Assembly (NCBI GenBank): GCA_019359745.1
Contig: JAHHGT010000002.1
Span: 186,001 to 250,000, forward strand
Length of the DNA: 64,000 nucleotides
Direction: 5' to 3'
Source of the DNA: Aphanothece saxicola GSE-SYN-MK-01-06B
GTDB lineage: Bacteria; Cyanobacteriota; Cyanobacteriia; PCC-6307; Cyanobiaceae
Positions 1 through 64,000 of this stretch are shown piece after piece (the first letter of the stretch is position 1; each line of letters opens with the position of its first letter). Under the pieces are notes generated by a model. The model made no database searches and had not been told where the DNA came from. It saw only the letters and a program-made list of their open reading frames with translations. A program made the translations under genes and the position numbers.

Positions 1-588
1 GAAGTCCCCGCTGCTGATCTGCTCGCCGTAGCCGGCGAAGCACGCCAGGGCCGCGGCATGGCGCTCCGGGGTCGCGGCCTGGCAGGCGTCGTGGACGCAC
101 ACCACCCGGTAGCCGCGGTCGGCGGCATCCTTCACGGTGTGGTCGATGCACTGGTCGGTCAGCAGGCCGATCACCACCAGGGTGCGGACGGCCAGGTTGC
201 GCAGCAGGTAGTCGAGGACGGTGGAGCTGAACGGCGAGGAGGAGCTCTTGGGGAGCACCAGCTCATCGGCCAGCGGCGCCAGCTCGGCGATCACCTCGGC
301 GGCGCGGCTGCCGGGCGGGAAGCCCATGCCGCAGCGCTTGTAATCGAAACTGCGGTCCCGCCCGTCGGCGGTGAGGTTGGCGATCACGGTGTGGATCACC
401 TCCAGCCGGCCCCCCCGCGCCGCCGCCAGCACCCGCTGGGCATTCGGCAGGGTGGTGGCGCGGAACCGGCGATCGAAGTCCGGATCCGGGCGGGGCTGGG
501 CATCGCCGCAGGTGCCCTGCTGCAGATCCACCAGCAGCAGGGCGGTACCGCCGGGGTGAAGCCACTCCGCGGGTGGGAACGGCGGCAT
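1..588 (-). CDS. Isochorismatase-family cysteine hydrolase, 3' end cut by window
   Basis: This is a cytoplasmic alpha/beta hydrolase of the isochorismatase/nicotinamidase superfamily, which splits amide or vinyl-ether bonds through a Cys-Asp-Lys triad. All three triad positions are visible: Asp in LLLVDLQQG near residue 20, Lys in LVLPKSSSS, and Cys in TDQCIDHTV. The C-terminus lies beyond base 1; 196 codons are present and most of the fold is covered. The chosen start is the ATG ending at 588. An in-frame ATG at 615 would add nine residues. The gene diverges from the glutamine synthetase-like gene with about 50 bases between the starts, so the two may share a regulatory region and a nitrogen-related role. 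The substrate cannot be told from the sequence; nicotinamidase, ureide or carbamoyl amidase are possibilities. Confidence 0.85.
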   Translation of the reverse strand, partial: MPPFPPAEWLHPGGTALLLVDLQQGTCGDAQPRPDPDFDRRFRATTLPNAQRVLAAARGGRLEVIHTVIANLTADGRDRSFDYKRCGMGFPPGSRAAEVIAELAPLADELVLPKSSSSPFSSTVLDYLLRNLAVRTLVVIGLLTDQCIDHTVKDAADRGYRVVCVHDACQAATPERHAAALACFAGYGEQISSGDF

Positions 589-638
589 GCAGGCTCTGGC
601 GATCCGTCCAATCATGGCGGCAGACGCTTGTCTGGCCT

Positions 639-1991
639 GTGTCCAATCCCCCCGCCCCCACGGCCGCGGCGCTGGCCGGCCAGGGGATCCGCTGGGTGGC
701 GATCACCTGGATCAACCACGCCGGGGCGCCGCTGGTGAAGGTGGTGCCCCTGGCTGCGTTTGAGGCGGCGGTGACGGTGGGCGTGGGCTTCTCGCCGGTG
801 GCCGATGCCTTCGGCGCCGACGGGTCCATCGCTGCCGCCCATCGCCTGGCCCGGCCGGACGGCGACCTGCGCCTGCGGGCCGATGCCGGTGCCCTGGCGC
901 CGCTGGAGCCTGGCAGCGGCTGGGCCTGGGCGCCGGGGGAGCGCTTTGAGCGCAGCGGCGTGCCCTATGCCAGCGACCAGCGCCACCTGTGCCGCCGCCA
1001 GATGGAGCAGCTGCAACAGGGCGGGGTGGAGCTGCGGGCCGGCTTCGAGCTGGAGTGGCTGGTGGCCAGCCCCGCTGCCGACGGCTCGCCGGCGCCGGCG
1101 GTCCCCGGGGGGCCCTATGGGGCCGACCGGCTGCTGGAGGGCCTTGACTACGCCACGGCCCTGCTCGAGGCCCTGGAGACGGCCGGCCTGCCCTGGCTGC
1201 AGTTCCACCCGGAATATGGCGCCAGCCAGTTCGAACTGTCGCTGGCGCCTGGGTCGCCCCTGCAGGCCGCCGACCGGCTGGTGCAAGCCAGGTTGCTGAT
1301 CCAGCGGGTCACGCGCCGCTTCGGCTGGCGCTGCAGCTTCAGCCCCAAACCCAGCCTGGAGCGGGCGGGCAACGGCGGTCACCTGCACCTGAGTGTGGAG
1401 CGCGACGGCGTCCCGCTCCTGGAGGGCGGTGACGGGGAGGGGGGCCTGGGCGCGCCAGGCTCCGGGGTGCTGGCGGCCCTGCTGGCGGAACTGCCGGCCT
1501 TGATGGCCCTGGCCTGCCCCCTGGCGGTGTCCTACCGGCGACTGGGCCCGAGCTCCTGGTCGGCCCCCTTCCAGGTGTGGGGCGTGGAAAACCGGGAGGC
1601 GGCCCTGCGGCTGATTCCCGCTGCGGCCGATGGCGTTCCTGCCCACCTGGAGCTGAAGGTGGCGGATCTGGCGGCCAATCCCTACCTGCTCCTGGGGGCC
1701 GTGCAGGCCGTGGTGGCCGACGGCCTGGCGCAGGCCCGGCCGCTGCCGCCACCGGTGGTTGGGGATCCAGCCGGGTTGCCCGCCGCTGCGGTGCCGCGCC
1801 TGCCCGCCAGCCTGGCGGAGGCCTCGGCCGCCTTCGCCGCCAGCGACCTGCTGCGCCGGGCCCTGGGGGAGGCGCTGCACAGCTCCCTGGGCGACAGCCA
1901 GGCGGCGGAGGTGCGGCGCGCGGCTGACCTCAGCGAGGCGGAACTGGTGGCGGCCGCGGCCTGGTGGCCGGTGGTGGGGGGGATTGGCTGA
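639..1991 (+). CDS. Glutamine synthetase-like ligase (GlnA4/PuuA-type branch)
   Basis: This 450-residue protein has the glutamine synthetase fold, which makes gamma-glutamyl amides from glutamate, ATP and an amine. The N-terminal beta-grasp region ends near residue 110. The catalytic domain shows ELEWLV, FHPEYGASQFELSL (metal-binding Glu), GNGGHLHLS (equivalent to the NGSGMHxH loop), ENREAALRL and HLELKVADLAANPYL. In the last motif Lys stands where classical GS-I has Arg, and there is no Tyr adenylylation loop. This fits relatives that act on amines other than ammonia, such as actinobacterial GlnA4 or bacterial PuuA. The start is GTG at 639, just before the conserved part. The divergent neighbour is an isochorismatase-family hydrolase. 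It is unlikely to be the main ammonia-assimilating GS. Confidence 0.8.
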   Translation: MSNPPAPTAAALAGQGIRWVAITWINHAGAPLVKVVPLAAFEAAVTVGVGFSPVADAFGADGSIAAAHRLARPDGDLRLRADAGALAPLEPGSGWAWAPGERFERSGVPYASDQRHLCRRQMEQLQQGGVELRAGFELEWLVASPAADGSPAPAVPGGPYGADRLLEGLDYATALLEALETAGLPWLQFHPEYGASQFELSLAPGSPLQAADRLVQARLLIQRVTRRFGWRCSFSPKPSLERAGNGGHLHLSVERDGVPLLEGGDGEGGLGAPGSGVLAALLAELPALMALACPLAVSYRRLGPSSWSAPFQVWGVENREAALRLIPAAADGVPAHLELKVADLAANPYLLLGAVQAVVADGLAQARPLPPPVVGDPAGLPAAAVPRLPASLAEASAAFAASDLLRRALGEALHSSLGDSQAAEVRRAADLSEAELVAAAAWWPVVGGIG

Positions 1992-2022
1992 GGGGCCTTC
2001 CATCCCGTCGTGGTCGCGACGC

Positions 2023-2847
2023 TCAGCCCGCCACCATCACCCGGTTCCGCCCGGAGGCCTTGGCGGCGTAGAGGGCGCCGTCGGCGCTGCGCAGGCTGCT
2101 CTCCAGCGCGGCCAGGCCCAGCCCCTGCACCGGCGCCAGGCCGCCCGAAAGGGTGATGCGCCGCTCCGGCGCTCCGGGGTGGGGCACCATCGCTGCCGCC
2201 GCCCGCAGCCGCTCAAGCAGGGGGCGGGCAGCGTCGGTGTCCACACCGAGCAGCAGCAGCGCGAACTCCTCGCCGCCGATGCGGGCCAGCACGTCGCCTG
2301 GGCGCAGGGCGCCACGCATGGCGGTGGCAACCTCCCGCAGGACCGCGTCCCCCGCCGCGTGGCCCCAGTCGTCGTTGATGGCCTTGAAGTGGTCGATGTC
2401 GAGCATGGCGCCCGTCACCGGCCGGCCGTCGCGCGCGACGGCGGCGAGCGCCGCGCTGGCCGCTTCGGTGAAGCCCGTGCGGTTGGGCAGGCCCGTCAGC
2501 GGGTCGTGCCGCGCCGCAGCGGCCAGCTCGACCTCCAGCACGTCGCGCTGGCGCAGGGTGGCCAGCGCGGCGAGCACCTGGGCTGGGATGGAGAGGTCCA
2601 GCAGCACCCACACCCAACGGCGCCAGCCGATCGGCTCACCCGGCTGACCGAGCGCCACGTGCACCCCGTCCTCAAGGGCAAACACCCCGAGAGCCAGCAT
2701 CACCACCGCGCCAAGGCAGGCACGCCAGCGCCGCTGACGCGCCTGGCCAGGCAACCGGGCCCGACGCAGCGCACCGCGGGCGGCCAGGGCGCAAAGGATG
2801 GCCGTCGCGCCGCGCAACAGCAGAAAGGCGAGATCAGCGGTGGTCAA
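2023..2847 (-). CDS. Membrane diguanylate cyclase (GGDEF domain)
   Basis: This is a likely cyclic-di-GMP synthase. The first ~95 residues hold about three hydrophobic helices. The rest is a GGDEF domain that begins with DPLTGLPNRTGF and has an intact GGEEF signature near residue 190 (RIGGEEFALLL). The C-terminus ends SADGALYAAKASGRNRV, as in active family members. The start is uncertain: TTG at 2847 fits the first hydrophobic helix, and the frame stays open further upstream without a clear ATG. The gene diverges from the Nudix gene at 3019. No EAL domain is present. It is the smallest of three cyclic-di-GMP enzymes in the window. Confidence 0.85.
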   Translation of the reverse strand: MTTADLAFLLLRGATAILCALAARGALRRARLPGQARQRRWRACLGAVVMLALGVFALEDGVHVALGQPGEPIGWRRWVWVLLDLSIPAQVLAALATLRQRDVLEVELAAAARHDPLTGLPNRTGFTEAASAALAAVARDGRPVTGAMLDIDHFKAINDDWGHAAGDAVLREVATAMRGALRPGDVLARIGGEEFALLLLGVDTDAARPLLERLRAAAAMVPHPGAPERRITLSGGLAPVQGLGLAALESSLRSADGALYAAKASGRNRVMVAG

Positions 2848-3018
2848 AGGGTCACTGTCTCGGTCACCCCTGGACCGGGGCTCGGAGGGTGTTCGGCCTA
2901 ACGCTAGGGAAGCCGTGGAGTGGCGCCAGGGGCAACGGCGGCCTGGCCCTCCCACGGCGCCCATCCCCGGCCAGACTCCCCCTACCCAGGCCCTTCGCTC
3001 GATGGCGTCCCTCCGCCC

Positions 3019-3438
3019 ATGACCTTTGCGGTGGCGCTGGGGATGCTGGAGCGGGAGGGCCGCTGGCTGCTGCAGCTGCGGGACGACATCGAGGGAATCG
3101 TCCATCCGGGCTGCTGGGGCCTGTTCGGCGGCCACCTGGATCCGGGGGAGCGGCCGGAGCAGGCCGTCCTGCGGGAGCTGCAGGAGGAGATCGGCTGGGG
3201 GGCACCGTCGCTGCCGCTCTGGTTCGAGCACCACGATGCCCAGCTCAGTGCCTACTACTTCCGTGGCCCGCTCACGGTGCCCCTGGAGGCGCTGCAGCTG
3301 AACGAAGGACAGGACATGGTGCTGGCCGGCCTCGAGGCGCTGCAGAACGGTCAGATCTGGAGCCCCCGGCGGCAGGAGTGGCGCGGGCTGGCGCCCTCGC
3401 TCGAGCGGGCCGTGCGGCGACTTGGGCCAAAAAACTAA
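3019..3438 (+). CDS. Nudix hydrolase
   Basis: This 139-residue single-domain Nudix protein hydrolyses a nucleoside diphosphate linked to another group. The Nudix box is complete: G-HLDPGERPEQAVLREL-QEEIG, at about residues 40-60, containing the RELQEE metal-binding helix. The chosen ATG at 3019 begins MTFAVALGMLEREGRW, the usual first strand of the fold. Upstream in-frame starts would run into the divergent diguanylate cyclase promoter region. The exact substrate is not predictable. Confidence 0.85.
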   Translation: MTFAVALGMLEREGRWLLQLRDDIEGIVHPGCWGLFGGHLDPGERPEQAVLRELQEEIGWGAPSLPLWFEHHDAQLSAYYFRGPLTVPLEALQLNEGQDMVLAGLEALQNGQIWSPRRQEWRGLAPSLERAVRRLGPKN

Positions 3439-3659
3439 AAAATGGTGAGTGATACCTTAAGATCCGAAGTATCAGACGGCTTTCCTGCGTCTCATGGTTG
3501 ATGAGGATGCGCTTCCCGGCAAGATTCGCGACACTTGCTCGGAGCTCTCGCTCAGAGGCTGTAAGCGCAGCCGGCCCTCCATGGCGCCATCAGGGCTGCC
3601 CTCCCGTCCCGATTTCCTCCCATGAGCCGCGCCTTGAAGGGGCCCCCCGGGGTGCAGCG

Positions 3660-4679
3660 ATGACCAACGTCTGGTGCGTGCGCGCGGGCGGCGGAATGTA
3701 TGCAGACAATTTCCTCAGGGGCGGCTTCGTCGGCATCGGCTGGCGGGAGATCAGCGAGGATCTCGGCCCCGTCCAGACCCGGGAGCAGCTTTATGCGGTG
3801 GTGCGTCGCTACTTCCCGGACATCCAGAGCGCGATCCTGCTCTCCAATTACGTCAATGAGATCCATCGCTTTCTGTTTGAGATCCAGCCCAACGACCACG
3901 TCATCATTCCGTCGTCGGACACCGACCTTCTGATCCACGGCGTCGTGGACGAAGGCACGCCCTATTACGACCCCAGCGGAGACGACGGCTGCCCCCTGCG
4001 CCATCGGCGGCCCGTCACCTGGGCGGCCGAACCGATCCGGCTGGACCACTTCTCCACCCCGTTCCGGGATTCCATCCGAACCCTCCTTACCGTCCCGGCG
4101 CACACCCGGATGCGGTCGCTGTTGACGGTGTTCATGGTGGAGTACGAGGCCGAATTCATTCAGGCGATCCGTCAGACGGACACGGTGGCCTCAGCCCCGC
4201 CGGCCACCCGGAAGGAGTCGCACCGCATCGTGCTGGAACAGCTGATGCAGCTGACGCCGCCTGAATTCGAACGGCTCGTTGTTCATCTGCTCGACGCCCT
4301 GGGCTTTGAGGACTGGGAGCGGGCCGAGCACCACGGGGCGCTGCGCGATGTCTTTGATGCCTGCGGCGACATCAGCCTTTCGCTGCCCGCACGCATCCGC
4401 ATCCATGCCCGGTTTCACCGCGGCAACCTCGGGGCGCGGATCGGTGCCGATGCCGTGCGGGAACTGCGTCAGTTCATTCCCTTCGGCGGCCATGGCATCT
4501 ACATCACCACCGCCGATTTCCAGCCGGCGGCCGCGGCGGCGGCCGGGGAGGAGGGCTTCGCCAGGATCAGCCTGGTCAACGGCCAGCAGCTGGCCGACCT
4601 GATCGCCCGCCACTGGACCCATCTCCCCGGTGAGCTCCGGGACCGTCTTTCGCTCGAACAGGCCCTGGTGAGGAACTGA
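3660..4679 (+). CDS. Mrr-like restriction endonuclease-fold protein, degenerate active site
   Basis: The protein has 339 residues. Residues 1 to about 140 (MTNVWCVRAGGGMYADNFL...) match the N-terminal domain often fused to Mrr nucleases and may sense DNA or a ligand. From about residue 195 an Mrr-type PD-(D/E)xK fold is recognisable: LTPPEFERLVVHLLDALGF, then a strand reading ARIRIHARFH, then VRELRQFI, IYITTADF and LVNGQQLADLI. In active Mrr proteins the strand carries Q/E-x-K (IYIQCKR-like). Here the aligned residues are His and Arg, and the preceding GDGGID loop is reduced to RDVFDACG. DNA cleavage is therefore doubtful. The start is the ATG at 3660; an in-frame ATG further upstream at 3498 would add an unlikely leader. 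No methylase or specificity subunit is adjacent. A 57-residue membrane protein follows 4 bases after the stop. Confidence 0.75.
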   Translation: MTNVWCVRAGGGMYADNFLRGGFVGIGWREISEDLGPVQTREQLYAVVRRYFPDIQSAILLSNYVNEIHRFLFEIQPNDHVIIPSSDTDLLIHGVVDEGTPYYDPSGDDGCPLRHRRPVTWAAEPIRLDHFSTPFRDSIRTLLTVPAHTRMRSLLTVFMVEYEAEFIQAIRQTDTVASAPPATRKESHRIVLEQLMQLTPPEFERLVVHLLDALGFEDWERAEHHGALRDVFDACGDISLSLPARIRIHARFHRGNLGARIGADAVRELRQFIPFGGHGIYITTADFQPAAAAAAGEEGFARISLVNGQQLADLIARHWTHLPGELRDRLSLEQALVRN

Positions 4680-4683
4680 GGCC

Positions 4684-4857
4684 ATGCCGCCGCGATCCCG
4701 CCGCCTGCCACCAAAGCCCGGCAAGTCCAGGCCCGCCAGCCTCGCCAATGAGCCCGGCGGCCTGCGCCAGCGCCTGCAGATCCTGGCTGGGTTCCTGTTG
4801 CCGCTGCTGGTGCTGAGCCTCTGGCTCAACTCCCGCGGCTTCTTCGGCAGCCCCTGA
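4684..4857 (+). CDS. Small basic single-pass membrane protein (57 aa)
   Basis: The ORF begins MPPRSRRLPPKPGKS and has an arginine/proline-rich N-terminus. One hydrophobic helix follows (LQILAGFLLPLLVLSLWL), then a short tail SRGFFGSP. It starts 4 bases after the Mrr-like gene, so the two are probably co-transcribed. The positive-inside rule places the N-terminus in the cytoplasm. It resembles small conserved cyanobacterial membrane proteins of unknown role. It could be a partner of the upstream gene, but nothing in the sequence proves that. Confidence 0.6.
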   Translation: MPPRSRRLPPKPGKSRPASLANEPGGLRQRLQILAGFLLPLLVLSLWLNSRGFFGSP

Positions 4858-4859
4858 AC

Positions 4860-5273
4860 TCAGGGGAACGTGGGGCCACTGCCGAGCAGCTCCACCTCCG
4901 GATCGTCCCGGAAGATGGCCAGCAGCTCGCCGTGCAGGGTCTCCGCCCAGGGCGTCGTGTCGATCCAGCCGAACGTCCGCCAGTTCCAGATCCGCTCGGC
5001 GCTGGCCCCGTCGGTGCAGCAGAACTCAGCCCGATCCCCGTCGCTGGGGAGGCTGTAGACGCAGACCCCGAAGCGAAAGGGGGTGCCGGCCAGCTCCACC
5101 CACCAGCCCCAGTCTTCGCAGCAGACGAAGGGCACGTCCCGACCCAGGCGCTGCAGCTTCTCCTGCAGGTAGAGGGCCAGAGCTTTGCCCACCAGGCCCT
5201 CGTTCACCATCTCCTCGGCTTCGCCAGGCAGCAGGGGAAACCGGGCCGACCTCAGGTGGATGAATTCCTTCAT
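4860..5273 (-). CDS. Conserved hypothetical protein (137 aa)
   Basis: This is a soluble acidic protein rich in Trp and Cys (PFVCCEDWGWWVEL, RIWNWRTFGWIDTTPWAE). It has no signal peptide or membrane helix. The ATG at 5273 gives MKEFIHLRSARFPLLPGEAEEMVNEGLVGKAL split across helical segments. The codon pattern and defined hydrophobic strands suggest a genuine gene. It is convergent with the small membrane protein gene, with 2 bases between the stops. I do not recognise a characterised family; similar small proteins are often annotated as hypothetical in Proteobacteria and cyanobacteria. Confidence 0.65.
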   Translation of the reverse strand: MKEFIHLRSARFPLLPGEAEEMVNEGLVGKALALYLQEKLQRLGRDVPFVCCEDWGWWVELAGTPFRFGVCVYSLPSDGDRAEFCCTDGASAERIWNWRTFGWIDTTPWAETLHGELLAIFRDDPEVELLGSGPTFP

Positions 5274-5380
5274 GGCCCCAGCAGGTGGATCCAGGTGGTC
5301 CCTGGGCGGACGGTAGGTCCTGCTACCGGAACTGGCCCGCTCCGGCCCGCAGAGTGGGCAGGCAACAACGGGTCTCGGGC

Positions 5381-6208
5381 GTGCAGGAGCTGGTGGGGAC
5401 GGTGCAGACGCTGTGGCGTTACCCGGTCAAATCGATGCTCGGGGATTCTCCCCAGCAGCTGGATGTGGACCCCCGGGGCATCCGGGGCGATCGGGCCTAC
5501 GCCCTCTGGGACCACGCCAGCGGCCGGGTGGCCAGCGCCAAGAACCCGCGCCTCTGGAAGGATCTGCTCGGCTACCGCGCCCGCTTCCGGCAGGAGCCGG
5601 CGCCGTCCGCACCCCTGCCTCCGGTGTCGATCAGCCCCCGCGAGGACGACGGCACCGCCGAGCTCTGCAGCGACGTCGCCGATGTCGGCGCCTTCTTCAG
5701 CGCACTGTTCGGGCGCCGCGTGAGCCTGCTTGACACCCCCCCGGAGGGCGCCAGCCTCGACCAGTACTGGCCCCCGGTGGAAGGCCGCGCCTTCCAGGAC
5801 GAAACCAACGCCCTGGAATTGCCCGCGGGCACCTTCTTCGATGCCTGCCCCATCCACGCCATCACCACCGCCACGCTGGAGCAGCTGCGGCAGCTCGAAC
5901 CCCAGCTCGACTTCGCCGTCGAACGCTTCCGCCCCAACCTGCTGATCCGCACGCCCGAGGGGGCCGAAGGCTTCGTGGAGGGGGCCTGGGACGGCGCCTG
6001 CCTGCAGATCGGCGAGCAGCTGGTGCTGCGGGTCGATGGCGGCTGTCCCCGCTGCGTGGTCACCACCCTGGCCCAGGGCGCCCTGGGCGAAGACCTGGAG
6101 ATCCTGCGGGCCACCGCCCGCCACAACGGCGTGGTGGCCGGCGTCCGCCTCAGCGTGGTGACCCCCGGCCCGATGGCCGTGGGGGATCCGGTGCGGCTGG
6201 TGGCCTGA
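5381..6208 (+). CDS. MOSC-domain protein with N-terminal beta-barrel
   Basis: This 275-residue protein has the MOSC N-terminal barrel (VQTLWRYPVKSMLGDSPQQL) followed by the MOSC domain, including FFDACPIHAITTATL, RFRPNLLI and the conserved cysteine in GGCPRCVVTT. MOSC proteins bind a molybdenum cofactor or a sulfur carrier; relatives include mARC and YcbX, which reduce N-hydroxylated substrates. The GTG at 5381 places the conserved VGTVQTLWRYPVKS motif at the N-terminus. Molybdopterin genes lie about 6 kb further on, which fits a cofactor-dependent enzyme, but there is no direct operon link. Confidence 0.85.
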   Translation: MQELVGTVQTLWRYPVKSMLGDSPQQLDVDPRGIRGDRAYALWDHASGRVASAKNPRLWKDLLGYRARFRQEPAPSAPLPPVSISPREDDGTAELCSDVADVGAFFSALFGRRVSLLDTPPEGASLDQYWPPVEGRAFQDETNALELPAGTFFDACPIHAITTATLEQLRQLEPQLDFAVERFRPNLLIRTPEGAEGFVEGAWDGACLQIGEQLVLRVDGGCPRCVVTTLAQGALGEDLEILRATARHNGVVAGVRLSVVTPGPMAVGDPVRLVA

Positions 6209-6231
6209 GTGGCCGCGCGGGCCGCCGCCGA

Positions 6232-7428
6232 CTATGGCGGCGACGCCAGCGCCAGCCCGGCCGCGAAGCGATCGAGGGCCTCCTCCAGCAGACCCTTGGA
6301 GGTGGCGAAACTCAGCCGCACATGGCCCGCGGCCCCGGGGCCGAACCAGCGGGGGCTCCCCGGCACCAGCGCCACCCCGTGCTCCCGCCGCAGCCGCTCC
6401 ACCAGCTCCTCGGGGCTCTCCCGCAGGGGCGGCAGGCCGACGAACAGCACGAAGGTGGCCGCGGGGGGCTGCACCCTCAGGCCGGGGATCGCCGCCAGTC
6501 GGTCGACCGACTGATCCCGGCGGGCCCGGAGGTGGCGCAGAAAGGCCTCCAGCCAGGCGAGGCCGTCGGGGCCATAGGCCGCCGTGGCGGCCACCTGGCT
6601 GAGGGTGGCCACCCCATCGACGGTGGACGGCAGCTCGCTGTCGGCCAGAAGCCTGGCGGCCGCCTCCGGATCCGCCATCGCCACGTAGCCCACCCGCAGG
6701 CCGGCCAGGCCGAAGGACTTGGAGAACCCATGCACCACCGCCCCGAGGCCGGCCAGTTCCGGATCCAGGGCCAGCCAGCTGGTGAAGGTGGCCGGCGGGT
6801 AGACGACATCGCTCCACACCTCATCGCTGAGCACCCGCAGGCCCCGCTCCAGGCAGAAGCGGCCCAGGGCTTCGAGCTCGTCACGGCGAAAGCAGCGGCC
6901 CAGAGGGTTGTGGGGGTTGCAGAGGCAAAGCACCCGGGTGCGGGGGGTCACCAGGGCCTCCAGCGCCGCCAGATCCAGGGGGGCCTGGGGATCGATCCGC
7001 CACAGCACCGGCACCGCGCCAGCCCCTCGAACCGTGTGGGCGAAGAGGAAGTCGACCGGATCCCAGACGATGGCCTCGTCCCCGGGGGAGAGCCAGTGAC
7101 GGGTCACCAGGGCCAACCCGGCCGCCGCGCTGTTCACCGCCAGCACCGCCTCGGCCGGCACCGGTGCCCCCCGCTGCTGGAGATAGCCGGCCACCGCCTG
7201 ACGGAAGCACGGCAAGCCCCCGGCGGGGCCGTAGCTGAACACACCGGAGCGGGCATAGTCGGCGATGGCGTCGCGGATGGCCGGGGCCGCCGGGAAATCC
7301 GGATCGGCGGCGGTGAGCGGGATCACCCCGGGAGGCTGCTCCGCCCAGCGCAGGTTGTGGGCCCGCTGGCGCAGCAGCTCAAGGGGGACGGCCCCATCCA
7401 GGAAGCTGTCCGCGAAGCGGTCGCTCAT
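6232..7428 (-). CDS. PLP-dependent aminotransferase / cystathionine beta-lyase (PatB/MalY-like)
   Basis: This 398-residue fold-type I PLP enzyme shows the cofactor motifs. These are CNPHNPLGR, the Asp in VLSDEVWSD, and the Schiff-base lysine in GFSKSFGLAGLRVG. The pattern PLTAADPDFPAAPAI near the N-terminus and SDEVWSDVV are typical of the MalY/PatB group, which cleaves C-S bonds (cystathionine, cysteine conjugates) or acts as an aminotransferase. Its ATG overlaps the stop of the upstream FAD monooxygenase by 4 bases (ATGA at 7425-7428), so the pair is translationally coupled. The reaction is assigned from family only. Confidence 0.8.
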   Translation of the reverse strand: MSDRFADSFLDGAVPLELLRQRAHNLRWAEQPPGVIPLTAADPDFPAAPAIRDAIADYARSGVFSYGPAGGLPCFRQAVAGYLQQRGAPVPAEAVLAVNSAAAGLALVTRHWLSPGDEAIVWDPVDFLFAHTVRGAGAVPVLWRIDPQAPLDLAALEALVTPRTRVLCLCNPHNPLGRCFRRDELEALGRFCLERGLRVLSDEVWSDVVYPPATFTSWLALDPELAGLGAVVHGFSKSFGLAGLRVGYVAMADPEAAARLLADSELPSTVDGVATLSQVAATAAYGPDGLAWLEAFLRHLRARRDQSVDRLAAIPGLRVQPPAATFVLFVGLPPLRESPEELVERLRREHGVALVPGSPRWFGPGAAGHVRLSFATSKGLLEEALDRFAAGLALASPP

Positions 7429-8501
7429 GCCATCAGCGGCAGTTGGAGTCGTCTCGCCGGCGGCTGGACGAAGTCCCGGGCCATCTGGCGACCGGCATCG
7501 ACACAGCCGAGGAGCGCGGGACGCCGCTGGCGTTCGTAGACATCAAACAGCTCCGGCAGCTCGCCGGGATCCCGGCAGCCCAGCAGCAGATCACTCAACA
7601 GCACCGCATCCTCCAGGGCGGCGTTGACCCCCTGGCTGGTGAACGGCAGCAACGGATGGGCGGCGTCCCCGGCCAGGACCACGTTTCCCTTGCTCCATCG
7701 GGTCGCCGGTGCCTCATCCACGGTGTGCCACAGGTGGGCACGGGCCGGGTCCGTGGCGCCCAGCACATGGCGCACCACCGCGGGGAACGGGCGGATGAGC
7801 TCCTCAAGAAAGGCCCCCAGCTCGCAGGGTTGCGGAACGGCGAATCGCTGGCTGTCGAACTGCAGGAACCAGATCAGCCGGCCATCGCCCACGGGCACCA
7901 GACCCACCGCCAGCCCTCCGGCAGGGTCCAGCACCTTGAGAAACCTGTGGCCCAGTTCGGCGGCGAGCAGGGGCTGGCGCACATGGGCCACGATCTCCTT
8001 GACCCGGCCGGGGGTCGTCATCGCTCCGCATCCCAGCGACAGCCGGCAACTGGACCGTACGCCATCGGCAGCGATGAAGGCGTCGGCCCGGTGGGACCGG
8101 CCGTTCTGGAAGCACACCGCCCGGGCCCGCTCCCGGTGCCAGACGAAGCGCTCGAACCCGTGGTTGTAATGCACGAGTTGGTCTGGAGCCCCGCGCAGAA
8201 GCGTTTCGAGAAGCTGGTGGCGCAGCATCGCCACCGCTCCCTTGAGCGGCTGATCGACCAGCACCTCTCCCGTGCAGCACACCATCCTCACCGACGTGAT
8301 GGGGTGGCCCCGGCTGTCCTCCGGGTCGCAGCCGAGCCGGCGCAGGGCGGCAAGACCATTCGCCAGCAGCAGAAAGCCATGGCCATTCAGATGGGACGCC
8401 ATCGCCCGTTCGTAGACCCGCACGGGGTGACCCCGCTGCCAGAGCCCCCGGGCCACGGCGAGCCCGCAGGCCCCACCTCCAATGACGGCGGTATCGATCA
8501 C
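7425..8501 (-). CDS. FAD-dependent aromatic-type monooxygenase
   Basis: The protein has 358 residues from the GTG at 8501. It has the group A flavin monooxygenase layout: the N-terminal dinucleotide fold GGGACGLAVARGLWQRG, the acidic end of strand 2 (VRVYERA), FIAADGVRSSCR in the middle, and the second FAD motif GDAAHPLLPFTSQGVNAALE. Relatives hydroxylate or epoxidise phenolic or isoprenoid substrates (salicylate hydroxylase, UbiH, zeaxanthin epoxidase). The frame stays open upstream to an ATG at 8660, but the region before 8501 is not conserved-looking. The downstream aminotransferase is coupled by an ATGA overlap, which hints at a two-step pathway on one substrate. The substrate is unknown. 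Confidence 0.8.
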   Translation of the reverse strand: MIDTAVIGGGACGLAVARGLWQRGHPVRVYERAMASHLNGHGFLLLANGLAALRRLGCDPEDSRGHPITSVRMVCCTGEVLVDQPLKGAVAMLRHQLLETLLRGAPDQLVHYNHGFERFVWHRERARAVCFQNGRSHRADAFIAADGVRSSCRLSLGCGAMTTPGRVKEIVAHVRQPLLAAELGHRFLKVLDPAGGLAVGLVPVGDGRLIWFLQFDSQRFAVPQPCELGAFLEELIRPFPAVVRHVLGATDPARAHLWHTVDEAPATRWSKGNVVLAGDAAHPLLPFTSQGVNAALEDAVLLSDLLLGCRDPGELPELFDVYERQRRPALLGCVDAGRQMARDFVQPPARRLQLPLMA

Positions 8502-8890
8502 CGCTGACGACGCCGCAACGGGACCGGATGGAGGACGATCACGCCAGGGTGTGTTGACACAACCAATGGAGTCGTGATGTGTGCCACGCCCACGGACTGA
8601 ACAACGGAAGTGCGCAAATGTTAGGGGTGAAAGCAATCCTGTGGACGTCGCTGACAGCACGTTCGACAGCTCAGCGCCAATGGTTGAGAATTCACTGAAA
8701 TGCGGTGAAAAGACACAGGAGAAAGAGGGGACGTCGGGTGATATCCAACGGGTATCGGTTAGGCCGATTCAGCAGCAACAACCTGCCCGCACGACCGGAT
8801 GGCGCCAGCCTCATCGCCTCGACCGATGGGCGGACCGCCTGCGGGGCCACCCAGGATCGTTGGCTAAGGTGAGGGCGGCGAGGGAGGAGC
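8502..8890. other. Intergenic divergent control region
   Basis: There is no convincing gene in these 389 bases between the divergent monooxygenase and EAL/GGDEF genes. A TTGACA hexamer lies at 8554-8559 inside the partial palindrome GTGTTGACAC (8551-8560), but no good -10 box follows at the right distance. A purine-rich stretch (GGGAGGAG) directly abuts the ATG at 8891. The stretch 8580-8760 is more AT-rich than the flanks, as expected for promoters. Confidence 0.4.
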
Positions 8891-11797
8891 ATGCGCAGCA
8901 GCCGCCCATTGATGCTCATCAGTGGAGCGCTTCTGTCAGGCACCTCCTTTCTGATCGCTCCGGGGGGCCTGGAACAGCGCAGTTCCAACGACTTCCGCCG
9001 TCTCCATGATCCTGCCGTCACGCAGAGGTGCAAAGACTCGCCGCCTGGCCTCGCTGCCCAGCGGCCGGATCCGGCCCCCTGGAACGACCCTGCCAGCCTC
9101 TGCCCGCCAGCGACTCCGGCGACCCTGCTGCTCGTCGGCGCGGGCCGGGATCAGAAGGTTGGGCTGAAACCGGCGCCGGGGCCATCGCCCCTGGATGGCG
9201 GACTCACCCTGGCCCTGATTCTGGGCCTGCTGGGGGTCGGCCTGGGCACCTTCATCGCCCGCCGTGCCAGCCGCAACAGAAGGAAGGGGCCCAACGTGGT
9301 GGCGGCCAGCCAGCAGAACGGCAAGACCACGTTTCTGACGCACTATGCCCTGCTGAAGGATCTGGAGGATTCGTCACAGAAACACCAGGCGGAGCACGGC
9401 GATGTTGGCTTCCTGGTGACGATCGACTTCCGCTACCTCGAACGGCAACGGGGCTATCTCAGTGAAGTGGAGATCAATGACATTCTGGTCAAGGCTTGTC
9501 GTGCGATTGACAAGGGATGGGCCTTACATCCTGGCTTCGACTTCTATCACATCTCAAAATCCAAGATCGCCCTGATCGTTCGCGCCTCGGGGGGCATCCC
9601 CATTGCCGACAGCAGCGCCTGTGAAGCACTGCTGGCGCGACTTCTCGGCATTGTCTCGGGTTCGATTCAGATCTCCAGCGATTCCGTTCTGGCCTGGGAT
9701 GACGTGATCATCACCGGCCAGCAGTTTCCCTTGGAGGCACCACCCGGATCCCTGATGGCGCTGCAGGCCTGTGGAGAGATGCTGGCGGCCGAAGATCGGC
9801 GCTCTTACCGACTGGTGAAGAGCGGCGATGACCTTCTGGTCAAGGACAGAGGCGAGATCAGAAGCCAACTCACTGGCTTGAAAGCCAGTGATCTCGAGCT
9901 CCACTTTCAGCCGATTCTTCAGCTTTGCAATCCTTGTCATTTCGGCCTCGAGCTGCTGATTCGGTTTCGTCCTCCGGCCCTGAAGAGACTCGGAACGGGC
10001 AAGGTCATTCAGCTGGCCCATGACATCGGCATCACCCACAAGATCGACGCTCTTGTCATCAGCAGGTTGGCGGAGGTTCAGCAGCTGATCAATGAATCGG
10101 AGTTCCTCCATCACCGTATCGAATACATCTCGATCAACATCAGCTCCGATTCCGTGGCCACCGATCAACGACTGAATCAGCTGATCAGCCTTTTCAAACG
10201 GCATGAGATTGACAGCAGCATCTTCTGCATCGAGATCACGGAGATGGCCGCGACTGACATCCTGGCGGGCTCCGAGGGTGTGACGACGGCATCAGAACGC
10301 CTGATGCGGGAATTGAACTTCAGAATTTTCATCGACGACTTTGGATCTGGACTTTCGAACTACAGACGAATCAGCGAAGCTTGGTATGACGCCATCAAAC
10401 TTGATATTGATCTGATCAGTGGGATTGATCGTTCCTTCAGACTGCAACGCTATGTTGGCTCCTTCATCGATACGGTCCACGCGCTCGGAAAAACCGTTGT
10501 CTGCGAAGGTGTCGAGACCCACAATGAACTGAGCGCCGTGATCCGACTGGGGGCCGATGCCATACAGGGCATCCTCATCTCGCCTCCCGTCACCCTGCAG
10601 GAAGTGGACGTTTTCATCCGATCCTCGCAGTGGGCAGACCGCGATTTCCTGCAACAGACCCTGGACACGATCCATGCCGCATCAAGATTGCGGGCTTCCG
10701 TCCACAGCGATGAGATCAAGGCCCCCGGGAAGAGAATTCCCCTGGAGCGATACATCATTGACAACTGGTCAAGGCTGCGCAGCTTTGAGGAGTTCGTGCT
10801 GCTCTTCGTCAACGAACTGAAGTCCTGGGGCTTGGAGATCTATCGGTTTTCCCTCGCCTTTCTCCCCGATCAGGATGACATTGATTGTAGTCAGTATGTC
10901 TGGATCAGCTCTAGACCTGGCCTCGTCGCCACCCTGCGGATGGAGCGTGATTTTCTTGAGCAGGAGGAGCATCTAAGCAGTCCGCTGCACTTCATCGCTA
11001 CGCGCAGCAATGTGTTTCGCCAGCAACTGAACGCCAGCAAAGACATCGCCTTTCCATTTCTGGAGTCCTTGAGAGAGACGGGCTGCAGTGACTACCTCGG
11101 CATCCGTCTGGATTCCCGCGGGGTCTCGATCCCGGTTCTCACGATTGCCCTTCACGAGGGCAGCGTGTTCAGTGACCACCAGGTGCATCGCGTTGAGGCC
11201 ATGAGCAGCCTCCTGAGTCTGTTGTTCTATGCCTTTGAGAGCGAACGCTCGAAGCGGCTGGCAATGCTCGATCCCCTCACCCAGCTCGCCAATCGCCGCA
11301 GCTTCGACTCCTTCCTGAAAAGCAATGTCTCGGCGTCAAGGGCTGCCCAGGTCAACCTGTCCCTGGCCTTGATCGATATCGACCAGTTCAAGGTGGTGAA
11401 CGATGTGCTGGGCCACGCCTATGGCGATCGATGCCTCAAGGAGATCGCCGATGCCCTCAGGGCGTGTCTGCGCCGGAAGAGCGACTTCGTAGCACGGCTG
11501 GGCGGCGAGGAATTCGCGATCATCCTGCCCAAGACCGATGCCACATCATCCTTGCGCCTGTGCGAGAAGCTGCGCCAGTCGATCCTTGACACCGCCATCT
11601 ATCACCCTGGTGTCGCCACCGGCAACATCGTCACCGTCAGCATCGGCATCGCTGTGTGGGATCCCCTCTCCATGGCCGAGTGCGACGCCGACAGGCTGCT
11701 GCAGCTGGCCGACGACTGCCTGTACGAAGCCAAACGCCGCGGCCGGAATCGGGTGGTCTGCCGGTCCCTGCTCAACCAGGTCGGCCTCTCCCCCTGA
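8891..11797 (+). CDS. Membrane cyclic-di-GMP protein: degenerate GGDEF-EAL-GAF-like-GGDEF
   Basis: The protein has 968 residues. Residues 1-22 look like a signal/anchor segment, and a second hydrophobic helix lies at about 103-121 (LTLALILGLLGVGLGTFIA), followed by arginines. Residues ~140-320 resemble a GGDEF fold without its signature. An EAL phosphodiesterase domain follows at ~330-575, with GLELLIRF, the Asp pair in IDDFGSGLS (~482), KLDIDL and CEGVET. Residues ~615-780 look like a GAF-type sensor. The C-terminal GGDEF domain (~785-965) has DPLTQLANRRSF and an intact RLGGEEFAII near 869. Both catalytic domains keep their key residues. EAL before GGDEF is the reverse of the common order. 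The first ~120 residues suggest a periplasmic sensing loop. GC content falls in the middle of the gene relative to its neighbours. Confidence 0.85.
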   Translation: MRSSRPLMLISGALLSGTSFLIAPGGLEQRSSNDFRRLHDPAVTQRCKDSPPGLAAQRPDPAPWNDPASLCPPATPATLLLVGAGRDQKVGLKPAPGPSPLDGGLTLALILGLLGVGLGTFIARRASRNRRKGPNVVAASQQNGKTTFLTHYALLKDLEDSSQKHQAEHGDVGFLVTIDFRYLERQRGYLSEVEINDILVKACRAIDKGWALHPGFDFYHISKSKIALIVRASGGIPIADSSACEALLARLLGIVSGSIQISSDSVLAWDDVIITGQQFPLEAPPGSLMALQACGEMLAAEDRRSYRLVKSGDDLLVKDRGEIRSQLTGLKASDLELHFQPILQLCNPCHFGLELLIRFRPPALKRLGTGKVIQLAHDIGITHKIDALVISRLAEVQQLINESEFLHHRIEYISINISSDSVATDQRLNQLISLFKRHEIDSSIFCIEITEMAATDILAGSEGVTTASERLMRELNFRIFIDDFGSGLSNYRRISEAWYDAIKLDIDLISGIDRSFRLQRYVGSFIDTVHALGKTVVCEGVETHNELSAVIRLGADAIQGILISPPVTLQEVDVFIRSSQWADRDFLQQTLDTIHAASRLRASVHSDEIKAPGKRIPLERYIIDNWSRLRSFEEFVLLFVNELKSWGLEIYRFSLAFLPDQDDIDCSQYVWISSRPGLVATLRMERDFLEQEEHLSSPLHFIATRSNVFRQQLNASKDIAFPFLESLRETGCSDYLGIRLDSRGVSIPVLTIALHEGSVFSDHQVHRVEAMSSLLSLLFYAFESERSKRLAMLDPLTQLANRRSFDSFLKSNVSASRAAQVNLSLALIDIDQFKVVNDVLGHAYGDRCLKEIADALRACLRRKSDFVARLGGEEFAIILPKTDATSSLRLCEKLRQSILDTAIYHPGVATGNIVTVSIGIAVWDPLSMAECDADRLLQLADDCLYEAKRRGRNRVVCRSLLNQVGLSP

Positions 11798-11932
11798 GGT
11801 CCAACGCCGCCGGCGCCGCCGCGGAGGGCTCCTGACCGGGTCGTCGTGGCAGCGATCCTCCAGCAGACTGCTGCCGGGCGCATTCGCCACAGCCCTCACC
11901 GCCATGCCGAAGGCCCAGACCCGGGAGACCCC

Positions 11933-12196
11933 ATGAGCCACCAGGCCGCCCCCCCCGACGGCGTGGTTCGTGTGCGACTGTTCGCCGCCCTGCGGGAGCA
12001 GGCCGGCTGGGGCGAGCGACAGATCCGCCTCGAGGCCGGCACCGCCAGCGCCGCCGATCTCTGGCGGCAGCTGGCCCTGGGGGCCGACGTCCCGACCACG
12101 ATCCGGGTCGCCATCAACCAGGCCTTCGCCGCCCCCGACACCCCCCTGCGCCCCGGCGACGAGGTGGCCTTCCTGCCCCCGATCACCGGAGGTTGA
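11933..12196 (+). CDS. moaD: Molybdopterin synthase small subunit MoaD
   Basis: This 87-residue ubiquitin-like sulfur carrier has VRVRLFAALREQAG at the start and LRPGDEVAFLPPITGG at the end. The terminal Gly-Gly is the residue pair that becomes the thiocarboxylate donating sulfur to precursor Z. The ATG at 11933 gives the typical family length. Three bases separate it from moaE, so the two subunits are co-expressed. The product supplies molybdopterin, needed by NarB in this window. Confidence 0.93.
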   Translation: MSHQAAPPDGVVRVRLFAALREQAGWGERQIRLEAGTASAADLWRQLALGADVPTTIRVAINQAFAAPDTPLRPGDEVAFLPPITGG

Positions 12197-12199
12197 GCG

Positions 12200-12670
12200 A
12201 TGCCGACCCCCAGCCCAGCAGGACACCCGATCGTGGTACGGCTCCTGGAGGCCCCCTTCCAACCGCTGGAGCTCCTGGACGCCTGGCAACGCAGCCGGGA
12301 ACCGTCCATGGCCGTCCAGGCCGCCGAAAGCCACTTCATCGGCCGCGTGCGCCCCACCACCGCCTCAGGCGCGCCCCTCGAGGCCCTGGAACTGGAGCAT
12401 TACCCCGGCATGAGCGAGGCCCAACTGCAGTTCCTCGCCGAGGCCTGCGCGGCGCGCCACGGGGCGGGGGCGGTGCTGGTGGCACATCGGGTGGGGCGGA
12501 TCGCACCGGGGGAGGCGATCGTGCTGGTGGCCGTCCAGGCCGACCGCCGCGGTCCCGCCCTGCGCTGCGTCCAGGAGCTGCTGGAGGATCTCAAGCACCA
12601 CGCCCCCTTCTGGAAACGGGAGTGGAGCGGCGGCAGCGGCACCTGGGTGGCCGGCAACACCCCCCTCTGA
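12200..12670 (+). CDS. moaE: Molybdopterin synthase large subunit MoaE
   Basis: This is the catalytic subunit, which converts precursor Z to molybdopterin using MoaD thiocarboxylate. It has 156 residues, the normal size. The signature pieces are GRVRPTTASGAPLEALELEHY, VLVAHRVGRIAPGEAIV split across strands, and the active-site lysine region LKHHAPFWKREW. It directly follows moaD. The first ~10 residues (MPTPSPAGHP) are probably disordered. Confidence 0.93.
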   Translation: MPTPSPAGHPIVVRLLEAPFQPLELLDAWQRSREPSMAVQAAESHFIGRVRPTTASGAPLEALELEHYPGMSEAQLQFLAEACAARHGAGAVLVAHRVGRIAPGEAIVLVAVQADRRGPALRCVQELLEDLKHHAPFWKREWSGGSGTWVAGNTPL

Positions 12671-12694
12671 AACCACCTCCACCGCCCCCCTCCC

Positions 12695-13276
12695 ATGGGC
12701 CAGTCCTGCGACGCCCTCAGCGCCGACCACATCACCTTCATCGCCGCCCAGAAGCTGTTCTTCGTCGGCACAGCCACGGCGGACAGCACGGTGAATGTGT
12801 CCCCCAAGGGGCGGGATGCCCTGCGGGTGCTCGACGAGCGCCGCGTGGTCTGGCTCAACCTCACCGGCAGCGGCAACGAAACCGCCGCCCATGTGCAGGC
12901 GTGCCCGCGCATGACCCTGATGTTCTGCGCCTTCGAGGGCCCGCCCCAGATCCTGCGGCTCTACGGCACTGCCCGCACCATCCAGTACGGCGAAGAGTGC
13001 GGCGAGGACGGCTGGGACGAGCTGTACGGCCTGTTCGAGCCCCTGGCCGGCGCCCGTCAGATCTTCGATCTGGCCATCGACAGGGTCCAGACCTCCTGCG
13101 GCATGGCGGTGCCGAAGTACGCCTATGGCGGCGATCGCACCGCCCTCGACAGCTGGGCCCGCCGCAAGGGGCCCGAGGGCCTGGAGCGCTACTGGCAGCG
13201 CAAGAACCGCCGCAGCATCGACGGCCTGAGCGCCCCGATCCCCGCCCCCAGGTCCACCCGCGACGACACGGCCTGA
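12695..13276 (+). CDS. Pyridoxamine 5'-phosphate oxidase-fold flavoprotein
   Basis: This 193-residue split-barrel protein belongs to the PPOX-like family: FFVGTATADSTVNVSPKGRD, VVWLNLTGSGNETAAHV and PQILRLYGTART are the FMN-barrel strands. Family members bind FMN, F420 or heme, and the substrate cannot be told here. It lies 24 bases after moaE on the same strand and may be read from the same transcript. It is convergent with moeA; the two stops are separated by one base. A C-terminal region with PRSTRDD looks disordered. Confidence 0.75.
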   Translation: MGQSCDALSADHITFIAAQKLFFVGTATADSTVNVSPKGRDALRVLDERRVVWLNLTGSGNETAAHVQACPRMTLMFCAFEGPPQILRLYGTARTIQYGEECGEDGWDELYGLFEPLAGARQIFDLAIDRVQTSCGMAVPKYAYGGDRTALDSWARRKGPEGLERYWQRKNRRSIDGLSAPIPAPRSTRDDTA

Positions 13277-13277
13277 C

Positions 13278-14519
13278 TCAGAGCAGGGGCAGCCGCAGCA
13301 GCTGGGCCCACAGCTCCGCGCCGGCCTCCAGGGCGCCGGTCTCGGCGGGGATCTCCAGCAGCAGGTCGGCCCCCTGGAGCGAGCCGATGCGGGAGGAGGC
13401 CTGGCTGCCTTCCACCAGCGCCAAAAGGGCCCCGTCGCCATCCACCTGCAGCCGGGCGCGGGCCAGTTCAGGCCGGCCGGCGCCCCGTTTCAGCGGCGAC
13501 GCCAGGCGCACCTTCAGCCGCGGCAACGGCACCACCTCGCCCCCCTCCAGCTGTTGCAGGGCCGGCCAGAGCAGCTGCAGGGCCGTGATCGCCGCGGCCA
13601 CGGGATTGCCGGGCAGGCCGAAGAAGGGCCGCGTCCCCAGCTGGCCGAAGGCGAAGGGCCGGCCGGGCTTGAGGAACAGCTTCCAGAAGCCCACCTCCCC
13701 CAGTTCGGCCAGCAGGGGCCGGATCCAGTCGCTGTCGCCGGCCGACACGCCACCGGTGCTGACCACCACGTCACAGCCGCTGGCCAGCTCCAGCAGCGCC
13801 TGGCGCAGGGCGGCAGGATCGTCGGCCACCACCCGCTGCTCGCTGACGGGGTAGCCCAGCCTCTGCAGCAGGGCCCGCAGCAGGGTGCCGTTGCTCTCCC
13901 AGATCTGCCCCGGCCCCCGGGCCGCGCCGGCTGCCACCAGCTCATCGCCGCTGATCAGCAGCCCCACCCGCGGCTGGATGTTCACCTCCAGCGCCGCCAC
14001 CCCGCAGCTGGCCAGCCGCCCCAGGGCAGCGGCCCCCAGGCGCACCCCGGCCGGCAGCAGGTCGTCGCCGGCGGCGGCCTCCTCCTCGGGGGCGCGGATC
14101 CAGGGGTTGGGCCCCGCCTCCCCGGTCAGCACCAGGCTGTCGGCGCCAGGATCGGCGGTCACCAGCTCCTGGGGCAGCACCCGCTGCGCCCCCTCGGGCA
14201 AGGGAGCACCCGTGAGGATCCGGATCGCTTCTCCCGCCGCCAGCACCCCCCCGTAGGGATCTCCGGGGGCGGAACGGCCCACCAGGCGCCAGCGGCGGCC
14301 AGGGCTGGGAGCCTCGGCGTCGGCGATGGCATAGCCATCCATGATCGAAGCCCGGAAACCCGGCACGGCCTCGGCGGCCCGCACCGGCGCGGCACTCACC
14401 CGGCCCAGGCACTCTCCCAGCGGCAGCCGCTCCGTGCCCTGCAACGGGGTGATCGCCGCCAGCACCCGGCGCCGTGCCTCCTCCAGGGGCAGGCCTTCGC
14501 GGGGGAACGGCTCAGCCAT
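13278..14519 (-). CDS. moeA: Molybdopterin molybdenumtransferase MoeA
   Basis: This enzyme inserts molybdate into adenylylated molybdopterin. It has 413 residues, the full family length. It starts [20 protein letters not shown] and shows the MoeA patterns [23 protein letters not shown], the MoCF-biosynthesis motif [15 protein letters not shown] and GLPGNPVAA. The start overlaps the end of moaC by 8 bases (14512-14519), giving a coupled moaC-moeA pair. It is convergent with the PPOX-like gene. Confidence 0.93.
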
Positions 14520-15027
14520 CGTTCTCCCCGGCCGGGCCCCGGACGTCGGGGTGCTGCCAGGGGCCGCGGCGCCCCCCTTCCTTGCGCAGCAGCCGCACCG
14601 GGCCGATGGTCATGGCCGGATCGGCCGACTTGACCATGTCGTAGAGGGTGAGCAGGCCCACCTGCACCGCCGTCAGCGCCTCCATCTCCACGCCGGTGGC
14701 GCCGTTGGTGCGGGCGCTGGCCTGCAGCCGCAGCCCACTGCCGTCGGCGTTCGGCTCGATCAGCACCTCCAGGCCCGTCAGGGCGATCGGGTGGCACAGG
14801 GGAATCAACTCCCAGGTGCGCTTGGCGCCCTGGATCGCCGCCACCCGGGCCACCGCCAGCACATCGCCCTTGGCCGCCCGACCCTCCAGCACCAGGGCCA
14901 GCACCTCGGGCGCCATGGTGATGTGGCCCTCGGCCACGGCGCGGCGGTCACTGGCGGGCCGGTCGCCCACCTCCACCATGTGCACCTGGCCGGCGGCGTT
15001 GAGGTGGGACAGGCCGGGCTGGCTCAT
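14512..15027 (-). CDS. moaC: Cyclic pyranopterin monophosphate synthase MoaC
   Basis: MoaC catalyses the second half of precursor Z formation. It has 171 residues with an intact signature: [65 protein letters not shown] and [13 protein letters not shown]. The catalytic lysine and Asp of the YDMVKSAD motif are present. moaA is not in the window, so precursor synthesis is completed from elsewhere in the genome. Confidence 0.94.
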
Positions 15028-15086
15028 GCCGGAGCGGACGGGATCGGGCAGGGCCCAGCATGGCGCCCCTGCCGGCGGGAGGGGCC

Positions 15087-15896
15087 TCAGAAGGGTATCG
15101 GCATCGCCACATCGGCGGGCGACGGCGCACAGGACGGCACCCGCTCCTGCACCACCGCCCCCACCACCACGATCGAGGGGGAGGCGAACGCCTCGGCCTC
15201 CACCCGGTCGGCCAGCACCTCCAGGGTGGCCACCAGCTGCCGCTGGCCCCGCACGGTGCCCTGCTGGATCACGGCAGCGGGCGTGGTGGGGGCCAGGCCC
15301 CCCGCGACCAGCTCCGCGACGATGTGGCGCAGGTTGTGCAGGCCCATGTAGATCACCAGGCCGTCACTGCTGCGGGCCAGGCCGCGCCAGTCAACGCCGG
15401 GGCGGCGCTTGTCGATCTCCTCGTGGCCGGTCACGAAGGTGACGCTCGAGCCCGCCCGCCGGTGGGTGACGGGAATGCCGGCGTAGGCGGGGGCGGCGAT
15501 GCCGGCGGTGACCCCGGGCACCACCTGCACCGGGATGCCATGGGCGGCCAGATGCGCCGCCTCCTCACCGCCGCGGCCGAACAGGAACGGATCGCCGCCC
15601 TTGAGGCGCACGATCAGGCGCCGCCGGCCGGCCAGCTCCCGCAGCACGGCGTTGGTGCTGGGCTGGGGCACCGAGTGGTGGCCGCGGCGTTTGCCGACGA
15701 AATGGCGCTCGCACCCCTCCGGCACCAGATCCAGCAGGGCGGTGGGCACCAGGGAGTCGTAGACGAGGGCATCGCACTGCTGCAGCAAGCGGTGGGCCCG
15801 CAGGGTGAGCAGGTCGGGATCGCCGGGGCCGGCCCCCACCAGGTACACCGTCCCGGGGCCGTCGTTCGCCGTGGGGACCAGGGTCTCGTCCGTCAT
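15087..15896 (-). CDS. cobA: Uroporphyrinogen-III C-methyltransferase
   Basis: This SAM-dependent enzyme methylates uroporphyrinogen III twice to precorrin-2, the first step to siroheme. It has 269 residues from the ATG at 15896 with [54 protein letters not shown] and VIYMGLHNL. There is no CysG-type dehydrogenase domain. The ATG overlaps the stop of the upstream CbiX/SirB-like gene by 4 bases. Siroheme is the cofactor of NirA, encoded about 8.6 kb further on. Confidence 0.92.
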
Positions 15897-16528
15897 GGCA
15901 ACGCCATCAGCGCCTCCAGCAGCACGGCCCGGAACCGGGGCCGCTGCAGCAGCGGCACGCCCAGCGGCGACGGCAGGGCGTCGGTGAGCCGGTTGGCCGC
16001 CAGGGCCAGGGGCAGGGCAGGGCCAGGCAGGGGCAGCGCAGCATCCGCAGGGTTGGGGGCACTGTATGGAGTGGCGCGGCAACGGCCACCCGTCACGGCC
16101 TCCAGATGGGCCAGGAAAGCCGCCCCCAGGGGGCCCTCCAGGGGGTGATGCAGCAGCCACGGCCTCTCCTTCGCCTGGGCCTTCAGGGCCGCCAGTTCGT
16201 CGGCCAGGGCGCCCTGCCAGGCGGGCCAGGAGCCCAGGAAGGGCAGGCGCCGCAGCGGCCCGCGACGACGGCAGCGCGCGGCGATCTGCGGCACGTCCCG
16301 GCGCACATGGCTGCCGGGCAGGAGAAACAGGGGCACCAACAGGAGGGTGGCCGCGCCGCTGCCGGCCGGCAGGTCCGGGGGTTCCCCGGCGGTGAGGGCC
16401 TCCAGGGCCACCGGAACCCCGCGGGCCCCTTCCAGCTCCCTGGCCAGGTCCTGCAGTTCGGTGGGGATCACCCCACCGGCACGGCCATGCACCACCAGCA
16501 GGAGGGGGCTTGCGATGATCCGGCGCAT
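15893..16528 (-). CDS. Sirohydrochlorin chelatase-like protein (CbiX/SirB family)
   Basis: This 211-residue protein has the CbiX beginning LLLVVHGRAGG with the conserved histidine. The central LLLVPLFLLPGSHVRRDVP matches the second metal-binding region of class II chelatases (FLLPGxHV). Coupling to cobA by an ATGA overlap supports iron insertion into sirohydrochlorin, the last step of siroheme synthesis. The start is the ATG at 16528; an ATG at 16570 would overlap the divergent gene. The C-terminal part (from about residue 120) is more diverged and may be inactive or a second half-domain. Confidence 0.75.
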   Translation of the reverse strand: MRRIIASPLLLVVHGRAGGVIPTELQDLARELEGARGVPVALEALTAGEPPDLPAGSGAATLLLVPLFLLPGSHVRRDVPQIAARCRRRGPLRRLPFLGSWPAWQGALADELAALKAQAKERPWLLHHPLEGPLGAAFLAHLEAVTGGRCRATPYSAPNPADAALPLPGPALPLALAANRLTDALPSPLGVPLLQRPRFRAVLLEALMALP

Positions 16529-16568
16529 GCCCCTCACCCTAGGGATCACCCCATGGAGGCCGCCGCGC

Positions 16569-17723
16569 ATGTCGACGCCGAGCTCCCGTGAGGCCTGGAC
16601 GCCGCAGCGGCGTCAGCAGCAGGGCGACGCCCTGGGCCCCGACCGCTGCCGCTTCCGCGAGCTGGTCGCCGCCCTGGGCAGCGGCGAACGCAGCGGCCGG
16701 GCCCTGAGCCGGGCCGAGGCCGGCGAAGCCCTCGATCTGCTGCTCGACGGCCGCTGCAGCGACGCCCAGGCCGGGGCCTTCCTGATCGCCCACCGCCTGC
16801 GGCGTCCGGAGCCCCAGGAGCTGGCCGGCCTGTTGGACGGCTACCGGCAACGGGGACCCCGGCTGTCGGCGACGCCGCGGCGGGTGCTCAGCTTCGGCGT
16901 GCCCTTCGATGGCCGCAGCCGTTCCGCGCCGCTGCTGCCCCTGGTGGCCCTGCTGCTGGTGACGGCCGGCGTCGGGGTGGTGCTGCACGGCGGCGGCCCG
17001 ATGCCGGTGAAGTATGGCTTCACCACGGCCGAGGCCATGGCCGCCCTCGGCCTCGATCGCCGCGGTCTCCCCTGGGCCGAGGTGAACCGCCGCTTCGCCG
17101 CGGAGGGGCTGGCCCTCCTGCACCAGCCGACCCACTTCCCGGCGGCCGAGCGGTTGGTGCCGCTGCGGGAGCAGATCGGCAAGCGCCCGCCGATCGCCAC
17201 CCTCGAGCTGCTGTGGAGCTGCCACGACGGGCCCCACCTGCAGGTCAGCGGCTTCGTTCACGCGCCCACAGAACGGCTGGCCCGCCTGGCCCTGGCCGCC
17301 ACCGGCCAGGACGAGCTGCTGCTGGTCAAGGGACTGGAGGGCGGCGTGGAGCTGCCCACCAACCGGGTGGCGATCGCCTCCCACCGGCGGGGTGGGGACT
17401 CGGAACGGCTGATCCTGCGGGCCCGGGACCACGGTCTGGGGGCGCCCGAGGTGCCGCTGGAGAGCGTGGTGCAGTGGCAGGGGCAGGCCCTGGACGCCCT
17501 GGCCGCCTCGGGGCCCCTGGCGGCCGGGCTGATCTGGAACGGTGGCTTTCTGCTCTGGCGCGCCGGGATCAGCGAAAGCCTCCAGGCGGGGCTGACCCGG
17601 GCGGAGCGGCTGCTGGAGGATGGGGCGGTGGAGCAGCGGCGCCGCCAGCTGGCCGGCGAGCTGGCCCTCACAGCAGGGGATACTCCCCCAGCAGGGCACA
17701 GGCCCGATCCAGCAGGCTGTTGA
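16569..17723 (+). CDS. TrpD/CnaT-like phosphoribosyltransferase-fold protein, paralog 1
   Basis: This 384-residue protein has the anthranilate phosphoribosyltransferase fold. It has a helical N-domain with GDRCRFRELVAALGSGE-like and GAFLIAHRLRRP segments, then the alpha/beta domain SFGVPFDGRSRSAPLLPL, VVLHGGGPMPVKYG, IGKRPPIATLELLW and LLLVKGLEGG. The TrpD glycine loop and PRPP-binding site are altered, so tryptophan synthesis is unlikely. It is a clear paralog of the CnaT-like gene at 26321, with about half the aligned residues identical by eye. It diverges from the cbiX-cobA siroheme operon with 40 bases between starts. Its last 56 bases overlap the convergent amidotransferase gene, giving an odd tail TPPAGHRPDPAGC. 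Confidence 0.75.
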   Translation: MSTPSSREAWTPQRRQQQGDALGPDRCRFRELVAALGSGERSGRALSRAEAGEALDLLLDGRCSDAQAGAFLIAHRLRRPEPQELAGLLDGYRQRGPRLSATPRRVLSFGVPFDGRSRSAPLLPLVALLLVTAGVGVVLHGGGPMPVKYGFTTAEAMAALGLDRRGLPWAEVNRRFAAEGLALLHQPTHFPAAERLVPLREQIGKRPPIATLELLWSCHDGPHLQVSGFVHAPTERLARLALAATGQDELLLVKGLEGGVELPTNRVAIASHRRGGDSERLILRARDHGLGAPEVPLESVVQWQGQALDALAASGPLAAGLIWNGGFLLWRAGISESLQAGLTRAERLLEDGAVEQRRRQLAGELALTAGDTPPAGHRPDPAGC

Positions 17724-18426
17724 TCAGCCGGCGCCCCTGGCGCTCCCCCTCCTCCCCCCAGCGCCCCTGGCCGGAGCGCACCTGCTCCACCCCGTCGGGT
17801 CCGAGGGCCTGGCGCACGTAGTCGGCGTCTTCCTCGAGCCAGGTCTGCAGGGCGGCGTCCGTCACCTCGACGTGGAACTGGAGCCCATGGGCGTGGTGGC
17901 CGATCCGGAACATCTGTTCAGCGCAGAGGGGCGTGGACCCCAGCAGGGTCGCCGCGGCCGGCAGCTGGATCCGGTCCCCATGCCAGTGCAGCACCGGCAG
18001 GCCGGCACCGAGCCCCGCGAGCACCGGTTCCTGCCCCTCGGGCCGTGTCCAGGCCACCGGCCCCCAGCCCACCTCGTAGGCGCGCACCGGGGGCTCCCCC
18101 GCCATCAGCGGCACCACCTGGCCCCCGGCGGCGAAGGCCAGCAGCTGGGCCCCCAGGCACAGGCCGATCACCGGGCGCTCGCAGGCCAGGCACTCCCGCA
18201 GCAGAGCCACCTCCGCCTCCAGCCATGGGAACGACGGCGATCCGATGTCAGCGACGCCCATCGGTCCGCCCAGCACCAGCAGGGCCTGATCGGGCCCGAG
18301 GCGGGGCATCGGCTCCCCCAGGTCGGGCCGGCACACCGTCACCGTCCAGCCCCGGCGCAGGGCCTCCTCGGCGAAGCGGCCCGGTCCTTCCCGCTCCAGG
18401 TGCTGGAGCACCACCAGGTGGGTCAT
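17668..18426 (-). CDS. Class I glutamine amidotransferase-like protein
   Basis: This 252-residue stand-alone GATase1 domain shows GGPMGVADIGSPSFPWL, the nucleophile elbow VIGLCLGAQLLA (Cys), VLHWHGDRI, and the His-x-Glu pair in GLQFHVEVT. The layout is that of the GMP synthase-like or YfeJ/gamma-glutamyl hydrolase-like subgroup. Partners or substrates are unknown. The start is the ATG at 18426 (MTHLVVLQHLEREGPG). The 3' end overlaps the convergent gene by 56 bases. Confidence 0.85.
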   Translation of the reverse strand: MTHLVVLQHLEREGPGRFAEEALRRGWTVTVCRPDLGEPMPRLGPDQALLVLGGPMGVADIGSPSFPWLEAEVALLRECLACERPVIGLCLGAQLLAFAAGGQVVPLMAGEPPVRAYEVGWGPVAWTRPEGQEPVLAGLGAGLPVLHWHGDRIQLPAAATLLGSTPLCAEQMFRIGHHAHGLQFHVEVTDAALQTWLEEDADYVRQALGPDGVEQVRSGQGRWGEEGERQGRRLINSLLDRACALLGEYPLL

Positions 18427-18489
18427 GGGTGGGCAGGACGGCGATGGGAGCCCCAGCATGGGGGCGTCCACCGCTTCGGGCCAGGATCC

Positions 18490-18711
18490 ATGGCCAGCGA
18501 TCCCAGCCTCCGCCAGCTGCTGATGCTGGTGATCGGGTCGGTCGGACTGGGCTACATGCTCTACGGCAGGAAGCAGGCCCACGCGGTGGCCCTGGGCTGC
18601 GGGGTGATGCTGGTGGTGATCCCCTTCGGCGTCAGCCACCTTCCCGCCCTGGTGGCGGTGGCTCTGGCGCTGATGGTGCTTCCCTTTGTTTTGCACCGAT
18701 TTCTCGCCTGA
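18490..18711 (+). CDS. Small membrane protein (73 aa)
   Basis: The ATG at 18490 opens a short protein with two to three hydrophobic helices: LLMLVIGSVGLGYMLYG, ALGCGVMLVVIPFGV and LVAVALALMVLPFVL. A charged turn, GRKQAH, lies between the first two. There is no known catalytic motif. It is 3 bases upstream of the DUF924 gene, so co-transcription is likely. It resembles small uncharacterised proteobacterial/cyanobacterial inner-membrane proteins. Confidence 0.65.
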   Translation: MASDPSLRQLLMLVIGSVGLGYMLYGRKQAHAVALGCGVMLVVIPFGVSHLPALVAVALALMVLPFVLHRFLA

Positions 18712-18714
18712 GCC

Positions 18715-19260
18715 ATGCCGATTCCGGAAGAGGTCCTGCGCTTCTGGTTCGAAGAGACCCCCGCCGCCGCCTGGTTCCGACCCGGGGCCGACCGCGACCG
18801 GATCGTGCGGGAACGCTTCGGGGAGCTCGCCGAGCAGGCCCTGGCCGGCCGCCTGGAGGCCTGGGGCGAGACCACCCCGGACGCCCTCGCCCTGCTGCTG
18901 GTGCTCGACCAGTTCCCCCGTCAGATCTGGCGCGACCAGGCGCGCGCCTTTGCCGGCGATACCCAGGCCCAGGCCCTCACCCTGCGGGCCCTGGAGGCCG
19001 GCTGGGTCCAGGCGGAGCCGGCAGCGGAACGGCGGCCGTTCTGGCTGATGCCCCTGATGCACAGCGAGGATCTGGCCCTGCAGGAGCTGGGTCTGCCCCT
19101 GTTCGAGCAGCACACCGATCCCCGCACCGTGGAGTTCGCCCGCCGCCACCGGGACGTGATCGCCCGCTTCGGCCGCTTTCCCCATCGCAACCAGGCCCTT
19201 GGGCGTCCGAGCACCAGCGAGGAACTGGCCTTCCTGCAGCAGCCCGGCTCCCGTTTCTGA
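18715..19260 (+). CDS. DUF924 family protein
   Basis: This 181-residue protein is recognised by VLRFWFEE at the start, LVLDQFPRQIWRD in the middle, and RFPHRNQALGRPSTSEELAF at the end, all hallmarks of DUF924. The fold is an all-helical TPR-like structure. Its biochemical role is unknown, although some family members are linked to heme or lipid processing. It sits between the small membrane protein and the MpaB-type oxygenase with short gaps of 3 and 10 bases. Confidence 0.88.
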   Translation: MPIPEEVLRFWFEETPAAAWFRPGADRDRIVRERFGELAEQALAGRLEAWGETTPDALALLLVLDQFPRQIWRDQARAFAGDTQAQALTLRALEAGWVQAEPAAERRPFWLMPLMHSEDLALQELGLPLFEQHTDPRTVEFARRHRDVIARFGRFPHRNQALGRPSTSEELAFLQQPGSRF

Positions 19261-19270
19261 CCCGCGCCCG

Positions 19271-20335
19271 ATGGACTCCTCCACCGATTCTTCAGGCGCC
19301 GCCGCGACCCTGCGGGCCGCCGAAGCCACCGCCCACCGGCTGGCCGGCGAGCTGTTTCCCTGGGACCTCACCAGGGCCCTGGAGCTGGCCCTGCTCAAGA
19401 CCTTCTGCGTGCCCTCCATCTCCGGCCTGCTGGCCCGCACCGGGGAGTTCGAGCGCCGGCCCCGCAAGCGCTACGACGACACGGGCCTGATGGTGGCCGA
19501 GCTGCTGCGCCATGGCCCAGACAGCCCGGCCGGGGCTGCGGTGATTGAGCGCATGAACCGCATCCATGGCCACTACGCGATCGGCAACGACGATTTCCTC
19601 TATGTGCTCTCCACCTTCGTGGCCGAGCCGATCCGCTGGCTGGCCCGCTACGGCTGGCGGCCGCTGACGCCCCTGGAGCAGGAGCACCTGTTCCGGTTCT
19701 GGTGCGGGGTGGGCGAACGGATGGGCATCGCGACCCTTCCGGCCAGCCTCGAGGCGCTGCTGGCCCTGAACGAGCGGGTGGAGCGGGAGGCCTTCGCCCC
19801 GGCCACCACCAACCGGCGCATCGCCGAGGCCACCCTGGCCATGCTGCTGGCCGACTGGCCCGCGCCCCTGCGCCCCGCCCTGCGTCGAGGTCTGCTGGGC
19901 CTGCTGGATCGTCAGACCTGCGTGGCCCTGGGCTGGAGCACATCGCCCGACTGGATGCAGACGCTGGTGTTGCAGGCCCTGAGGACCCGCAGCCGGGCCG
20001 CCGCCCTGGTGGCCAGCGGCCGCCGCCGGCTGGGCCGGCCGGCCGCCGCCCGCTTCTATTCCCAGCGGCCCACCCCCAGCTACGGGGCCACGTTCCGGCT
20101 CGAGCAGCTGGGCCCACCGCCGTTGCTGGCGGTTCTGGCTAAGCAGGAGGTACAGCTCCCTTCCCGCCAGCCCATGGTCGCCCCCTTCCAGTCCCCCCAC
20201 TTCGCCGTCGCGCGCACGGAGGACGGCTGGATCATCGAGGCCCGCGTCACCAAGGATCAGCAGGGCGACTGGCTGCTGAGCCGCCACGAACTGGAGGAGC
20301 TCCAGGCCCTGCTGGAACGCGTGATCGCCTCCTGA
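19271..20335 (+). CDS. MpaB/rubber-oxygenase family protein (DUF2236-like)
   Basis: This 354-residue all-helical protein resembles the MpaB/latex-clearing-protein oxygenase family. Diagnostic pieces are FCVPSISGLLARTGEF, KRYDDTGLMVAELLRHG, RMNRIHGHYAIGNDDFLYVLSTF with the putative heme-ligand histidine, and PIRWLARYGWRPLTP. Characterised relatives are b-type heme oxygenases that cleave isoprenoid side chains. The substrate here is unknown. The start is the ATG at 19271, 10 bases after the DUF924 stop. Confidence 0.75.
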   Translation: MDSSTDSSGAAATLRAAEATAHRLAGELFPWDLTRALELALLKTFCVPSISGLLARTGEFERRPRKRYDDTGLMVAELLRHGPDSPAGAAVIERMNRIHGHYAIGNDDFLYVLSTFVAEPIRWLARYGWRPLTPLEQEHLFRFWCGVGERMGIATLPASLEALLALNERVEREAFAPATTNRRIAEATLAMLLADWPAPLRPALRRGLLGLLDRQTCVALGWSTSPDWMQTLVLQALRTRSRAAALVASGRRRLGRPAAARFYSQRPTPSYGATFRLEQLGPPPLLAVLAKQEVQLPSRQPMVAPFQSPHFAVARTEDGWIIEARVTKDQQGDWLLSRHELEELQALLERVIAS

Positions 20336-20358
20336 CCCCTTCCCCTCCCCCCGATCCG

Positions 20359-21723
20359 GTGCCCCCGGAGCTGGAGTCGCCGGGCCGCCTGCTCAACGTG
20401 CTGGGGGTGACCTTCGGCATCGCCGGCGCCGTGGGCGGCACCATCGGCGCCGGCATCCTGCGCACCCCCGGCCTGGTGGCCGCCCAGATGGGCAGCGGCC
20501 CCTGGGTGGTGGCGGCCTGGCTGGCCGGCGGCCTCTATGCCCTGCTGGGCGCCATCGCCGTGGCGGAGCTGGGGGCCAGCCTGCCCCTGGCCGGCGGCTG
20601 GTACGTCTACGCCCGTCGCTGTTTCGGCGATGCGGCCGGCTTCAGCGTGGGCTGGATGGACTGGATCGGCCACTGCACCGGCATCGCCTGGGTGGCGATC
20701 ACCATCGGTGAGTACGCGCTGTTCCTGCTGCCGGGCCTGGAGCTGCCTGGAAAGCTGCTGGGGCTGGGGGTGGTGGCCCTGTTCACCCTCATCCAGCTGC
20801 TGGGGGTGGAGGCCGGCAGCGGCAGCCAGAAGTTGCTCAGTCTGGCCAAGGCGATCGCCTTCCTGGCGGTGGTGGCGGCCTGCTTCCTGCTGGGCGGACC
20901 CGACAGCCGCGCCGCCGCCGGCGCGGCGATCCCCACCACGGCGACGGCCCTGGCCACCCCGGCCGGCTGGACGGGGATGGCGGTGGCGCTGGTGTTCTCC
21001 CTGCAGGCGATTGTCACCACCTACGACGGCTGGCACAGCCCCATCTACTTCTCCGAGGAGTTCAGCGAGCCCCAGGAGGACCTGCCCCGCTCCCTGATCG
21101 GCGGGGTGCTGGCCGTGATCGCCATTTACACCCTGTTCAACCTGGCCCTGCTGCGGGTGCTGCCCCTGAAGGTGATCGCCGTCTCGAGCCTGCCGGTGGC
21201 GGACGCGGCTGCCCTGCTGTTCGGCGCCTTCGGCGGCCAGGCGATCACCGTGCTGTCGCTGGTGTCCCTGGCCGGGCTGATCAACGCCTCGATCATGGGG
21301 GCCCCCCGCATCCTCTACGGCCTCAGCCGGGACAAGCTGTTCAGTCCCCTGGTCGACCGGGTCAACAGGGGCGGCACCCCCACCGTGGCCCTAATGCTCA
21401 CCAGCCTGGCCTCGGCCCTGCTGGTGCTCTGCGGAGACTTCACGATCCTGCTCGGGCTGGCGGCGTTCCTGTACGTGAGCCTCTACCTGGTGGGGATCGT
21501 CTGCCTGTTCGTGCTGCGCCGGCGGGAGCCGGAACGGCCACGGCCGTTCAAGGCCTGGGGCCACCCGTGGAGCACCGCCATCGTGCTGGTGGGGTCGATC
21601 GCCTTCCTGGTGGGTGCCCTGCTCAACGACACCGCCAACAGTGGCTGGGCCCTGCTGCTGATCGGCGTCAGCGTGCCCCTGTTCCAGGCCACCCGGGCCC
21701 TGACGCCGGCCGAAGCGCCATGA
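20359..21723 (+). CDS. APC-family amino acid permease
   Basis: This 454-residue transporter has about 12 membrane helices. The first helix contains GIAGAVGGTIGAGILRTPG, the substrate-binding GTIGAGI motif of APC transporters. The start is the GTG at 20359, 23 bases after the oxygenase gene. Its stop overlaps the ATG of the ABC permease/binding-protein fusion (ATGA at 21720-21723), so the two transport genes are translationally coupled. The substrate is probably an amino acid or amine. Confidence 0.88.
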   Translation: MPPELESPGRLLNVLGVTFGIAGAVGGTIGAGILRTPGLVAAQMGSGPWVVAAWLAGGLYALLGAIAVAELGASLPLAGGWYVYARRCFGDAAGFSVGWMDWIGHCTGIAWVAITIGEYALFLLPGLELPGKLLGLGVVALFTLIQLLGVEAGSGSQKLLSLAKAIAFLAVVAACFLLGGPDSRAAAGAAIPTTATALATPAGWTGMAVALVFSLQAIVTTYDGWHSPIYFSEEFSEPQEDLPRSLIGGVLAVIAIYTLFNLALLRVLPLKVIAVSSLPVADAAALLFGAFGGQAITVLSLVSLAGLINASIMGAPRILYGLSRDKLFSPLVDRVNRGGTPTVALMLTSLASALLVLCGDFTILLGLAAFLYVSLYLVGIVCLFVLRRREPERPRPFKAWGHPWSTAIVLVGSIAFLVGALLNDTANSGWALLLIGVSVPLFQATRALTPAEAP

Positions 21724-23324
21724 CGTCCCGTTGGCCGCCGGCCTGGTGGGACGGCGCCCTGGCGGGGGAAATCCTGCAGCGCAGCGGCGAGCACCTGCTG
21801 CTGGTGGGCACCGCCATCGGCCTGGCCCTGGCGATCAGCCTGCCGCTGGGCCTGTGGATCAGCCGCCGGCCCCGCTGGGCCGGTCCGGTGCTGGCGGTGG
21901 CCAGCACGGTGCAGACGGTGCCGAGCCTGGCGATCTTCGGCCTGCTGCTCACCGTGCCGCTGCTGGGGGGCATCGGCACCACCCCGGCGATCGTGGCCCT
22001 CACCCTTTACGCCCTGCTGCCCCTGCTGCGGGGGCTGGTCACCGGCCTGGCCCAGGTGCCCCCGGGGCTGAAGCAGGCCGGCCAGGCCCTCGGACTCAGC
22101 GGGCGCCAGGTGCTGCTGCGGGTGGAGTTGCCCCTGGCCCTGCCCACCCTGATGGCCGGCCTGCGGGTGGCCACGGTGATCGGCGTTGGGGTGGCCACGA
22201 TCGCCGCCGCCATCGGCGCCGGCGGCCTGGGGGTGTTCATCTTCCGGGGCATCGCCACGGTGAACAACGGCCTGATCCTGGCCGGGGCCCTGCCGGCCGC
22301 CGCCATCGCCCTGCTCGCCGATGGCGGCCTGGGGCTGCTGGAACGACGGCTGGCCCAGCCCCGGGCCAAGGGAGCCAATGGCGGCCGGCGGCGGCTGCTG
22401 CGGCTCGCCTGGCTGCTGGCGGGCCTGGCCCTCGGGAGCGTGCTGGCGCTGCGGCTGCTGCCGCCCGCCGGCACCGGCACGGTGCGGATCGGCAGCAAGA
22501 GCTTCACCGAGCAGCTGATCCTGGGGGAACTGCTGGCCCAGCAGATCGAGGCCGCCACGCCGTTGAAGGTGCAGCGGGACTTCGGCCTGGGGGGCACCGG
22601 CCTCATCCACGCCGCCGTGCGCAGCGGCCGCATCGACGGCTATGTGGAGTACACCGGCACCGCCTGGACCACGCTTCTTGACCAGCCGCCGCCGCCGCCG
22701 GACACGCCCGATCCAGCGCGGCGGGTGTTTGAGGAAACGCGCCGGCTCTATGGCGAACGCTTCGGGCTCAGCGTGTTCCCCTCGCTGGGGTTCGAGAACA
22801 GCTTCGCGATCCTGGTGCGCCGCGCCGAGGCCAGGCGGCTGGGGATCGCCACGATCAGCGAAGCGGCCCCCCACACCCCCAGCTGGCGGGCGGGCTTCGG
22901 CTACGAATTCCTCAACCGGCCCGACGGCTTCGCCGGCCTGGCCCGGCGCTACGGGCTGCGCTTCGCCCAGCCGCCCGAGGCCATGGATCTGGGCCTCACC
23001 TACCGGGCCCTGGCCGAGGGCGCGGTCGACCTGATCGCCGGCGACACCACCAACGGCCTGATCCCCGCCCTCGACCTGCAGCAGCTGCGGGACGACCGCC
23101 ACTACTTCCCCCCCTACGACGCCGTGCCGGTGTTCAACGCCGCCACCCTGCGGCGGCGCCCGGAACTGGTGCCCGTGATCGAAGCGCTGGCCGGCCGGAT
23201 CTCCGCCGCCACGATGCAGGGCCTCAATGCCCAGGTCGACCTTGACGGTCTGGGTGTGGCGGACGTGGTGCGCCGCTGGCGGCTTCAGCAGGCCGGGGCG
23301 GCCGGGGTGGAGGGAGCCTCGTGA
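21720..23324 (+). CDS. ABC permease fused to quaternary-amine-type binding protein (ProW/OsmF, EgtU-like)
   Basis: This 534-residue fusion has residues 1-~215 as an OpuB/ProW-type permease with five to six helices and the coupling loop LGLSGRQVLLRVELPLALPT. After one linking helix (about 227-245), residues ~255-534 form an OpuC/OsmF-type substrate-binding domain: TVRIGSKSFTEQLILGELLA, DGYVEYTGTAW, LGFENSFAILVRR, DLIAGDTTNGLIPA and the PPYDAVPVFN ending. Such fusions import glycine betaine, choline or ergothioneine. The usual ATPase gene is not adjacent. The 3' end overlaps the convergent stress protein gene by 40 bases. Confidence 0.88.
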   Translation: MTSRWPPAWWDGALAGEILQRSGEHLLLVGTAIGLALAISLPLGLWISRRPRWAGPVLAVASTVQTVPSLAIFGLLLTVPLLGGIGTTPAIVALTLYALLPLLRGLVTGLAQVPPGLKQAGQALGLSGRQVLLRVELPLALPTLMAGLRVATVIGVGVATIAAAIGAGGLGVFIFRGIATVNNGLILAGALPAAAIALLADGGLGLLERRLAQPRAKGANGGRRRLLRLAWLLAGLALGSVLALRLLPPAGTGTVRIGSKSFTEQLILGELLAQQIEAATPLKVQRDFGLGGTGLIHAAVRSGRIDGYVEYTGTAWTTLLDQPPPPPDTPDPARRVFEETRRLYGERFGLSVFPSLGFENSFAILVRRAEARRLGIATISEAAPHTPSWRAGFGYEFLNRPDGFAGLARRYGLRFAQPPEAMDLGLTYRALAEGAVDLIAGDTTNGLIPALDLQQLRDDRHYFPPYDAVPVFNAATLRRRPELVPVIEALAGRISAATMQGLNAQVDLDGLGVADVVRRWRLQQAGAAGVEGAS

Positions 23325-23803
23325 TCGTTGCCGGCGGCGGCCTCGGGGCGCCGGAAGACGAGCACGGGCAGGTCGGTGTGAGTCAGCACCTGCTGGGTCT
23401 CGCTGCCCAGCAGCAGCCCGGCCAGGCCGCGGCGGCCGTGGGAGGCCATGAAGATCAGGTCGCAGCCGTGGCGGCTGGCGGCCTTGATGATCGCCTCGTA
23501 GACGACCGGATGGTCGCCCACGGCCGTGTCGCAGCGGACGCCCGCCTCCTCGGCCATGGCCCGGGCCCGATCCAGCAAGGAGGCGGCGTAGGCCCGCTCC
23601 GCCTGGCTGAACCGCTCCACCACGGCGGGATCGAGCAGCACCGGATCGCCGTAGATCGACGCCTGCGGCGGCATCGCCAGGTTGGCGAGGGCATGGAAGA
23701 AGGTGATGGTCGCCCCGGTCTCGCGGGCATAGCTCACCGCCCGGCGGATGGTGCCATCGGAGAGATCGGAGCCGTCGGTGGGCACCAGCAGGTGACGGAA
23801 CAT
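23285..23803 (-). CDS. Universal stress protein (UspA family)
   Basis: This 172-residue single Usp domain begins MFRHLLVPTDGSDLSD. The ATP-binding pattern G-2X-G-9X-G-S is present as ASHGRRGLAGLLLGSETQQV, followed by LPVLVFRRPE. It is therefore likely to be an ATP-binding Usp. It lies downstream of the nirA helical-repeat gene on the same strand (37-base gap), so read-through from nirA is possible. It is convergent with the transporter fusion. Confidence 0.92.
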   Translation of the reverse strand: MFRHLLVPTDGSDLSDGTIRRAVSYARETGATITFFHALANLAMPPQASIYGDPVLLDPAVVERFSQAERAYAASLLDRARAMAEEAGVRCDTAVGDHPVVYEAIIKAASRHGCDLIFMASHGRRGLAGLLLGSETQQVLTHTDLPVLVFRRPEAAAGNDHEAPSTPAAPAC

Positions 23804-23840
23804 CGGCCTCGCCTCATGGGCGCTGGGGTGACCTCCATGA

Positions 23841-24527
23841 TCACCCGGCCGCCGTGACCGGACCCGCCCCGGCGAGGCGCCGCTCCACCCGTTGGGCCAG
23901 CTCCGGGGCCAGCCGGCCCCGATCGAGGCCCGCCAGGTCCGTGCGGCCCTCCGGCAGACGGGCCAGCAGGTCCACGGCGGTGGCCGCCAGGGCGGAATCG
24001 AGATCCCCGATGAGGTGGCGCAGGGACTGCCGCAGGGGCGCCGCCGGCCAGGCCGCCAGCCCCACCGCCAGACCCTCGAGGGCCGCGCGGCGCTGCAGCA
24101 GCGGCAGGGGGGCCAGGGCCCGCTGCCGCAGCAGCGCGAAGTCCGCGGGATCGCGCTGGTGGCCCAGCAGCGGCAGCAACAGCTCGCTCCGCCCAGCGCC
24201 GGCGCCGGCTCCCTCGAGGGCCTGCCGCAGCAGGGTCCGGCAGCGGGGGTGGCGGTGGCGGCCGATCACGGCCAGCAGGGCGGGGTCGGCGGCGGGCTGG
24301 GCCAGCCACCAGGCCAGCAGCCGTGCCGCCGCCGGGCCGTCGAGCCGCTCCGCCAGGGCGCCCAGCAGATCCGTGGCAGGCACCAGCCGGCCGCCCTCCA
24401 CCGCCTGCAGCCAGGGCTCCAGGTCGACGTCCCGCGACCGCCGCAGGCACTGCAGCCAGGGCCAGCGTTCGGGACTGCCGCTGGCGGGCAACTGGAGGGG
24501 ATCCCAGGTGGCGAGAGCGGCCCTCAC
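23841..24527 (-). CDS. HEAT-like helical-repeat protein coupled to nirA
   Basis: This 228-residue protein is built from repeated amphipathic helices rich in Leu, Ala and Arg, such as LLRQALEGAGAGAG, DFALLRQRALAPLPLLQRRA and LRHLIGDLDSALAATAVDLL. This looks like HEAT/PBS-lyase-type repeats. Its ATG overlaps the nirA stop by 4 bases (24524-24527), so it is made together with nitrite reductase. Possible roles are an assembly or electron-transfer accessory factor for NirA. Cyanobacterial nir operons contain other accessory genes, such as nirB, but I cannot show this is the same gene. Confidence 0.6.
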   Translation of the reverse strand: MRAALATWDPLQLPASGSPERWPWLQCLRRSRDVDLEPWLQAVEGGRLVPATDLLGALAERLDGPAAARLLAWWLAQPAADPALLAVIGRHRHPRCRTLLRQALEGAGAGAGRSELLLPLLGHQRDPADFALLRQRALAPLPLLQRRAALEGLAVGLAAWPAAPLRQSLRHLIGDLDSALAATAVDLLARLPEGRTDLAGLDRGRLAPELAQRVERRLAGAGPVTAAG

Positions 24528-26113
24528 GACGCGGTCCGGCGCCGGGCGCCGAACCGTTCCACCAGCAGCACTTCCAGCACGTCAGCGAGCTCGGAGAGGG
24601 GCACCGCCTTCTCATGCAACTCGGCCAGCTGCGGGTCCTGATCCAGGCGGCCCCCCAGGAAGATCTTGGCCGCCTCCACCATCTGGCCGTCCTGGCGGGC
24701 CTTGGCCCCCATCAGGCCGATCTGGCCCATGTAGGGCTGGCCGCAGGCGTTGGGGCAACCGGTCCAGTGGCTGCGCACGGCCTCGGGCAGCTCCAGCCGC
24801 CGCTCCAGCTCATCGATGACAGCCTGGGCGGTGCGCTTGGTGGGGATCAGGGCAAAGCTGCAGTAGCGGCTGCCCGTGCAACTCACCGCTTCGGCCTGCA
24901 GGGCGCCGGGCTCCAGGCGGAACCGTTCCAGCAGCGGTTCGGCCTCCAGGTCCCCGAGACGATCGGTCGGCACATTCACGATCAGCACGTTCTGGGCCTC
25001 GGTGAGGCGCAGCTCACCGCTGCCGTAGGTGCGGGCCAGTCGGGCCAGCTCGAGCATGGAGGCGGCGTCGAGGCGCCCCATCGGCACGTGCAGCCCCGCC
25101 CAATGCAGGCCAGCCTGCTTCTGGGCCTGGAGGCCCAGCCCGTCGCGCGGGGCCCGCACCACCAGATGGCGGCCATCGTGGGGCAGGGGTGCCGGCGCTG
25201 ACTCCCCGGCCAGCTCCCGGTAGGCCGCCACCACGGCGTCGCGGTAGGCCTCCAGCCCCAGCCCATCGACCAGATACATCAGCCGGCTCTTGTTGCGCTG
25301 GACCCGGTTGCCGTGGGCGTCGTAGTGGCGCAGCAGGGCCAGGGTGAAATCCGGCAGCTGGTCGGGCCGCAGCCAGAGGCCCAGGGGGACGGCCAGCTCG
25401 TTGCGCTGGGCCGAGAAGAAGCCGCCCACCATCACCGTGAAGCCGAGCGACGCGGCCGGATCCTGGGGGTGGGGCGCCGGCAGGAAGGCGAGATCGTTGT
25501 GCAGCAGGAAGCTGTCGGGGGCGCCGCCCACCGCCACGTTGAACTTTCGGGGCAGGTTGCGGGGGCCGCCGTCGGCCAGCAGCCGGGCCTGGATGGCCTC
25601 CACCAGCGGCCGGGTGTCGAGCAGTTCCTCCGGGTCGAGGCCGGCCAGGGGGTTGCCCGTGATGTTGCGGGGGTTGTCGTGGCCCGACTGGCGGCTGGTG
25701 AGGCCAACGGCCTCCATCGCCGCCAGCAGGGGTGGCATGTCCTCCAGCAACAGGCCCCGCAGCTGCAGGTTCTGGCGGGTGGTGACATCGGCGCTGCCGT
25801 GCTCGCCGCAGCGGTCGACCGCGTCGGCCAGCACCTCCAGCTGCTCGGAGCGGATCACGCCGTTGGGCAGCCGCAGCCGCACCATGAAGCGACCGGGGGT
25901 GACGGGACGGAAGAAGATCCCCAGCCACTTCAGCCGGATCGTCAGGGTGGCCTCATCCAGGTTGTCCCAGCCCGCCGCGGCCAGCTCCGCCAGCCTGGGG
26001 GCCAGATCCAGGCCGCAGAGCTCGGCCTTGGCCTGTTCCACCTTGCTGAGGCTGGGTGCTGGCGGCGTGGTGAGCCCGGAACCGGTCTCGGTGCTGGTGT
26101 CGGTGCTGGTCAT
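24524..26113 (-). CDS. nirA: Ferredoxin-nitrite reductase
   Basis: NirA reduces nitrite to ammonium with six electrons from ferredoxin, using siroheme and a [4Fe-4S] cluster. This 529-residue protein has the two sulfite/nitrite reductase repeats, with VTTRQNLQLRG, GHDNPRNITGNP and RKFNVAVGG. The cluster/siroheme cysteines lie in AVSCTGSRYCSFALIP and WTGCPNACGQPYMGQIG. The ATG at 26113 (MTSTDTSTETG) is chosen; an ATG at 26179 would add 22 unlikely residues. It diverges from the CnaT-like gene and is followed by the coupled helical-repeat gene. In cyanobacteria nirA is usually activated by NtcA and NtcB. Confidence 0.95.
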   Translation of the reverse strand: MTSTDTSTETGSGLTTPPAPSLSKVEQAKAELCGLDLAPRLAELAAAGWDNLDEATLTIRLKWLGIFFRPVTPGRFMVRLRLPNGVIRSEQLEVLADAVDRCGEHGSADVTTRQNLQLRGLLLEDMPPLLAAMEAVGLTSRQSGHDNPRNITGNPLAGLDPEELLDTRPLVEAIQARLLADGGPRNLPRKFNVAVGGAPDSFLLHNDLAFLPAPHPQDPAASLGFTVMVGGFFSAQRNELAVPLGLWLRPDQLPDFTLALLRHYDAHGNRVQRNKSRLMYLVDGLGLEAYRDAVVAAYRELAGESAPAPLPHDGRHLVVRAPRDGLGLQAQKQAGLHWAGLHVPMGRLDAASMLELARLARTYGSGELRLTEAQNVLIVNVPTDRLGDLEAEPLLERFRLEPGALQAEAVSCTGSRYCSFALIPTKRTAQAVIDELERRLELPEAVRSHWTGCPNACGQPYMGQIGLMGAKARQDGQMVEAAKIFLGGRLDQDPQLAELHEKAVPLSELADVLEVLLVERFGARRRTAS

Positions 26114-26294
26114 GCGAAAACGGCGATCCGCATGGCCGGCCACGCGGAGGATCCCTGCCTGGCAGGAGGACGCAAGCAACCCCCGGGGGGGGTCGTCTGA
26201 AGCCGGGACGCCGATGAGAGCTGCGTCGTCGGAAAGGATCGTCTGTCGGGGAGCGCCAGAGAAAGCTGCGCAGACCCACCGATCAACAACGGTT

Positions 26295-26336
26295 AGTTTC
26301 CGACATGGAACCGTCCTCCCATGTCGTCACTGTTAC
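26295..26336 (-). promoter_or_regulatory. Candidate NtcA site and -10 box for nirA
   Basis: On the minus strand GTAACAGTGACGAC (26336 to 26323) matches the NtcA consensus GTA-N8-TAC except for one base in the right half. A GAAACT hexamer (26300 to 26295) begins 22 bases after it, the usual distance to a -10 box in NtcA-activated promoters. The candidate overlaps the first codons of the divergent CnaT-like gene, which weakens the call. No perfect GTAN8TAC occurs in the intergenic region. Confidence 0.3.
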
Positions 26337-27430
26337 CAGAATCGACCAGCCTGGGGCCCGACACCGCGGAGGATCGGCGCCAGGTCCGCCTGCGGGCGCT
26401 CGGCCCCGAGCGGGCGCGCTTCCGTGAGCTGATCGGCAAGGTGGGCAGTGGTGAACACACCAGCACCGGCCTGGATCGGCAGGAGGCTGCTGAGGCGATG
26501 GACCTGATGCTCCAGGGACTGGTCGATGGCGCCCAGATGGGGGCCTTCCTGATCGCCCACCGCATCCGTCGCCCCCACCCCACCGAGCTCTCCGGCATGC
26601 TCGACAGCTACCGACGCCACGGCCCGGTGCTGGAAACACCCGGCCGGCAGCCGCTCTGCTTCGGGGTGCCCTACGACGGCCGCAGCCGCACCGCCCCCCT
26701 GCTGCCCCTGGTGGCCCTGGTGCTGGCCAGCGACGACGTGCCGGTGGTGCTGCACGGCGGCGACCCGATGCCTGTGAAGTTCGGCGTCACCCTGGCCGAG
26801 ATGTTCGAGGCGATCGGCATCCCCTCGACCGGCCTGCCGCTGAGCGAGGTCCAACAGCGCCTCGACCGCCATGGATTGGCCCTCACCCACCAGCCCGACC
26901 ATTTCCCCTGGGCCGAGCGACTGGTGCCGGTGCGGGACGCCATCGGCAAACGGCCACCGGTGGCAAGTCTGGAGTTGCTGTGGACACCGCACCGTGGGGA
27001 GCATCTGCTGGTGAGCGGCTTCGTCCATCCCCCCACCGAGACCCGCGCCTGGCAGGCCCTGCAGGACTGTGGCGAAACCGACCTGCTGACGGTCAAGGGC
27101 CTGGAGGGCTCCACCGACCTGCCCACCTCCCGCGCCGGCATCACCGCCCGGGTACGGCAAGGGGCCACCGAGCGGATCCTGCTCCACCCTCGCGACCACG
27201 GCATCAGCAGCGCCGAGGTGCCCTGGCACGGCCTGGAGCTGTGGCGATCGCAGGCCCTGGAGGCCCTCTGCGGCGAAGGCGCCCTGATGCCGGCGCTGCG
27301 CTGGAACGTGGCGGCCTACCTGTGGTTCGCCGGGCGCTTCGAACGCCTCGAGGAGGCCCTCGAACGGGCCACGGGCCTGCTGCTGGCCCGCAGCGGCGAA
27401 CGCCTGCGGCAGCAACTTCTGAATCGGTAA
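26321..27430 (+). CDS. cnaT: CnaT-like nitrate assimilation regulator, paralog 2
   Basis: This 369-residue protein has the anthranilate phosphoribosyltransferase/nucleoside phosphorylase fold. It has the N-terminal segments ERARFRELIGKVGSGE and MGAFLIAHRIRRPHP, then CFGVPYDGRSRTAPLLPL, VVLHGGDPMPVKFG, GKRPPVASLELLW and LLTVKGLEGSTDLPTSR. In Anabaena the similar protein CnaT is needed for expression of the nir operon, and the gene neighbours nitrate genes. Here it lies between nirA (divergent) and nrtA (176 bases downstream), which supports the same role. Its mechanism, catalytic or regulatory, is not visible. A paralog lies at 16569. The start ATG at 26321 overlaps the candidate NtcA site. 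Confidence 0.75.
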   Translation: MSSLLPESTSLGPDTAEDRRQVRLRALGPERARFRELIGKVGSGEHTSTGLDRQEAAEAMDLMLQGLVDGAQMGAFLIAHRIRRPHPTELSGMLDSYRRHGPVLETPGRQPLCFGVPYDGRSRTAPLLPLVALVLASDDVPVVLHGGDPMPVKFGVTLAEMFEAIGIPSTGLPLSEVQQRLDRHGLALTHQPDHFPWAERLVPVRDAIGKRPPVASLELLWTPHRGEHLLVSGFVHPPTETRAWQALQDCGETDLLTVKGLEGSTDLPTSRAGITARVRQGATERILLHPRDHGISSAEVPWHGLELWRSQALEALCGEGALMPALRWNVAAYLWFAGRFERLEEALERATGLLLARSGERLRQQLLNR

Positions 27431-27554
27431 CCAACGCGACTCTTGAGGGGGCAGTTGCCGTGGTCTCTTGATTCGTGACTGGTCAGCCTGTGCGCCAGCC
27501 CATCAATCTTCGCCAGCACGGTGCCCTTTGTTGTGAGGCCCGTCCTGAGAACAC

Positions 27555-27572
27555 ATGCACCCGAAGGTGCAT
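27555..27572 (+). promoter_or_regulatory. Stem-loop in the nrtA leader
   Basis: ATGCACC-CGAA-GGTGCAT forms a perfect 7-bp stem with a CGAA tetraloop 34 bases before the nrtA ATG. The sequence between the hairpin and the ATG is pyrimidine-rich and lacks a Shine-Dalgarno motif. The hairpin may influence mRNA stability or translation of the nitrate-binding protein. There is no U-run, so it is not a typical terminator. Confidence 0.45.
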
Positions 27573-27606
27573 TCCTCCGGTCCTCCCTGGCTCTCCCTCC
27601 GGCTCC

Positions 27607-28920
27607 ATGTCGAATCTTTCCCGTCGCAAGTTTCTGATCACCGCCGCCGGCACCACCGCCGGCGCCATCTGGCTGAGTGCCTGTGGCGGCACCAAGGAAG
27701 CGGCCGCCCCCACCCCCACACCGGCCGGTGGTGGCGCCGATGCGCCTGAAGTTCCCGGGGTGACCCTCGGCTTCATCGCCCTCACCGACGCCGCCCCGCT
27801 GATCATCGCCAAGGAAAAAGGCTTCTTCGCCAAGCACGGCATGCCGGAGGTGAAGGTGATGAAGCAGACCTCCTGGGCCGTCACCCGCGACAACCTGGAA
27901 CTGGGTGGTGCGGGCGGCGGCATTGAGGGCGCCCATATCCTGACGCCGATGCCCCTGCTGCTGGCGGCGGGCAAGATCACCAAGAGCCAGAAGCCGCTGC
28001 CGATGGCCACCCTGGCGCGGCTGAATACGCAGGGCCAGGGGATCTCGGTCTCGAAGGACTTTCTGGCCAACAAGCTCACCATCGACAACAAGGCGGGGCT
28101 CACGGACGCCGTGGCCGCCACGGCCAAGACCGGCAGGAAGTTCAAGGCGGCTGTCACCTTCCCCGGCGGCACCCACGACCTCTGGATGCGCTACTGGCTG
28201 GCCGCCAACGGCATCGACCCCAACAAGGACGCCGACCTGGTGGTGGTTCCCCCTCCCCAGATGGTGGCCAACATGCAGACCGGCACCATGGATACCTTCT
28301 GTGTGGGCGAGCCCTGGAACCAGCGCCTCGTCAACAAGAAGCTTGGCTACACCGCCGCCGTCACGGGGGAACTCTGGAAGTTCCACCCCGAGAAATCCTT
28401 CTCGATGCGTGCCGACTGGGTCGAGAAGAACCCCAAGGCCACCCAGGCCCTGCTGAAGGCGGTCCTGGAGGCACAGATGTGGTGCGAAGACCCCGCCAAC
28501 CTCGACGAGCTCTGCGAGATCACCTCCAAGGACAAGTACTTCAAGGCCAGCGTGGAGGACATCAAACCCCGTCTGGCCGGCAACTTTGACTACGGCGACG
28601 GCCGCGTCGTGACCGACAGCCCCTACCGGATGCGGTTCTGGAGTGAGAACGCCTCCTTCCCGTTCAAGAGCCACGACCAGTGGTTCGTCGTCGAGGACAT
28701 GCGCTGGGGCTACCTCCCCGCCAGCACCGACATTGACGCCCTGGTCAACCAGGTGAACCGGGCCGATCTCTGGAAGGAGGCGGCCAAAGCGATCGGGCAG
28801 GACAAGGCCATTCCCGCCAGTGATTCACGCGGCAAGGAAACCTTCTTTGATGGTGTCGTCTTCGACCCGGAAAATCCGAAGGCTTACCTCGACGCCCTGA
28901 AGATCAAAGCCATGTCCTGA
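27607..28920 (+). CDS. nrtA: Nitrate ABC transporter substrate-binding lipoprotein
   Basis: NrtA is the periplasmic, membrane-anchored nitrate/nitrite-binding protein. It has 437 residues. The N-terminus NLSRRKFLITAAGTTAG carries a twin-arginine-like motif, and LSACGG gives a lipobox with the modified cysteine at residue 26. The mature part begins after an Ala/Pro/Gly linker and shows LGFIALTDAAPLIIAKEKGFF, VTFPGGTHDLWMRYWLAANG split across segments, and PPPQMVANMQTGTMDTFCVGEPWN, the nitrate-binding signature. It starts the nrtABCD operon; nrtB follows after 53 bases. Confidence 0.95.
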   Translation: MSNLSRRKFLITAAGTTAGAIWLSACGGTKEAAAPTPTPAGGGADAPEVPGVTLGFIALTDAAPLIIAKEKGFFAKHGMPEVKVMKQTSWAVTRDNLELGGAGGGIEGAHILTPMPLLLAAGKITKSQKPLPMATLARLNTQGQGISVSKDFLANKLTIDNKAGLTDAVAATAKTGRKFKAAVTFPGGTHDLWMRYWLAANGIDPNKDADLVVVPPPQMVANMQTGTMDTFCVGEPWNQRLVNKKLGYTAAVTGELWKFHPEKSFSMRADWVEKNPKATQALLKAVLEAQMWCEDPANLDELCEITSKDKYFKASVEDIKPRLAGNFDYGDGRVVTDSPYRMRFWSENASFPFKSHDQWFVVEDMRWGYLPASTDIDALVNQVNRADLWKEAAKAIGQDKAIPASDSRGKETFFDGVVFDPENPKAYLDALKIKAMS

Positions 28921-28973
28921 GGCGGAAGACGCCCTGCCCGCTCTTCACAACGCCCCATTCCCACCTTTCCCCC

Positions 28974-29807
28974 ATGGCCCTCAGCGCAACAGCACCGCAC
29001 AAAACGTCCAGAAGGATCACGCCGATCTGGGTCTCCCGGGTGTCCCCCTATCTGATCTGCATCGGCGCCTTTCTGTTGATCTGGCAGTTGCTGTCCCTGA
29101 TCCTGGGCGTCGGCCGGCTGCCGGGACCCATCAATGTCGTCATCGACACATGGGACCCCTACATCATTCATCCCTTCTTCGATGATGGAGGCACCAGCAA
29201 AGGTCTGGTCTGGCAGATCCTGATCTCTCTGCAGCGGGTGGCCGTGGGCTACGGACTTGCCGCTGTTGTCGGAATCACCCTCGGTGGAATCCTGGGGATG
29301 AACCGCTTCCTCGGCAAAGGCTTCGATCCTGTGATTCAGGTGTTGCGGACCGTCCCCCCCCTGGCTTGGTTCCCCATCACCCTCATGGTGTTTCAGGACT
29401 CCACTACATCGGCCATCTTTGTGATTTTCATCACGGCGATCTGGCCGATCATCATCAACACCGCTATTGGCATTCGCGAGATCCCCGAAGACTATATCAA
29501 CGTAGCCAGAGTCCTGAAACTTCCCAAGAGTTCCTACATCAAGGATATTGTTGTTCCTTCAACCATTCCCTTTGTTTTCGCCGGTCTTCGCATCGCCGTT
29601 GGCCTGGCCTGGCTGGCCATCGTTGCTGCCGAGATGTTGAAAGCCGACGGAGGCATCGGCTACTTCATCTGGGATGCTTACAACGCTGGCGGTGATGGCA
29701 GTTCCAGTCAGATCATTCTGGCCATCATCTATGTGGGCATCGTGGGCCTGCTGCTGGACCGCCTGGTGGCCTTCACCGGGCGCAAGCTCAGCAAAGGAGC
29801 CGCCTGA
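28974..29807 (+). CDS. nrtB: Nitrate ABC transporter permease
   Basis: This 277-residue inner-membrane permease has about six helices and the BPD-transport motif region (ATP-binding-protein contact) EIPEDYINVARVLKLPKSS. Other matching pieces are LRTVPPLAWFPITLMVF and GLAWLAIVAAEMLKADGGIG. It is more AT-rich in the third codon position than the flanking nrtA and nrtC, a visible drop in GC. It ends 2 bases before nrtC. Confidence 0.95.
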   Translation: MALSATAPHKTSRRITPIWVSRVSPYLICIGAFLLIWQLLSLILGVGRLPGPINVVIDTWDPYIIHPFFDDGGTSKGLVWQILISLQRVAVGYGLAAVVGITLGGILGMNRFLGKGFDPVIQVLRTVPPLAWFPITLMVFQDSTTSAIFVIFITAIWPIIINTAIGIREIPEDYINVARVLKLPKSSYIKDIVVPSTIPFVFAGLRIAVGLAWLAIVAAEMLKADGGIGYFIWDAYNAGGDGSSSQIILAIIYVGIVGLLLDRLVAFTGRKLSKGAA

Positions 29808-29809
29808 CC

Positions 29810-31807
29810 ATGGCCACCCTGTTCACGGTTGACCACGTCAGCCAGGTCTTCCCCCTGCCTGGAGGCGGCGACTACGTCGCCCTCAAGGATATTTTTCTGG
29901 ATATCGCCGAAGGCGAATTCATCTCCCTCGTCGGCCACTCCGGCTGCGGCAAATCCACCCTGCTGAATCTGCTGGCCGGCCTCACCACGGCCACCCAGGG
30001 TGGCATTCTGATGAACGGCCGTCAGGTCACGGATCCAGGGCCCGATCGGATGGTGGTCTTCCAGAACTATTCGCTGCTGCCCTGGCTCACGGTTCGCCAG
30101 AACATCGCCCTGGGGGTGGACAACGTGATCGCCTCCAAGGATCGCCAGGAGCGGGAAGCGATCATCGAGCACCACATCCAGCTGGTGGGCCTGAAGGCCG
30201 CCGCCGACAAGTACCCCCGTGAGATTTCCGGTGGCATGAAGCAACGGGTCGCCATCGCCCGGGCCCTTTCCCTGCGGCCGAAGCTGCTGCTGCTGGATGA
30301 GCCCTTCGGCGCCCTCGATGCGCTCACCCGGGGCAATCTGCAGGAGCAGTTGATGCAGATCTGCCAGGAGGCCAAGGTCACCGCCCTGATGGTCACCCAC
30401 GATGTGGATGAGGCCCTGCTGCTCTCCGACCGGGTGGTGCTGATGACCAACGGGCCCGAGGCCCACATCGATCAGATTCTCGAGGTGCCCCTGCCCCGGC
30501 CCCGGACCCAGCTGGGGGCGGTGGAGCACCCCCGCTACTACGGACTGCGCGGCGAGATCGTGAACTTCCTCTCGGAACAGCGCCGGGCCAGACAGCAGCG
30601 GCTCAAGCCCGCCGAGGCCATCGCCGCCAACGGCCTTGAGAAGGTGAACCTGGAGCTGGGCTTCATTCCCCTCACCGACTGTCTGCCGCTGGTGGTGGCG
30701 CAGGAGAAGGGGTTCTTCGCCAAGCACGGCCTGAGCCAGGTGCGGCTGCGGCGCGAAAGCAACTGGAAAACCCTGGAGACCCATGTCCGCCAGGGCGTGC
30801 TGGATGGGGCCCTGATGGTGGCTGGCATGCCCATCGCCATGACCCTCGGGTGCAACGGCCAGCCGCCGATGCCCATGGTCAGCGCCCTCACCTTGAGCTG
30901 CAACGGCAATGCCATCACCCTGCACCGCCGCTTCCACGACGCCGGGGTGACCACCCTGGCCGGGCTCAAGGACTGGATCGTGGCCCACCCGGACACCAAG
31001 CCGGTGCTGGCCGTGGTGCATCCGGCCTCGATGCACAACCTGATCCTGCGGGCCTGGCTGGCCTCGGCGGGAATCCATCCTGAGCGCGACGTGGAACTGC
31101 TGGTGATCCCGCCGCCGCAGATGGTGGCCGCCCTGAAGGCGGGCACCATTGATGGCTACTGCGTCGGCGAACCCTGGAACTCCCGCGCCGTCAGTGAAGG
31201 ACTCGGCACGGTGATCGCCACCGATGTGGAGCTCTGGAATGGCCACTGCGAGAAGGTGCTGGGGGTGAAGGAGGCGTGGGCGGCCGCCTACCCCCGCACC
31301 CACCAGGCCCTGGTGCAGGCGCTGCTGGAGGCCTGCCGCTACTGCGACGACCCGGTCCACCGCAACGAACTGGCGGAACTCCTCTCCCAGAGCCAGTACG
31401 TGGGCACCGATGTGGCAACGATCCGGCCGGGACTCGTCGATGCCTACGACCGTGGCACCGGAGCTCCCACGGTGATGCCGTCGTTCAACCGCTTCTTCGG
31501 CCCTGAGGTGAACGAACCCCAGCCCAGTGATGCGGTCTGGATCCTCAGCCAGCTGGGGCGCTGGGGCCTGGCCAGCTTCCCCAGCAACTGGCAGGAGGTG
31601 GCCGACCGGGTGCAGGACCGCGCTCTGTTCCGCAGCGCCGCTGCTGCCCTGGGACTGCCGGCCAGCGAACGTCCCCCATCGCCGGTGGTGGCCTTCAACG
31701 GCGACCGTCTCGACCCGGTCGATCCCCTGGGCTACCTCGACCTTCTGGCCGTCAAGGGCCGGGTGACGGTGGCCCCGGCGCCACTGCCCGCCCCGGCCCG
31801 CCGCTGA
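29810..31807 (+). CDS. nrtC: Nitrate ABC transporter ATPase fused to NrtA-like domain
   Basis: NrtC is unique to cyanobacterial nitrate transporters. Residues 1-~255 are the ATPase: Walker A GHSGCGKST, signature ISGGMKQRVAIARAL, Walker B LLLLDEPFGALD. Residues ~275-660 resemble NrtA (GFIPLTDCLPLVVAQEKGFF, PPPQMVAALKAGTIDGYCVG, EPWNSRAV) and form the cytoplasmic nitrate-sensing domain that mediates ammonium-promoted inhibition of transport. At 665 residues it has full family length. nrtD follows after 32 bases. Confidence 0.95.
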   Translation: MATLFTVDHVSQVFPLPGGGDYVALKDIFLDIAEGEFISLVGHSGCGKSTLLNLLAGLTTATQGGILMNGRQVTDPGPDRMVVFQNYSLLPWLTVRQNIALGVDNVIASKDRQEREAIIEHHIQLVGLKAAADKYPREISGGMKQRVAIARALSLRPKLLLLDEPFGALDALTRGNLQEQLMQICQEAKVTALMVTHDVDEALLLSDRVVLMTNGPEAHIDQILEVPLPRPRTQLGAVEHPRYYGLRGEIVNFLSEQRRARQQRLKPAEAIAANGLEKVNLELGFIPLTDCLPLVVAQEKGFFAKHGLSQVRLRRESNWKTLETHVRQGVLDGALMVAGMPIAMTLGCNGQPPMPMVSALTLSCNGNAITLHRRFHDAGVTTLAGLKDWIVAHPDTKPVLAVVHPASMHNLILRAWLASAGIHPERDVELLVIPPPQMVAALKAGTIDGYCVGEPWNSRAVSEGLGTVIATDVELWNGHCEKVLGVKEAWAAAYPRTHQALVQALLEACRYCDDPVHRNELAELLSQSQYVGTDVATIRPGLVDAYDRGTGAPTVMPSFNRFFGPEVNEPQPSDAVWILSQLGRWGLASFPSNWQEVADRVQDRALFRSAAAALGLPASERPPSPVVAFNGDRLDPVDPLGYLDLLAVKGRVTVAPAPLPAPARR

Positions 31808-31839
31808 CGCCCCTCGCTTCCCCTTCCCCCTTCGCCTGC

Positions 31840-32673
31840 ATGCAGACCCTGACGTCGGCCCCATCCAGCCAAGCCGTGTCCCATGAACCGTTCCTGGTGA
31901 TCGATGGCGTCAGCAAGGTGTATCCCACCCCGAAGGGGCCTTACACCGTGCTCGACAACATCAGCCTGGAGGTGGCGGAAGGCGAATTCATCTGCGTCAT
32001 CGGCCATTCCGGTTGCGGCAAATCCACCCTGCTCGACCTGGTATCGGGCTTCGGCCAGCCCACCAGCGGAGAGGTGCGGCTGGAATCCGTGCCGATCCGC
32101 GAACCCGGCCCTGACCGGATGGTGGTGTTTCAGAACTACTCCTTGCTGCCCTGGATGTCGGCCGCCGAAAACGTGGCCCTGGCCGTGAACACGGTGTTCC
32201 CCCACCTCAAACGCAACGGCGACGCCAGCCGGATCGTGGAGAGCCACCTGGCGATGGTCGGGCTGAGTGAGGCGGCCGACAAGAAGCCGGGCAGCCTGTC
32301 GGGGGGCATGAAGCAACGGGTCTCGATCGCCCGGGCCCTGGCGCTTCAACCCAAGGTGCTGATCCTCGATGAACCGTTCGGTGCCCTCGATCCGATCACC
32401 AAGGAGGAGCTGCAAGAGGAGCTGCTCAAGATCTGGCAGGAGCACAAGGTGACCGTGCTGATGATCACCCACTCCATCGATGAGGCCCTGTTCCTGGCCG
32501 ACCGGGTCGTGATGATGACCAACGGCCCGGCGGCGACGATCGGCGAGATCCTCGAGCTGCCCTTCCCGCGACCCCGCCAGCGGGCCCAGCTGATGGAGAT
32601 GCCGGAGTACTTCGACGTCCGCAACCACGCCCTCGACTTCCTCTACCGCCGCTTCGCCCACGACGATCAGTGA
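31840..32673 (+). CDS. nrtD: Nitrate ABC transporter ATPase
   Basis: This 277-residue stand-alone ATPase partners NrtC. It has Walker A GHSGCGKST, signature LSGGMKQRVSIARAL, Walker B VLILDEPFGALD and the switch His in LMITHSIDEALFL. The first ~15 residues precede the conserved fold. Its last 7 bases overlap the convergent narB, and GATCAGTGATC at 32665-32675 holds both stop codons, so no separate terminator is present. Confidence 0.95.
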   Translation: MQTLTSAPSSQAVSHEPFLVIDGVSKVYPTPKGPYTVLDNISLEVAEGEFICVIGHSGCGKSTLLDLVSGFGQPTSGEVRLESVPIREPGPDRMVVFQNYSLLPWMSAAENVALAVNTVFPHLKRNGDASRIVESHLAMVGLSEAADKKPGSLSGGMKQRVSIARALALQPKVLILDEPFGALDPITKEELQEELLKIWQEHKVTVLMITHSIDEALFLADRVVMMTNGPAATIGEILELPFPRPRQRAQLMEMPEYFDVRNHALDFLYRRFAHDDQ

Positions 32674-34838
32674 TCTAGCGCCTCACTCGGCCGCACCTTC
32701 ACCGCGGCGGCCTTGAGTTCCGGCTGCTGCGAGATCGGGCAGCCCAGGGCATGCATCAGCCGATTGGCCTCGCAGGCCTGCTCCTGGGACGCCCCCCAGT
32801 GCATGGGCAGAAACACCGTGCCCTGGCGAATGCGCTCGGTGATCTGCACCGTGGCCGTCACGGCGCCCCTGCGGGAGATCACCTCAGCGCGGCCAGCATC
32901 GACCAATCCGTGGGCCAGGGCGTCGACGGGATTCACCTCCAGCAGCGGCGCGCCCCGGGGTCGCAGCAGCCGCTCGACGTGGGACGTGCGGGTCATGGTG
33001 TGCCACTGCTCCAGGTAGCGGCCGACGGTGAGCACCAGGGGGTAGTCGCCATCGGGGGGTTCGCCCAGTCCCATGGGTTGCTCACTGATCAGGCGGGCGC
33101 GGCCGGAGGCCGTGGGGAAACGGCCCGTGGTGTGCAGGCGCGGCACGCCACCGCCGGGGGGCGTGCCGGTTGGGAACGGCCATTGCTGGGGGCCGTGCTC
33201 GTGCAGCAACCCATGGCTGAGGCCGCTGAGGTCGCACACCCGGCCCGCCGTGATCGCCACGAACTCGGCGAACACCTCGGCCGCGGAGCCGTAGCGGAAC
33301 TGCTCCTCAAATCCCAGGCGCCGGCCCAGTTCGGCGAAGATCGCCCAGTCGGCTCGGGCCTCACCCGGGGGCGTGCGGAACGCCGGGCAGTGGGTGACGC
33401 GGCGCTCGGAATTGGTCATCACGCCGGCCTTTTCGCTCCACTGGGCCGCCGGCAGCACCAGGTGGGCGATGGCGGCGGTTTCGGTGCCGGCATAGGCCTC
33501 GTTCAGCACCACCATCGGGCAGCGGGCCACCGCGGCGCGCACCCGATCGAGCCAGGGAAGGCTCACCAGCGGATTGGTGGCCGCCACCCACCAGAGCCCC
33601 AGTGCATCCCGCTCCATCGCCTCGATCTGCTCCCACACCGTGAGCCCCGGCTCCGGAGCGATGGCACCGGGCACCAGGCCCCAATGGCGCTCCAGCTCGG
33701 CCCGGTGCCCCGCGTCGGTGACGGAGCGGTAGCCCGGCAGCAAGCGGGCCAGGCCACCGGCTTCCCGGCCCCCCATGGCATTGGGCTGGCCAGTGAGGGA
33801 AAAGGGCCCCGCACCGGGCCTGCCGATCTGGCCACTGACCAGATGCAGGTTGATGATCCCGGCCACGGTGGCGGTGCCCTCGACGCTCTGGTTCACCCCC
33901 ATCGACCAGAGACTCAGCACCGCGGGGCTCTCCGCCCAGCGGTCCGCGAGCTGGTGCAGCTGCCGTTCCTCGATGCCGCAGAACCGGCTCACCGTCTCGG
34001 GTGTCCAGAGCGCCCACAGTTCCGCCAGGGCCTCGAAACCCTCCGTGGAGGCCTCCACATAGGCGCGGTCCACAGCGCCCCGTTCCAGCAGCAGGTGACC
34101 GAGGCCATGCAGCAACGCCAGATCGGTGCCGGGCCGGATCGCCAGGTGCAGGTCGGCCGCGTCGCTGGTGGCCGTGGCCCGGGGATCCACCACCACAATC
34201 TGCAGGGCCTGCTTCTGCCTGCGTTTGCGCTTCAGCAGGCGCTGGAACAGCACCGGATGGCACTCGGCCGTGTTGGTGCCGATCAGCAGCACCGTGTCGG
34301 CCTCATCCAGGTCGTCGTAGCAACAGGGGGGGCCGTCGGAGCCGAAACTGCGGACATAGCCCGACACGGCCGAACTCATGCACAGGCGCGAGTTGGCGTC
34401 AAAGTTGTTGCTCCCCAGCGCCCCCTTGATCAGTTTGTTGGCGACGTAATAGTCCTCGGTCTGGAACTGCCCGGAGCCGTACATGGCGATGCCGGAGGGG
34501 CCCTTCTCGGCCAGGGTGCGGCGCACCTGGGCCTCCAGCAGGTCGAAGGCCCGATCCCAGCTGATCGGGGTGAAGGGTTGGTCAGTGCGTTGCCGGTAGA
34601 GCGGCGTGGTGAGGCGATTGCGATGCAGGGTCTCGCCCACGGTGGCCCCCTTGACGCAGACCTGTCCCAGGGAGGAGGGGTGGTGGCGGTCGCCGCGGGC
34701 CGTCCAGATCGCCTCACCGCCGCTCGCCGCTGCCGCCCCGGGGGGCTTCATCTCCAGGCCACAGCCCACCCCGCAGTAGGGGCACTGGGCCCGGGCCGGG
34801 CCGTCAACGGGGGAAAGAGGCGTAGGGAGCTGGCTCAA
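32667..34838 (-). CDS. narB: Ferredoxin-nitrate reductase
   Basis: NarB reduces nitrate to nitrite with electrons from ferredoxin, using bis-molybdopterin-guanine-dinucleotide molybdenum and one [4Fe-4S] cluster. This 723-residue protein has the N-terminal cluster motif CPYCGVGC and QVCVKG, then GSGQFQTEDYYVANKLIKG as the MGD region and the molybdopterin-dinucleotide-binding C-terminal domain (LTVGRYLEQWHTMTR, PMHWG). The start is TTG at 34838 (MSQLPTPLSP); no ATG precedes the conserved cluster. It is convergent with nrtD, whereas in several other cyanobacteria narB is the last gene of the nir operon on the same strand. Confidence 0.94.
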   Translation of the reverse strand: MSQLPTPLSPVDGPARAQCPYCGVGCGLEMKPPGAAAASGGEAIWTARGDRHHPSSLGQVCVKGATVGETLHRNRLTTPLYRQRTDQPFTPISWDRAFDLLEAQVRRTLAEKGPSGIAMYGSGQFQTEDYYVANKLIKGALGSNNFDANSRLCMSSAVSGYVRSFGSDGPPCCYDDLDEADTVLLIGTNTAECHPVLFQRLLKRKRRQKQALQIVVVDPRATATSDAADLHLAIRPGTDLALLHGLGHLLLERGAVDRAYVEASTEGFEALAELWALWTPETVSRFCGIEERQLHQLADRWAESPAVLSLWSMGVNQSVEGTATVAGIINLHLVSGQIGRPGAGPFSLTGQPNAMGGREAGGLARLLPGYRSVTDAGHRAELERHWGLVPGAIAPEPGLTVWEQIEAMERDALGLWWVAATNPLVSLPWLDRVRAAVARCPMVVLNEAYAGTETAAIAHLVLPAAQWSEKAGVMTNSERRVTHCPAFRTPPGEARADWAIFAELGRRLGFEEQFRYGSAAEVFAEFVAITAGRVCDLSGLSHGLLHEHGPQQWPFPTGTPPGGGVPRLHTTGRFPTASGRARLISEQPMGLGEPPDGDYPLVLTVGRYLEQWHTMTRTSHVERLLRPRGAPLLEVNPVDALAHGLVDAGRAEVISRRGAVTATVQITERIRQGTVFLPMHWGASQEQACEANRLMHALGCPISQQPELKAAAVKVRPSEALDH

Positions 34839-34974
34839 GATCGCGGGCGGACGACAGAGGCTGGCAACCTCCCGGCGGACGTTCGGGCGACAGCAGCGGC
34901 CACCACCATCACCGCCCTGGCCAGAGCGCCGAGCTTAAGTGAGCAGCACGACGTTTTTCCGTGAGAGCCCTGCC

Positions 34975-35583
34975 GTGACAACGTTTCAGAACGGCCCCAC
35001 CTCCCCTGCCGAGGTGGTCCTCATTCGCCACGGCGAAACGGCATGGAGCCTCTCGGGCCAGCACACCGGCAGCACCGACATCCCCCTCACCGAGCGGGGG
35101 GAAGCGGCGGCCCGCGGGCTGGCCCCGCTCCTGGCGGCGCGCCCGTTCTCCCTGGTGCTGTCCAGCCCGCTGCAGCGGGCGCGGCGCACCTGCGAACTGG
35201 CGGGCCTGTCCGCCCAGGCCTGCCTCGAGCCCGACCTGGTCGAGTGGGACTACGGGGCCTACGAGGGTCTGACGAGCACGGAGATTCAGCGGGATCGGCC
35301 GGGCTGGATGGTGTTCCGGGATGGCTGCCCCGATGGGGAGAGTCCCGCCCAGGTGGGGGAACGGGTCGAACGGGTGATCCGACGCCTGCGACAGAGCGGC
35401 GGCCGGGTGGCCCTGTTCGCCCACGGGCATCTGCTGCGGGTGTTCGTGGCGCGCTGGATCGGGCTGCCGCCCAGCCACGGCGCCCACTTCCTGCTCGACA
35501 CCGCCACGCTCACGGTCCTGTCCGATTACCGAGGCATCCCGGCCGTGAAGTGCTGGAATGCCCCCCTGGCTCCGCCGAGCTGA
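34975..35583 (+). CDS. Histidine phosphatase / phosphoglycerate mutase-like protein
   Basis: This 202-residue enzyme of the histidine phosphatase superfamily has the phosphohistidine motif VVLIRHGETAW, the second basic region LSSPLQRARRTCELAG, the acid residue in VEWDYGAYEG, and the second catalytic His in VALFAHGHLLRV. The family includes phosphoglycerate mutase and small-molecule phosphatases; the short size favours a phosphatase. The start is GTG at 34975; a GTG at 34939 is in frame and would add 12 residues. It diverges from narB and precedes the transketolase-like gene. Confidence 0.85.
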   Translation: MTTFQNGPTSPAEVVLIRHGETAWSLSGQHTGSTDIPLTERGEAAARGLAPLLAARPFSLVLSSPLQRARRTCELAGLSAQACLEPDLVEWDYGAYEGLTSTEIQRDRPGWMVFRDGCPDGESPAQVGERVERVIRRLRQSGGRVALFAHGHLLRVFVARWIGLPPSHGAHFLLDTATLTVLSDYRGIPAVKCWNAPLAPPS

Positions 35584-35652
35584 AGGCGGCAACGCTTCCC
35601 TTTACCTGCGACAGGTAGGAGGCTGGGACGATTCCGGTAGCCCCAACCCGCC

Positions 35653-37581
35653 ATGACCTCCACCCACCCAAGCGGGACCGACGCCTTCCCGATTGATCTG
35701 GCGGCCTACCAGCCCCTGGCCCTGGATCCCACCCAGCCGGAACTGAGCCCGTCCCAGCGGGAGGTCCTGCGCGCCAACATCCAGCTCTGCCGGGACGCGG
35801 TCGTCTTCTTCACCGCCACCGGCGCCGCCCGGGGGGTGGGCGGCCACACCGGTGGTCCCTACGACACCGTGCCGGAGGTGATGATCCTCGACGGCTTTTT
35901 CCGCGGCGCCCCGGAGCGCTTCGTGCCGGTCTTCTTTGATGAGGCCGGCCACCGGGTGGCCACCCAGTACCTGATGGCGGTGCTGCGGGGCCACCTGCAG
36001 GCCACCGATCTGATGCGGTACCGGGCCGCCCATTCGCGCCTCCCCGGCCACCCCGAGCTTGGCCTCACCCCCGGGGTGGAGTTCAGCTCGGGGCGGTTGG
36101 GGCATCTCTGGCCGTTCGTGAACGGGGTGGCCCTGGCCCATCCCGGCCGGATCCTGTTCTGCCTCGGCTCCGATGGTGCCCAGCAGGAGGGGGATGACGC
36201 GGAAGCGGCCCGCTTCGCGGTGGCCCACGGCCTCGACGTGAAGCTGGTGATCGACGACAACGACGTCACCATCGCCGGCCATCCCTCCCAGTACCAGAAG
36301 GGCTACGACGTGGGCCGCACCCTGGCAGGCCAGGGCCTGGCCACCCTCAGCGGCGATGGAGAGGATCTCGACGACCTCTACGGCCGGCTCTGCGCCGCGG
36401 TGGCCACCGACGGACCGGTGGCGGTGATCAACAAACGGCCGATGGCCGTCGGCATCGCCGGATTGGAAGGGTCCACCCACGGCCACGACGTGATCCCCGT
36501 CGACCTGGCGATCGCCTACCTGGAGCAGCGGGGCCAGGACGCCGCCGCCGCCTACCTGAAGGCGATCGAGACACCCGTCAATCCCAACGTCTACCTGGGC
36601 TCCAGCCGCACCACGGCGGCCAACCGCAACATCTTCGGCGACACGGTCGTGGCGGTGCTCTCCCGCCTGGACTCCGGCGAGCGCAAGGACACGGTGCTCT
36701 GCGTCGACTCCGATCTGGAGGGGTCCTGCGGACTGAGCCAGATCCGCAAGGCCTATCCGGAGATCTTCCTCAGCGGCGGGATCATGGAGCGGGCCAATTT
36801 CTCCGCCGCCGCCGGCTTCGGCATGGAGAAAGGGCGTCAGGGCCTGTTCGCCACCTTCAGCGCCTTCCTGGAGATGTGCATTTCGGAGATCACCATGGCG
36901 CGCTTGAACGGCGCCAACGTGCTCTGCCATTTCTCCCATGCCGGCGTGGATGACATGGCCGACAACACCTGCCATTTCGGCCTCAACAACCTCTTCGCCG
37001 ACAACGGCCTGGAGGACGATCACCATCCCACCCGGCTTTACTTCCCGGCCGATGCCGGGCAGATGCGGGCCTGCGTGGAAGCGGTGTTCCACGACCCTGG
37101 CCTGCGGTTCATCTTCTCGACCCGCTCCAAGGTGCCCCATCTGCTGGACGAACAGGGCAACGACCTGCATGGAGAGGGCTACGTCTTCGAGCCCGGGCGG
37201 GACGAAGTGGTGCGGGACGGGGAGGCCGGCACGATCATCAGCTTCGGGGACTGCCTCCACCGGGCCCTCGATGCGGTCGAGCGGCTGCGGCTGGAAGGCA
37301 CCGCGGTGCGCCTGATCAACAAGGCCAGCCTCAACGTGGTGGACGAAACGATGATGGAGACGATCGGCCGCTCGCCGTTTGTGCTGGTGGTGGAAGCCTT
37401 CAACCGCCGCACCGGCCTGGGCAGCCGTTTCGGCACCTGGTTGCTGGAACGCGGCTACCACCCCAGATACGCCCACCTGGGCACCTGGCGCGAGGGGTGT
37501 GGCGGCCTCTGGGAGCAGGCTCCCCACCAGGGCATCGACAGCGACGGGATCCTGGCCCATGTGCGCAACCTGATGCGCTGA
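35653..37581 (+). CDS. Transketolase-like thiamine-diphosphate enzyme
   Basis: This 642-residue protein has the transketolase architecture: an N-terminal TPP-binding domain with VGGHTGGPYDTVPEVMI, a TPP motif FCLGSDGAQQEGDDAEAA...IDDND (the classical GDG is GSDG), a pyrimidine-binding middle domain, and a C-terminal transketolase domain (FVLVVEAFNRRTGLGS). The activating Glu-containing segment reads VDSDLEGSCGLSQI. It is neither a standard transketolase nor 1-deoxyxylulose-5-phosphate synthase by motif. It lies 120 bases upstream of xfp on the same strand, which suggests a related sugar-phosphate reaction. The substrate is unknown. Confidence 0.75.
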   Translation: MTSTHPSGTDAFPIDLAAYQPLALDPTQPELSPSQREVLRANIQLCRDAVVFFTATGAARGVGGHTGGPYDTVPEVMILDGFFRGAPERFVPVFFDEAGHRVATQYLMAVLRGHLQATDLMRYRAAHSRLPGHPELGLTPGVEFSSGRLGHLWPFVNGVALAHPGRILFCLGSDGAQQEGDDAEAARFAVAHGLDVKLVIDDNDVTIAGHPSQYQKGYDVGRTLAGQGLATLSGDGEDLDDLYGRLCAAVATDGPVAVINKRPMAVGIAGLEGSTHGHDVIPVDLAIAYLEQRGQDAAAAYLKAIETPVNPNVYLGSSRTTAANRNIFGDTVVAVLSRLDSGERKDTVLCVDSDLEGSCGLSQIRKAYPEIFLSGGIMERANFSAAAGFGMEKGRQGLFATFSAFLEMCISEITMARLNGANVLCHFSHAGVDDMADNTCHFGLNNLFADNGLEDDHHPTRLYFPADAGQMRACVEAVFHDPGLRFIFSTRSKVPHLLDEQGNDLHGEGYVFEPGRDEVVRDGEAGTIISFGDCLHRALDAVERLRLEGTAVRLINKASLNVVDETMMETIGRSPFVLVVEAFNRRTGLGSRFGTWLLERGYHPRYAHLGTWREGCGGLWEQAPHQGIDSDGILAHVRNLMR

Positions 37582-37710
37582 GCGCCTGCGGCGGCACCAC
37601 GGGGACTCGATGTCGGATTCCTGACTCCCCCGAAGCAGAGCCGTTGAATTACCAACTTTTTAACGCGGGCAGGCGAAAGTTGAGCCCACAGCCCCCTGCA
37701 TGTGACGGCC

Positions 37711-40140
37711 ATGACCATCTCGACGATGGCGCCCTTCGAGGCCCAGGCCATGACGCCGGAACTGGAGCAGGACCTCTCCCTGATTGATGCCTGGTGGCGC
37801 GCCGCCAACTATCTGGCCGTCGGGATGATCTATCTGCGGGACAACCCGTTACTGGCCCAGCCGCTGCGGCATGAGCACGTCAAGGCACGGCTGCTGGGGC
37901 ACTGGGGCTCCTCTCCTGGCCAGGCGTTCATCTGGGCCCATGCCAACCGGGTGATCCGCCGCCACGACCTCGACATGATCTACCTGTCGGGGCCGGGGCA
38001 CGGCGCCCCCGGGGTCCTCGGCCCCACCTATCTCGACGGCAGCTACAGCGAGGTCTATCCCGACAAAAGCCAGGACGCCGAAGGGATGCGGCGCTTCTTC
38101 AAGCAGTTCTCCTTCCCCGGCCACATCGGCAGCCACTGCACCCCGGAAACCCCCGGTTCGATCCACGAAGGCGGCGAACTCGGGTATGTGCTGTCGCACG
38201 CCTGCGGGGCGGTGTTCGACAACCCCAACCTGATCGCCCTGGCCTGCGTGGGGGATGGCGAAGCCGAGACCGGCCCCCTGGCCACCTCCTGGCACATCAA
38301 CAAGTTCCTCAATCCGATCGGCGACGGGGCGGTGCTGCCGGTGCTGCACCTCAACGGCTACAAGATCGCCAACCCCACCCTGCTGGCCCGCATCCCCCAC
38401 GAGGAACTGGCCAGCCTGATGCGGGGCTACGGCTGGGAGCCGATCTTCGTCGAGGGGCACGAGCCGATGGCCATGCACCGGGCCATGGCCGCCGCCATGG
38501 ACCAGGCGACCGGGCGCATCCTGCAGATCCGCGCCGAGGCCCGCGCCAGCGGCGAAGCGGTCCGCCCCGCCTGGCCCATGATCGTGCTGCGCTCGCCCAA
38601 GGGCTGGACCGGTCCGGCCTCGCTGCATGGCAAGAAGCTGGAGGGCTTCTGGCGCTCCCACCAGGTGCCCCTGGCCGCACCGAACACAGACCCCGAGCAG
38701 CTGCAGCTGCTGGAGGAGTGGCTGCGGAGCTACCGGCCCGAGGAGCTGTTCGATGAGCACGGCACCCTGAGGCCGGATCTGCAGGCGCTCTCCCCGCAGG
38801 GGAACCGGCGGATGGGCTCCAACCCCCACGCCAACGGCGGCCTGCTGCGCCGCAAGCTGCAGTTCCCGCCCCTGGAGGACTACGCCGTGGAGGTGCTGGC
38901 CCCCGGCGCCACGGAGGAGGAGAACACCTACCCCCTCGGTGAGCTGTTGCGCGACATCATTCGTGCCAATCCCACCTCGATGCGGGTGTTCGGCCCCGAC
39001 GAAACCGCCTCCAACCGTCTGCAGGCCATCTACGAAGTCAGCAAGAAGGTGTGGATGGAGGAGTTCCTCCCCGAAGACCTCAACGGCAGCGAACTGTCCC
39101 GAAGCGGACGGGTGGTGGAGATGCTCAGCGAGCACACCCTGGTGGGAATGATGGAGGGCTATCTGCTCACCGGGCGCTACGGCTTCTTCCACACCTACGA
39201 GGCCTTCGCCCATGTGATCGCCTCGATGTTCAACCAGCACGCCAAGTGGCTGGAATCCTGCCTGCTGCATGCCACCTGGCGGGCCCCGATCGGCCCCTGG
39301 AACTGCCTGATCTCCTCCACGGTGTGGCGGCAGGACCACAACGGCTTCACCCACCAGGACCCGGGCTTCATCGACCTGGCGGGCAACAAGAGCGGTGACG
39401 TGGTGCGGGTGTACCTGCCGGCCGATGCCAACTGCCTGCTGGCGGTGGCGGAGGAGGCCCTGCAGGAAACGAACGTCTGCAACATCATCGTCTCCGACAA
39501 GCAGAAGCACCTGCAGTACTTCACCCTAGAACAGGCCCGGCGCCATGTGGCCAAGGGGGTCAGCATCGTCGGCTGGGCCAGCAATGACGACTGCGGCGTC
39601 ACGCCGGATGAGCCGGATGTGGTGATGGCCTGCGCCGGCGACATCCCCACCAAGGAGACCCTGGCGGCGGTGGAGATCCTGCATCGGGAGATCCCAAGCC
39701 TGCGGATCCGGGTGATCAACGTGGTCAAGCTGTTCGCCCTCACCGAGCCGAACGAACATCCCCACGGCCTCAGCGACCGGGACTTCGACACCCTGTTCAC
39801 CACCGACCGGCCGGTGATCTTCAACTTCCACGGCTATCCCTGGCTGATCCACCGGCTCACCTACCGCCGCACCAACCACGCCAACATCCACGTGCGCGGG
39901 TACAAGGAGAAGGGCAACATCAACACGCCGCTCGAGCTGGCGATGAACAACCAGATCGATCGCTTCAATCTGGTGATTGACGTGGTCAACCGGGTGCCCT
40001 TCCTGCGCTCCCGCGCCGCCCATGTCAAGGAGCGGATGCAGGACGCGATCCTGTCCCACCGGGCCTACGCCCATACCCACGGCACCGATGCCCCGGAGGT
40101 GACCGAGTGGCGCTGGAACCCGCCCGCCGCCACCCACTGA
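37711..40140 (+). CDS. xfp: Xylulose-5-phosphate/fructose-6-phosphate phosphoketolase
   Basis: Phosphoketolase splits xylulose 5-phosphate or fructose 6-phosphate with phosphate to give acetyl phosphate. This 809-residue protein shows [32 protein letters not shown], the TPP motif [20 protein letters not shown] and the C-terminal [20 protein letters not shown] at 37711 is used; GTG at 37702 is three codons upstream in frame. Its stop overlaps the start of ackA (TGATG at 40138-40142). The coupled genes give acetyl phosphate to acetate plus ATP. In cyanobacteria this bypass saves carbon in acetyl-unit formation. Confidence 0.94.
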
Positions 40141-41210
40141 TGGCAGCGACACCGGCCGTGGGGGAGGTGCTGGTGCTGAACGCCGGCAGCTCCAGCCTCA
40201 AGGTCTCGGTGCACGGACGCGACGGACACCGCCTCTGGAGCGACCAGCGCAGCTGGAGCATCGCCGCCGCCGAAGGCACCGCTCCCCACGAGCGCCTGGA
40301 GGCGGTGCTGGACGCCTGGTTGCCTGAGGCCCTGTCAGCCTGGGCGGAGGGGCTGATCCGGGCCGGCCATCGGGTGGTCCATGGTGGCGAGCGCTTCACA
40401 GCCCCCATCCGGCTGGAGGCGGAGGTGCTGGAGGTGCTGGAGGTGCTGGTGCCCCTGGCTCCGTTGCACAACGGACCGGCCCTGCGGGTGATGCGCTGGT
40501 TGAGCAACTGGAAGCCCGCGATCGAGCAGTGGGCCTGCTTCGACACGGCCTTCCACAGCACCCTGCCGCCGGAGGCCCGCACCTACGCGATCCCGGCCCA
40601 CTGGCGTGCCGAGGGCCTGCGCCGCTTCGGCTTCCACGGCCTCAACCATCAGCACGTGGCCGAAACCGTGGCCCGCAGCCGCGGGGAGCTGAGGCTGATC
40701 AGCTGCCACCTCGGCGCCGGCTGCTCCCTGTGCGCCATCCGCGGGGGACGCAGCATCGCCACCACGATGGGCTACACCCCAATGGAGGGCCTGGTGATGG
40801 CCACCCGCAGCGGTTCGGTGGATCCGGGGCTGTTGCTGCACCAGCTGCGCCGGGGGGCCACGGTGGAGGAACTCGCCCACGACCTGCAGCAGGAGAGCGG
40901 CCTGCTGGGCCTCTCGGAGCTGAGTCCGAGCATGAAGGACCTGCGCCTGGCCGCCGCCGACGGCCATGGCGGGGCCCAGCTCGCCATCGCGGTGTTCCGC
41001 CACCAGCTGCTGCAGGGGATCGGGGCCATGGCCGCCAGCCTGGGAGGGGTCGACGTGGTGGCCCTCACCGGGGGCATCGGCGAACACGATGGGGCGCTGA
41101 GGCAGGAGCTCGAGCAGGCGCTCGCCTGGCTGGGGCCGTTCGAGCTGCTGCAGATCCCCGCCGATGAGGAGGGCGTGATCGCCCGCCACTGCGCTGCTGC
41201 GGGCGCCTGA
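40140..41210 (+). CDS. ackA: Acetate kinase
   Basis: AckA transfers phosphate from acetyl phosphate to ADP. The protein has 356 residues, about 40 shorter than most family members, but the key residues are present: LVLNAGSSSLKVS (Asn), RAGHRVVHGG (Arg), FDTAFHSTLPP (Asp), RFGFHGLNHQHVA (His), HLGAGCSLCAIRGG, ATRSGSVDPG (Arg) and the C-terminal Glu in IPADEEGVIARH. The shortening falls in surface loops. It is coupled to xfp. A 6-bp hairpin with a 4-base loop at 41205-41220 spans its stop and the convergent sdhB stop. Confidence 0.93.
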   Translation: MAATPAVGEVLVLNAGSSSLKVSVHGRDGHRLWSDQRSWSIAAAEGTAPHERLEAVLDAWLPEALSAWAEGLIRAGHRVVHGGERFTAPIRLEAEVLEVLEVLVPLAPLHNGPALRVMRWLSNWKPAIEQWACFDTAFHSTLPPEARTYAIPAHWRAEGLRRFGFHGLNHQHVAETVARSRGELRLISCHLGAGCSLCAIRGGRSIATTMGYTPMEGLVMATRSGSVDPGLLLHQLRRGATVEELAHDLQQESGLLGLSELSPSMKDLRLAAADGHGGAQLAIAVFRHQLLQGIGAMAASLGGVDVVALTGGIGEHDGALRQELEQALAWLGPFELLQIPADEEGVIARHCAAAGA

Positions 41211-41220
41211 AGCCTCAGGC
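41205..41220. terminator. Bidirectional stem-loop shared by ackA and sdhB stops
   Basis: GCCTGA-AGCC-TCAGGC forms a perfect 6-bp stem with a 4-base loop. The left arm contains the TGA of ackA and the right arm the complement of the TGA of sdhB. There is no T-run on either side, so it is a weak candidate for termination of both converging genes. Confidence 0.4.
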
Positions 41221-41958
41221 TCGCCGCCAGGATTCGCGGTGCATCCAGCTGATCCAGTCGGCGGAGATCTGCTTGGGGCAGGTGGCCTCGCATTCCAGGT
41301 GACTGCTGCAGCTGCCGAAGCCTTCGCTGACCATCTGCGCCTGCATCACCCGGGCTCGGTGGCGCCGCTCCGGCTGGCCCTGGGGCAACTGACCCAGGTG
41401 TGCCAGCTTGGCCGCGACGAACAGGCTGGCGGAGGCATTGCGGCAGCTGGCCACACAGGCGCCGCAGCCGATGCAGGCCGCCGTGTCGAAGGCCTGGGCC
41501 GCCTGCTCGCGGCCGATCAGCAGGGTATTCGCTTCCGGCGCACTGCCGGTGTTGGTCGAGCAATACCCGCCGGCGGTGATGATCCGGTCGAAGGCGGAGC
41601 GATCGACGGCCAGATCCTGCAGCACGGGGAAGGCCCGGGCGCGGAAGGGTTCCAGGGTCAGCAGCTCACCATCACGGAACTGGCGCAGGTAGAGCTGGCA
41701 GACGCTGGTGGCCCGCTGGGGCCCCTGGGCCTGGCCGTTGACGAGAAACCCACAGGACCCGCAGATGCCCTCGCGACAGTCGTGCTCAAACCCGACAGCA
41801 CGCCCCCCGGCGGCGATCAGCCGTTCGTTGAGCAGGTCAAGGGCCTCCAGAAGCGAGAGGTCGGTGGAGACCCGATCGAGGCGATGGACCTCAAAGTCGC
41901 CGGGCTCGCCGGAACCGGCCTGGCGCCAGATCCTCAGGGTGAGGGAGATGGTGGACAT
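41215..41958 (-). CDS. sdhB: Succinate dehydrogenase/fumarate reductase iron-sulfur subunit
   Basis: This 247-residue subunit has the [2Fe-2S] ferredoxin motif EHDCREGICGSCGF with the following single Cys in VCQLYL. The [4Fe-4S]/[3Fe-4S] cysteines are in AACIGCGACVASCRNAS and ECEATCPKQI, plus one in GFGSCSSHLECE. It transfers electrons from SdhA to quinone through SdhC. Its partners sdhA and sdhC are on the same strand upstream but are separated from it by the opposite-strand PAS-GGDEF-EAL gene. The ATG at 41958 is used. Confidence 0.93.
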   Translation of the reverse strand: MSTISLTLRIWRQAGSGEPGDFEVHRLDRVSTDLSLLEALDLLNERLIAAGGRAVGFEHDCREGICGSCGFLVNGQAQGPQRATSVCQLYLRQFRDGELLTLEPFRARAFPVLQDLAVDRSAFDRIITAGGYCSTNTGSAPEANTLLIGREQAAQAFDTAACIGCGACVASCRNASASLFVAAKLAHLGQLPQGQPERRHRARVMQAQMVSEGFGSCSSHLECEATCPKQISADWISWMHRESWRRA

Positions 41959-42165
41959 CGAAACAGACCTGCCAGGGGCGTCACCGTGGGCGGTACCAGG
42001 AGGGCGCCAGGGCCTGGGTTGATTCTGCCGCTCGGTGGGTGGAGATGGTGTCATTCCGCCTCATCCCCGCAGCAGGCGAGCCAAGGCGACGGGAAAGATG
42101 CAATACTCAGTAAATTTTCAGTTTTGATCCGCCCGCCCCATGCCCGACCAGGTTCCTGCCGCCGC

Positions 42166-43929
42166 GTGAACGACCAACGCAAGCTGGTAGCGGAACTGCG
42201 TCGGTCGATGGGGAGGCTGGAGGCGGCCCTCGGCACGATCAGCGACGGCCTGGTGATCACCAGTTGCGAGGGGCGGGTGCTCTGGTGCAACGCCAGCTAC
42301 GCCCAGCTGGTGGAGCGGACCCCTCCGGCGCTGCTGGGTGAATTGATCTACGACCAGCTCCCCCGGGACTGTGACGGCGCCCCCCTGCTGAACCCGGAGC
42401 AGGTGCTGGCCAGCGGCGACCAGGGGGGCCGGTTCACCAAGGTGTTGCATCGCCTTGATCTGCGCGCCATCGAGATCGAGTGGAAGCCCGTCCGCAGCGA
42501 ACGGCTGCGGCCCCTGATCTTCTGCTTCCGCGACGTCAGCGCCCTGCTTTCCTATCAGCAGCTGCGGGTCGAGGCCGAGCGAATCGAACGGCGGCGGCAG
42601 CAGACCGAGAACCTCAACCGGGCCCTGGAGCTGGAACGCCTTGCCCTGGCCACCAAGGTGATGGAGTGTCCGGTCACCGGCCTGCCCAATCGCCGCGGCC
42701 TCCACGTCAGCATCCGTGCCGCCCTCAAGACCCAGCGGGAGAACGGCGGCCGGATCAGCATCCTGTTCTGCGATCTCAATTCCTTCAAGGAGATCAACGA
42801 TCTTCATGGCCACCAGATCGGCGACGACCTGCTGATCGAGATCGGCCGCCGGCTGCAACGATCCCTCCGGTTCGGAGACATCCTGTCGCGCCTCGGCGGC
42901 GACGAATTCGTGGTGCTCACGATGGGCATTTTCGACGAGGGTGATGCCCTCCAGCTGGCCATGCGCCTCAACGACGCTGTTGGTCAGACCTGGTCGGTGG
43001 AGGACCATACGATTCGCCCGTCGATGAGCATTGGCATCACCATTTCGGATGATCCGGAGATTTCCGTCAATGAGCTGATCCGACGGGCCGATCTCGCCAT
43101 GTACGAAGCAAAGACAAATGGCGATCAGCACATTTCTTTTTACCACCCCTCCATCGACAAGAGGGTCAGAAAGAACATCCACCTGCGCCATCAGCTGGAG
43201 GGGGCGCTTCAACACGAAAAGCTGTTTCTCGCTTACCAGCCGATCGTGGAGCTGGACGACCGCGCGGTGGTGGGCATGGAAGCCTTGCTGCGCCTCGGAG
43301 CCATCGCCTCGCCGATCGCCACCCCGTCAGAATTCATTCCCCTCGCTGAGCGCACGGCCCTGATCCTGCCGATCGGACGCTGGGTGATCAGTGAGGCTCT
43401 CAAGCGCCTGTGCCAGCTCCGCGCCGAGGGCTCGGAGGTCACCATGGCGATCAACGTCAGTCCCCTGCAGCTGAAGGAAAGCGGACTCAGCGACTTCTTC
43501 CTCAGCCAGGCGGAACGGGTCGGCGTGGATCCTTCCTGGACAGTGATCGAGGTGACCGAAAGCATCCTGATCGAACATCCCGACCTGGCCACATGCGAGT
43601 TGCGCCGTCTACGGGAGGCCGGCGTCAAGGTGCATCTCGACGACTTCGGCACGGGTTATTCCAGCATGTCCTGGCTGGCACGACTGCCGATCGACACGAT
43701 CAAGGTGGACCGCACCTTCATCGCTGATTTTCTCCATGATCATCGCAAGGCCGTGGTGCTTGAGGCGATGATCCGTCTCTCCCGCGACCTGGGCCTGGGC
43801 CTGATCGCCGAAGGCATCGAGACCGTCGAGCAACATGCCGGCTTGCTCTCCATGGGTTGCGTCCGGGGTCAGGGCTTTCTCTTCGGCCGACCCGAGCCCC
43901 TCAGCCGTAGCTGCGCGGTCCCGGCGTGA
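42166..43929 (+). CDS. PAS-GGDEF-EAL cyclic-di-GMP signalling protein
   Basis: This 587-residue soluble protein has a PAS domain at ~25-130 ([20 protein letters not shown]), then a coiled linker. A GGDEF domain follows with [12 protein letters not shown] near 167 and an intact [11 protein letters not shown] near 243, then an EAL domain with MEALLRL near 371, [11 protein letters not shown] near 490 and [11 protein letters not shown] near 548. Both catalytic sets look functional, so it could make or degrade cyclic di-GMP. The GTG at 42166 is chosen; a TTG at 42124 is the alternative. Upstream, 42100-42135 is AT-rich with TAAATT at 42111-42116, a possible -10 box. It lies head-to-head with sdhB and overlaps sdhA by 29 bases. 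Confidence 0.88.
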
Positions 43930-45823
43930 TGGATCGGAACACGAGCGGCTCGCGATGGCGCACGGGAGTGGCGCCGGGCCGGTGTTCCCAGGCGGCGATG
44001 TGGGCGAAGCGTTCGTCATCCCGCTGGGCCTCGCCGGCCGGGGTCTGATGGTCCTCGCGGAAATGGGCGCCGCAGGATTCCTCCCGGGCCAGCGCGTCCC
44101 TGAGCATCAGATCCGCCAGTCCGAAGAAATCCTCCAGCCGCAGGCCCTTGGTCAGCTCACCATCAAGGCGTCCGTCCGCCTCTGGAATGCAGACCCCATG
44201 CAGAAATTCCAGCCGTAGCGCCTCCAGTTCGCCGAGCGCCGATGTGAGCCGATCCGGGCGGCGGCTGATGCCGCAGGCGTCGATCATCAGGTGGCCGAGT
44301 CGCCGGTGGAACCCATCCACGGGTTGGGTTCCGCCCGTGCCGCGCAGGGCTTCGATGCGTGCCTCCACCGCCGCCAGCGCCCCGCGGCAGGCCGGGTGGT
44401 CGGCCGTCAGGGCGCCGGTGGCCCGTCCCGCCAACCAGCCCGTCACCGTCGCCGGGGCGATGAAATAGCCATCGGCCAGCGCCTGCATCAGGGCACTGGC
44501 CCCCAGCCGGTTGGCGCCATGCTCTGAGAAGTTGGCCTCGCCGAGCACGAACAGCCCCGGCACCGTGCTCATCAGGTGGTAATCCACCCACAGCCCGCCC
44601 ATCGTGTAATGGGGCGCGGGGTAGATCCGCATCGGTGTGGTCCGGGGGTCATCGCCGGTGATTCGCTCGTACATCTCGAGCAAGTTGCCGTAGCGGGCCT
44701 CAATCGCTTCGGTGCCGTCCCGGGTGATGGCCCCGGCCAGGTCGAGGTACACCGAACGCCCGCCGGGGCCGACGCCCCGGCCCTCCAGGCAGAGCTCCCG
44801 GGCGCGGCGTGAGGCCAGGTCCCTGGGCACCAGATTGCCGTAGCTGGGGTAGAGACGCTCCAGGAAGTAATCCCGCTCCGCTTCGGGGATCGCCGCCGGC
44901 GGCCGGTCGTCGCCGGTCCGCAGCGGCAGCCAGATCCGCCCGTCGTTGCGCAGGCTCTCGCTCATCAGGGTGAGCTTGCTCTGGTGGACATCACCGCTGG
45001 GAATGCAGGTGGGGTGGATCTGGGTGAAGCAGGGATTGGCGAAGCAGGCCCCACGCCGGTGGGCCTGCCAGATGGCGGTGGCGTTCGACTTCAGGGCATT
45101 GGTGGAGAGGTAGAACACGTTCGAATAACCGCCGCTGGCCAGCAGCACCGCATCGGCGCTGAGCACCTCCAGGGCGCCACTGATCTGGTGCCGGCAGACC
45201 ACGCCCCTGGCCACACCGTCGTGCACGACCAGATCGAGCATGTCCCGGCGGCAGAGCAGCTCCACCCGACCGGCGGCCACCTGCCGCAGCATCGCCTGGT
45301 AGGCGCCGTAAAGCAGCTGCTGCCCTGTCTGGCCCCGGGCGTAGAAGGTGCGGCTCACCTGGGCACCGCCAAAGCTGCGGTTGGCCAGGGTGCCGCCGTA
45401 CTCCCGCGCGAAGGGCACCCCCTGGGCCACGCACTGGTCGATGATCGAACCGCTGATTTCGGCCAGCCGGTGGCAGCCGGCCTCCCGGGCGCGGAAATCA
45501 CCGCCCTTCACCGTGTCGCGGAACAGGCGCTCGACGCTGTCACCATCGTTGGCGTAGTTGCGGGCGGCGTTGATGCCCCCCTGGGCCGCCACCGAGTGGG
45601 CCCGGCGCGGGCTGTCGTGGTAGGTGAGCACCTGAACCCGGTAGCCCTGTTCGGCCAGACTGGCGGCCGCCGCCGCGCCGGCCAGGCCGCTGCCCACCAC
45701 CAGGATCCGCAGCCCCTGCTTGCGGTTGGGGCTGATCAGCGGCAGGCTCTCCCGGCAGCGCTGCCAGGCGGTGGCGACGGGACCGTCGGGCAGGCGCGGA
45801 TCCAGGTGCGGGGTGGGGCTCAT
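43901..45823 (-). CDS. sdhA: Succinate dehydrogenase/fumarate reductase flavoprotein subunit
   Basis: This 640-residue flavoprotein has the FAD dinucleotide fold [20 protein letters not shown], the FAD-attachment His region [15 protein letters not shown], catalytic segments [10 protein letters not shown] and [17 protein letters not shown], and the [16 protein letters not shown] loop. The pattern matches the Bacillus/epsilon-type Sdh/Frd group. The ATG at 45823 overlaps the sdhC stop by 4 bases. Its 3' end overlaps the PAS-GGDEF-EAL gene on the other strand by 29 bases, which places that gene between sdhA and sdhB. Confidence 0.93.
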
Positions 45824-46467
45824 CCGCCTGCCAGCAGCGGAGCCGCGGACCGCCACACCAGGGCGAGGGGAAGAAGCGTGAAACCCGCTCCCAGCAGCAG
45901 GGCCAGGCCCCGCCCGCCCAGCCGCAGGGCCACCGCATTGGCAGGCTCGAGAAGTCCCAGCCGGCGCACGGCACTCTCAGCGCCGTGCAGCAGGTGCAGA
46001 CCCGCCGCGGCCCCGGCCGCCACATAGAGGGCCAGGCACCAGGGCGCCCGCAGCACGGCCAGGAGCGCGGCCAGTTCAGCCCCGGCTGGCGGCCGGTGCC
46101 AGCGCAGCTGCGCCAGGTGGACGGCAAGGAACAGCAGCAACAGCGCGCCACTCCAGGGGATCAGCCTGGCCGCCATGGCCGCCAGCGGCTCCCACGGCCC
46201 CTGGCGGCGGCTGCGCAGCGGGCTGGAGGCCGGGCCCCTGGCCTGGGAATTGGCACGGGCCCGCTGCAGCGACAGCAGGGGATGGCCGAGGCCGGCCGCC
46301 AGCAGGGCACCCTCCATCCAGGGGAGCCAGGCCTGCTGGTGCAGGGATGTGGCGAAGCGTTCGAAGCCCATCGGATCCAGCAGGGCCATCCCCGCGCCAC
46401 CCAGGTGAATGGCCAGAAACAGCACAAGCCCCAGGCCAGTGACGGCGATCCAGAATCCGACGATCAT
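45820..46467 (-). CDS. sdhC: Succinate dehydrogenase cytochrome b subunit
   Basis: This 215-residue membrane anchor has five hydrophobic helices. Histidines at [21 protein letters not shown] and LHLLHG can serve as heme ligands. This fits the single large SdhC subunit of the Bacillus-type, two-heme succinate:quinone reductases. It starts the sdhCA operon; its stop and the ATG of sdhA overlap (45820-45823). Sixty bases separate it from the divergent glycosyltransferase gene. Confidence 0.85.
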
Positions 46468-46527
46468 TCAGCTGAAGGTGAACTCCCCAGGAGGCAAGGT
46501 GGCCGGAAGCAACGGGTGGCTCGGGTG

Positions 46528-47544
46528 ATGGTCACCGGAAGGGCGACAGCGATGCAGCGGTGTGGTCCGTTCCCTCTTGTCAGCGTCATCGTACCCAACT
46601 ACAACCATGCCGCCTTTCTCGGTGAACGCCTGCGATCCATTCTCAACCAGACATTTCAGAATTACGAGCTGATCATTCTGGATGACGCCTCCCCGGACGA
46701 TTCCCTGACGGTGATCAAGGAACAACTGAAAGATCTGCCCCACCAGCTGATCTGCAACGCGACCAACTCAGGCGAGCCCTGCTCCCAATGGCTGGCTGGT
46801 ATCAGGAAGGCGACAGGTCGCTACATCTGGATCGCAGAGTCGGATGACACCTGCTCACCGCTGTTTCTCGAACGGATGGTGGGCTGTCTTGAGCAGGGAA
46901 GTGTGCTGGCCTACTGCCGCACCACCTCCATCGATGCCGCAGGCGAACCGATCACCGACCAGACCTTCTGGCCGGATGCCCTGGACCCCGACCGTTGGCA
47001 GCACTCCTTCACGATCCAGGCCGAGGACCTGTGCCGTGACTTCATGGATCGGGGCAATGTCATCGCCAATGCCAGTTCCGTGGTCTTCCGCAAACCTGAC
47101 GATGCACTACTGCAAACTCTTGGGCCGCTAACAGCCAAACGGCGCTGCACCGGTGACTGGCTCTTCTGGACTCACTATCTGATGCGAATGGGTGGATTTG
47201 TGAGCTTCGAGTCTGAAACACTGTCCTGTTTCCGTTGCCACGACCAGAGCACCCGCAGCATCGACAGTCGCCGTCGGGAAAGACTCCGCTTCGCCGAATA
47301 CTCGTCCGCCATCGCTTCGGTTCTGCAGATCACAAGGCCTTGGCCCCGCTGCCGTTGGCATGCAGTCGCCACCAGTGGAGGCTGGGACTGGATTCTGTAT
47401 GAAGTCCTCTGGCGCTACAGACCTTCGCGCACCGAAAAGCTCTGGATTTCAATCATCCACGGCCCCCTGCGTCTGGGAATCTACGCACGGCTGCTCCAAT
47501 CCCGGGCCCTGCGGCAGCGTTACTGGCGCTGGCCCACGGGTTGA
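46528..47544 (+). CDS. Family 2 glycosyltransferase
   Basis: This 338-residue protein has a GT-A fold beginning PLVSVIVPNYNHAAFLGERL. The nucleotide-sugar region is ELIILDDASPDDSL, and the DxD-like motif is YIWIAESDDTCS. The acceptor side includes RCTGDWLFW. It has no clear membrane helix. The ATG at 46528 or 46552 may be the start. GC content is lower than in the surrounding genes, suggesting a transferred surface-polysaccharide locus. It is followed after 72 bases by a GT4 gene. Confidence 0.85.
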   Translation: MVTGRATAMQRCGPFPLVSVIVPNYNHAAFLGERLRSILNQTFQNYELIILDDASPDDSLTVIKEQLKDLPHQLICNATNSGEPCSQWLAGIRKATGRYIWIAESDDTCSPLFLERMVGCLEQGSVLAYCRTTSIDAAGEPITDQTFWPDALDPDRWQHSFTIQAEDLCRDFMDRGNVIANASSVVFRKPDDALLQTLGPLTAKRRCTGDWLFWTHYLMRMGGFVSFESETLSCFRCHDQSTRSIDSRRRERLRFAEYSSAIASVLQITRPWPRCRWHAVATSGGWDWILYEVLWRYRPSRTEKLWISIIHGPLRLGIYARLLQSRALRQRYWRWPTG

Positions 47545-47616
47545 ATCGAGCGCGCTGGCCCCGGGATAAAGCCCGATGCCATTGGTATCGTTGGTTTCTG
47601 AAGCCTTGAACAGTCG

Positions 47617-48903
47617 TTGAGAGTCGCCTTTGCCCATTACAGCCAGGAGGATGACATCAGCGGCGTCACCACCTGGGTTCTGGGTCTCGCCAGACGATTG
47701 TCAGCTGATGGTGTGACTGTCGCCATCCATTTCGTGGTCACGCCTGCAAAACCACGCCCTGATCCATGGATTGAGCCACCGCTTTTTGGGGACTTACGTC
47801 GTCAGGGCATCGACGTGTTTTCCACACCGCGGCGCGCCAGCCTGAAGGAGGATGTTCAGGACACCTTGGCCTTTCTCAACGATTGGCAGCCCACGGTGTT
47901 CCTGCCCCAGTGCAAACCGGCCCACTACGCGGCGGCGGCCCTGGCCGGTGCCCGGGGGCTGCCCTGGGCACTGACGCTGCATTCGGATGATCCCGATTAC
48001 TGGGCCACGGTCAGGGCCTTCGGAGCCTCCAACCAGGGAAGTTCCCTGGTCTGCGTGTCCCATCACATCCGCGACGAACTCAACCGCCGGCACAGCGATC
48101 GACCCGCGAGCGTCATTCCCTACGGCGTCTCCGTTCCCATGGCGCCGGCGCCGTTCTGTACGGAACCCTTCCGGGTGGTCTTCAGCGGCCGGATCTGGGA
48201 ACACCAGAAACGGGCCTCGCTGGTGATTCAGGCCTTGATCAGAGCCTGCCGCTCCAGCGGCTCCCTTCGCGCCACCCTGATCGGCGATGGCTACTCCCGA
48301 GGCACCTGTGAACAGCAGGTGGCGGAGGCTGGCCTGAGCGGGGCGATCAGCTTCACCGGACCCCTGCCGCCCAGCCAGGTGCAGGCCAGGCTGCTCGAGG
48401 CCCAGGCCATCCTGCTGATGTCCGACTTCGAGGGCCTGCCGATCGCCCTGCTGGAGGCGATGGCCGCCGGGGTGGTTCCGGTGGTGCGTCGCATTCCCAG
48501 TGGCATTCCCGAACTCGTGGATCACGAGCGCACGGGCCTGCTGGTGTCGGACGATCCGGCCGATGCGGCCCGAGCCCTGCTGCGACTGGCCGACGATCCC
48601 GACCTCTGGCGGCGTTGCTCTGCGGCGGCCAGGCATCTCGTCGCCCAGCAGTACAGCGCCGATGGGAGCTACCGGCAGTGGCGCCATCTGCTGGAGGGCC
48701 TGGACCGGCAGTTCCACACGGCCCCAGCCAGCCCCTATCCGATCGACAGCCGCCGGATCGACAGCCTGAGGCGGCTCGAACCCAGCTTTCATCAGGACTA
48801 TGTCCGACCTGGGTCGCCGTCCATCTCCCTGCGGCAGATCCTGCGCACCGCCATCGCCCGGGGCAAGCATCGGATCAAGCACCTGCTGCGCCGCCACCCC
48901 TGA
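47617..48903 (+). CDS. Family 4 glycosyltransferase
   Basis: This 428-residue GT-B protein has an N-terminal Rossmann domain (MRVAFAHYSQEDDISGVTTW, where the initiator is TTG at 47617). The C-terminal domain has VVFSGRIWEHQKRASLVI and the EX7E-type region SDFEGLPIALLEAMAAGVVP, which binds the donor nucleotide sugar. With the upstream GT2 gene it probably builds an extracellular or lipid-linked glycan. The last ~90 residues are basic and less conserved. Confidence 0.85.
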   Translation: MRVAFAHYSQEDDISGVTTWVLGLARRLSADGVTVAIHFVVTPAKPRPDPWIEPPLFGDLRRQGIDVFSTPRRASLKEDVQDTLAFLNDWQPTVFLPQCKPAHYAAAALAGARGLPWALTLHSDDPDYWATVRAFGASNQGSSLVCVSHHIRDELNRRHSDRPASVIPYGVSVPMAPAPFCTEPFRVVFSGRIWEHQKRASLVIQALIRACRSSGSLRATLIGDGYSRGTCEQQVAEAGLSGAISFTGPLPPSQVQARLLEAQAILLMSDFEGLPIALLEAMAAGVVPVVRRIPSGIPELVDHERTGLLVSDDPADAARALLRLADDPDLWRRCSAAARHLVAQQYSADGSYRQWRHLLEGLDRQFHTAPASPYPIDSRRIDSLRRLEPSFHQDYVRPGSPSISLRQILRTAIARGKHRIKHLLRRHP

Positions 48904-48953
48904 TCCGCCACCCGGCATGGGAGGGTGCCCTGGATCCCCGGCTGCTGGCCGCC

Positions 48954-50213
48954 GTGCGCCTCACGCGCCCCTCCACCCTCTTCTGCGCCTTCCTGACGCT
49001 GCTCAACGACCGGCTCGGGGAGAGCATCGTGTTCCCGCTGCTGCCGTTCCTGCTCGCGGACTTCACGGCGGACGGCCGCACCCTCGGTCTGCTGGCGGGC
49101 AGCTATGCCATCGCCCAGTTCGCCTTCACCCCCCTGATCGGCGCCCTCAGCGACCGCTTCGGCCGTCGGCCCGTGATCATGGCCTGCGTGGCCGGTTCGG
49201 TGCTGGGCCTGGGCCTGTTCGCCCTCACCGTGATCCTGCCCTGGGGCCGCCTCTGGCCGGAGGCCGCCGCCAGCGGACTGCCCCTGGCCCTCCTGTTCGC
49301 CGCCCGCCTGATCGACGGGGTCAGCGGCGGCACGGCCGCCACGGCCGCCGCCGTGCTGGCGGACATCTCCACCCCGGAGCGGCGGGCCCGGGCCTTCGGC
49401 CTGATCGGCGTGGCCTTCGGGCTGGGGTTCATCCTCGGCCCGGCCCTCGGCGGCCTGCTGGGCCGCATCAACGTGAGCCTGCCACTGCTGCTCGCCGTGG
49501 GCTTCGCGCTGCTGAACCTGGTGGTGGTGGTGACCCTGCTGCCGGAAACCCATCCGCCCGAGGCCCGCCTGCCCCTGCCCAGGCACTGGGAGCTGCAGCC
49601 CTTCGGCCAGCTGCAGCGGGTGTTCGCCAATCCCCGGGTGCGGCGCCTCTGCGCCGCCTTCTTCCTTTTCTTCCTCGGGTTCAGCGGCTTCACCGCCCTG
49701 CTGGTGCTCTATTTCAAGCAGGTGTTCGGCTGGGGGCCGGGCCTGTCGGCCGGCGCCTTCCTGGTGGTGGGGGTGGTGGCCACGGTGGTGCAGGGTGGGC
49801 TGATCGGTCCGCTGGTGCAGCGGCTGGGGGAGTGGCGCCTCACCCAGATCGGCCTGGCCTGTGTGATGGCGGGCTTCCTGCTGGTGCCCCTGGCGGAGCG
49901 GCAGAACGCGGTGCCCCTGGTGTTCACGGCGGTGGCGATCCTGGCCCTGGGCACCGGTCTGGTGACCCCCAGCCTGCGCAGCCTGGTGTCGCGGCGGCTG
50001 GCCGACAGCGGCCAGGGCGCCGCCCTGGGCAGCCTGCAGGGGTTGCAGAGCCTGGCCAGCTTCCTGGGACCGCCCCTGGCTGGACTGGCCTACGAGACCA
50101 TCGGCCGCCGCAGCCCGTTCTGGCTGGGGATTCTCCTGATGGCAGTCGTGGTATGGCTTGTGGCGGCAGGATCCCGCTCGGGATCCCAGCGTCAAGCAGA
50201 GGCGACACCCTGA
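48954..50213 (+). CDS. MFS exporter, TetA-like
   Basis: This 419-residue transporter has 12 predicted helices. Family signatures are LNDRLGESIVFPLLPFLL in the first helix, GALSDRFGRRPVIMAC (loop 2-3 motif A) and GVSGGTAATAAAVLADI. It is probably a drug/proton antiporter or sugar exporter. The GTG at 48954 is chosen because it lies just before the first helix; the frame remains open upstream over the GT4 gene but no coding pattern is seen. The substrate is unknown. Confidence 0.82.
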   Translation: MRLTRPSTLFCAFLTLLNDRLGESIVFPLLPFLLADFTADGRTLGLLAGSYAIAQFAFTPLIGALSDRFGRRPVIMACVAGSVLGLGLFALTVILPWGRLWPEAAASGLPLALLFAARLIDGVSGGTAATAAAVLADISTPERRARAFGLIGVAFGLGFILGPALGGLLGRINVSLPLLLAVGFALLNLVVVVTLLPETHPPEARLPLPRHWELQPFGQLQRVFANPRVRRLCAAFFLFFLGFSGFTALLVLYFKQVFGWGPGLSAGAFLVVGVVATVVQGGLIGPLVQRLGEWRLTQIGLACVMAGFLLVPLAERQNAVPLVFTAVAILALGTGLVTPSLRSLVSRRLADSGQGAALGSLQGLQSLASFLGPPLAGLAYETIGRRSPFWLGILLMAVVVWLVAAGSRSGSQRQAEATP

Positions 50214-50268
50214 CGGCGGGATCGCCATTGCTACGTTGCCGTTTCTCATGCTCGCGGAGCCCCGCCGT

Positions 50269-52410
50269 ATGTCGTCGCAGCCGGTCGTCGCTCCCGATCT
50301 CTATATCAATCGCGAGCTGAGTTGGATCGACTTCAACCATCGGGTGTTGTCCCTGGCTCTCGACGAGCACACACCCCTGCTGGAACAGGCGAAATTCAGC
50401 GCCATTTTCAGCAACAACCTCGATGAGTTCTTCATGGTGCGGGTGGCTTCGCTGAAGTCCCAGCTGGAGGCCGGGGTCACCAGCCGCAGTGACGACGGCC
50501 TGACGCCCCAGGAACAGCTCGACGCCATCCACACCAAGCTGCGGCCCCTGCTGGAGATGCAGCAGCAGCATTACCGCCACTCCCTCAAGACCCACCTGGC
50601 CGAGTACGGCGTCCAGCTGCTCGACTACCTGAGGCTCAACGAGTCCCAGAAAACCTGGGCGGACGACTACTTCCGCAAGGCGATCTTTCCGGTGCTGACG
50701 CCCCTGGCGGTCGACCCGGCCCACCCGTTCCCGTTCCTGAGCAACCTGAGCCTCAACGTGGCCGCCCTGATCCGTGACCCGGACACCGGACGGCAGCAGT
50801 TCGCCCGGGTGAAGGTGCCCCAGAAGATCCTGCCCCGGTTCGTGCCCATTCCCACCGAGTTGAGTGGCATCGTGCCAACGCCGGGCTTCACGGCGGTGCC
50901 CCTGGAGCAGCTGGTGGCCTTCAACCTGCGCTGGCTGTTCCCCGGCATGACCATCGAGGGGCACTACTTCTTCCGGATCACCCGCGACGCCGACCTGGAG
51001 CTGCGGGACCTGGAGGCCGACGACCTGATGGAGGCCCTGCAGGAGGGCCTGCGCAAGCGCCGGGTCGGCGGGGAGGTGGTGCGGGTGGAGGTGGCCGACG
51101 AGATGCCCGAGGAGGTGGTGCAGCTGCTGATGGAGGGCACCGACGTGGAACCGCAGGACATCTATCGCACCAACGGTCCCCTCGGCCTCGACGATCTGAT
51201 GAGCCTGATGGCGATCCCCCTCAGCCAGCTGCGGGACGCCCCCCACAAGGGACGCACCGCGCCATCCCTGGTGCGGGCCCAGCGCAGCCAGCTGGAGGAC
51301 GGCTCGATCAAGCAGGAGGAATTCGAGAGCATCTTCTCGGTGCTGCGCCGCGGCGATGTGCTGCTGCACCATCCCTTCGACCTTTTCTCCACCTCGGTGG
51401 AGGAGTTCCTCAGCCAGGCCGCCGCCGATGCCTCGGTGCTGGCGATCAAGATGACCCTGTACCGCACGTCGAAGGACTCGCCGGTGGTGGCCTCCCTGAT
51501 CCGGGCCGCCGAAAACGGCAAGCAGGTGATGGCCCTGGTGGAGCTCAAGGCCCGCTTTGACGAAGACAACAACATCCAGTGGGCCCGCCAGCTGGAGCGC
51601 TCCGGAGTGCACGTGGTGTACGGGGTGCTGGGGCTCAAGACCCACACCAAGGTGCTGCTGGTGGTGCGGCGTGAGAAAGGAGCCCTGCGCAGTTACGTGC
51701 ACATCGGCACCGGCAACTACAACTCCAAGACCTCCTCGCTGTACACCGACGTCGGCCTGCTCACGGCCCGGGAGGATTTCGGCCAGGACCTGGTGGAGCT
51801 GTTCAACTACCTCACGGGATTCTCCAAGCAGCAGAGTTTCCGCAAGCTGCTGGTGGCACCCGTCACCCTGCGCAAGGGGATGGAGGGGTTGATCCTGCGG
51901 GAGATCGACCATGCCAGGGAAGGTCGGGGAGGACACATCCGGGCCAAGATGAATGCCCTGGTCGACCCGGCCATCATTGCCCTGCTGTACGAGGCCTCAG
52001 CGGCGGGCGTGCGGATCGAGTTGATCATCCGCGGCATGTGCTGCCTGCGCCCAGGAGTGGAAGGGGTCAGCGAGGGCATCAGCGTGGTGAGCGTGATCGG
52101 CCGCTTCCTGGAGCATTCGCGGCTGTTCTGGTTCGCCAACGGCGGCCAGCCGGAGATGTTCTTCGGCAGCGCCGACTGGATGCCCCGCAACCTCGACCGG
52201 CGCGTCGAGGCGGTGGCACCAATCGAGGATCCACGCCTGCAGAAACAGATCGAGGCCTTGCTTGACCTTTACCTGACCGATACGGGCGCCTGGCACATGC
52301 ACAGCGATGGACACTTTTCGCAGCGTCAGCACTCCGGCGAGGCAAAACTGACGCAAATGCTGCTCATGGAACGCTGGCGCGGCGGCCTCACGACCGAAGC
52401 CAAAGCGTAG
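50269..52410 (+). CDS. ppk1: Polyphosphate kinase 1
   Basis: This enzyme polymerises the gamma-phosphate of ATP into polyphosphate. It has 713 residues, the family length. It begins with LYINRELSWIDFNHRVL and has YVHIGTGNYNSKTS. The autophosphorylated His lies in GLKTHTKVLLVV, and the second catalytic His region is FLEHSRLFWFANGG, followed by SADWMPRNLDRRVE. ATG at 50269 has a GGAG at 50256-50259 as a possible ribosome site; ATG 50248 is in frame upstream. Confidence 0.93.
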   Translation: MSSQPVVAPDLYINRELSWIDFNHRVLSLALDEHTPLLEQAKFSAIFSNNLDEFFMVRVASLKSQLEAGVTSRSDDGLTPQEQLDAIHTKLRPLLEMQQQHYRHSLKTHLAEYGVQLLDYLRLNESQKTWADDYFRKAIFPVLTPLAVDPAHPFPFLSNLSLNVAALIRDPDTGRQQFARVKVPQKILPRFVPIPTELSGIVPTPGFTAVPLEQLVAFNLRWLFPGMTIEGHYFFRITRDADLELRDLEADDLMEALQEGLRKRRVGGEVVRVEVADEMPEEVVQLLMEGTDVEPQDIYRTNGPLGLDDLMSLMAIPLSQLRDAPHKGRTAPSLVRAQRSQLEDGSIKQEEFESIFSVLRRGDVLLHHPFDLFSTSVEEFLSQAAADASVLAIKMTLYRTSKDSPVVASLIRAAENGKQVMALVELKARFDEDNNIQWARQLERSGVHVVYGVLGLKTHTKVLLVVRREKGALRSYVHIGTGNYNSKTSSLYTDVGLLTAREDFGQDLVELFNYLTGFSKQQSFRKLLVAPVTLRKGMEGLILREIDHAREGRGGHIRAKMNALVDPAIIALLYEASAAGVRIELIIRGMCCLRPGVEGVSEGISVVSVIGRFLEHSRLFWFANGGQPEMFFGSADWMPRNLDRRVEAVAPIEDPRLQKQIEALLDLYLTDTGAWHMHSDGHFSQRQHSGEAKLTQMLLMERWRGGLTTEAKA

Positions 52411-52448
52411 CCATCACGACATAAGCAACATTTTTCAGACAAACTACA

Positions 52449-52476
52449 TACAATCTTCCGGCTGAAACTGGTTTCA
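52449..52476 (+). promoter_or_regulatory. Candidate promoter and 14-bp palindromic operator before the sigma factor gene
   Basis: A TACAAT hexamer at 52449-52454 may be a -10 box; no good -35 is seen 17 bases upstream. Just downstream TGAAAC-TG-GTTTCA (52463-52476) is a perfect inverted repeat with a 2-base centre, which fits a dimeric regulator site rather than an RNA hairpin. The 114-base spacer between ppk1 and the sigma factor gene is unusually AT-rich for this genome. Confidence 0.45.
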
Positions 52477-52524
52477 TCCTTCCTGCGGTGCTACATTCCG
52501 GCCAAATTCATTCGGGAGCCTGGG

Positions 52525-53535
52525 GTGATGGGGACACCTCTGCATTCCGCCCTCTCTCTGCTGAAAAGCGGTGCAGACGGGGCTTCGTCCAGCAGGACGA
52601 AATCCAGCGGCGGTTCAGTCAGTTCCAAGACAACGGCCCGCCAGGGAGGGCGCCTCAGCGCCGATTCCATTGGTTGGTATCTCAGCACAATTGGCCGTGT
52701 GCCGCTTCTTACACCGGCTGAAGAGATCGAGCTGGCCCACCACGTCCAGGCCGGCAAGAAGTTGCAGGCCCTCGTCGACGGGGAGCTCACGGCGCGGCAG
52801 AAGCGGCAGCTGCGCATGGGTCAGCGGGCCCGCGACCGCATGATGGCCGCCAATCTCAGGCTGGTGGTGAGCGTGGCCAAGAAATATCAGAATCAGGGTC
52901 TGGAATTGCTCGATCTGGTTCAGGAAGGTGCGATCGGATTGGAGCGGGCCGTGGACAAGTTCGACCCCGCCATGGGCTACAAGTTTTCCACCTACGCCTA
53001 CTGGTGGATCCGCCAGGGCATGACCAGGGCCATTGATAACAGCGCCCGCACGATTCGTCTGCCGATTCACATCAGCGAGAAGCTCTCGAAGATGCGGCGC
53101 ATCACCCGCGAACTTTCCCACCGGTTAGGGCGCCAGCCCAACCGGCTGGAGCTGGCCCACGCCATGGGGATGCGGCCCGAAGAGCTCGAGGAACTGATGA
53201 CCCAGAGCGCCCCCTGCGCTTCCCTCGATGCCCATGCCCGGGGCGAGGAAGATCGCAGCACCCTGGGGGAACTGATTGCCGACCCGGCCAGCAACGAGCA
53301 CTTCGATTCGATGGATCGCCATCTTCAGAAGGAACACCTCGGTGCCTGGCTCTCCCAGCTCAACGAGCGGGAACAGAAGATCCTGCGGTTGCGCTTCGGA
53401 CTGGAGGGCGCCGAGCCGCTCACCCTCGCGGAAATCGGCCGCCAGATCAACGTCTCCCGTGAACGGGTGCGGCAGCTGGAAGCCAAGGCGATCATGAAAC
53501 TGCGTTTGATGAGCAATCTCCACCAGGCCGCCTGA
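52525..53535 (+). CDS. RpoD-like group 2 sigma factor
   Basis: This 336-residue sigma-70 protein lacks region 1.1 and has region 1.2 (SIGWYLSTIGRVPLLTPAEE), region 2 (NLRLVVSVAKKYQNQGLELL split, FSTYAYWWIRQGMTRAI), region 3 and region 4 with ISRERVRQLEAKA-like NVSRERVRQLEAKA. Such group 2 sigma factors of cyanobacteria direct stress, nitrogen or circadian responses. The start is GTG at 52525 or ATG at 52528, with GGGAG at 52514-52518 as ribosome site. The Ser/Thr-rich first 45 residues are variable. Confidence 0.92.
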   Translation: MMGTPLHSALSLLKSGADGASSSRTKSSGGSVSSKTTARQGGRLSADSIGWYLSTIGRVPLLTPAEEIELAHHVQAGKKLQALVDGELTARQKRQLRMGQRARDRMMAANLRLVVSVAKKYQNQGLELLDLVQEGAIGLERAVDKFDPAMGYKFSTYAYWWIRQGMTRAIDNSARTIRLPIHISEKLSKMRRITRELSHRLGRQPNRLELAHAMGMRPEELEELMTQSAPCASLDAHARGEEDRSTLGELIADPASNEHFDSMDRHLQKEHLGAWLSQLNEREQKILRLRFGLEGAEPLTLAEIGRQINVSRERVRQLEAKAIMKLRLMSNLHQAA

Positions 53536-53555
53536 CCCCACCCTCCCTGCTGGCG

Positions 53556-54233
53556 TTGGTCCTTCCGCCACAACAGGGCGGGGTTACCCAGCTCATCGGG
53601 GTGCTGGTGGTGGCTGGTTGGCTGGCCCTGCTCAGCACGGCGGCCCTGCTGCTGCGACGCCGCTGGCCCGAGCAACGGGAATGGAGCCGCAAGCTGGTGC
53701 ACATCGGCGCTGGACCGGTGGTGTTGATCGCCTGGGCCTTTGGGGTGGACCAGCTGATCGCGGTCCCCGCCGCCGGCGCCATCACCCTGCTGGCGGCCCT
53801 CAATCACCGGGTGCGGGTGCTGCCGGCGATCGAGGATGTGGAACGACGCAGTTACGGCACGATCGCCTACGGCGCCTCGATCACCCTGCTGCTCTGGCTC
53901 TGGTGGCCCGCCCATCCCGCCACGGTGGCGGCCGGTGTTCTGGTGATGGCCTTCGGTGACGGCCTGGCCGGTCTTCTGGGGCCGTTGATTCCTTCCCCGT
54001 CATGGACGGTGTTCGGGGAGCGGCGTTCCCTGGCGGGCACCGGCGCGATGGCCCTGGCCAGCCTCACCGTGCTGCTGGCCCTGGGGCAGCTGGGCGGTGG
54101 CCCCGCGCCCGCACCGGCGCAGATCGCCCTGATCGCCCTGGTGGCCACGGGGCTGGAGCAATGGGCCCTGCTGGGCATCGATAACTTCAGTGTGCCGATG
54201 GCGGTGGCCGGTCTGTGGCGGGTGCTGAGCTGA
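53556..54233 (+). CDS. Phytol/dolichol kinase-like membrane protein
   Basis: This 225-residue protein has seven hydrophobic helices. Family motifs are EQREWSRKLVHIGAGP, RSYGTIAYGASI and VMAFGDGLAGLLG. In cyanobacteria and plants, relatives (VTE5) phosphorylate phytol released from chlorophyll for tocopherol or chlorophyll reuse. The start is TTG at 53556. Its stop overlaps the ATG of the next gene (TGATG at 54231-54235). The substrate phytol is inferred. Confidence 0.8.
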   Translation: MVLPPQQGGVTQLIGVLVVAGWLALLSTAALLLRRRWPEQREWSRKLVHIGAGPVVLIAWAFGVDQLIAVPAAGAITLLAALNHRVRVLPAIEDVERRSYGTIAYGASITLLLWLWWPAHPATVAAGVLVMAFGDGLAGLLGPLIPSPSWTVFGERRSLAGTGAMALASLTVLLALGQLGGGPAPAPAQIALIALVATGLEQWALLGIDNFSVPMAVAGLWRVLS

Positions 54234-55696
54234 TGGGACCGATCGAGCGGATCCTGATCGCTCTGGCCCTGGTGGCGGCCTTGCTGGCGATAAGGCTCGC
54301 CACCCGCCGTTTTCGCCTTCCGGCCCCGCCGCTGCTCATGCCTCTGCTGGCGGTGCTGCTGTGGTGGGCGCTCGGCACGACAGCCCGACCGGCCGGGGTG
54401 CAGTGGCTCGGCGCCTTGGACGAACTGGCCACCGCCTATGCCCTGATCGGCCTGCTGGCCTGGCTGGCCCTGGAATGTCCGGAGGCCCTGGGCTGGTGGC
54501 GGCCCACCGCCAAGATCCTGCGCGACCTGCTCAGCCTTGGCCTGTCGGCGGTGGCCACCGTGCTGGTGCTGCAGCGGCTGGCCAACCTCAACCTGGTGGG
54601 CCTGGTGACCACCTCAGCCGTGCTCACCGCCGTCATCGGCCTGGCGGCCCAGGAATCGCTCAAGGATCTGTTCGCCGGCATCGAACTGCAGCTGGATCCA
54701 CCCTTCCGGGAAGGGGACTGGATCAGCGTCGGCGAGGAGAACGGCGTGGTGGAGTCCTTGCATCTGATGAACACCCGCCTGCGCCGCAGGGATGGCTCCA
54801 CCGTGACCCTGCCCAACAACACGGTGGCGGACAACCCGATGCGGCGATTCGGCCAGCACGAGCCGGTGGGGAACCTCTTCGAGATCGCCCTGGGCTATGA
54901 AATTCCTCCGGCCCGGGCCCGCCAGCTGCTGTTGCGGGTGATGGCCGACAACCCCCTGGTGCTGATCGATCCCGCGCCGGATGTGCAGGTCAGCGCCTAC
55001 GAGGACTCCCTCATCCGCTATGAGCTACAGGCCTACCAGCGGGGGCCCTCGGAGGGAGATCGGATCCGGTTGCGCAGCGCCCTGCTGGAGCAGATCTGGT
55101 ATGCCCTGGAACGGCAGGGCTGGGAGCTGCCCTATCCGGTGCGGGAGCTCAAGCGCCGCCAGACCAAGCGCGATCCAGCCCACCCCACCGGTGTGGATGC
55201 TTCCCTGACGGCGGAACTGCTGCGGCGCAGCTGGCTGTTCGCCCAGCTGGACCCCGAACAGGTGAATCGGCTCGCTCCGGAGGTGCGCTGCCTGCGCTTC
55301 GGCTCAGGCGAAACGATCGTGGGCGAGGGGGAGGAGGGCGACGCCCTGTTCCAGGTGGTGGATGGCGAGGTGGAGGTGTTCAAGGCCGACGGCTCAGCCC
55401 TGGGACGGTCGGTGGCGGTGCTGGGCCGGGATCAGATCTTCGGCGAGATGACGGTATGTACAGGCGAACCCCGCACGGCCACGGTGCGGTCGCGCGGCGA
55501 ATGCGTGCTGCTGGAGGTGGAACGGGAGGACTTCATGCCCCTGGTGGAGGACGACGCCGGCGTGCTGGATGCCCTGGCGGCGATCGTGGGCCAACGACGC
55601 TCGGAACTGGAGAAGCTCTCCTCCCCGGATGCAGCCCGGCGCCAGACCTCGATCCTGGAGCGCATGCGGCACCTGTTCGGCATCCAGGTCGACTGA
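54233..55696 (+). CDS. MscS-type channel with C-terminal cyclic nucleotide-binding domain
   Basis: This 487-residue protein has three to four N-terminal helices. It then has the MscS pore and beta domain (AVIGLAAQESLKDLFAGIEL, FREGDWISVGEENGVVES, VTLPNNTVADNPMRRF) and a cNMP-binding domain at ~350-460 (GETIVGEGEEGDALFQVV, VLGRDQIFGEMTVCTGEPR). The phosphate-binding cassette reads GEMTVCTGEPRTATV, which retains Glu and Arg for nucleotide binding. The architecture matches bacterial cyclic-nucleotide-gated channels. The gene is coupled to the kinase gene above. Confidence 0.9.
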   Translation: MGPIERILIALALVAALLAIRLATRRFRLPAPPLLMPLLAVLLWWALGTTARPAGVQWLGALDELATAYALIGLLAWLALECPEALGWWRPTAKILRDLLSLGLSAVATVLVLQRLANLNLVGLVTTSAVLTAVIGLAAQESLKDLFAGIELQLDPPFREGDWISVGEENGVVESLHLMNTRLRRRDGSTVTLPNNTVADNPMRRFGQHEPVGNLFEIALGYEIPPARARQLLLRVMADNPLVLIDPAPDVQVSAYEDSLIRYELQAYQRGPSEGDRIRLRSALLEQIWYALERQGWELPYPVRELKRRQTKRDPAHPTGVDASLTAELLRRSWLFAQLDPEQVNRLAPEVRCLRFGSGETIVGEGEEGDALFQVVDGEVEVFKADGSALGRSVAVLGRDQIFGEMTVCTGEPRTATVRSRGECVLLEVEREDFMPLVEDDAGVLDALAAIVGQRRSELEKLSSPDAARRQTSILERMRHLFGIQVD

Positions 55697-55731
55697 GCCG
55701 GCCGCTGGCCCAGACGTCCCGCGGGAGAGGC

Positions 55732-56100
55732 TCAGGCCCGCAGGAGCTGCTCGCAGCGGAATTCCCAGTCGCGCTGGGTGCCGATCCCAGCCACGAGCAT
55801 CCGCCCGGCCGGCTCCTCCCGCAGCCGCAGCTGCCACTGGCGGATCACATCGGCCCGCTCCATCCAGACATCGAGCACCAGCCGCTGGATGGCCTCGCCG
55901 TCCCAGCAGCGGCCCCGGGCGGTGTCGAGGGCCCAGCCCAGCAGATCATCCAGCTGGAAGGGGCGGAAGCCGCCGTAGATCGGGCCGGGGGTGGGACTGT
56001 CAGTGACGGGGCTACCGGAGACCGGACCGGCGGAATTCTGTTCGAGGTAAAACAACTGCAAGGGATCCGACAACCCGCAGAACTGCAGGAGATAGGACAT
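55732..56100 (-). CDS. Conserved hypothetical protein (122 aa)
   Basis: This small soluble acidic protein begins MSYLLQFCGLSDPLQLFYLEQ. It contains PFQLDDLLGWALDTARGR and ends RDWEFRCEQLLRA, with helical character and several Trp. There are no recognised motifs. ATG at 56100 is used. It follows the aroF-type gene on the same strand, about 125 bases downstream of its end with a hairpin cluster between, so it may be read from the same transcript. Confidence 0.6.
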   Translation of the reverse strand: MSYLLQFCGLSDPLQLFYLEQNSAGPVSGSPVTDSPTPGPIYGGFRPFQLDDLLGWALDTARGRCWDGEAIQRLVLDVWMERADVIRQWQLRLREEPAGRMLVAGIGTQRDWEFRCEQLLRA

Positions 56101-56154
56101 CAGCGAACCTCGTTGATCTTGCCGACCCAAACGTACCCAGGGTGCGCCAGTCAG

Positions 56155-56221
56155 CTGTTCATCAAGAACAGTCTGTTGCAGACGATCGAATCAGCACTCC
56201 CATCATCAGAGTGCTGATTCG
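56155..56221 (-). terminator. Three consecutive stem-loops after the DAHP synthase gene
   Basis: Read on the minus strand after the stop at 56226: a perfect 13-bp stem with a 9-base loop (56187-56221, arms CGAATCAGCACTC / GAGTGCTGATTCG), a 5-bp stem GTCTG/CAGAC with a 3-base loop (56171-56183), and a 6-bp stem CTGTTC/GAACAG with a 5-base loop (56155-56171). The 13-bp stem begins 4 bases past the stop codon and would be very stable. No T-run follows. It could terminate or protect the transcript, or form part of a small RNA. Confidence 0.55.
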
Positions 56222-56225
56222 TCCC

Positions 56226-57299
56226 TCAGGCCAGGGCCAGGCTTCGTGCCTGGGCCTGCTGGACGGCCTCGGCGAGTTCAACCAGCAGGCCCAGGGTGGT
56301 GTCCAGATCGATGCAGGCATCGGTGATGCTCTGGCCGTAGGTGAGGGAGGAAAGATCGGCGGAGATCTTCTGGTTTCCTTCCACCAGATGGCTCTCCACC
56401 ATCACCCCCATCACATGGACAGAACCCTGGCGCACCTGGTCGGCCACCTGCCGCAGGACCTCCCCCTGGCGGCGGTAGTCCTTGTTGGAATTGCCGTGGC
56501 TGCAATCCACCATCAGCCGGGCCGGCAGGCCGTCCTTGGCCAGCAGGGCCGCCGCAGCCTCGACGGCTTCGGCGTGGTAATTGGTGCCGCTCTTGCCGCC
56601 CCGAAGCACCAGGTGGCCATCCGGGTTGCCGGTGGTGGACACGATCGCGGCCTGGCCGTCCTTGTTGATGCCCAGGAAATGGTGCGGCCGGGCGGCCGCC
56701 TCCATGGCATTGATGGCGGTGGCGGCGCTGCCGTCGGTGCCGTTCTTGAAGCCGATCGGCATCGACAGGCCCGAGGCCATCTCCCGGTGGGTCTGGCTTT
56801 CGGTGGTGCGGGCGCCGATGGCGGTCCAGCTGATCAGATCGGCGAGGTACTGGGGCACCACCGGATCAAGCACCTCGGTGGCCGCCGGCAGGCCCATCTC
56901 CGCCAGGTGCAGCAGCAGCGAGCGGGCACGGCGCAGGCCGGTGTTGATGTCGTAGCTGCCGTCGAGGTGGGGATCGTTGATCATTCCCTTCCAGCCCACG
57001 GTGGTGCGGGGCTTCTCGAAGTAGACCCGCATCACGATCTCCAGCTCGCTTCGGTGGCGGCGCTGGGCCTGGGCGATGGCCTCGGCGTACTCGCGGGCGG
57101 CGGCCACGTCATGGACCGAACAGGGGCCGACGATCACCAGCACCCGCTGGTCGCCGGCATGCAGGATGGCCTTGATGCGCTCACGCGCCTGCTGCACGGT
57201 GCGGGCGGCCTGCTCGGACAGGGGCAACTCCGCATGCAGCACCGCCGGCGGCACCAGCGGCCGGGTTTCCACCACGTGGAGATCGGAGGTGGGGATCAT
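56226..57299 (-). CDS. 3-deoxy-7-phosphoheptulonate synthase, class I (AroF/G/H-type)
   Basis: This enzyme condenses phosphoenolpyruvate and erythrose 4-phosphate, the entry step of the shikimate pathway. It has 357 residues, near the length of the E. coli isozymes. Active-site regions are [49 protein letters not shown] split across segments, GFKNGTDG and [11 protein letters not shown]. The N-terminal extension (first ~40 residues) can carry the allosteric site. The ATG at 57299 is used. It diverges from acnB with about 190 bases between the starts. Confidence 0.94.
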
Positions 57300-57492
57300 G
57301 CGCGGCGGCCGGCGGGGATTGGTCAGACCCCCCAGCCTACGAACTGACGTTCCAGAGACCCTTCGCCAGCCTGGCGCCATGGCTCGCAGCGCCGACTTCT
57401 GCAGCCGTCGTCACCAGAGGGCGGCCCCGCGGGGAAGAACAATGGGGGTCATGCCCAAGCCAGCCGGGGGTACGACCCGGACCCACGCCCCC

Positions 57493-60135
57493 ATGTCCGC
57501 CTCCCCGAGCCCCGCCCCCCTGTCGGCCTCCGAGCTGCTCCCCACCTACCGCGAGGCCACTGCGGCCCGCGAAGCCCTCGGCGTGCCGCCCCTGCCGCTC
57601 ACGGCACCCGAGGCCCAGGCCCTCACCCAGCTGCTGGAGCATCCCCCCGCCGGCGAGGAGGCGTTTCTGCTGCACCTGCTGAGCGAACGCATTCCGCCGG
57701 GGGTGGATGAGGCCGCCTATGTGAAGGCCGGCTGGCTCAGCGCCGTGGCCCAGGGGGCCGCCACAAGCCCCCTGGTGAGCCCCCTGGAGGCCACCCGGCT
57801 CCTGGCCACCATGATCGGCGGCTACAACGTCGGCGCCCTGATCGCGCTGCTCTCCAGCCCGGAGGCCGCCATCGCCGCAGAGGCCGCCCGGGGACTGAGC
57901 CGCACCCTGCTGGTGTACGACGCTTTCCACGACGTGCTGGAGCTGGCCGAGACCAACCCCCTGGCCCGCCAGGTGGTGGACAGCTGGGCGGCAGCGGAAT
58001 GGTTCCACGCCCGGCCGCCCCTGCCGGAGGCGATCACCGTCACAGTGTTCAAGGTGCCGGGGGAAACCAACACCGACGACCTCTCGCCGGCCACCCACGC
58101 CACCACCCGCCCGGACATCCCCCTGCATGCGATGGCGATGCTGGAGACGCGGATGCCGGAGGGGCTCGGCCTGATCGCCGAGCTGAAGGCCAAGGGCCAC
58201 CCGCTGGCCTACGTGGGCGATGTGGTCGGCACGGGCAGCTCGCGCAAATCGGCGATCAACTCGGTGCTCTGGCACATCGGCACCGACATCCCCCACGTGC
58301 CCAACAAGCGCAGCGGCGGGGTGGTGCTGGGCAGCAAGATCGCGCCGATCTTCTTCAACACCGCCGAGGACTCCGGCGCCCTGCCGATCGAGTGCGACGT
58401 GAGCGCCCTCAACAGCGGCGACGTGATCACGATCCGGCCCCATGCCGGCACGATCGAGCGGGCCGCCGGCGAGCCGGGGGCCGGGGAGGTGCTGGCCCGC
58501 TTCGAGCTCAAGCCCAGCACCATCGCCGACGAGGTGCGCGCCGGCGGCCGCATCCCCCTGCTGATCGGCCGCTCGCTCACCGACAAGGTGCGCCTGCAGC
58601 TGGGCCTGCCCCCGTCGGAGGCCTTCATCCGGCCGGTGGCCCCGGTCGACACGGGCAAGGGCTTCACCCTGGCCCAGAAGATGGTGGGCAAGGCCTGCGG
58701 CCTGGCGGGCGTGCGCCCCGGCACGAGCTGCGAACCGCTGATGACCAGCGTTGGCAGCCAGGACACCACCGGGCCGATGACCCGCGACGAGATGAAGGAG
58801 CTGGCCTGCCTGGGCTTCTCCGCCGATCTGGTGATGCAGAGCTTCTGCCACACCGCCGCCTACCCCAAGCCGGTCGACCTCAAGACCCACGCCGAACTGC
58901 CAGACTTCATCAGCTCCCGGGGCGGCGTCGCCCTGCGGCCCGGCGACGGCATCATCCACAGCTGGCTCAACCGCATGCTCCTGCCGGACACGGTGGGCAC
59001 CGGCGGTGACAGCCACACCCGCTTCCCCCTCGGCATCTCCTTCCCGGCCGGCTCCGGCCTGGTGGCCTTCGCGGCCGCCATCGGCGCCATGCCCCTCGAC
59101 ATGCCCGAGTCGGTGCTGGTGCGCTTCTCCGGCTCCCTGCAGCCGGGCGTCACCCTGCGGGACGTGGTGAACGCCATCCCTTACGTGGCCATCCAACAGG
59201 GCCTGCTGACGGTGGAGAAGGCCGGCAAGAAGAACATCTTCAGCGGCCGGATCATGGAGATCGAAGGGCTCCCCGACCTGAAGCTGGAGCAGGCCTTTGA
59301 GCTCACCGACGCGACCGCCGAGCGCTCCTGTGCCGGCAGCACGATCAAGCTGAGCGTCGAGACGGTGAGCGAATACCTGCGCAGCAACGTGGCGCTGCTC
59401 AAGAACATGATCGCCCGGGGCTACAGCGATGCCCGCACCATGGCGCGGCGGATCAAGGCGATGGAGGCCTGGCTGGCGGATCCGGTGCTGATGGAGGCCG
59501 ATGCCGACGCCGATTACGCGGCGGTGATCGACATCAACCTGGACGAACTGAGCGAGCCGATCCTGGCCTGCCCCAACGACCCCGACAACGTCAAGCTGCT
59601 GAGCGAGGTGGCCGGCGACCGGATCGATGAGGTGTTCATCGGCTCCTGCATGACCAACATCGGCCACTACCGCGCCGCCGCCACGGTGATGGATGGGGCC
59701 GGCACCAGCGCCGCCCGGCTGTGGGTGTGTCCGCCCACCCGCATGGACGACGAGGTGCTGCGGGCCGAGGGCTACACCGCCAAGTTCGAGACCGCCGGGG
59801 CCCGCATGGAGCTGCCCGGCTGCTCCCTGTGCATGGGCAACCAGGCCAGGGTGGAGGACAACACCACGGTGTTCTCCACCAGCACCCGCAACTTCAACAA
59901 CCGCCTCGGCAACGGCGCCCAGGTGTACCTGGGCAGCGCCGAACTGGCAGCGGTGTGCGCCCTGCTGGGCCGCATTCCCAGCCCGGCCGAGTACCTGGAG
60001 ATCGCCGCGGCCAAGATCGACCCCCTCTCCGACCAGCTCTACCGCTACCTCAACTTCGACCAGATCGATGGCTTCGAGGATGCCGGCCGCGTGGTGAGCG
60101 TGGAGGAGGAGGAGAAGGTGCTGGCGGAGGTGTGA
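57493..60135 (+). CDS. acnB: Aconitase B (bifunctional aconitate hydratase)
   Basis: AcnB interconverts citrate and isocitrate in the TCA cycle. The 880-residue protein matches E. coli AcnB in length and shows the N-terminal HEAT-like domain ([19 protein letters not shown]), [39 protein letters not shown] and [20 protein letters not shown]. The cluster cysteines are in GSCMTNIGH and [12 protein letters not shown]. Starts at 57442 or 57451 would extend it by a few residues. With sdhCAB it supplies TCA cycle steps. The end overlaps a frameshifted CPBP gene frame on the other strand by 86 bases. Confidence 0.93.
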
Positions 60136-60994
60136 GAGGGGAGGCCGTCAGGTGTCGGGTTCCGCTCGCACGCTCGGGCGACTCCAGGACGGTGGGACGA
60201 TCGCGCCGCGCCTCACGGTCAGCACCAGCATGGCCATGGTGAAGGTGATCGCCGCCCGACACGGAACCGGAATACACCTTGCCCATCGTGTAGTTCCAGG
60301 CGAGGTGCAGTCCTGTGCCCATCCACAGGCGCCGGGTGAGCATGAACGGCGCTGCCAACATCGGGCCGTAGACGATGGCGATGGCCGCCAGGCCTGCGAG
60401 GGTTTCACCCTCATTGCCACTGTGGACGTAGCCGAACCACAGGGAAGAGAGCACCAGGGCCACCCAGCCGCCGAACACCTCCTCGAGAAGGCGAAACACC
60501 ACGCCGCGGAACTGCAGCTCCTCGCCGAAGGGTGTGGTCACTGTCCCGGCCGTCACCCCTGACAGCAGATTCTGCCAACGGTCTATGCCCTCAATGCGGT
60601 AGAGACCGAGGGCCATCCCGATCAGAAAGCAGGCCGTCATCAGAGCGAAGCCGAGCAAGAATCCGATGCCGAGTTCAGGGCCCATACGGAACAGGGACAG
60701 TTCCGTGGCCGATCGACGCTCCATGGCCCGCGTATAGCTCCCGTACACGATCAGCAGGTTGCCGATGATGAAGATGCCGGCTCCATAGGGCAGGAACGGG
60801 CCAGAGGCCAGGAGCAGGGGGCCCAGGGAGTTAGTACCGAACGTCAGGATGTACGCATTGCCTGACCAGTGCACATAGAACACGAGGTTGTAGAGCACCA
60901 GCAGGCTGACAAACGGATTGCGCAGGATGCGCAGCAGCAGGCGGAGCCTTGGTGTCGCTTGCGGTTCAACGGCTGGCTCGGTTTGTCTTTCCAT
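60050..60994 (-). CDS. CPBP-family membrane metalloprotease, probable C-terminal frameshift
   Basis: From the ATG at 60994 the protein has about eight membrane helices. The CPBP/Abi motifs are intact: [17 protein letters not shown] (EExxxR), [10 protein letters not shown] (FxxxH) and [11 protein letters not shown] (HxxxN). After [10 protein letters not shown] the reading frame turns into a low-complexity Pro/Arg tail ([10 protein letters not shown]) that overlaps acnB. In the next frame the sequence [19 protein letters not shown] continues to a TGA at 60148, which resembles the last helix of the family. The loop expected before it is missing. The true gene therefore appears to carry a small deletion with frameshift near 60260, or ends at 60148. 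The role is probably membrane processing or bacteriocin immunity. Confidence 0.7.
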
Positions 60995-61164
60995 GAAGAT
61001 CTCCCGAGGGGGAAGCCTAGGTCTACCCATCACTGGCCGGGATGACGGCCATGCCGCCGTGAATCGAATCAGAAAGATTCCTCCTGGACCATCCTCACGC
61101 AGACGGCATCGACATGTCTTTCTGCTGGAGAACCCGGAAGAAAAGAACACCGAGAGGTCCCAGA

Positions 61165-61184
61165 GGCTCAGCTTCAACTGAGCC
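61165..61184 (+). promoter_or_regulatory. Stem-loop upstream of the amidase gene
   Basis: GGCTCAG-CTTCAA-CTGAGCC is a perfect 7-bp stem with a 6-base loop, 93 bases before the amidase start, in the 282-base gap between the divergent CPBP and amidase genes. There is no T-run. Its function is unknown; it could be a leader structure or a regulator site. Confidence 0.35.
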
Positions 61185-61276
61185 GCGATCACGTCCATAC
61201 TGGCAACAACCCGGTGCAATTGGCATGTCGTTGTCTTCACAAAGCTTTCACGGCATGACCATGGGAGAAGGCTGAC

Positions 61277-63046
61277 GTGATTCGCCAGCGTCAGCCCGCC
61301 TGCATCGTGATGGCTCTGGTCACGTTCGCCGTCGCCTTCGCCCCCAGGGTCCACGCCATCCCCCCGCCGCCCGAAGGGCCGGTCCGCAGCTACCCCACCC
61401 GGTTTCCCCTCTCCGAACCCAGGTACACGGGCAAGCGCCGGCGCGATTTCAGCGCATTCGAATCCGCGCTGAGGGCATTGTCCCCTGAGCGGCGAAAGGT
61501 ACTGGACACGCTCCTGCTGGAAGCCACGGTGCCTGCCATGCAGGACCTGCTGGCGCAGGGTGCGGTGACATCCGAAGAGCTGGTGGTCTATTACGTCGAT
61601 CGCATCCGGCGCTACGACCTCAACCAGTTCAATTCGGTGATGGAGCTCAACCCAGAGGCCCTGGTGATCGCCCGCAACCTCGATGACGAGCGCAGGCAGG
61701 GAAACCTGTGGGGGGCAATGCATGGTGTTCCGGTGTTGCTCAAGGACAACATCACCACCGGCGATCGCATGCACACCACGGCGGGAGCCGCTGCCCTGAG
61801 GGATTGGCGGGGCAATCGCGATGCCCAGTTGGTCAGAAATCTGCGCAACTCCGGCGCCGTCCTTCTCGGCAAAGCCAACCTGTCGGAATGGGCGAACTAC
61901 GTCGACCCCGCCATGCCGAGTGGCTTCAGCGCTCTGGGTGGCCAGACGCGCCATCCCTACGGTCCATTTGACCCCCTGGGCTCCAGTTCCGGTTCGGCAG
62001 TGTCGGTGGCGGCGAACCTGAGCGCCGTGAGCGTGGGCAGCGAGACCCAGGGTTCAATCCTCAAACCGGCCGCCACCAATGGGGTCGTCGGGTTGAAGCC
62101 AACCCACGGATTGGTCAGCGGCGATGGCGTCATCCCACTGGTGGATTGGATGGATGTGCCCGGCCCCATGGGACGCCGTGTGGTGGATGTGGCCACGCTG
62201 CTCACCGCGCTCACCCGTACCGATGAGGGGGCGGAAGAGAATCCCGATCCCGCCGTGGCCAGGCTTCAGGGCACCGACTTCACCCGATTTCTCACCCTGG
62301 AGGCGGCGCGGCAGCGGCGGGTGGGCGTGGCCACCTTCACCGATGCGGCCCTGGCCGAGCTGGAACGGCTGATCATCGCCAATCCGATTCCCCAGATGTC
62401 CGAGGAGCAGGTGCTGAGCACGTTGAACAGATTCAGGGCAGAGCAACGGACCTCGAAGCTGGTGATCGCCGCCCTGGCCAGGCAAGGCATTCCAGTGGTG
62501 GAAGTCGATGCAGGAAGTCTTCCTCCGGCCCCCCCTGTGGATGAAGCCCTGCGCCTGGGCTTCAAAGCCTCCCTCAATGCCTATCTCCGGACACTCCCCC
62601 GGCCGCCGGTTGCCGCCCTGATCGATGTGGTCGCGTTCAACTATGCCGATCCTGCCAACCGGGCGCCCTACGGCCAGCGGCATCTGGAACTGTCCCAACG
62701 CGCCGACAGCCCCTCGTGGGACTACACCAAGGTGCGCGAGCGGAATCAGAGCACCTCCCGAGGGCTTCTCGACCCGATCTTCGCCGCGGCGGGGATCGAC
62801 GTGCTGATCGCGCCAACCCAGATCTATGCGGCGGCCGGCTATCCGGCGATGACCGTCCCGATCGGCATGGCTGAATCCGGGGAACCCCAGGGCCTGACGA
62901 TGATTGGCAGACGACTGGGGGAAGCGGATCTGCTCGCCGTTGGCTATGCCATCGAGCAGGCGACCCAGGCGCGCAAGCCCCCTGACCTTGAGGCCGCACT
63001 GGCGACGTTCAGGCGGCTGAAGCACGCAACGGCAACCACCCCGTAG
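61277..63046 (+). CDS. Exported amidase (amidase signature family)
   Basis: This 589-residue serine hydrolase has a signal peptide (ACIVMALVTFAVAFAPRVHA) followed by a proline-rich linker. The amidase signature is GSSSGSAVSVAANLSAVSVG. The Ser-cisSer-Lys triad is visible as Lys in HGVPVLLKDNITTG and Ser residues in PLGSSSGS and VGSETQGSIL. The export signal suggests a periplasmic or extracellular role in cleaving peptides, amides or cell-wall components. The GTG at 61277 is the start. The stop is 15 bases before the convergent antiporter gene. Confidence 0.87.
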   Translation: MIRQRQPACIVMALVTFAVAFAPRVHAIPPPPEGPVRSYPTRFPLSEPRYTGKRRRDFSAFESALRALSPERRKVLDTLLLEATVPAMQDLLAQGAVTSEELVVYYVDRIRRYDLNQFNSVMELNPEALVIARNLDDERRQGNLWGAMHGVPVLLKDNITTGDRMHTTAGAAALRDWRGNRDAQLVRNLRNSGAVLLGKANLSEWANYVDPAMPSGFSALGGQTRHPYGPFDPLGSSSGSAVSVAANLSAVSVGSETQGSILKPAATNGVVGLKPTHGLVSGDGVIPLVDWMDVPGPMGRRVVDVATLLTALTRTDEGAEENPDPAVARLQGTDFTRFLTLEAARQRRVGVATFTDAALAELERLIIANPIPQMSEEQVLSTLNRFRAEQRTSKLVIAALARQGIPVVEVDAGSLPPAPPVDEALRLGFKASLNAYLRTLPRPPVAALIDVVAFNYADPANRAPYGQRHLELSQRADSPSWDYTKVRERNQSTSRGLLDPIFAAAGIDVLIAPTQIYAAAGYPAMTVPIGMAESGEPQGLTMIGRRLGEADLLAVGYAIEQATQARKPPDLEAALATFRRLKHATATTP

Positions 63047-63061
63047 CAGGGCCCCCCGTTC

Positions 63062-64000
63062 CTATTCGCCGCCCTGAACGGCCAGCAGCTTGCGCTGTTG
63101 CTTCCAGCGCAGCACCTGCCAGACCAGGAACACCATCAGCAGCGGCAGCACCGCCACCAGCACCACGAACCGGAAGGTGTTGTCGACGATCTCACCGCCG
63201 GCGGTGGCGGCCAGGACCTGCTCCACCAGATAGAGCCCGTAGAGCCCAAGCAACAGCCAGCCCTCGAGGCGGGAGATCGTTCCGTTGCTCCAGAAGATCG
63301 GCAGGCAGGCCAGGGTGGTGGCCACCATGATCGGCAGGTCGCGGCTCACCATCACCGGATCCACCGCCAGCCCCTTGCCGCCGGACACCACGGCGCAGAG
63401 GCCCAGGATCACCACCTGGTTGAGCAGGTTGCTGCCCACCACGTTGCCGATGGCCAGGTCGGCCTTGCCCCGGTAGGCGGCCACCACGGAGGTGACCAGC
63501 TCGGGCATGGAGGTGCCGGCCGCCACGATCGTCAGGCCGATCACCGTCTGGCTCACCCCCAGGGCCACGGCAGCCGTGGTGGCCCCCTTCACCAGCAGCT
63601 GGGAGCCGAGCACCAGCAGGGCCAGGCCGGCGGCCAACTTCAGGCCGGCCACCAGCGGGGTGGCCCGTTCCGCTTCGTTGTCCTCATCGTCCTCGGAATC
63701 CTCCGAGGCGGTGCGGATCTCCCAGACGAGATTGGCCACCATCGCGAACAGCAGCGCCACCCCCGCCTGCCAGGTGAGCCGGCCCCCCGAGGCCATGCCC
63801 CACACCGCCATCGAGATGCCCAGCAGCAGGGGCACGTCCCGGCGCACCAGACGGCTCCTGACCTTCAGCGGAACGATGGCCGCACTGGCGCCCAGCACCA
63901 CCAGGATGTTGAAGATGTTGCTGCCCACCACATTGCTGACGGCCAGGTCGGCATCGCCATTGAATGTGGAGATCAGGCTCACGAACAGTTCCGGGGTGCT
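63062..64000 (-). CDS. Na+/Ca2+ antiporter (CaCA family), 5' end cut by window
   Basis: The visible 312 residues cover most of a two-repeat cation/Ca2+ exchanger. The alpha-repeat motifs are STPELFVSLIS followed by GNVVGSN-type VSNVVGSNIFN, and GTSMPELVTSVVAAYRGKAD with IGNVVGSNLLNQ. An acidic cytoplasmic loop (ASEDSEDDEDNEAE) separates the halves. It resembles YrbG/CaxA-type antiporters that export Ca2+ or exchange it with Na+ or H+. The start lies beyond base 64000. Confidence 0.9.
   Translation of the reverse strand, partial: STPELFVSLISTFNGDADLAVSNVVGSNIFNILVVLGASAAIVPLKVRSRLVRRDVPLLLGISMAVWGMASGGRLTWQAGVALLFAMVANLVWEIRTASEDSEDDEDNEAERATPLVAGLKLAAGLALLVLGSQLLVKGATTAAVALGVSQTVIGLTIVAAGTSMPELVTSVVAAYRGKADLAIGNVVGSNLLNQVVILGLCAVVSGGKGLAVDPVMVSRDLPIMVATTLACLPIFWSNGTISRLEGWLLLGLYGLYLVEQVLAATAGGEIVDNTFRFVVLVAVLPLLMVFLVWQVLRWKQQRKLLAVQGGE

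Follow-up and report, generated by a model that had tools for sequence, protein, structure and literature searches.

A selected, nuclease-degenerate branch of the reader-Mrr family in a cyanobacterial chromosome

The Mrr-like gene of this locus raises the question of whether a restriction-type protein whose catalytic residues have been replaced is a defence gene in decay or a protein retained for another use. The original prediction had named both readings, and automated annotation would say restriction endonuclease or defence candidate and miss the altered centre. The analysis of the window (the whole stretch of 64,000 nucleotides) and of related genomes revealed a genuine branch of the PDC-S02 (reader-Mrr, type IV-like) family, to which this gene belongs and which is nuclease-degenerate and under selection in a group of freshwater cyanobacteria. 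Judged from its sequence and a structure model, the encoded protein is most likely a binder of modified nucleic acid.

A reader-like fold in front of an altered Mrr domain

The reader-Mrr gene occupies positions 3660-4679 of the plus strand (339 amino acids, ATG start, stop codon included), and its start is shared by all 13 orthologues. These are distinct full-length sequences, 73-94% identical to the window protein, from which two duplicates were dropped; the closest named record, from Cyanobium sp. N5-Cardenillas, encodes a protein 94% identical. The distant relatives used for comparison number 16, were aligned over their length at about 22-27% identity and, with a 70% identity threshold, form 7 groups. 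The Mrr fold was recognisable, as had been predicted: Pfam Mrr_cat (PF04471) matched residues 196-315 with 46.3 bits (E 5.5e-12, cut-off 21). The PADLOC single-gene candidate PDC-S02 matched the protein over its full length (PDLC04806, 442 bits, E 3.2e-133), with models 04819 and 04815 also matching at full length and 04824 and 04796 partially. No NCBIfam profile matched the protein, the Pfam EVE and YTH profiles gave no hit in it at E≤1, and a search of solved structures by sequence, using the protein and two profiles, returned nothing meaningful. The window's own genome (G000) contains a second, weaker Mrr_cat match of 26.8 bits on contig C4 (L002 1501-1725).

The AlphaFold2 model, built on a 12-sequence alignment, was of moderate confidence (mean pLDDT 67.7). 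Up to residue 140 the ten-residue blocks had a pLDDT of 69-86; the values were 39-70 at residues 141-190, with 147-160 lying below 50, and 47-82 at residues 191-330. MspJI (E 6.2e-7) and AspBHI (E 1.3e-5) took the top ranks in Foldseek, with YTHDF2 at 0.015. The C-terminal domain, predicted with moderate model confidence to adopt an Mrr/PD-(D/E)XK fold, comprises residues 184-331 (4209-4652, plus strand); VIA-align superposed residues 184-328 on AspBHI with Z 10.6 (rmsd 3.5, 138 aligned) and the domain on MspJI with Z 10.3. The N-terminal domain, residues 1-176 (3660-4187, plus strand), is a predicted reader with a YTH/EVE-like fold of the PUA superfamily, as suggested by the model, structure matches and conservation. 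Residues 1-174 aligned with the YTH domain of YTHDC2 in complex with m6A DNA (9szp_A; Z 9.6, rmsd 3.1 Å, 124 aligned), and the domain aligned with MJECL36 (2p5d; Z 9.4, 120 aligned, 3.4 Å). Most entries of the structure-match list, which represents mainly residues 1-176, are YTH domains; since these dominate the list, yet Z scores of 7-8 are possible without a true relationship, the reader fold call is good but not overwhelming. Six residues of this domain (R8, F18, W28, D79, R117 and W121) are conserved throughout the 13 orthologues, and each occurs in at least 15 of the 16 distant relatives. At the level of the fold only, the predicted protein corresponds to a modified-base reader fused to an Mrr nuclease fold of the type IV kind.

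The catalytic strand had been read as HAR, and this was borne out. The strand RIRIHARF places H249-A250-R251 (4404-4412, plus strand) at the (E/Q)xK position of the relatives, and the hhalign profile-profile alignment (probability 99.8) and MAFFT were concordant in this register. Erosion of the GDGGID loop, which reads GALRDVFD, was likewise confirmed, though the catalytic Asp, the last in the loop, survives as D230 (4347-4349, plus strand). All 13 orthologues carry D at 230 and HxR at 249-251 (HAR, and HLR in one), whereas all 16 distant relatives carry D and EVK, QVK or QAK at the same positions in the MAFFT alignment. A catalytic Glu-x-Lys elsewhere in the domain, which would have changed the picture, was not found: the only lysine among the 339 residues of the window protein is K185, and past residue 190 the orthologues have lysine solely as the penultimate or last residue, in 6 of the 13. 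Because all 13 are lysine-free from residue 190 to the last two residues, the catalytic lysine has not migrated. In addition to D230, H249 and R251, the residues D233, R254, G255, N256 and R260 are invariant in the orthologues. Of the columns near-invariant in the ExK group, the reader retains 9 of 14 and the nuclease part 7 of 21. Thus, the protein scores above the Mrr_cat cut-off and has the catalytic Asp, and it lacks the (E/Q)xK motif; as the intact nuclease centre of a type IV enzyme is missing, it should not be filed as such an enzyme.

Selection, upstream leader and neighbourhood

The median pairwise dN/dS over the 78 pairs of the 13 orthologues was 0.20 for the whole gene, 0.16 for residues 1-160 (reader), 0.56 for the linker, 0.18 for the nuclease domain and 0.17 for residues 228-262 (76 pairs defined). 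In the same genomes the neighbouring NUDIX (13 sequences) and MOSC (12 sequences) genes gave 0.22 and 0.24, and the reader-Mrr gene is constrained to the same degree as these neighbours. The nuclease domain of ExK-type paralogues (8 sequences) had a dN/dS of 0.08, at much larger dS, which indicates that the altered nuclease domain is constrained, but less so than the ExK-type domain. Moreover, the codons of D230 (GAT and GAC both occur), H249 and R251 (three synonymous codons across the orthologues) vary synonymously, which implies that selection on the protein maintains them.

The stretch upstream of the gene, 3439-3659, had been described as AT-rich and as containing coding-like remnants. 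Its G+C content is indeed lower than that of the window (0.615 vs 0.689), but as the 147th lowest among 1276 windows it is not extreme; at 3430-3530 the G+C content is 0.465. Likewise, the KYQTAFLRLMVDEDALPGK frame exists, but it lies in conserved non-coding DNA and is no gene remnant: a stop is located just upstream in this frame, and indels disrupt it in relatives. DNA search and alignment delimited a conserved leader of the reader-Mrr gene at 3440-3545 (plus strand). When 60 relatives were searched, it was matched in 12 genomes, of which 10 have the intact gene and 2 have remnants, and solely beside the reader-Mrr gene or its remnants; the carriers G217 and G268 gave no match in this search, although the G217 copy was nevertheless alignable. 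The best 20-base block (3500-3519) has a mean identity of 94% to the window over 15 aligned loci, the window included, whereas pairwise identity at the synonymous sites of the gene is about 65% (median pS 0.35). The leader core is more conserved than the synonymous sites of the gene. Two further features of the leader are the box CTTAAG(A/C)T and the imperfect inverted repeat CTCAT-N5-ATGAG. The TAAG(A/C)T box at 3458-3463 bears an unproven resemblance to the cyanobacterial -10 element, which we take to be TANNNT. A sigma-70 promoter scan of the leader found no promoter, and Rfam returned nothing close to gathering scores. A structured RNA was considered and received no support, as fold z-scores ranged from -0.26 to 1.88 in five sequences and 1 of 19 pairs was compensatory. 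The leader is probably a promoter or operator.

The gene order around the locus is shared among relatives. A NUDIX gene (3019-3438) precedes the reader-Mrr gene at all 13 orthologue loci and at all four remnant loci, and a MOSC gene follows it at 12 of the 13, the thirteenth (G217) also having it according to a separate locus view. Pfam confirmed NUDIX, MOSC, glutamine synthetase, GGDEF, aminotransferase and FAD-binding genes in the surroundings. Among seven flanking proteins PADLOC gave one weak match, that of the NUDIX protein to the candidate PDC-S07 (31 bits, partial model). A conserved 137-amino-acid protein with no Pfam match at E≤1 is encoded on the minus strand at 4860-5273; in many relatives it lies between the reader-Mrr locus and MOSC, and it was not found at L036, L040 and L042.

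A 57-residue membrane protein does begin 4 bases past the reader-Mrr stop codon, as had been reported (4684-4857, plus strand; basic, with a single transmembrane segment), but its proposed role as a partner did not withstand comparison. It adjoins 9 of the 13 orthologue loci and is missing at L033, L035, L036 and L040, it is retained at all four loci with a decayed Mrr gene, and related proteins are encoded in other genera of the cyanobacterial family, away from the reader-Mrr gene. We therefore rejected a dedicated partnership: this is a common small family protein, a neighbour and not a partner. Within the cyanobacterial family, 82 of 300 genomes hold matches to it at E≤0.001, some of them weak. 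At 18 fetched loci of this protein, several of them short and all from genomes without an intact or remnant reader-Mrr gene, no NUDIX, Mrr or MOSC gene lay alongside. The small-protein family, widespread in this family of cyanobacteria, shares the motif ...LQIxAGxFxPMLxLGLWLNSxGFF (window 4684-4857; loci L055-L072).

Repeated gene loss and host methyltransferases

In the tally of losses and METHYLTRANSFERASES across 42 genomes of the genus, 13 have the intact gene, 4 have fragments at the same place (G280, G286, G148 and G655) and 25 have no recognisable orthologue. The clade was defined as the 19 genomes with a MOSC identity of at least 84%, the next genome being at 69%; it comprises the 13 intact and 4 fragmented copies and 2 genomes without a copy (G298 and G301, the latter 84% complete). 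The NUDIX+MOSC tree points to about five independent losses, with supports of 0.96 for G304+G280, 0.98 for G005+G298+G301, 0.74 for G148+G250 and 1.0 for G286 with four intact genomes. The G280 remnant (L042 5001-5663) is a 221-residue open frame with two in-frame deletions; most of the reader is kept, and one of the deletions takes out the nuclease core.

The genomes with the intact gene contain 0-3 N6_Mtase matches each (at least one in 10 of the 13), compared to 4, 6, 7, 7, 9 and 18 in the others (Mann-Whitney p 3e-4; p 0.002 when genomes less than 90% complete are excluded). In addition, other methyltransferase families (PF00145, PF02086, PF01555) score over the cut-off in 2 of 13 intact genomes vs 5 of 6 (Fisher p 0.0095), one of these five matches, in G655, having an internal stop. 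The two intact genomes are G250 (PF00145) and G175 (PF02086); G208 has sub-cut-off matches. When only long N6_Mtase matches are counted by hand, among the matches listed, the ranges overlap (0-2 in intact genomes, 1-11 in others; p 0.009), and three of the five contrasts between a loss and its sister remain clear. Genome size does not differ between the two groups (p 0.6), and fragmentation tends to be higher in assemblies that lack the intact gene (p 0.08). The association between loss and methyltransferases, which was set against genome size, completeness and assembly fragmentation, is a lead and not proof.

An ExK-type paralogue lies 1.4-3.7 kb from a methyltransferase match in three of the five paralogue-bearing genomes of the genus (in G148 and G312 the match is to N6_Mtase, at about 1.4 kb, and in G257 to PF01555, at 3.7 kb); beside the paralogues of G300 and G310 there is no listed methyltransferase match. 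This proximity implies that the reader-Mrr architecture as such tolerates methylation. At G148:C21:27462-30698 and G312:C465:3801-7046 the paralogue and the N6-adenine methyltransferase match are on the same strand, and these are possible restriction loci. We also considered mutual exclusion between the intact gene (13 genomes) and the ExK paralogue (5 genomes), which do not overlap in the 42 genomes, but the p value of 0.14 led us to reject it. Regarding mobile elements, a search started from L090 returned no viral copies, one started from an ExK paralogue returned two viral contigs with ExK-type copies, and the phage collection gave two distant hits. Two of the four plasmid regions that carry distant relatives have them among restriction-type genes, another has them with transposases and other genes, and the fourth carries no annotation. 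On a Proteus mirabilis plasmid (L117 1-5008), genes for a DNA methyltransferase, a helicase and a GIY-YIG nuclease are in line with that of a distant reader-Mrr relative, and this set is possibly one multi-gene system.

Competing readings and known systems

We consider it an even call that the window gene encodes a vertically inherited reader of modified DNA with an inactivated or altered nuclease, a type IV-like descendant that acts as a non-cleaving clamp or mark. The gene would have descended vertically, on the chromosome, from a type IV-like (modification-dependent) restriction enzyme, and the E/Q and K would have become H and R before the clade diversified. The fold and conserved residues of the N-terminal YTH/EVE-like domain suggest that it binds a modified base, m6A being the guess that best agrees with the YTH matches. 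The Mrr fold, its standard metal-dependent cut presumably gone, may be retained as a DNA-binding or altered effector module, and the protein could clamp or mark modified DNA without cleavage and hinder modified foreign DNA. The repurposed Mrr-type sensor of the original prediction fits with the reader fold in front, the HxR fixed in all 13 orthologues and the purifying selection. Such a protein might become costly once the host gains its own DNA methyltransferases, and this cost would explain the repeated gene loss, though a protein that does not cut would not necessarily harm a methylated host. More tentative, and in our view doubtful, is the fuller scenario of a clade-specific reader of modified DNA (perhaps m6A) whose D-H-R Mrr fold acts by clamping or unusual chemistry without standard cleavage, and which conflicts with host methyltransferases whose gain drives repeated loss, as would be expected of active type IV enzymes.

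The protein could instead still be a nuclease, a true modification-dependent enzyme with a non-canonical D-H-R centre that has kept catalysis despite replacement of E and K. The eight invariant residues around D230 and H249-R251 are consistent with such a centre, and repeated loss in methyltransferase-rich lineages is the pattern of an active type IV enzyme. However, (E/Q)xK has lost both its acidic residue and its lysine, the domain has no replacement lysine, and we know of no active PD-(D/E)XK enzyme with HxR; we regard this as unlikely. Improbable to a similar degree is an RNA or DNA binder with an ordinary cellular task unrelated to phages, whose loss would reflect general turnover or redundancy with gained restriction systems. 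It is favoured by the chromosomal position in constant order with NUDIX and MOSC, a similarity that declines in step with that of the neighbours, metabolic or signalling genes on the flanks where PADLOC gave only the weak NUDIX match, and a methyltransferase association that has confounders. The 442-bit match to a candidate defence family, the distant relatives among restriction-type plasmid genes and the independence of loss from genome size argue against it.

If the protein were a dominant-negative partner of an active Mrr-type enzyme in its own cell, or a brake on it, there would be a general precedent in the inactive PD-(D/E)XK domains retained in defence systems, according to the accessible part of PMC11090510, and the window's genome does hold one other Mrr_cat match. 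Nevertheless, the search with the window protein gave one match per genome and no second one in the 13 intact genomes, and we judge this option very improbable. The other original reading, a decayed defence locus, draws on the fragments in four other genomes but is contradicted for the window copy, which has no stops, a dN/dS of about 0.2 and synonymous changes at the replaced residues; for this copy it is scarcely credible. Returning to the non-cleaving reader, its active-type relatives and several independent losses form a natural experiment on two questions: is it useful to bind modified DNA and not cut it, and is a "dead" reader still in conflict with the methylation of its host?

Among known systems, MspJI and AspBHI resemble the window protein in its C-terminal Mrr-like fold (Z 10.3-10.6). 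Both are active enzymes with an SRA-like reader, in contrast to the YTH/EVE-like fold predicted here. The NACHT-associated inactive REase domain NA-iREase1 (PF22722) is alike in being an inactivated Mrr-like domain retained in a protein, and it matched the window protein with 18.3 bits, below the cut-off of 27. Since an ExK relative scores higher (28.9 bits), a match to this profile is no sign of inactivity; unlike NA-iREase1, the window protein has no NACHT association, with no NACHT hit in it or in the scanned flanking genes. PDC-S02, which the window protein matches over its full length, is listed solely as a predicted candidate in the accessible part of PMC11719660, and PADLOC output draws no distinction between ExK and HxR members.

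The reader-nuclease architecture itself is already known. The EVE-PD(D/E)XK architecture was described, in the accessible text of Bell et al. 2020 (PMC7641849), as putative type IV modification-dependent restriction enzymes. These likewise combine a reader of the PUA/EVE/YTH group with a PD-(D/E)XK nuclease on one chain, whereas the window clade has HxR in place of the catalytic (E/Q)xK, a branch absent from that text. More broadly, the conserved nuclease-degenerate HxR branch has no description in the literature searched, mostly outside subscription journals and including accessible parts of PMC7641849, PMC11090510, PMC10853773, PMC7159879 and PMC11719660. Defence systems are known to contain inactivated nuclease folds, and the examples in the accessible part of PMC11090510 are parts of larger assemblies: type II and III CoCoNuTs contain inactivated PD-(D/E)xK domains and type I CoCoNuTs contain YTH-like domains, within multi-gene systems that have a McrBC-type GTPase. 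In contrast, the case described here is a single-gene reader-nuclease fusion whose replaced centre is conserved across 13 genomes.
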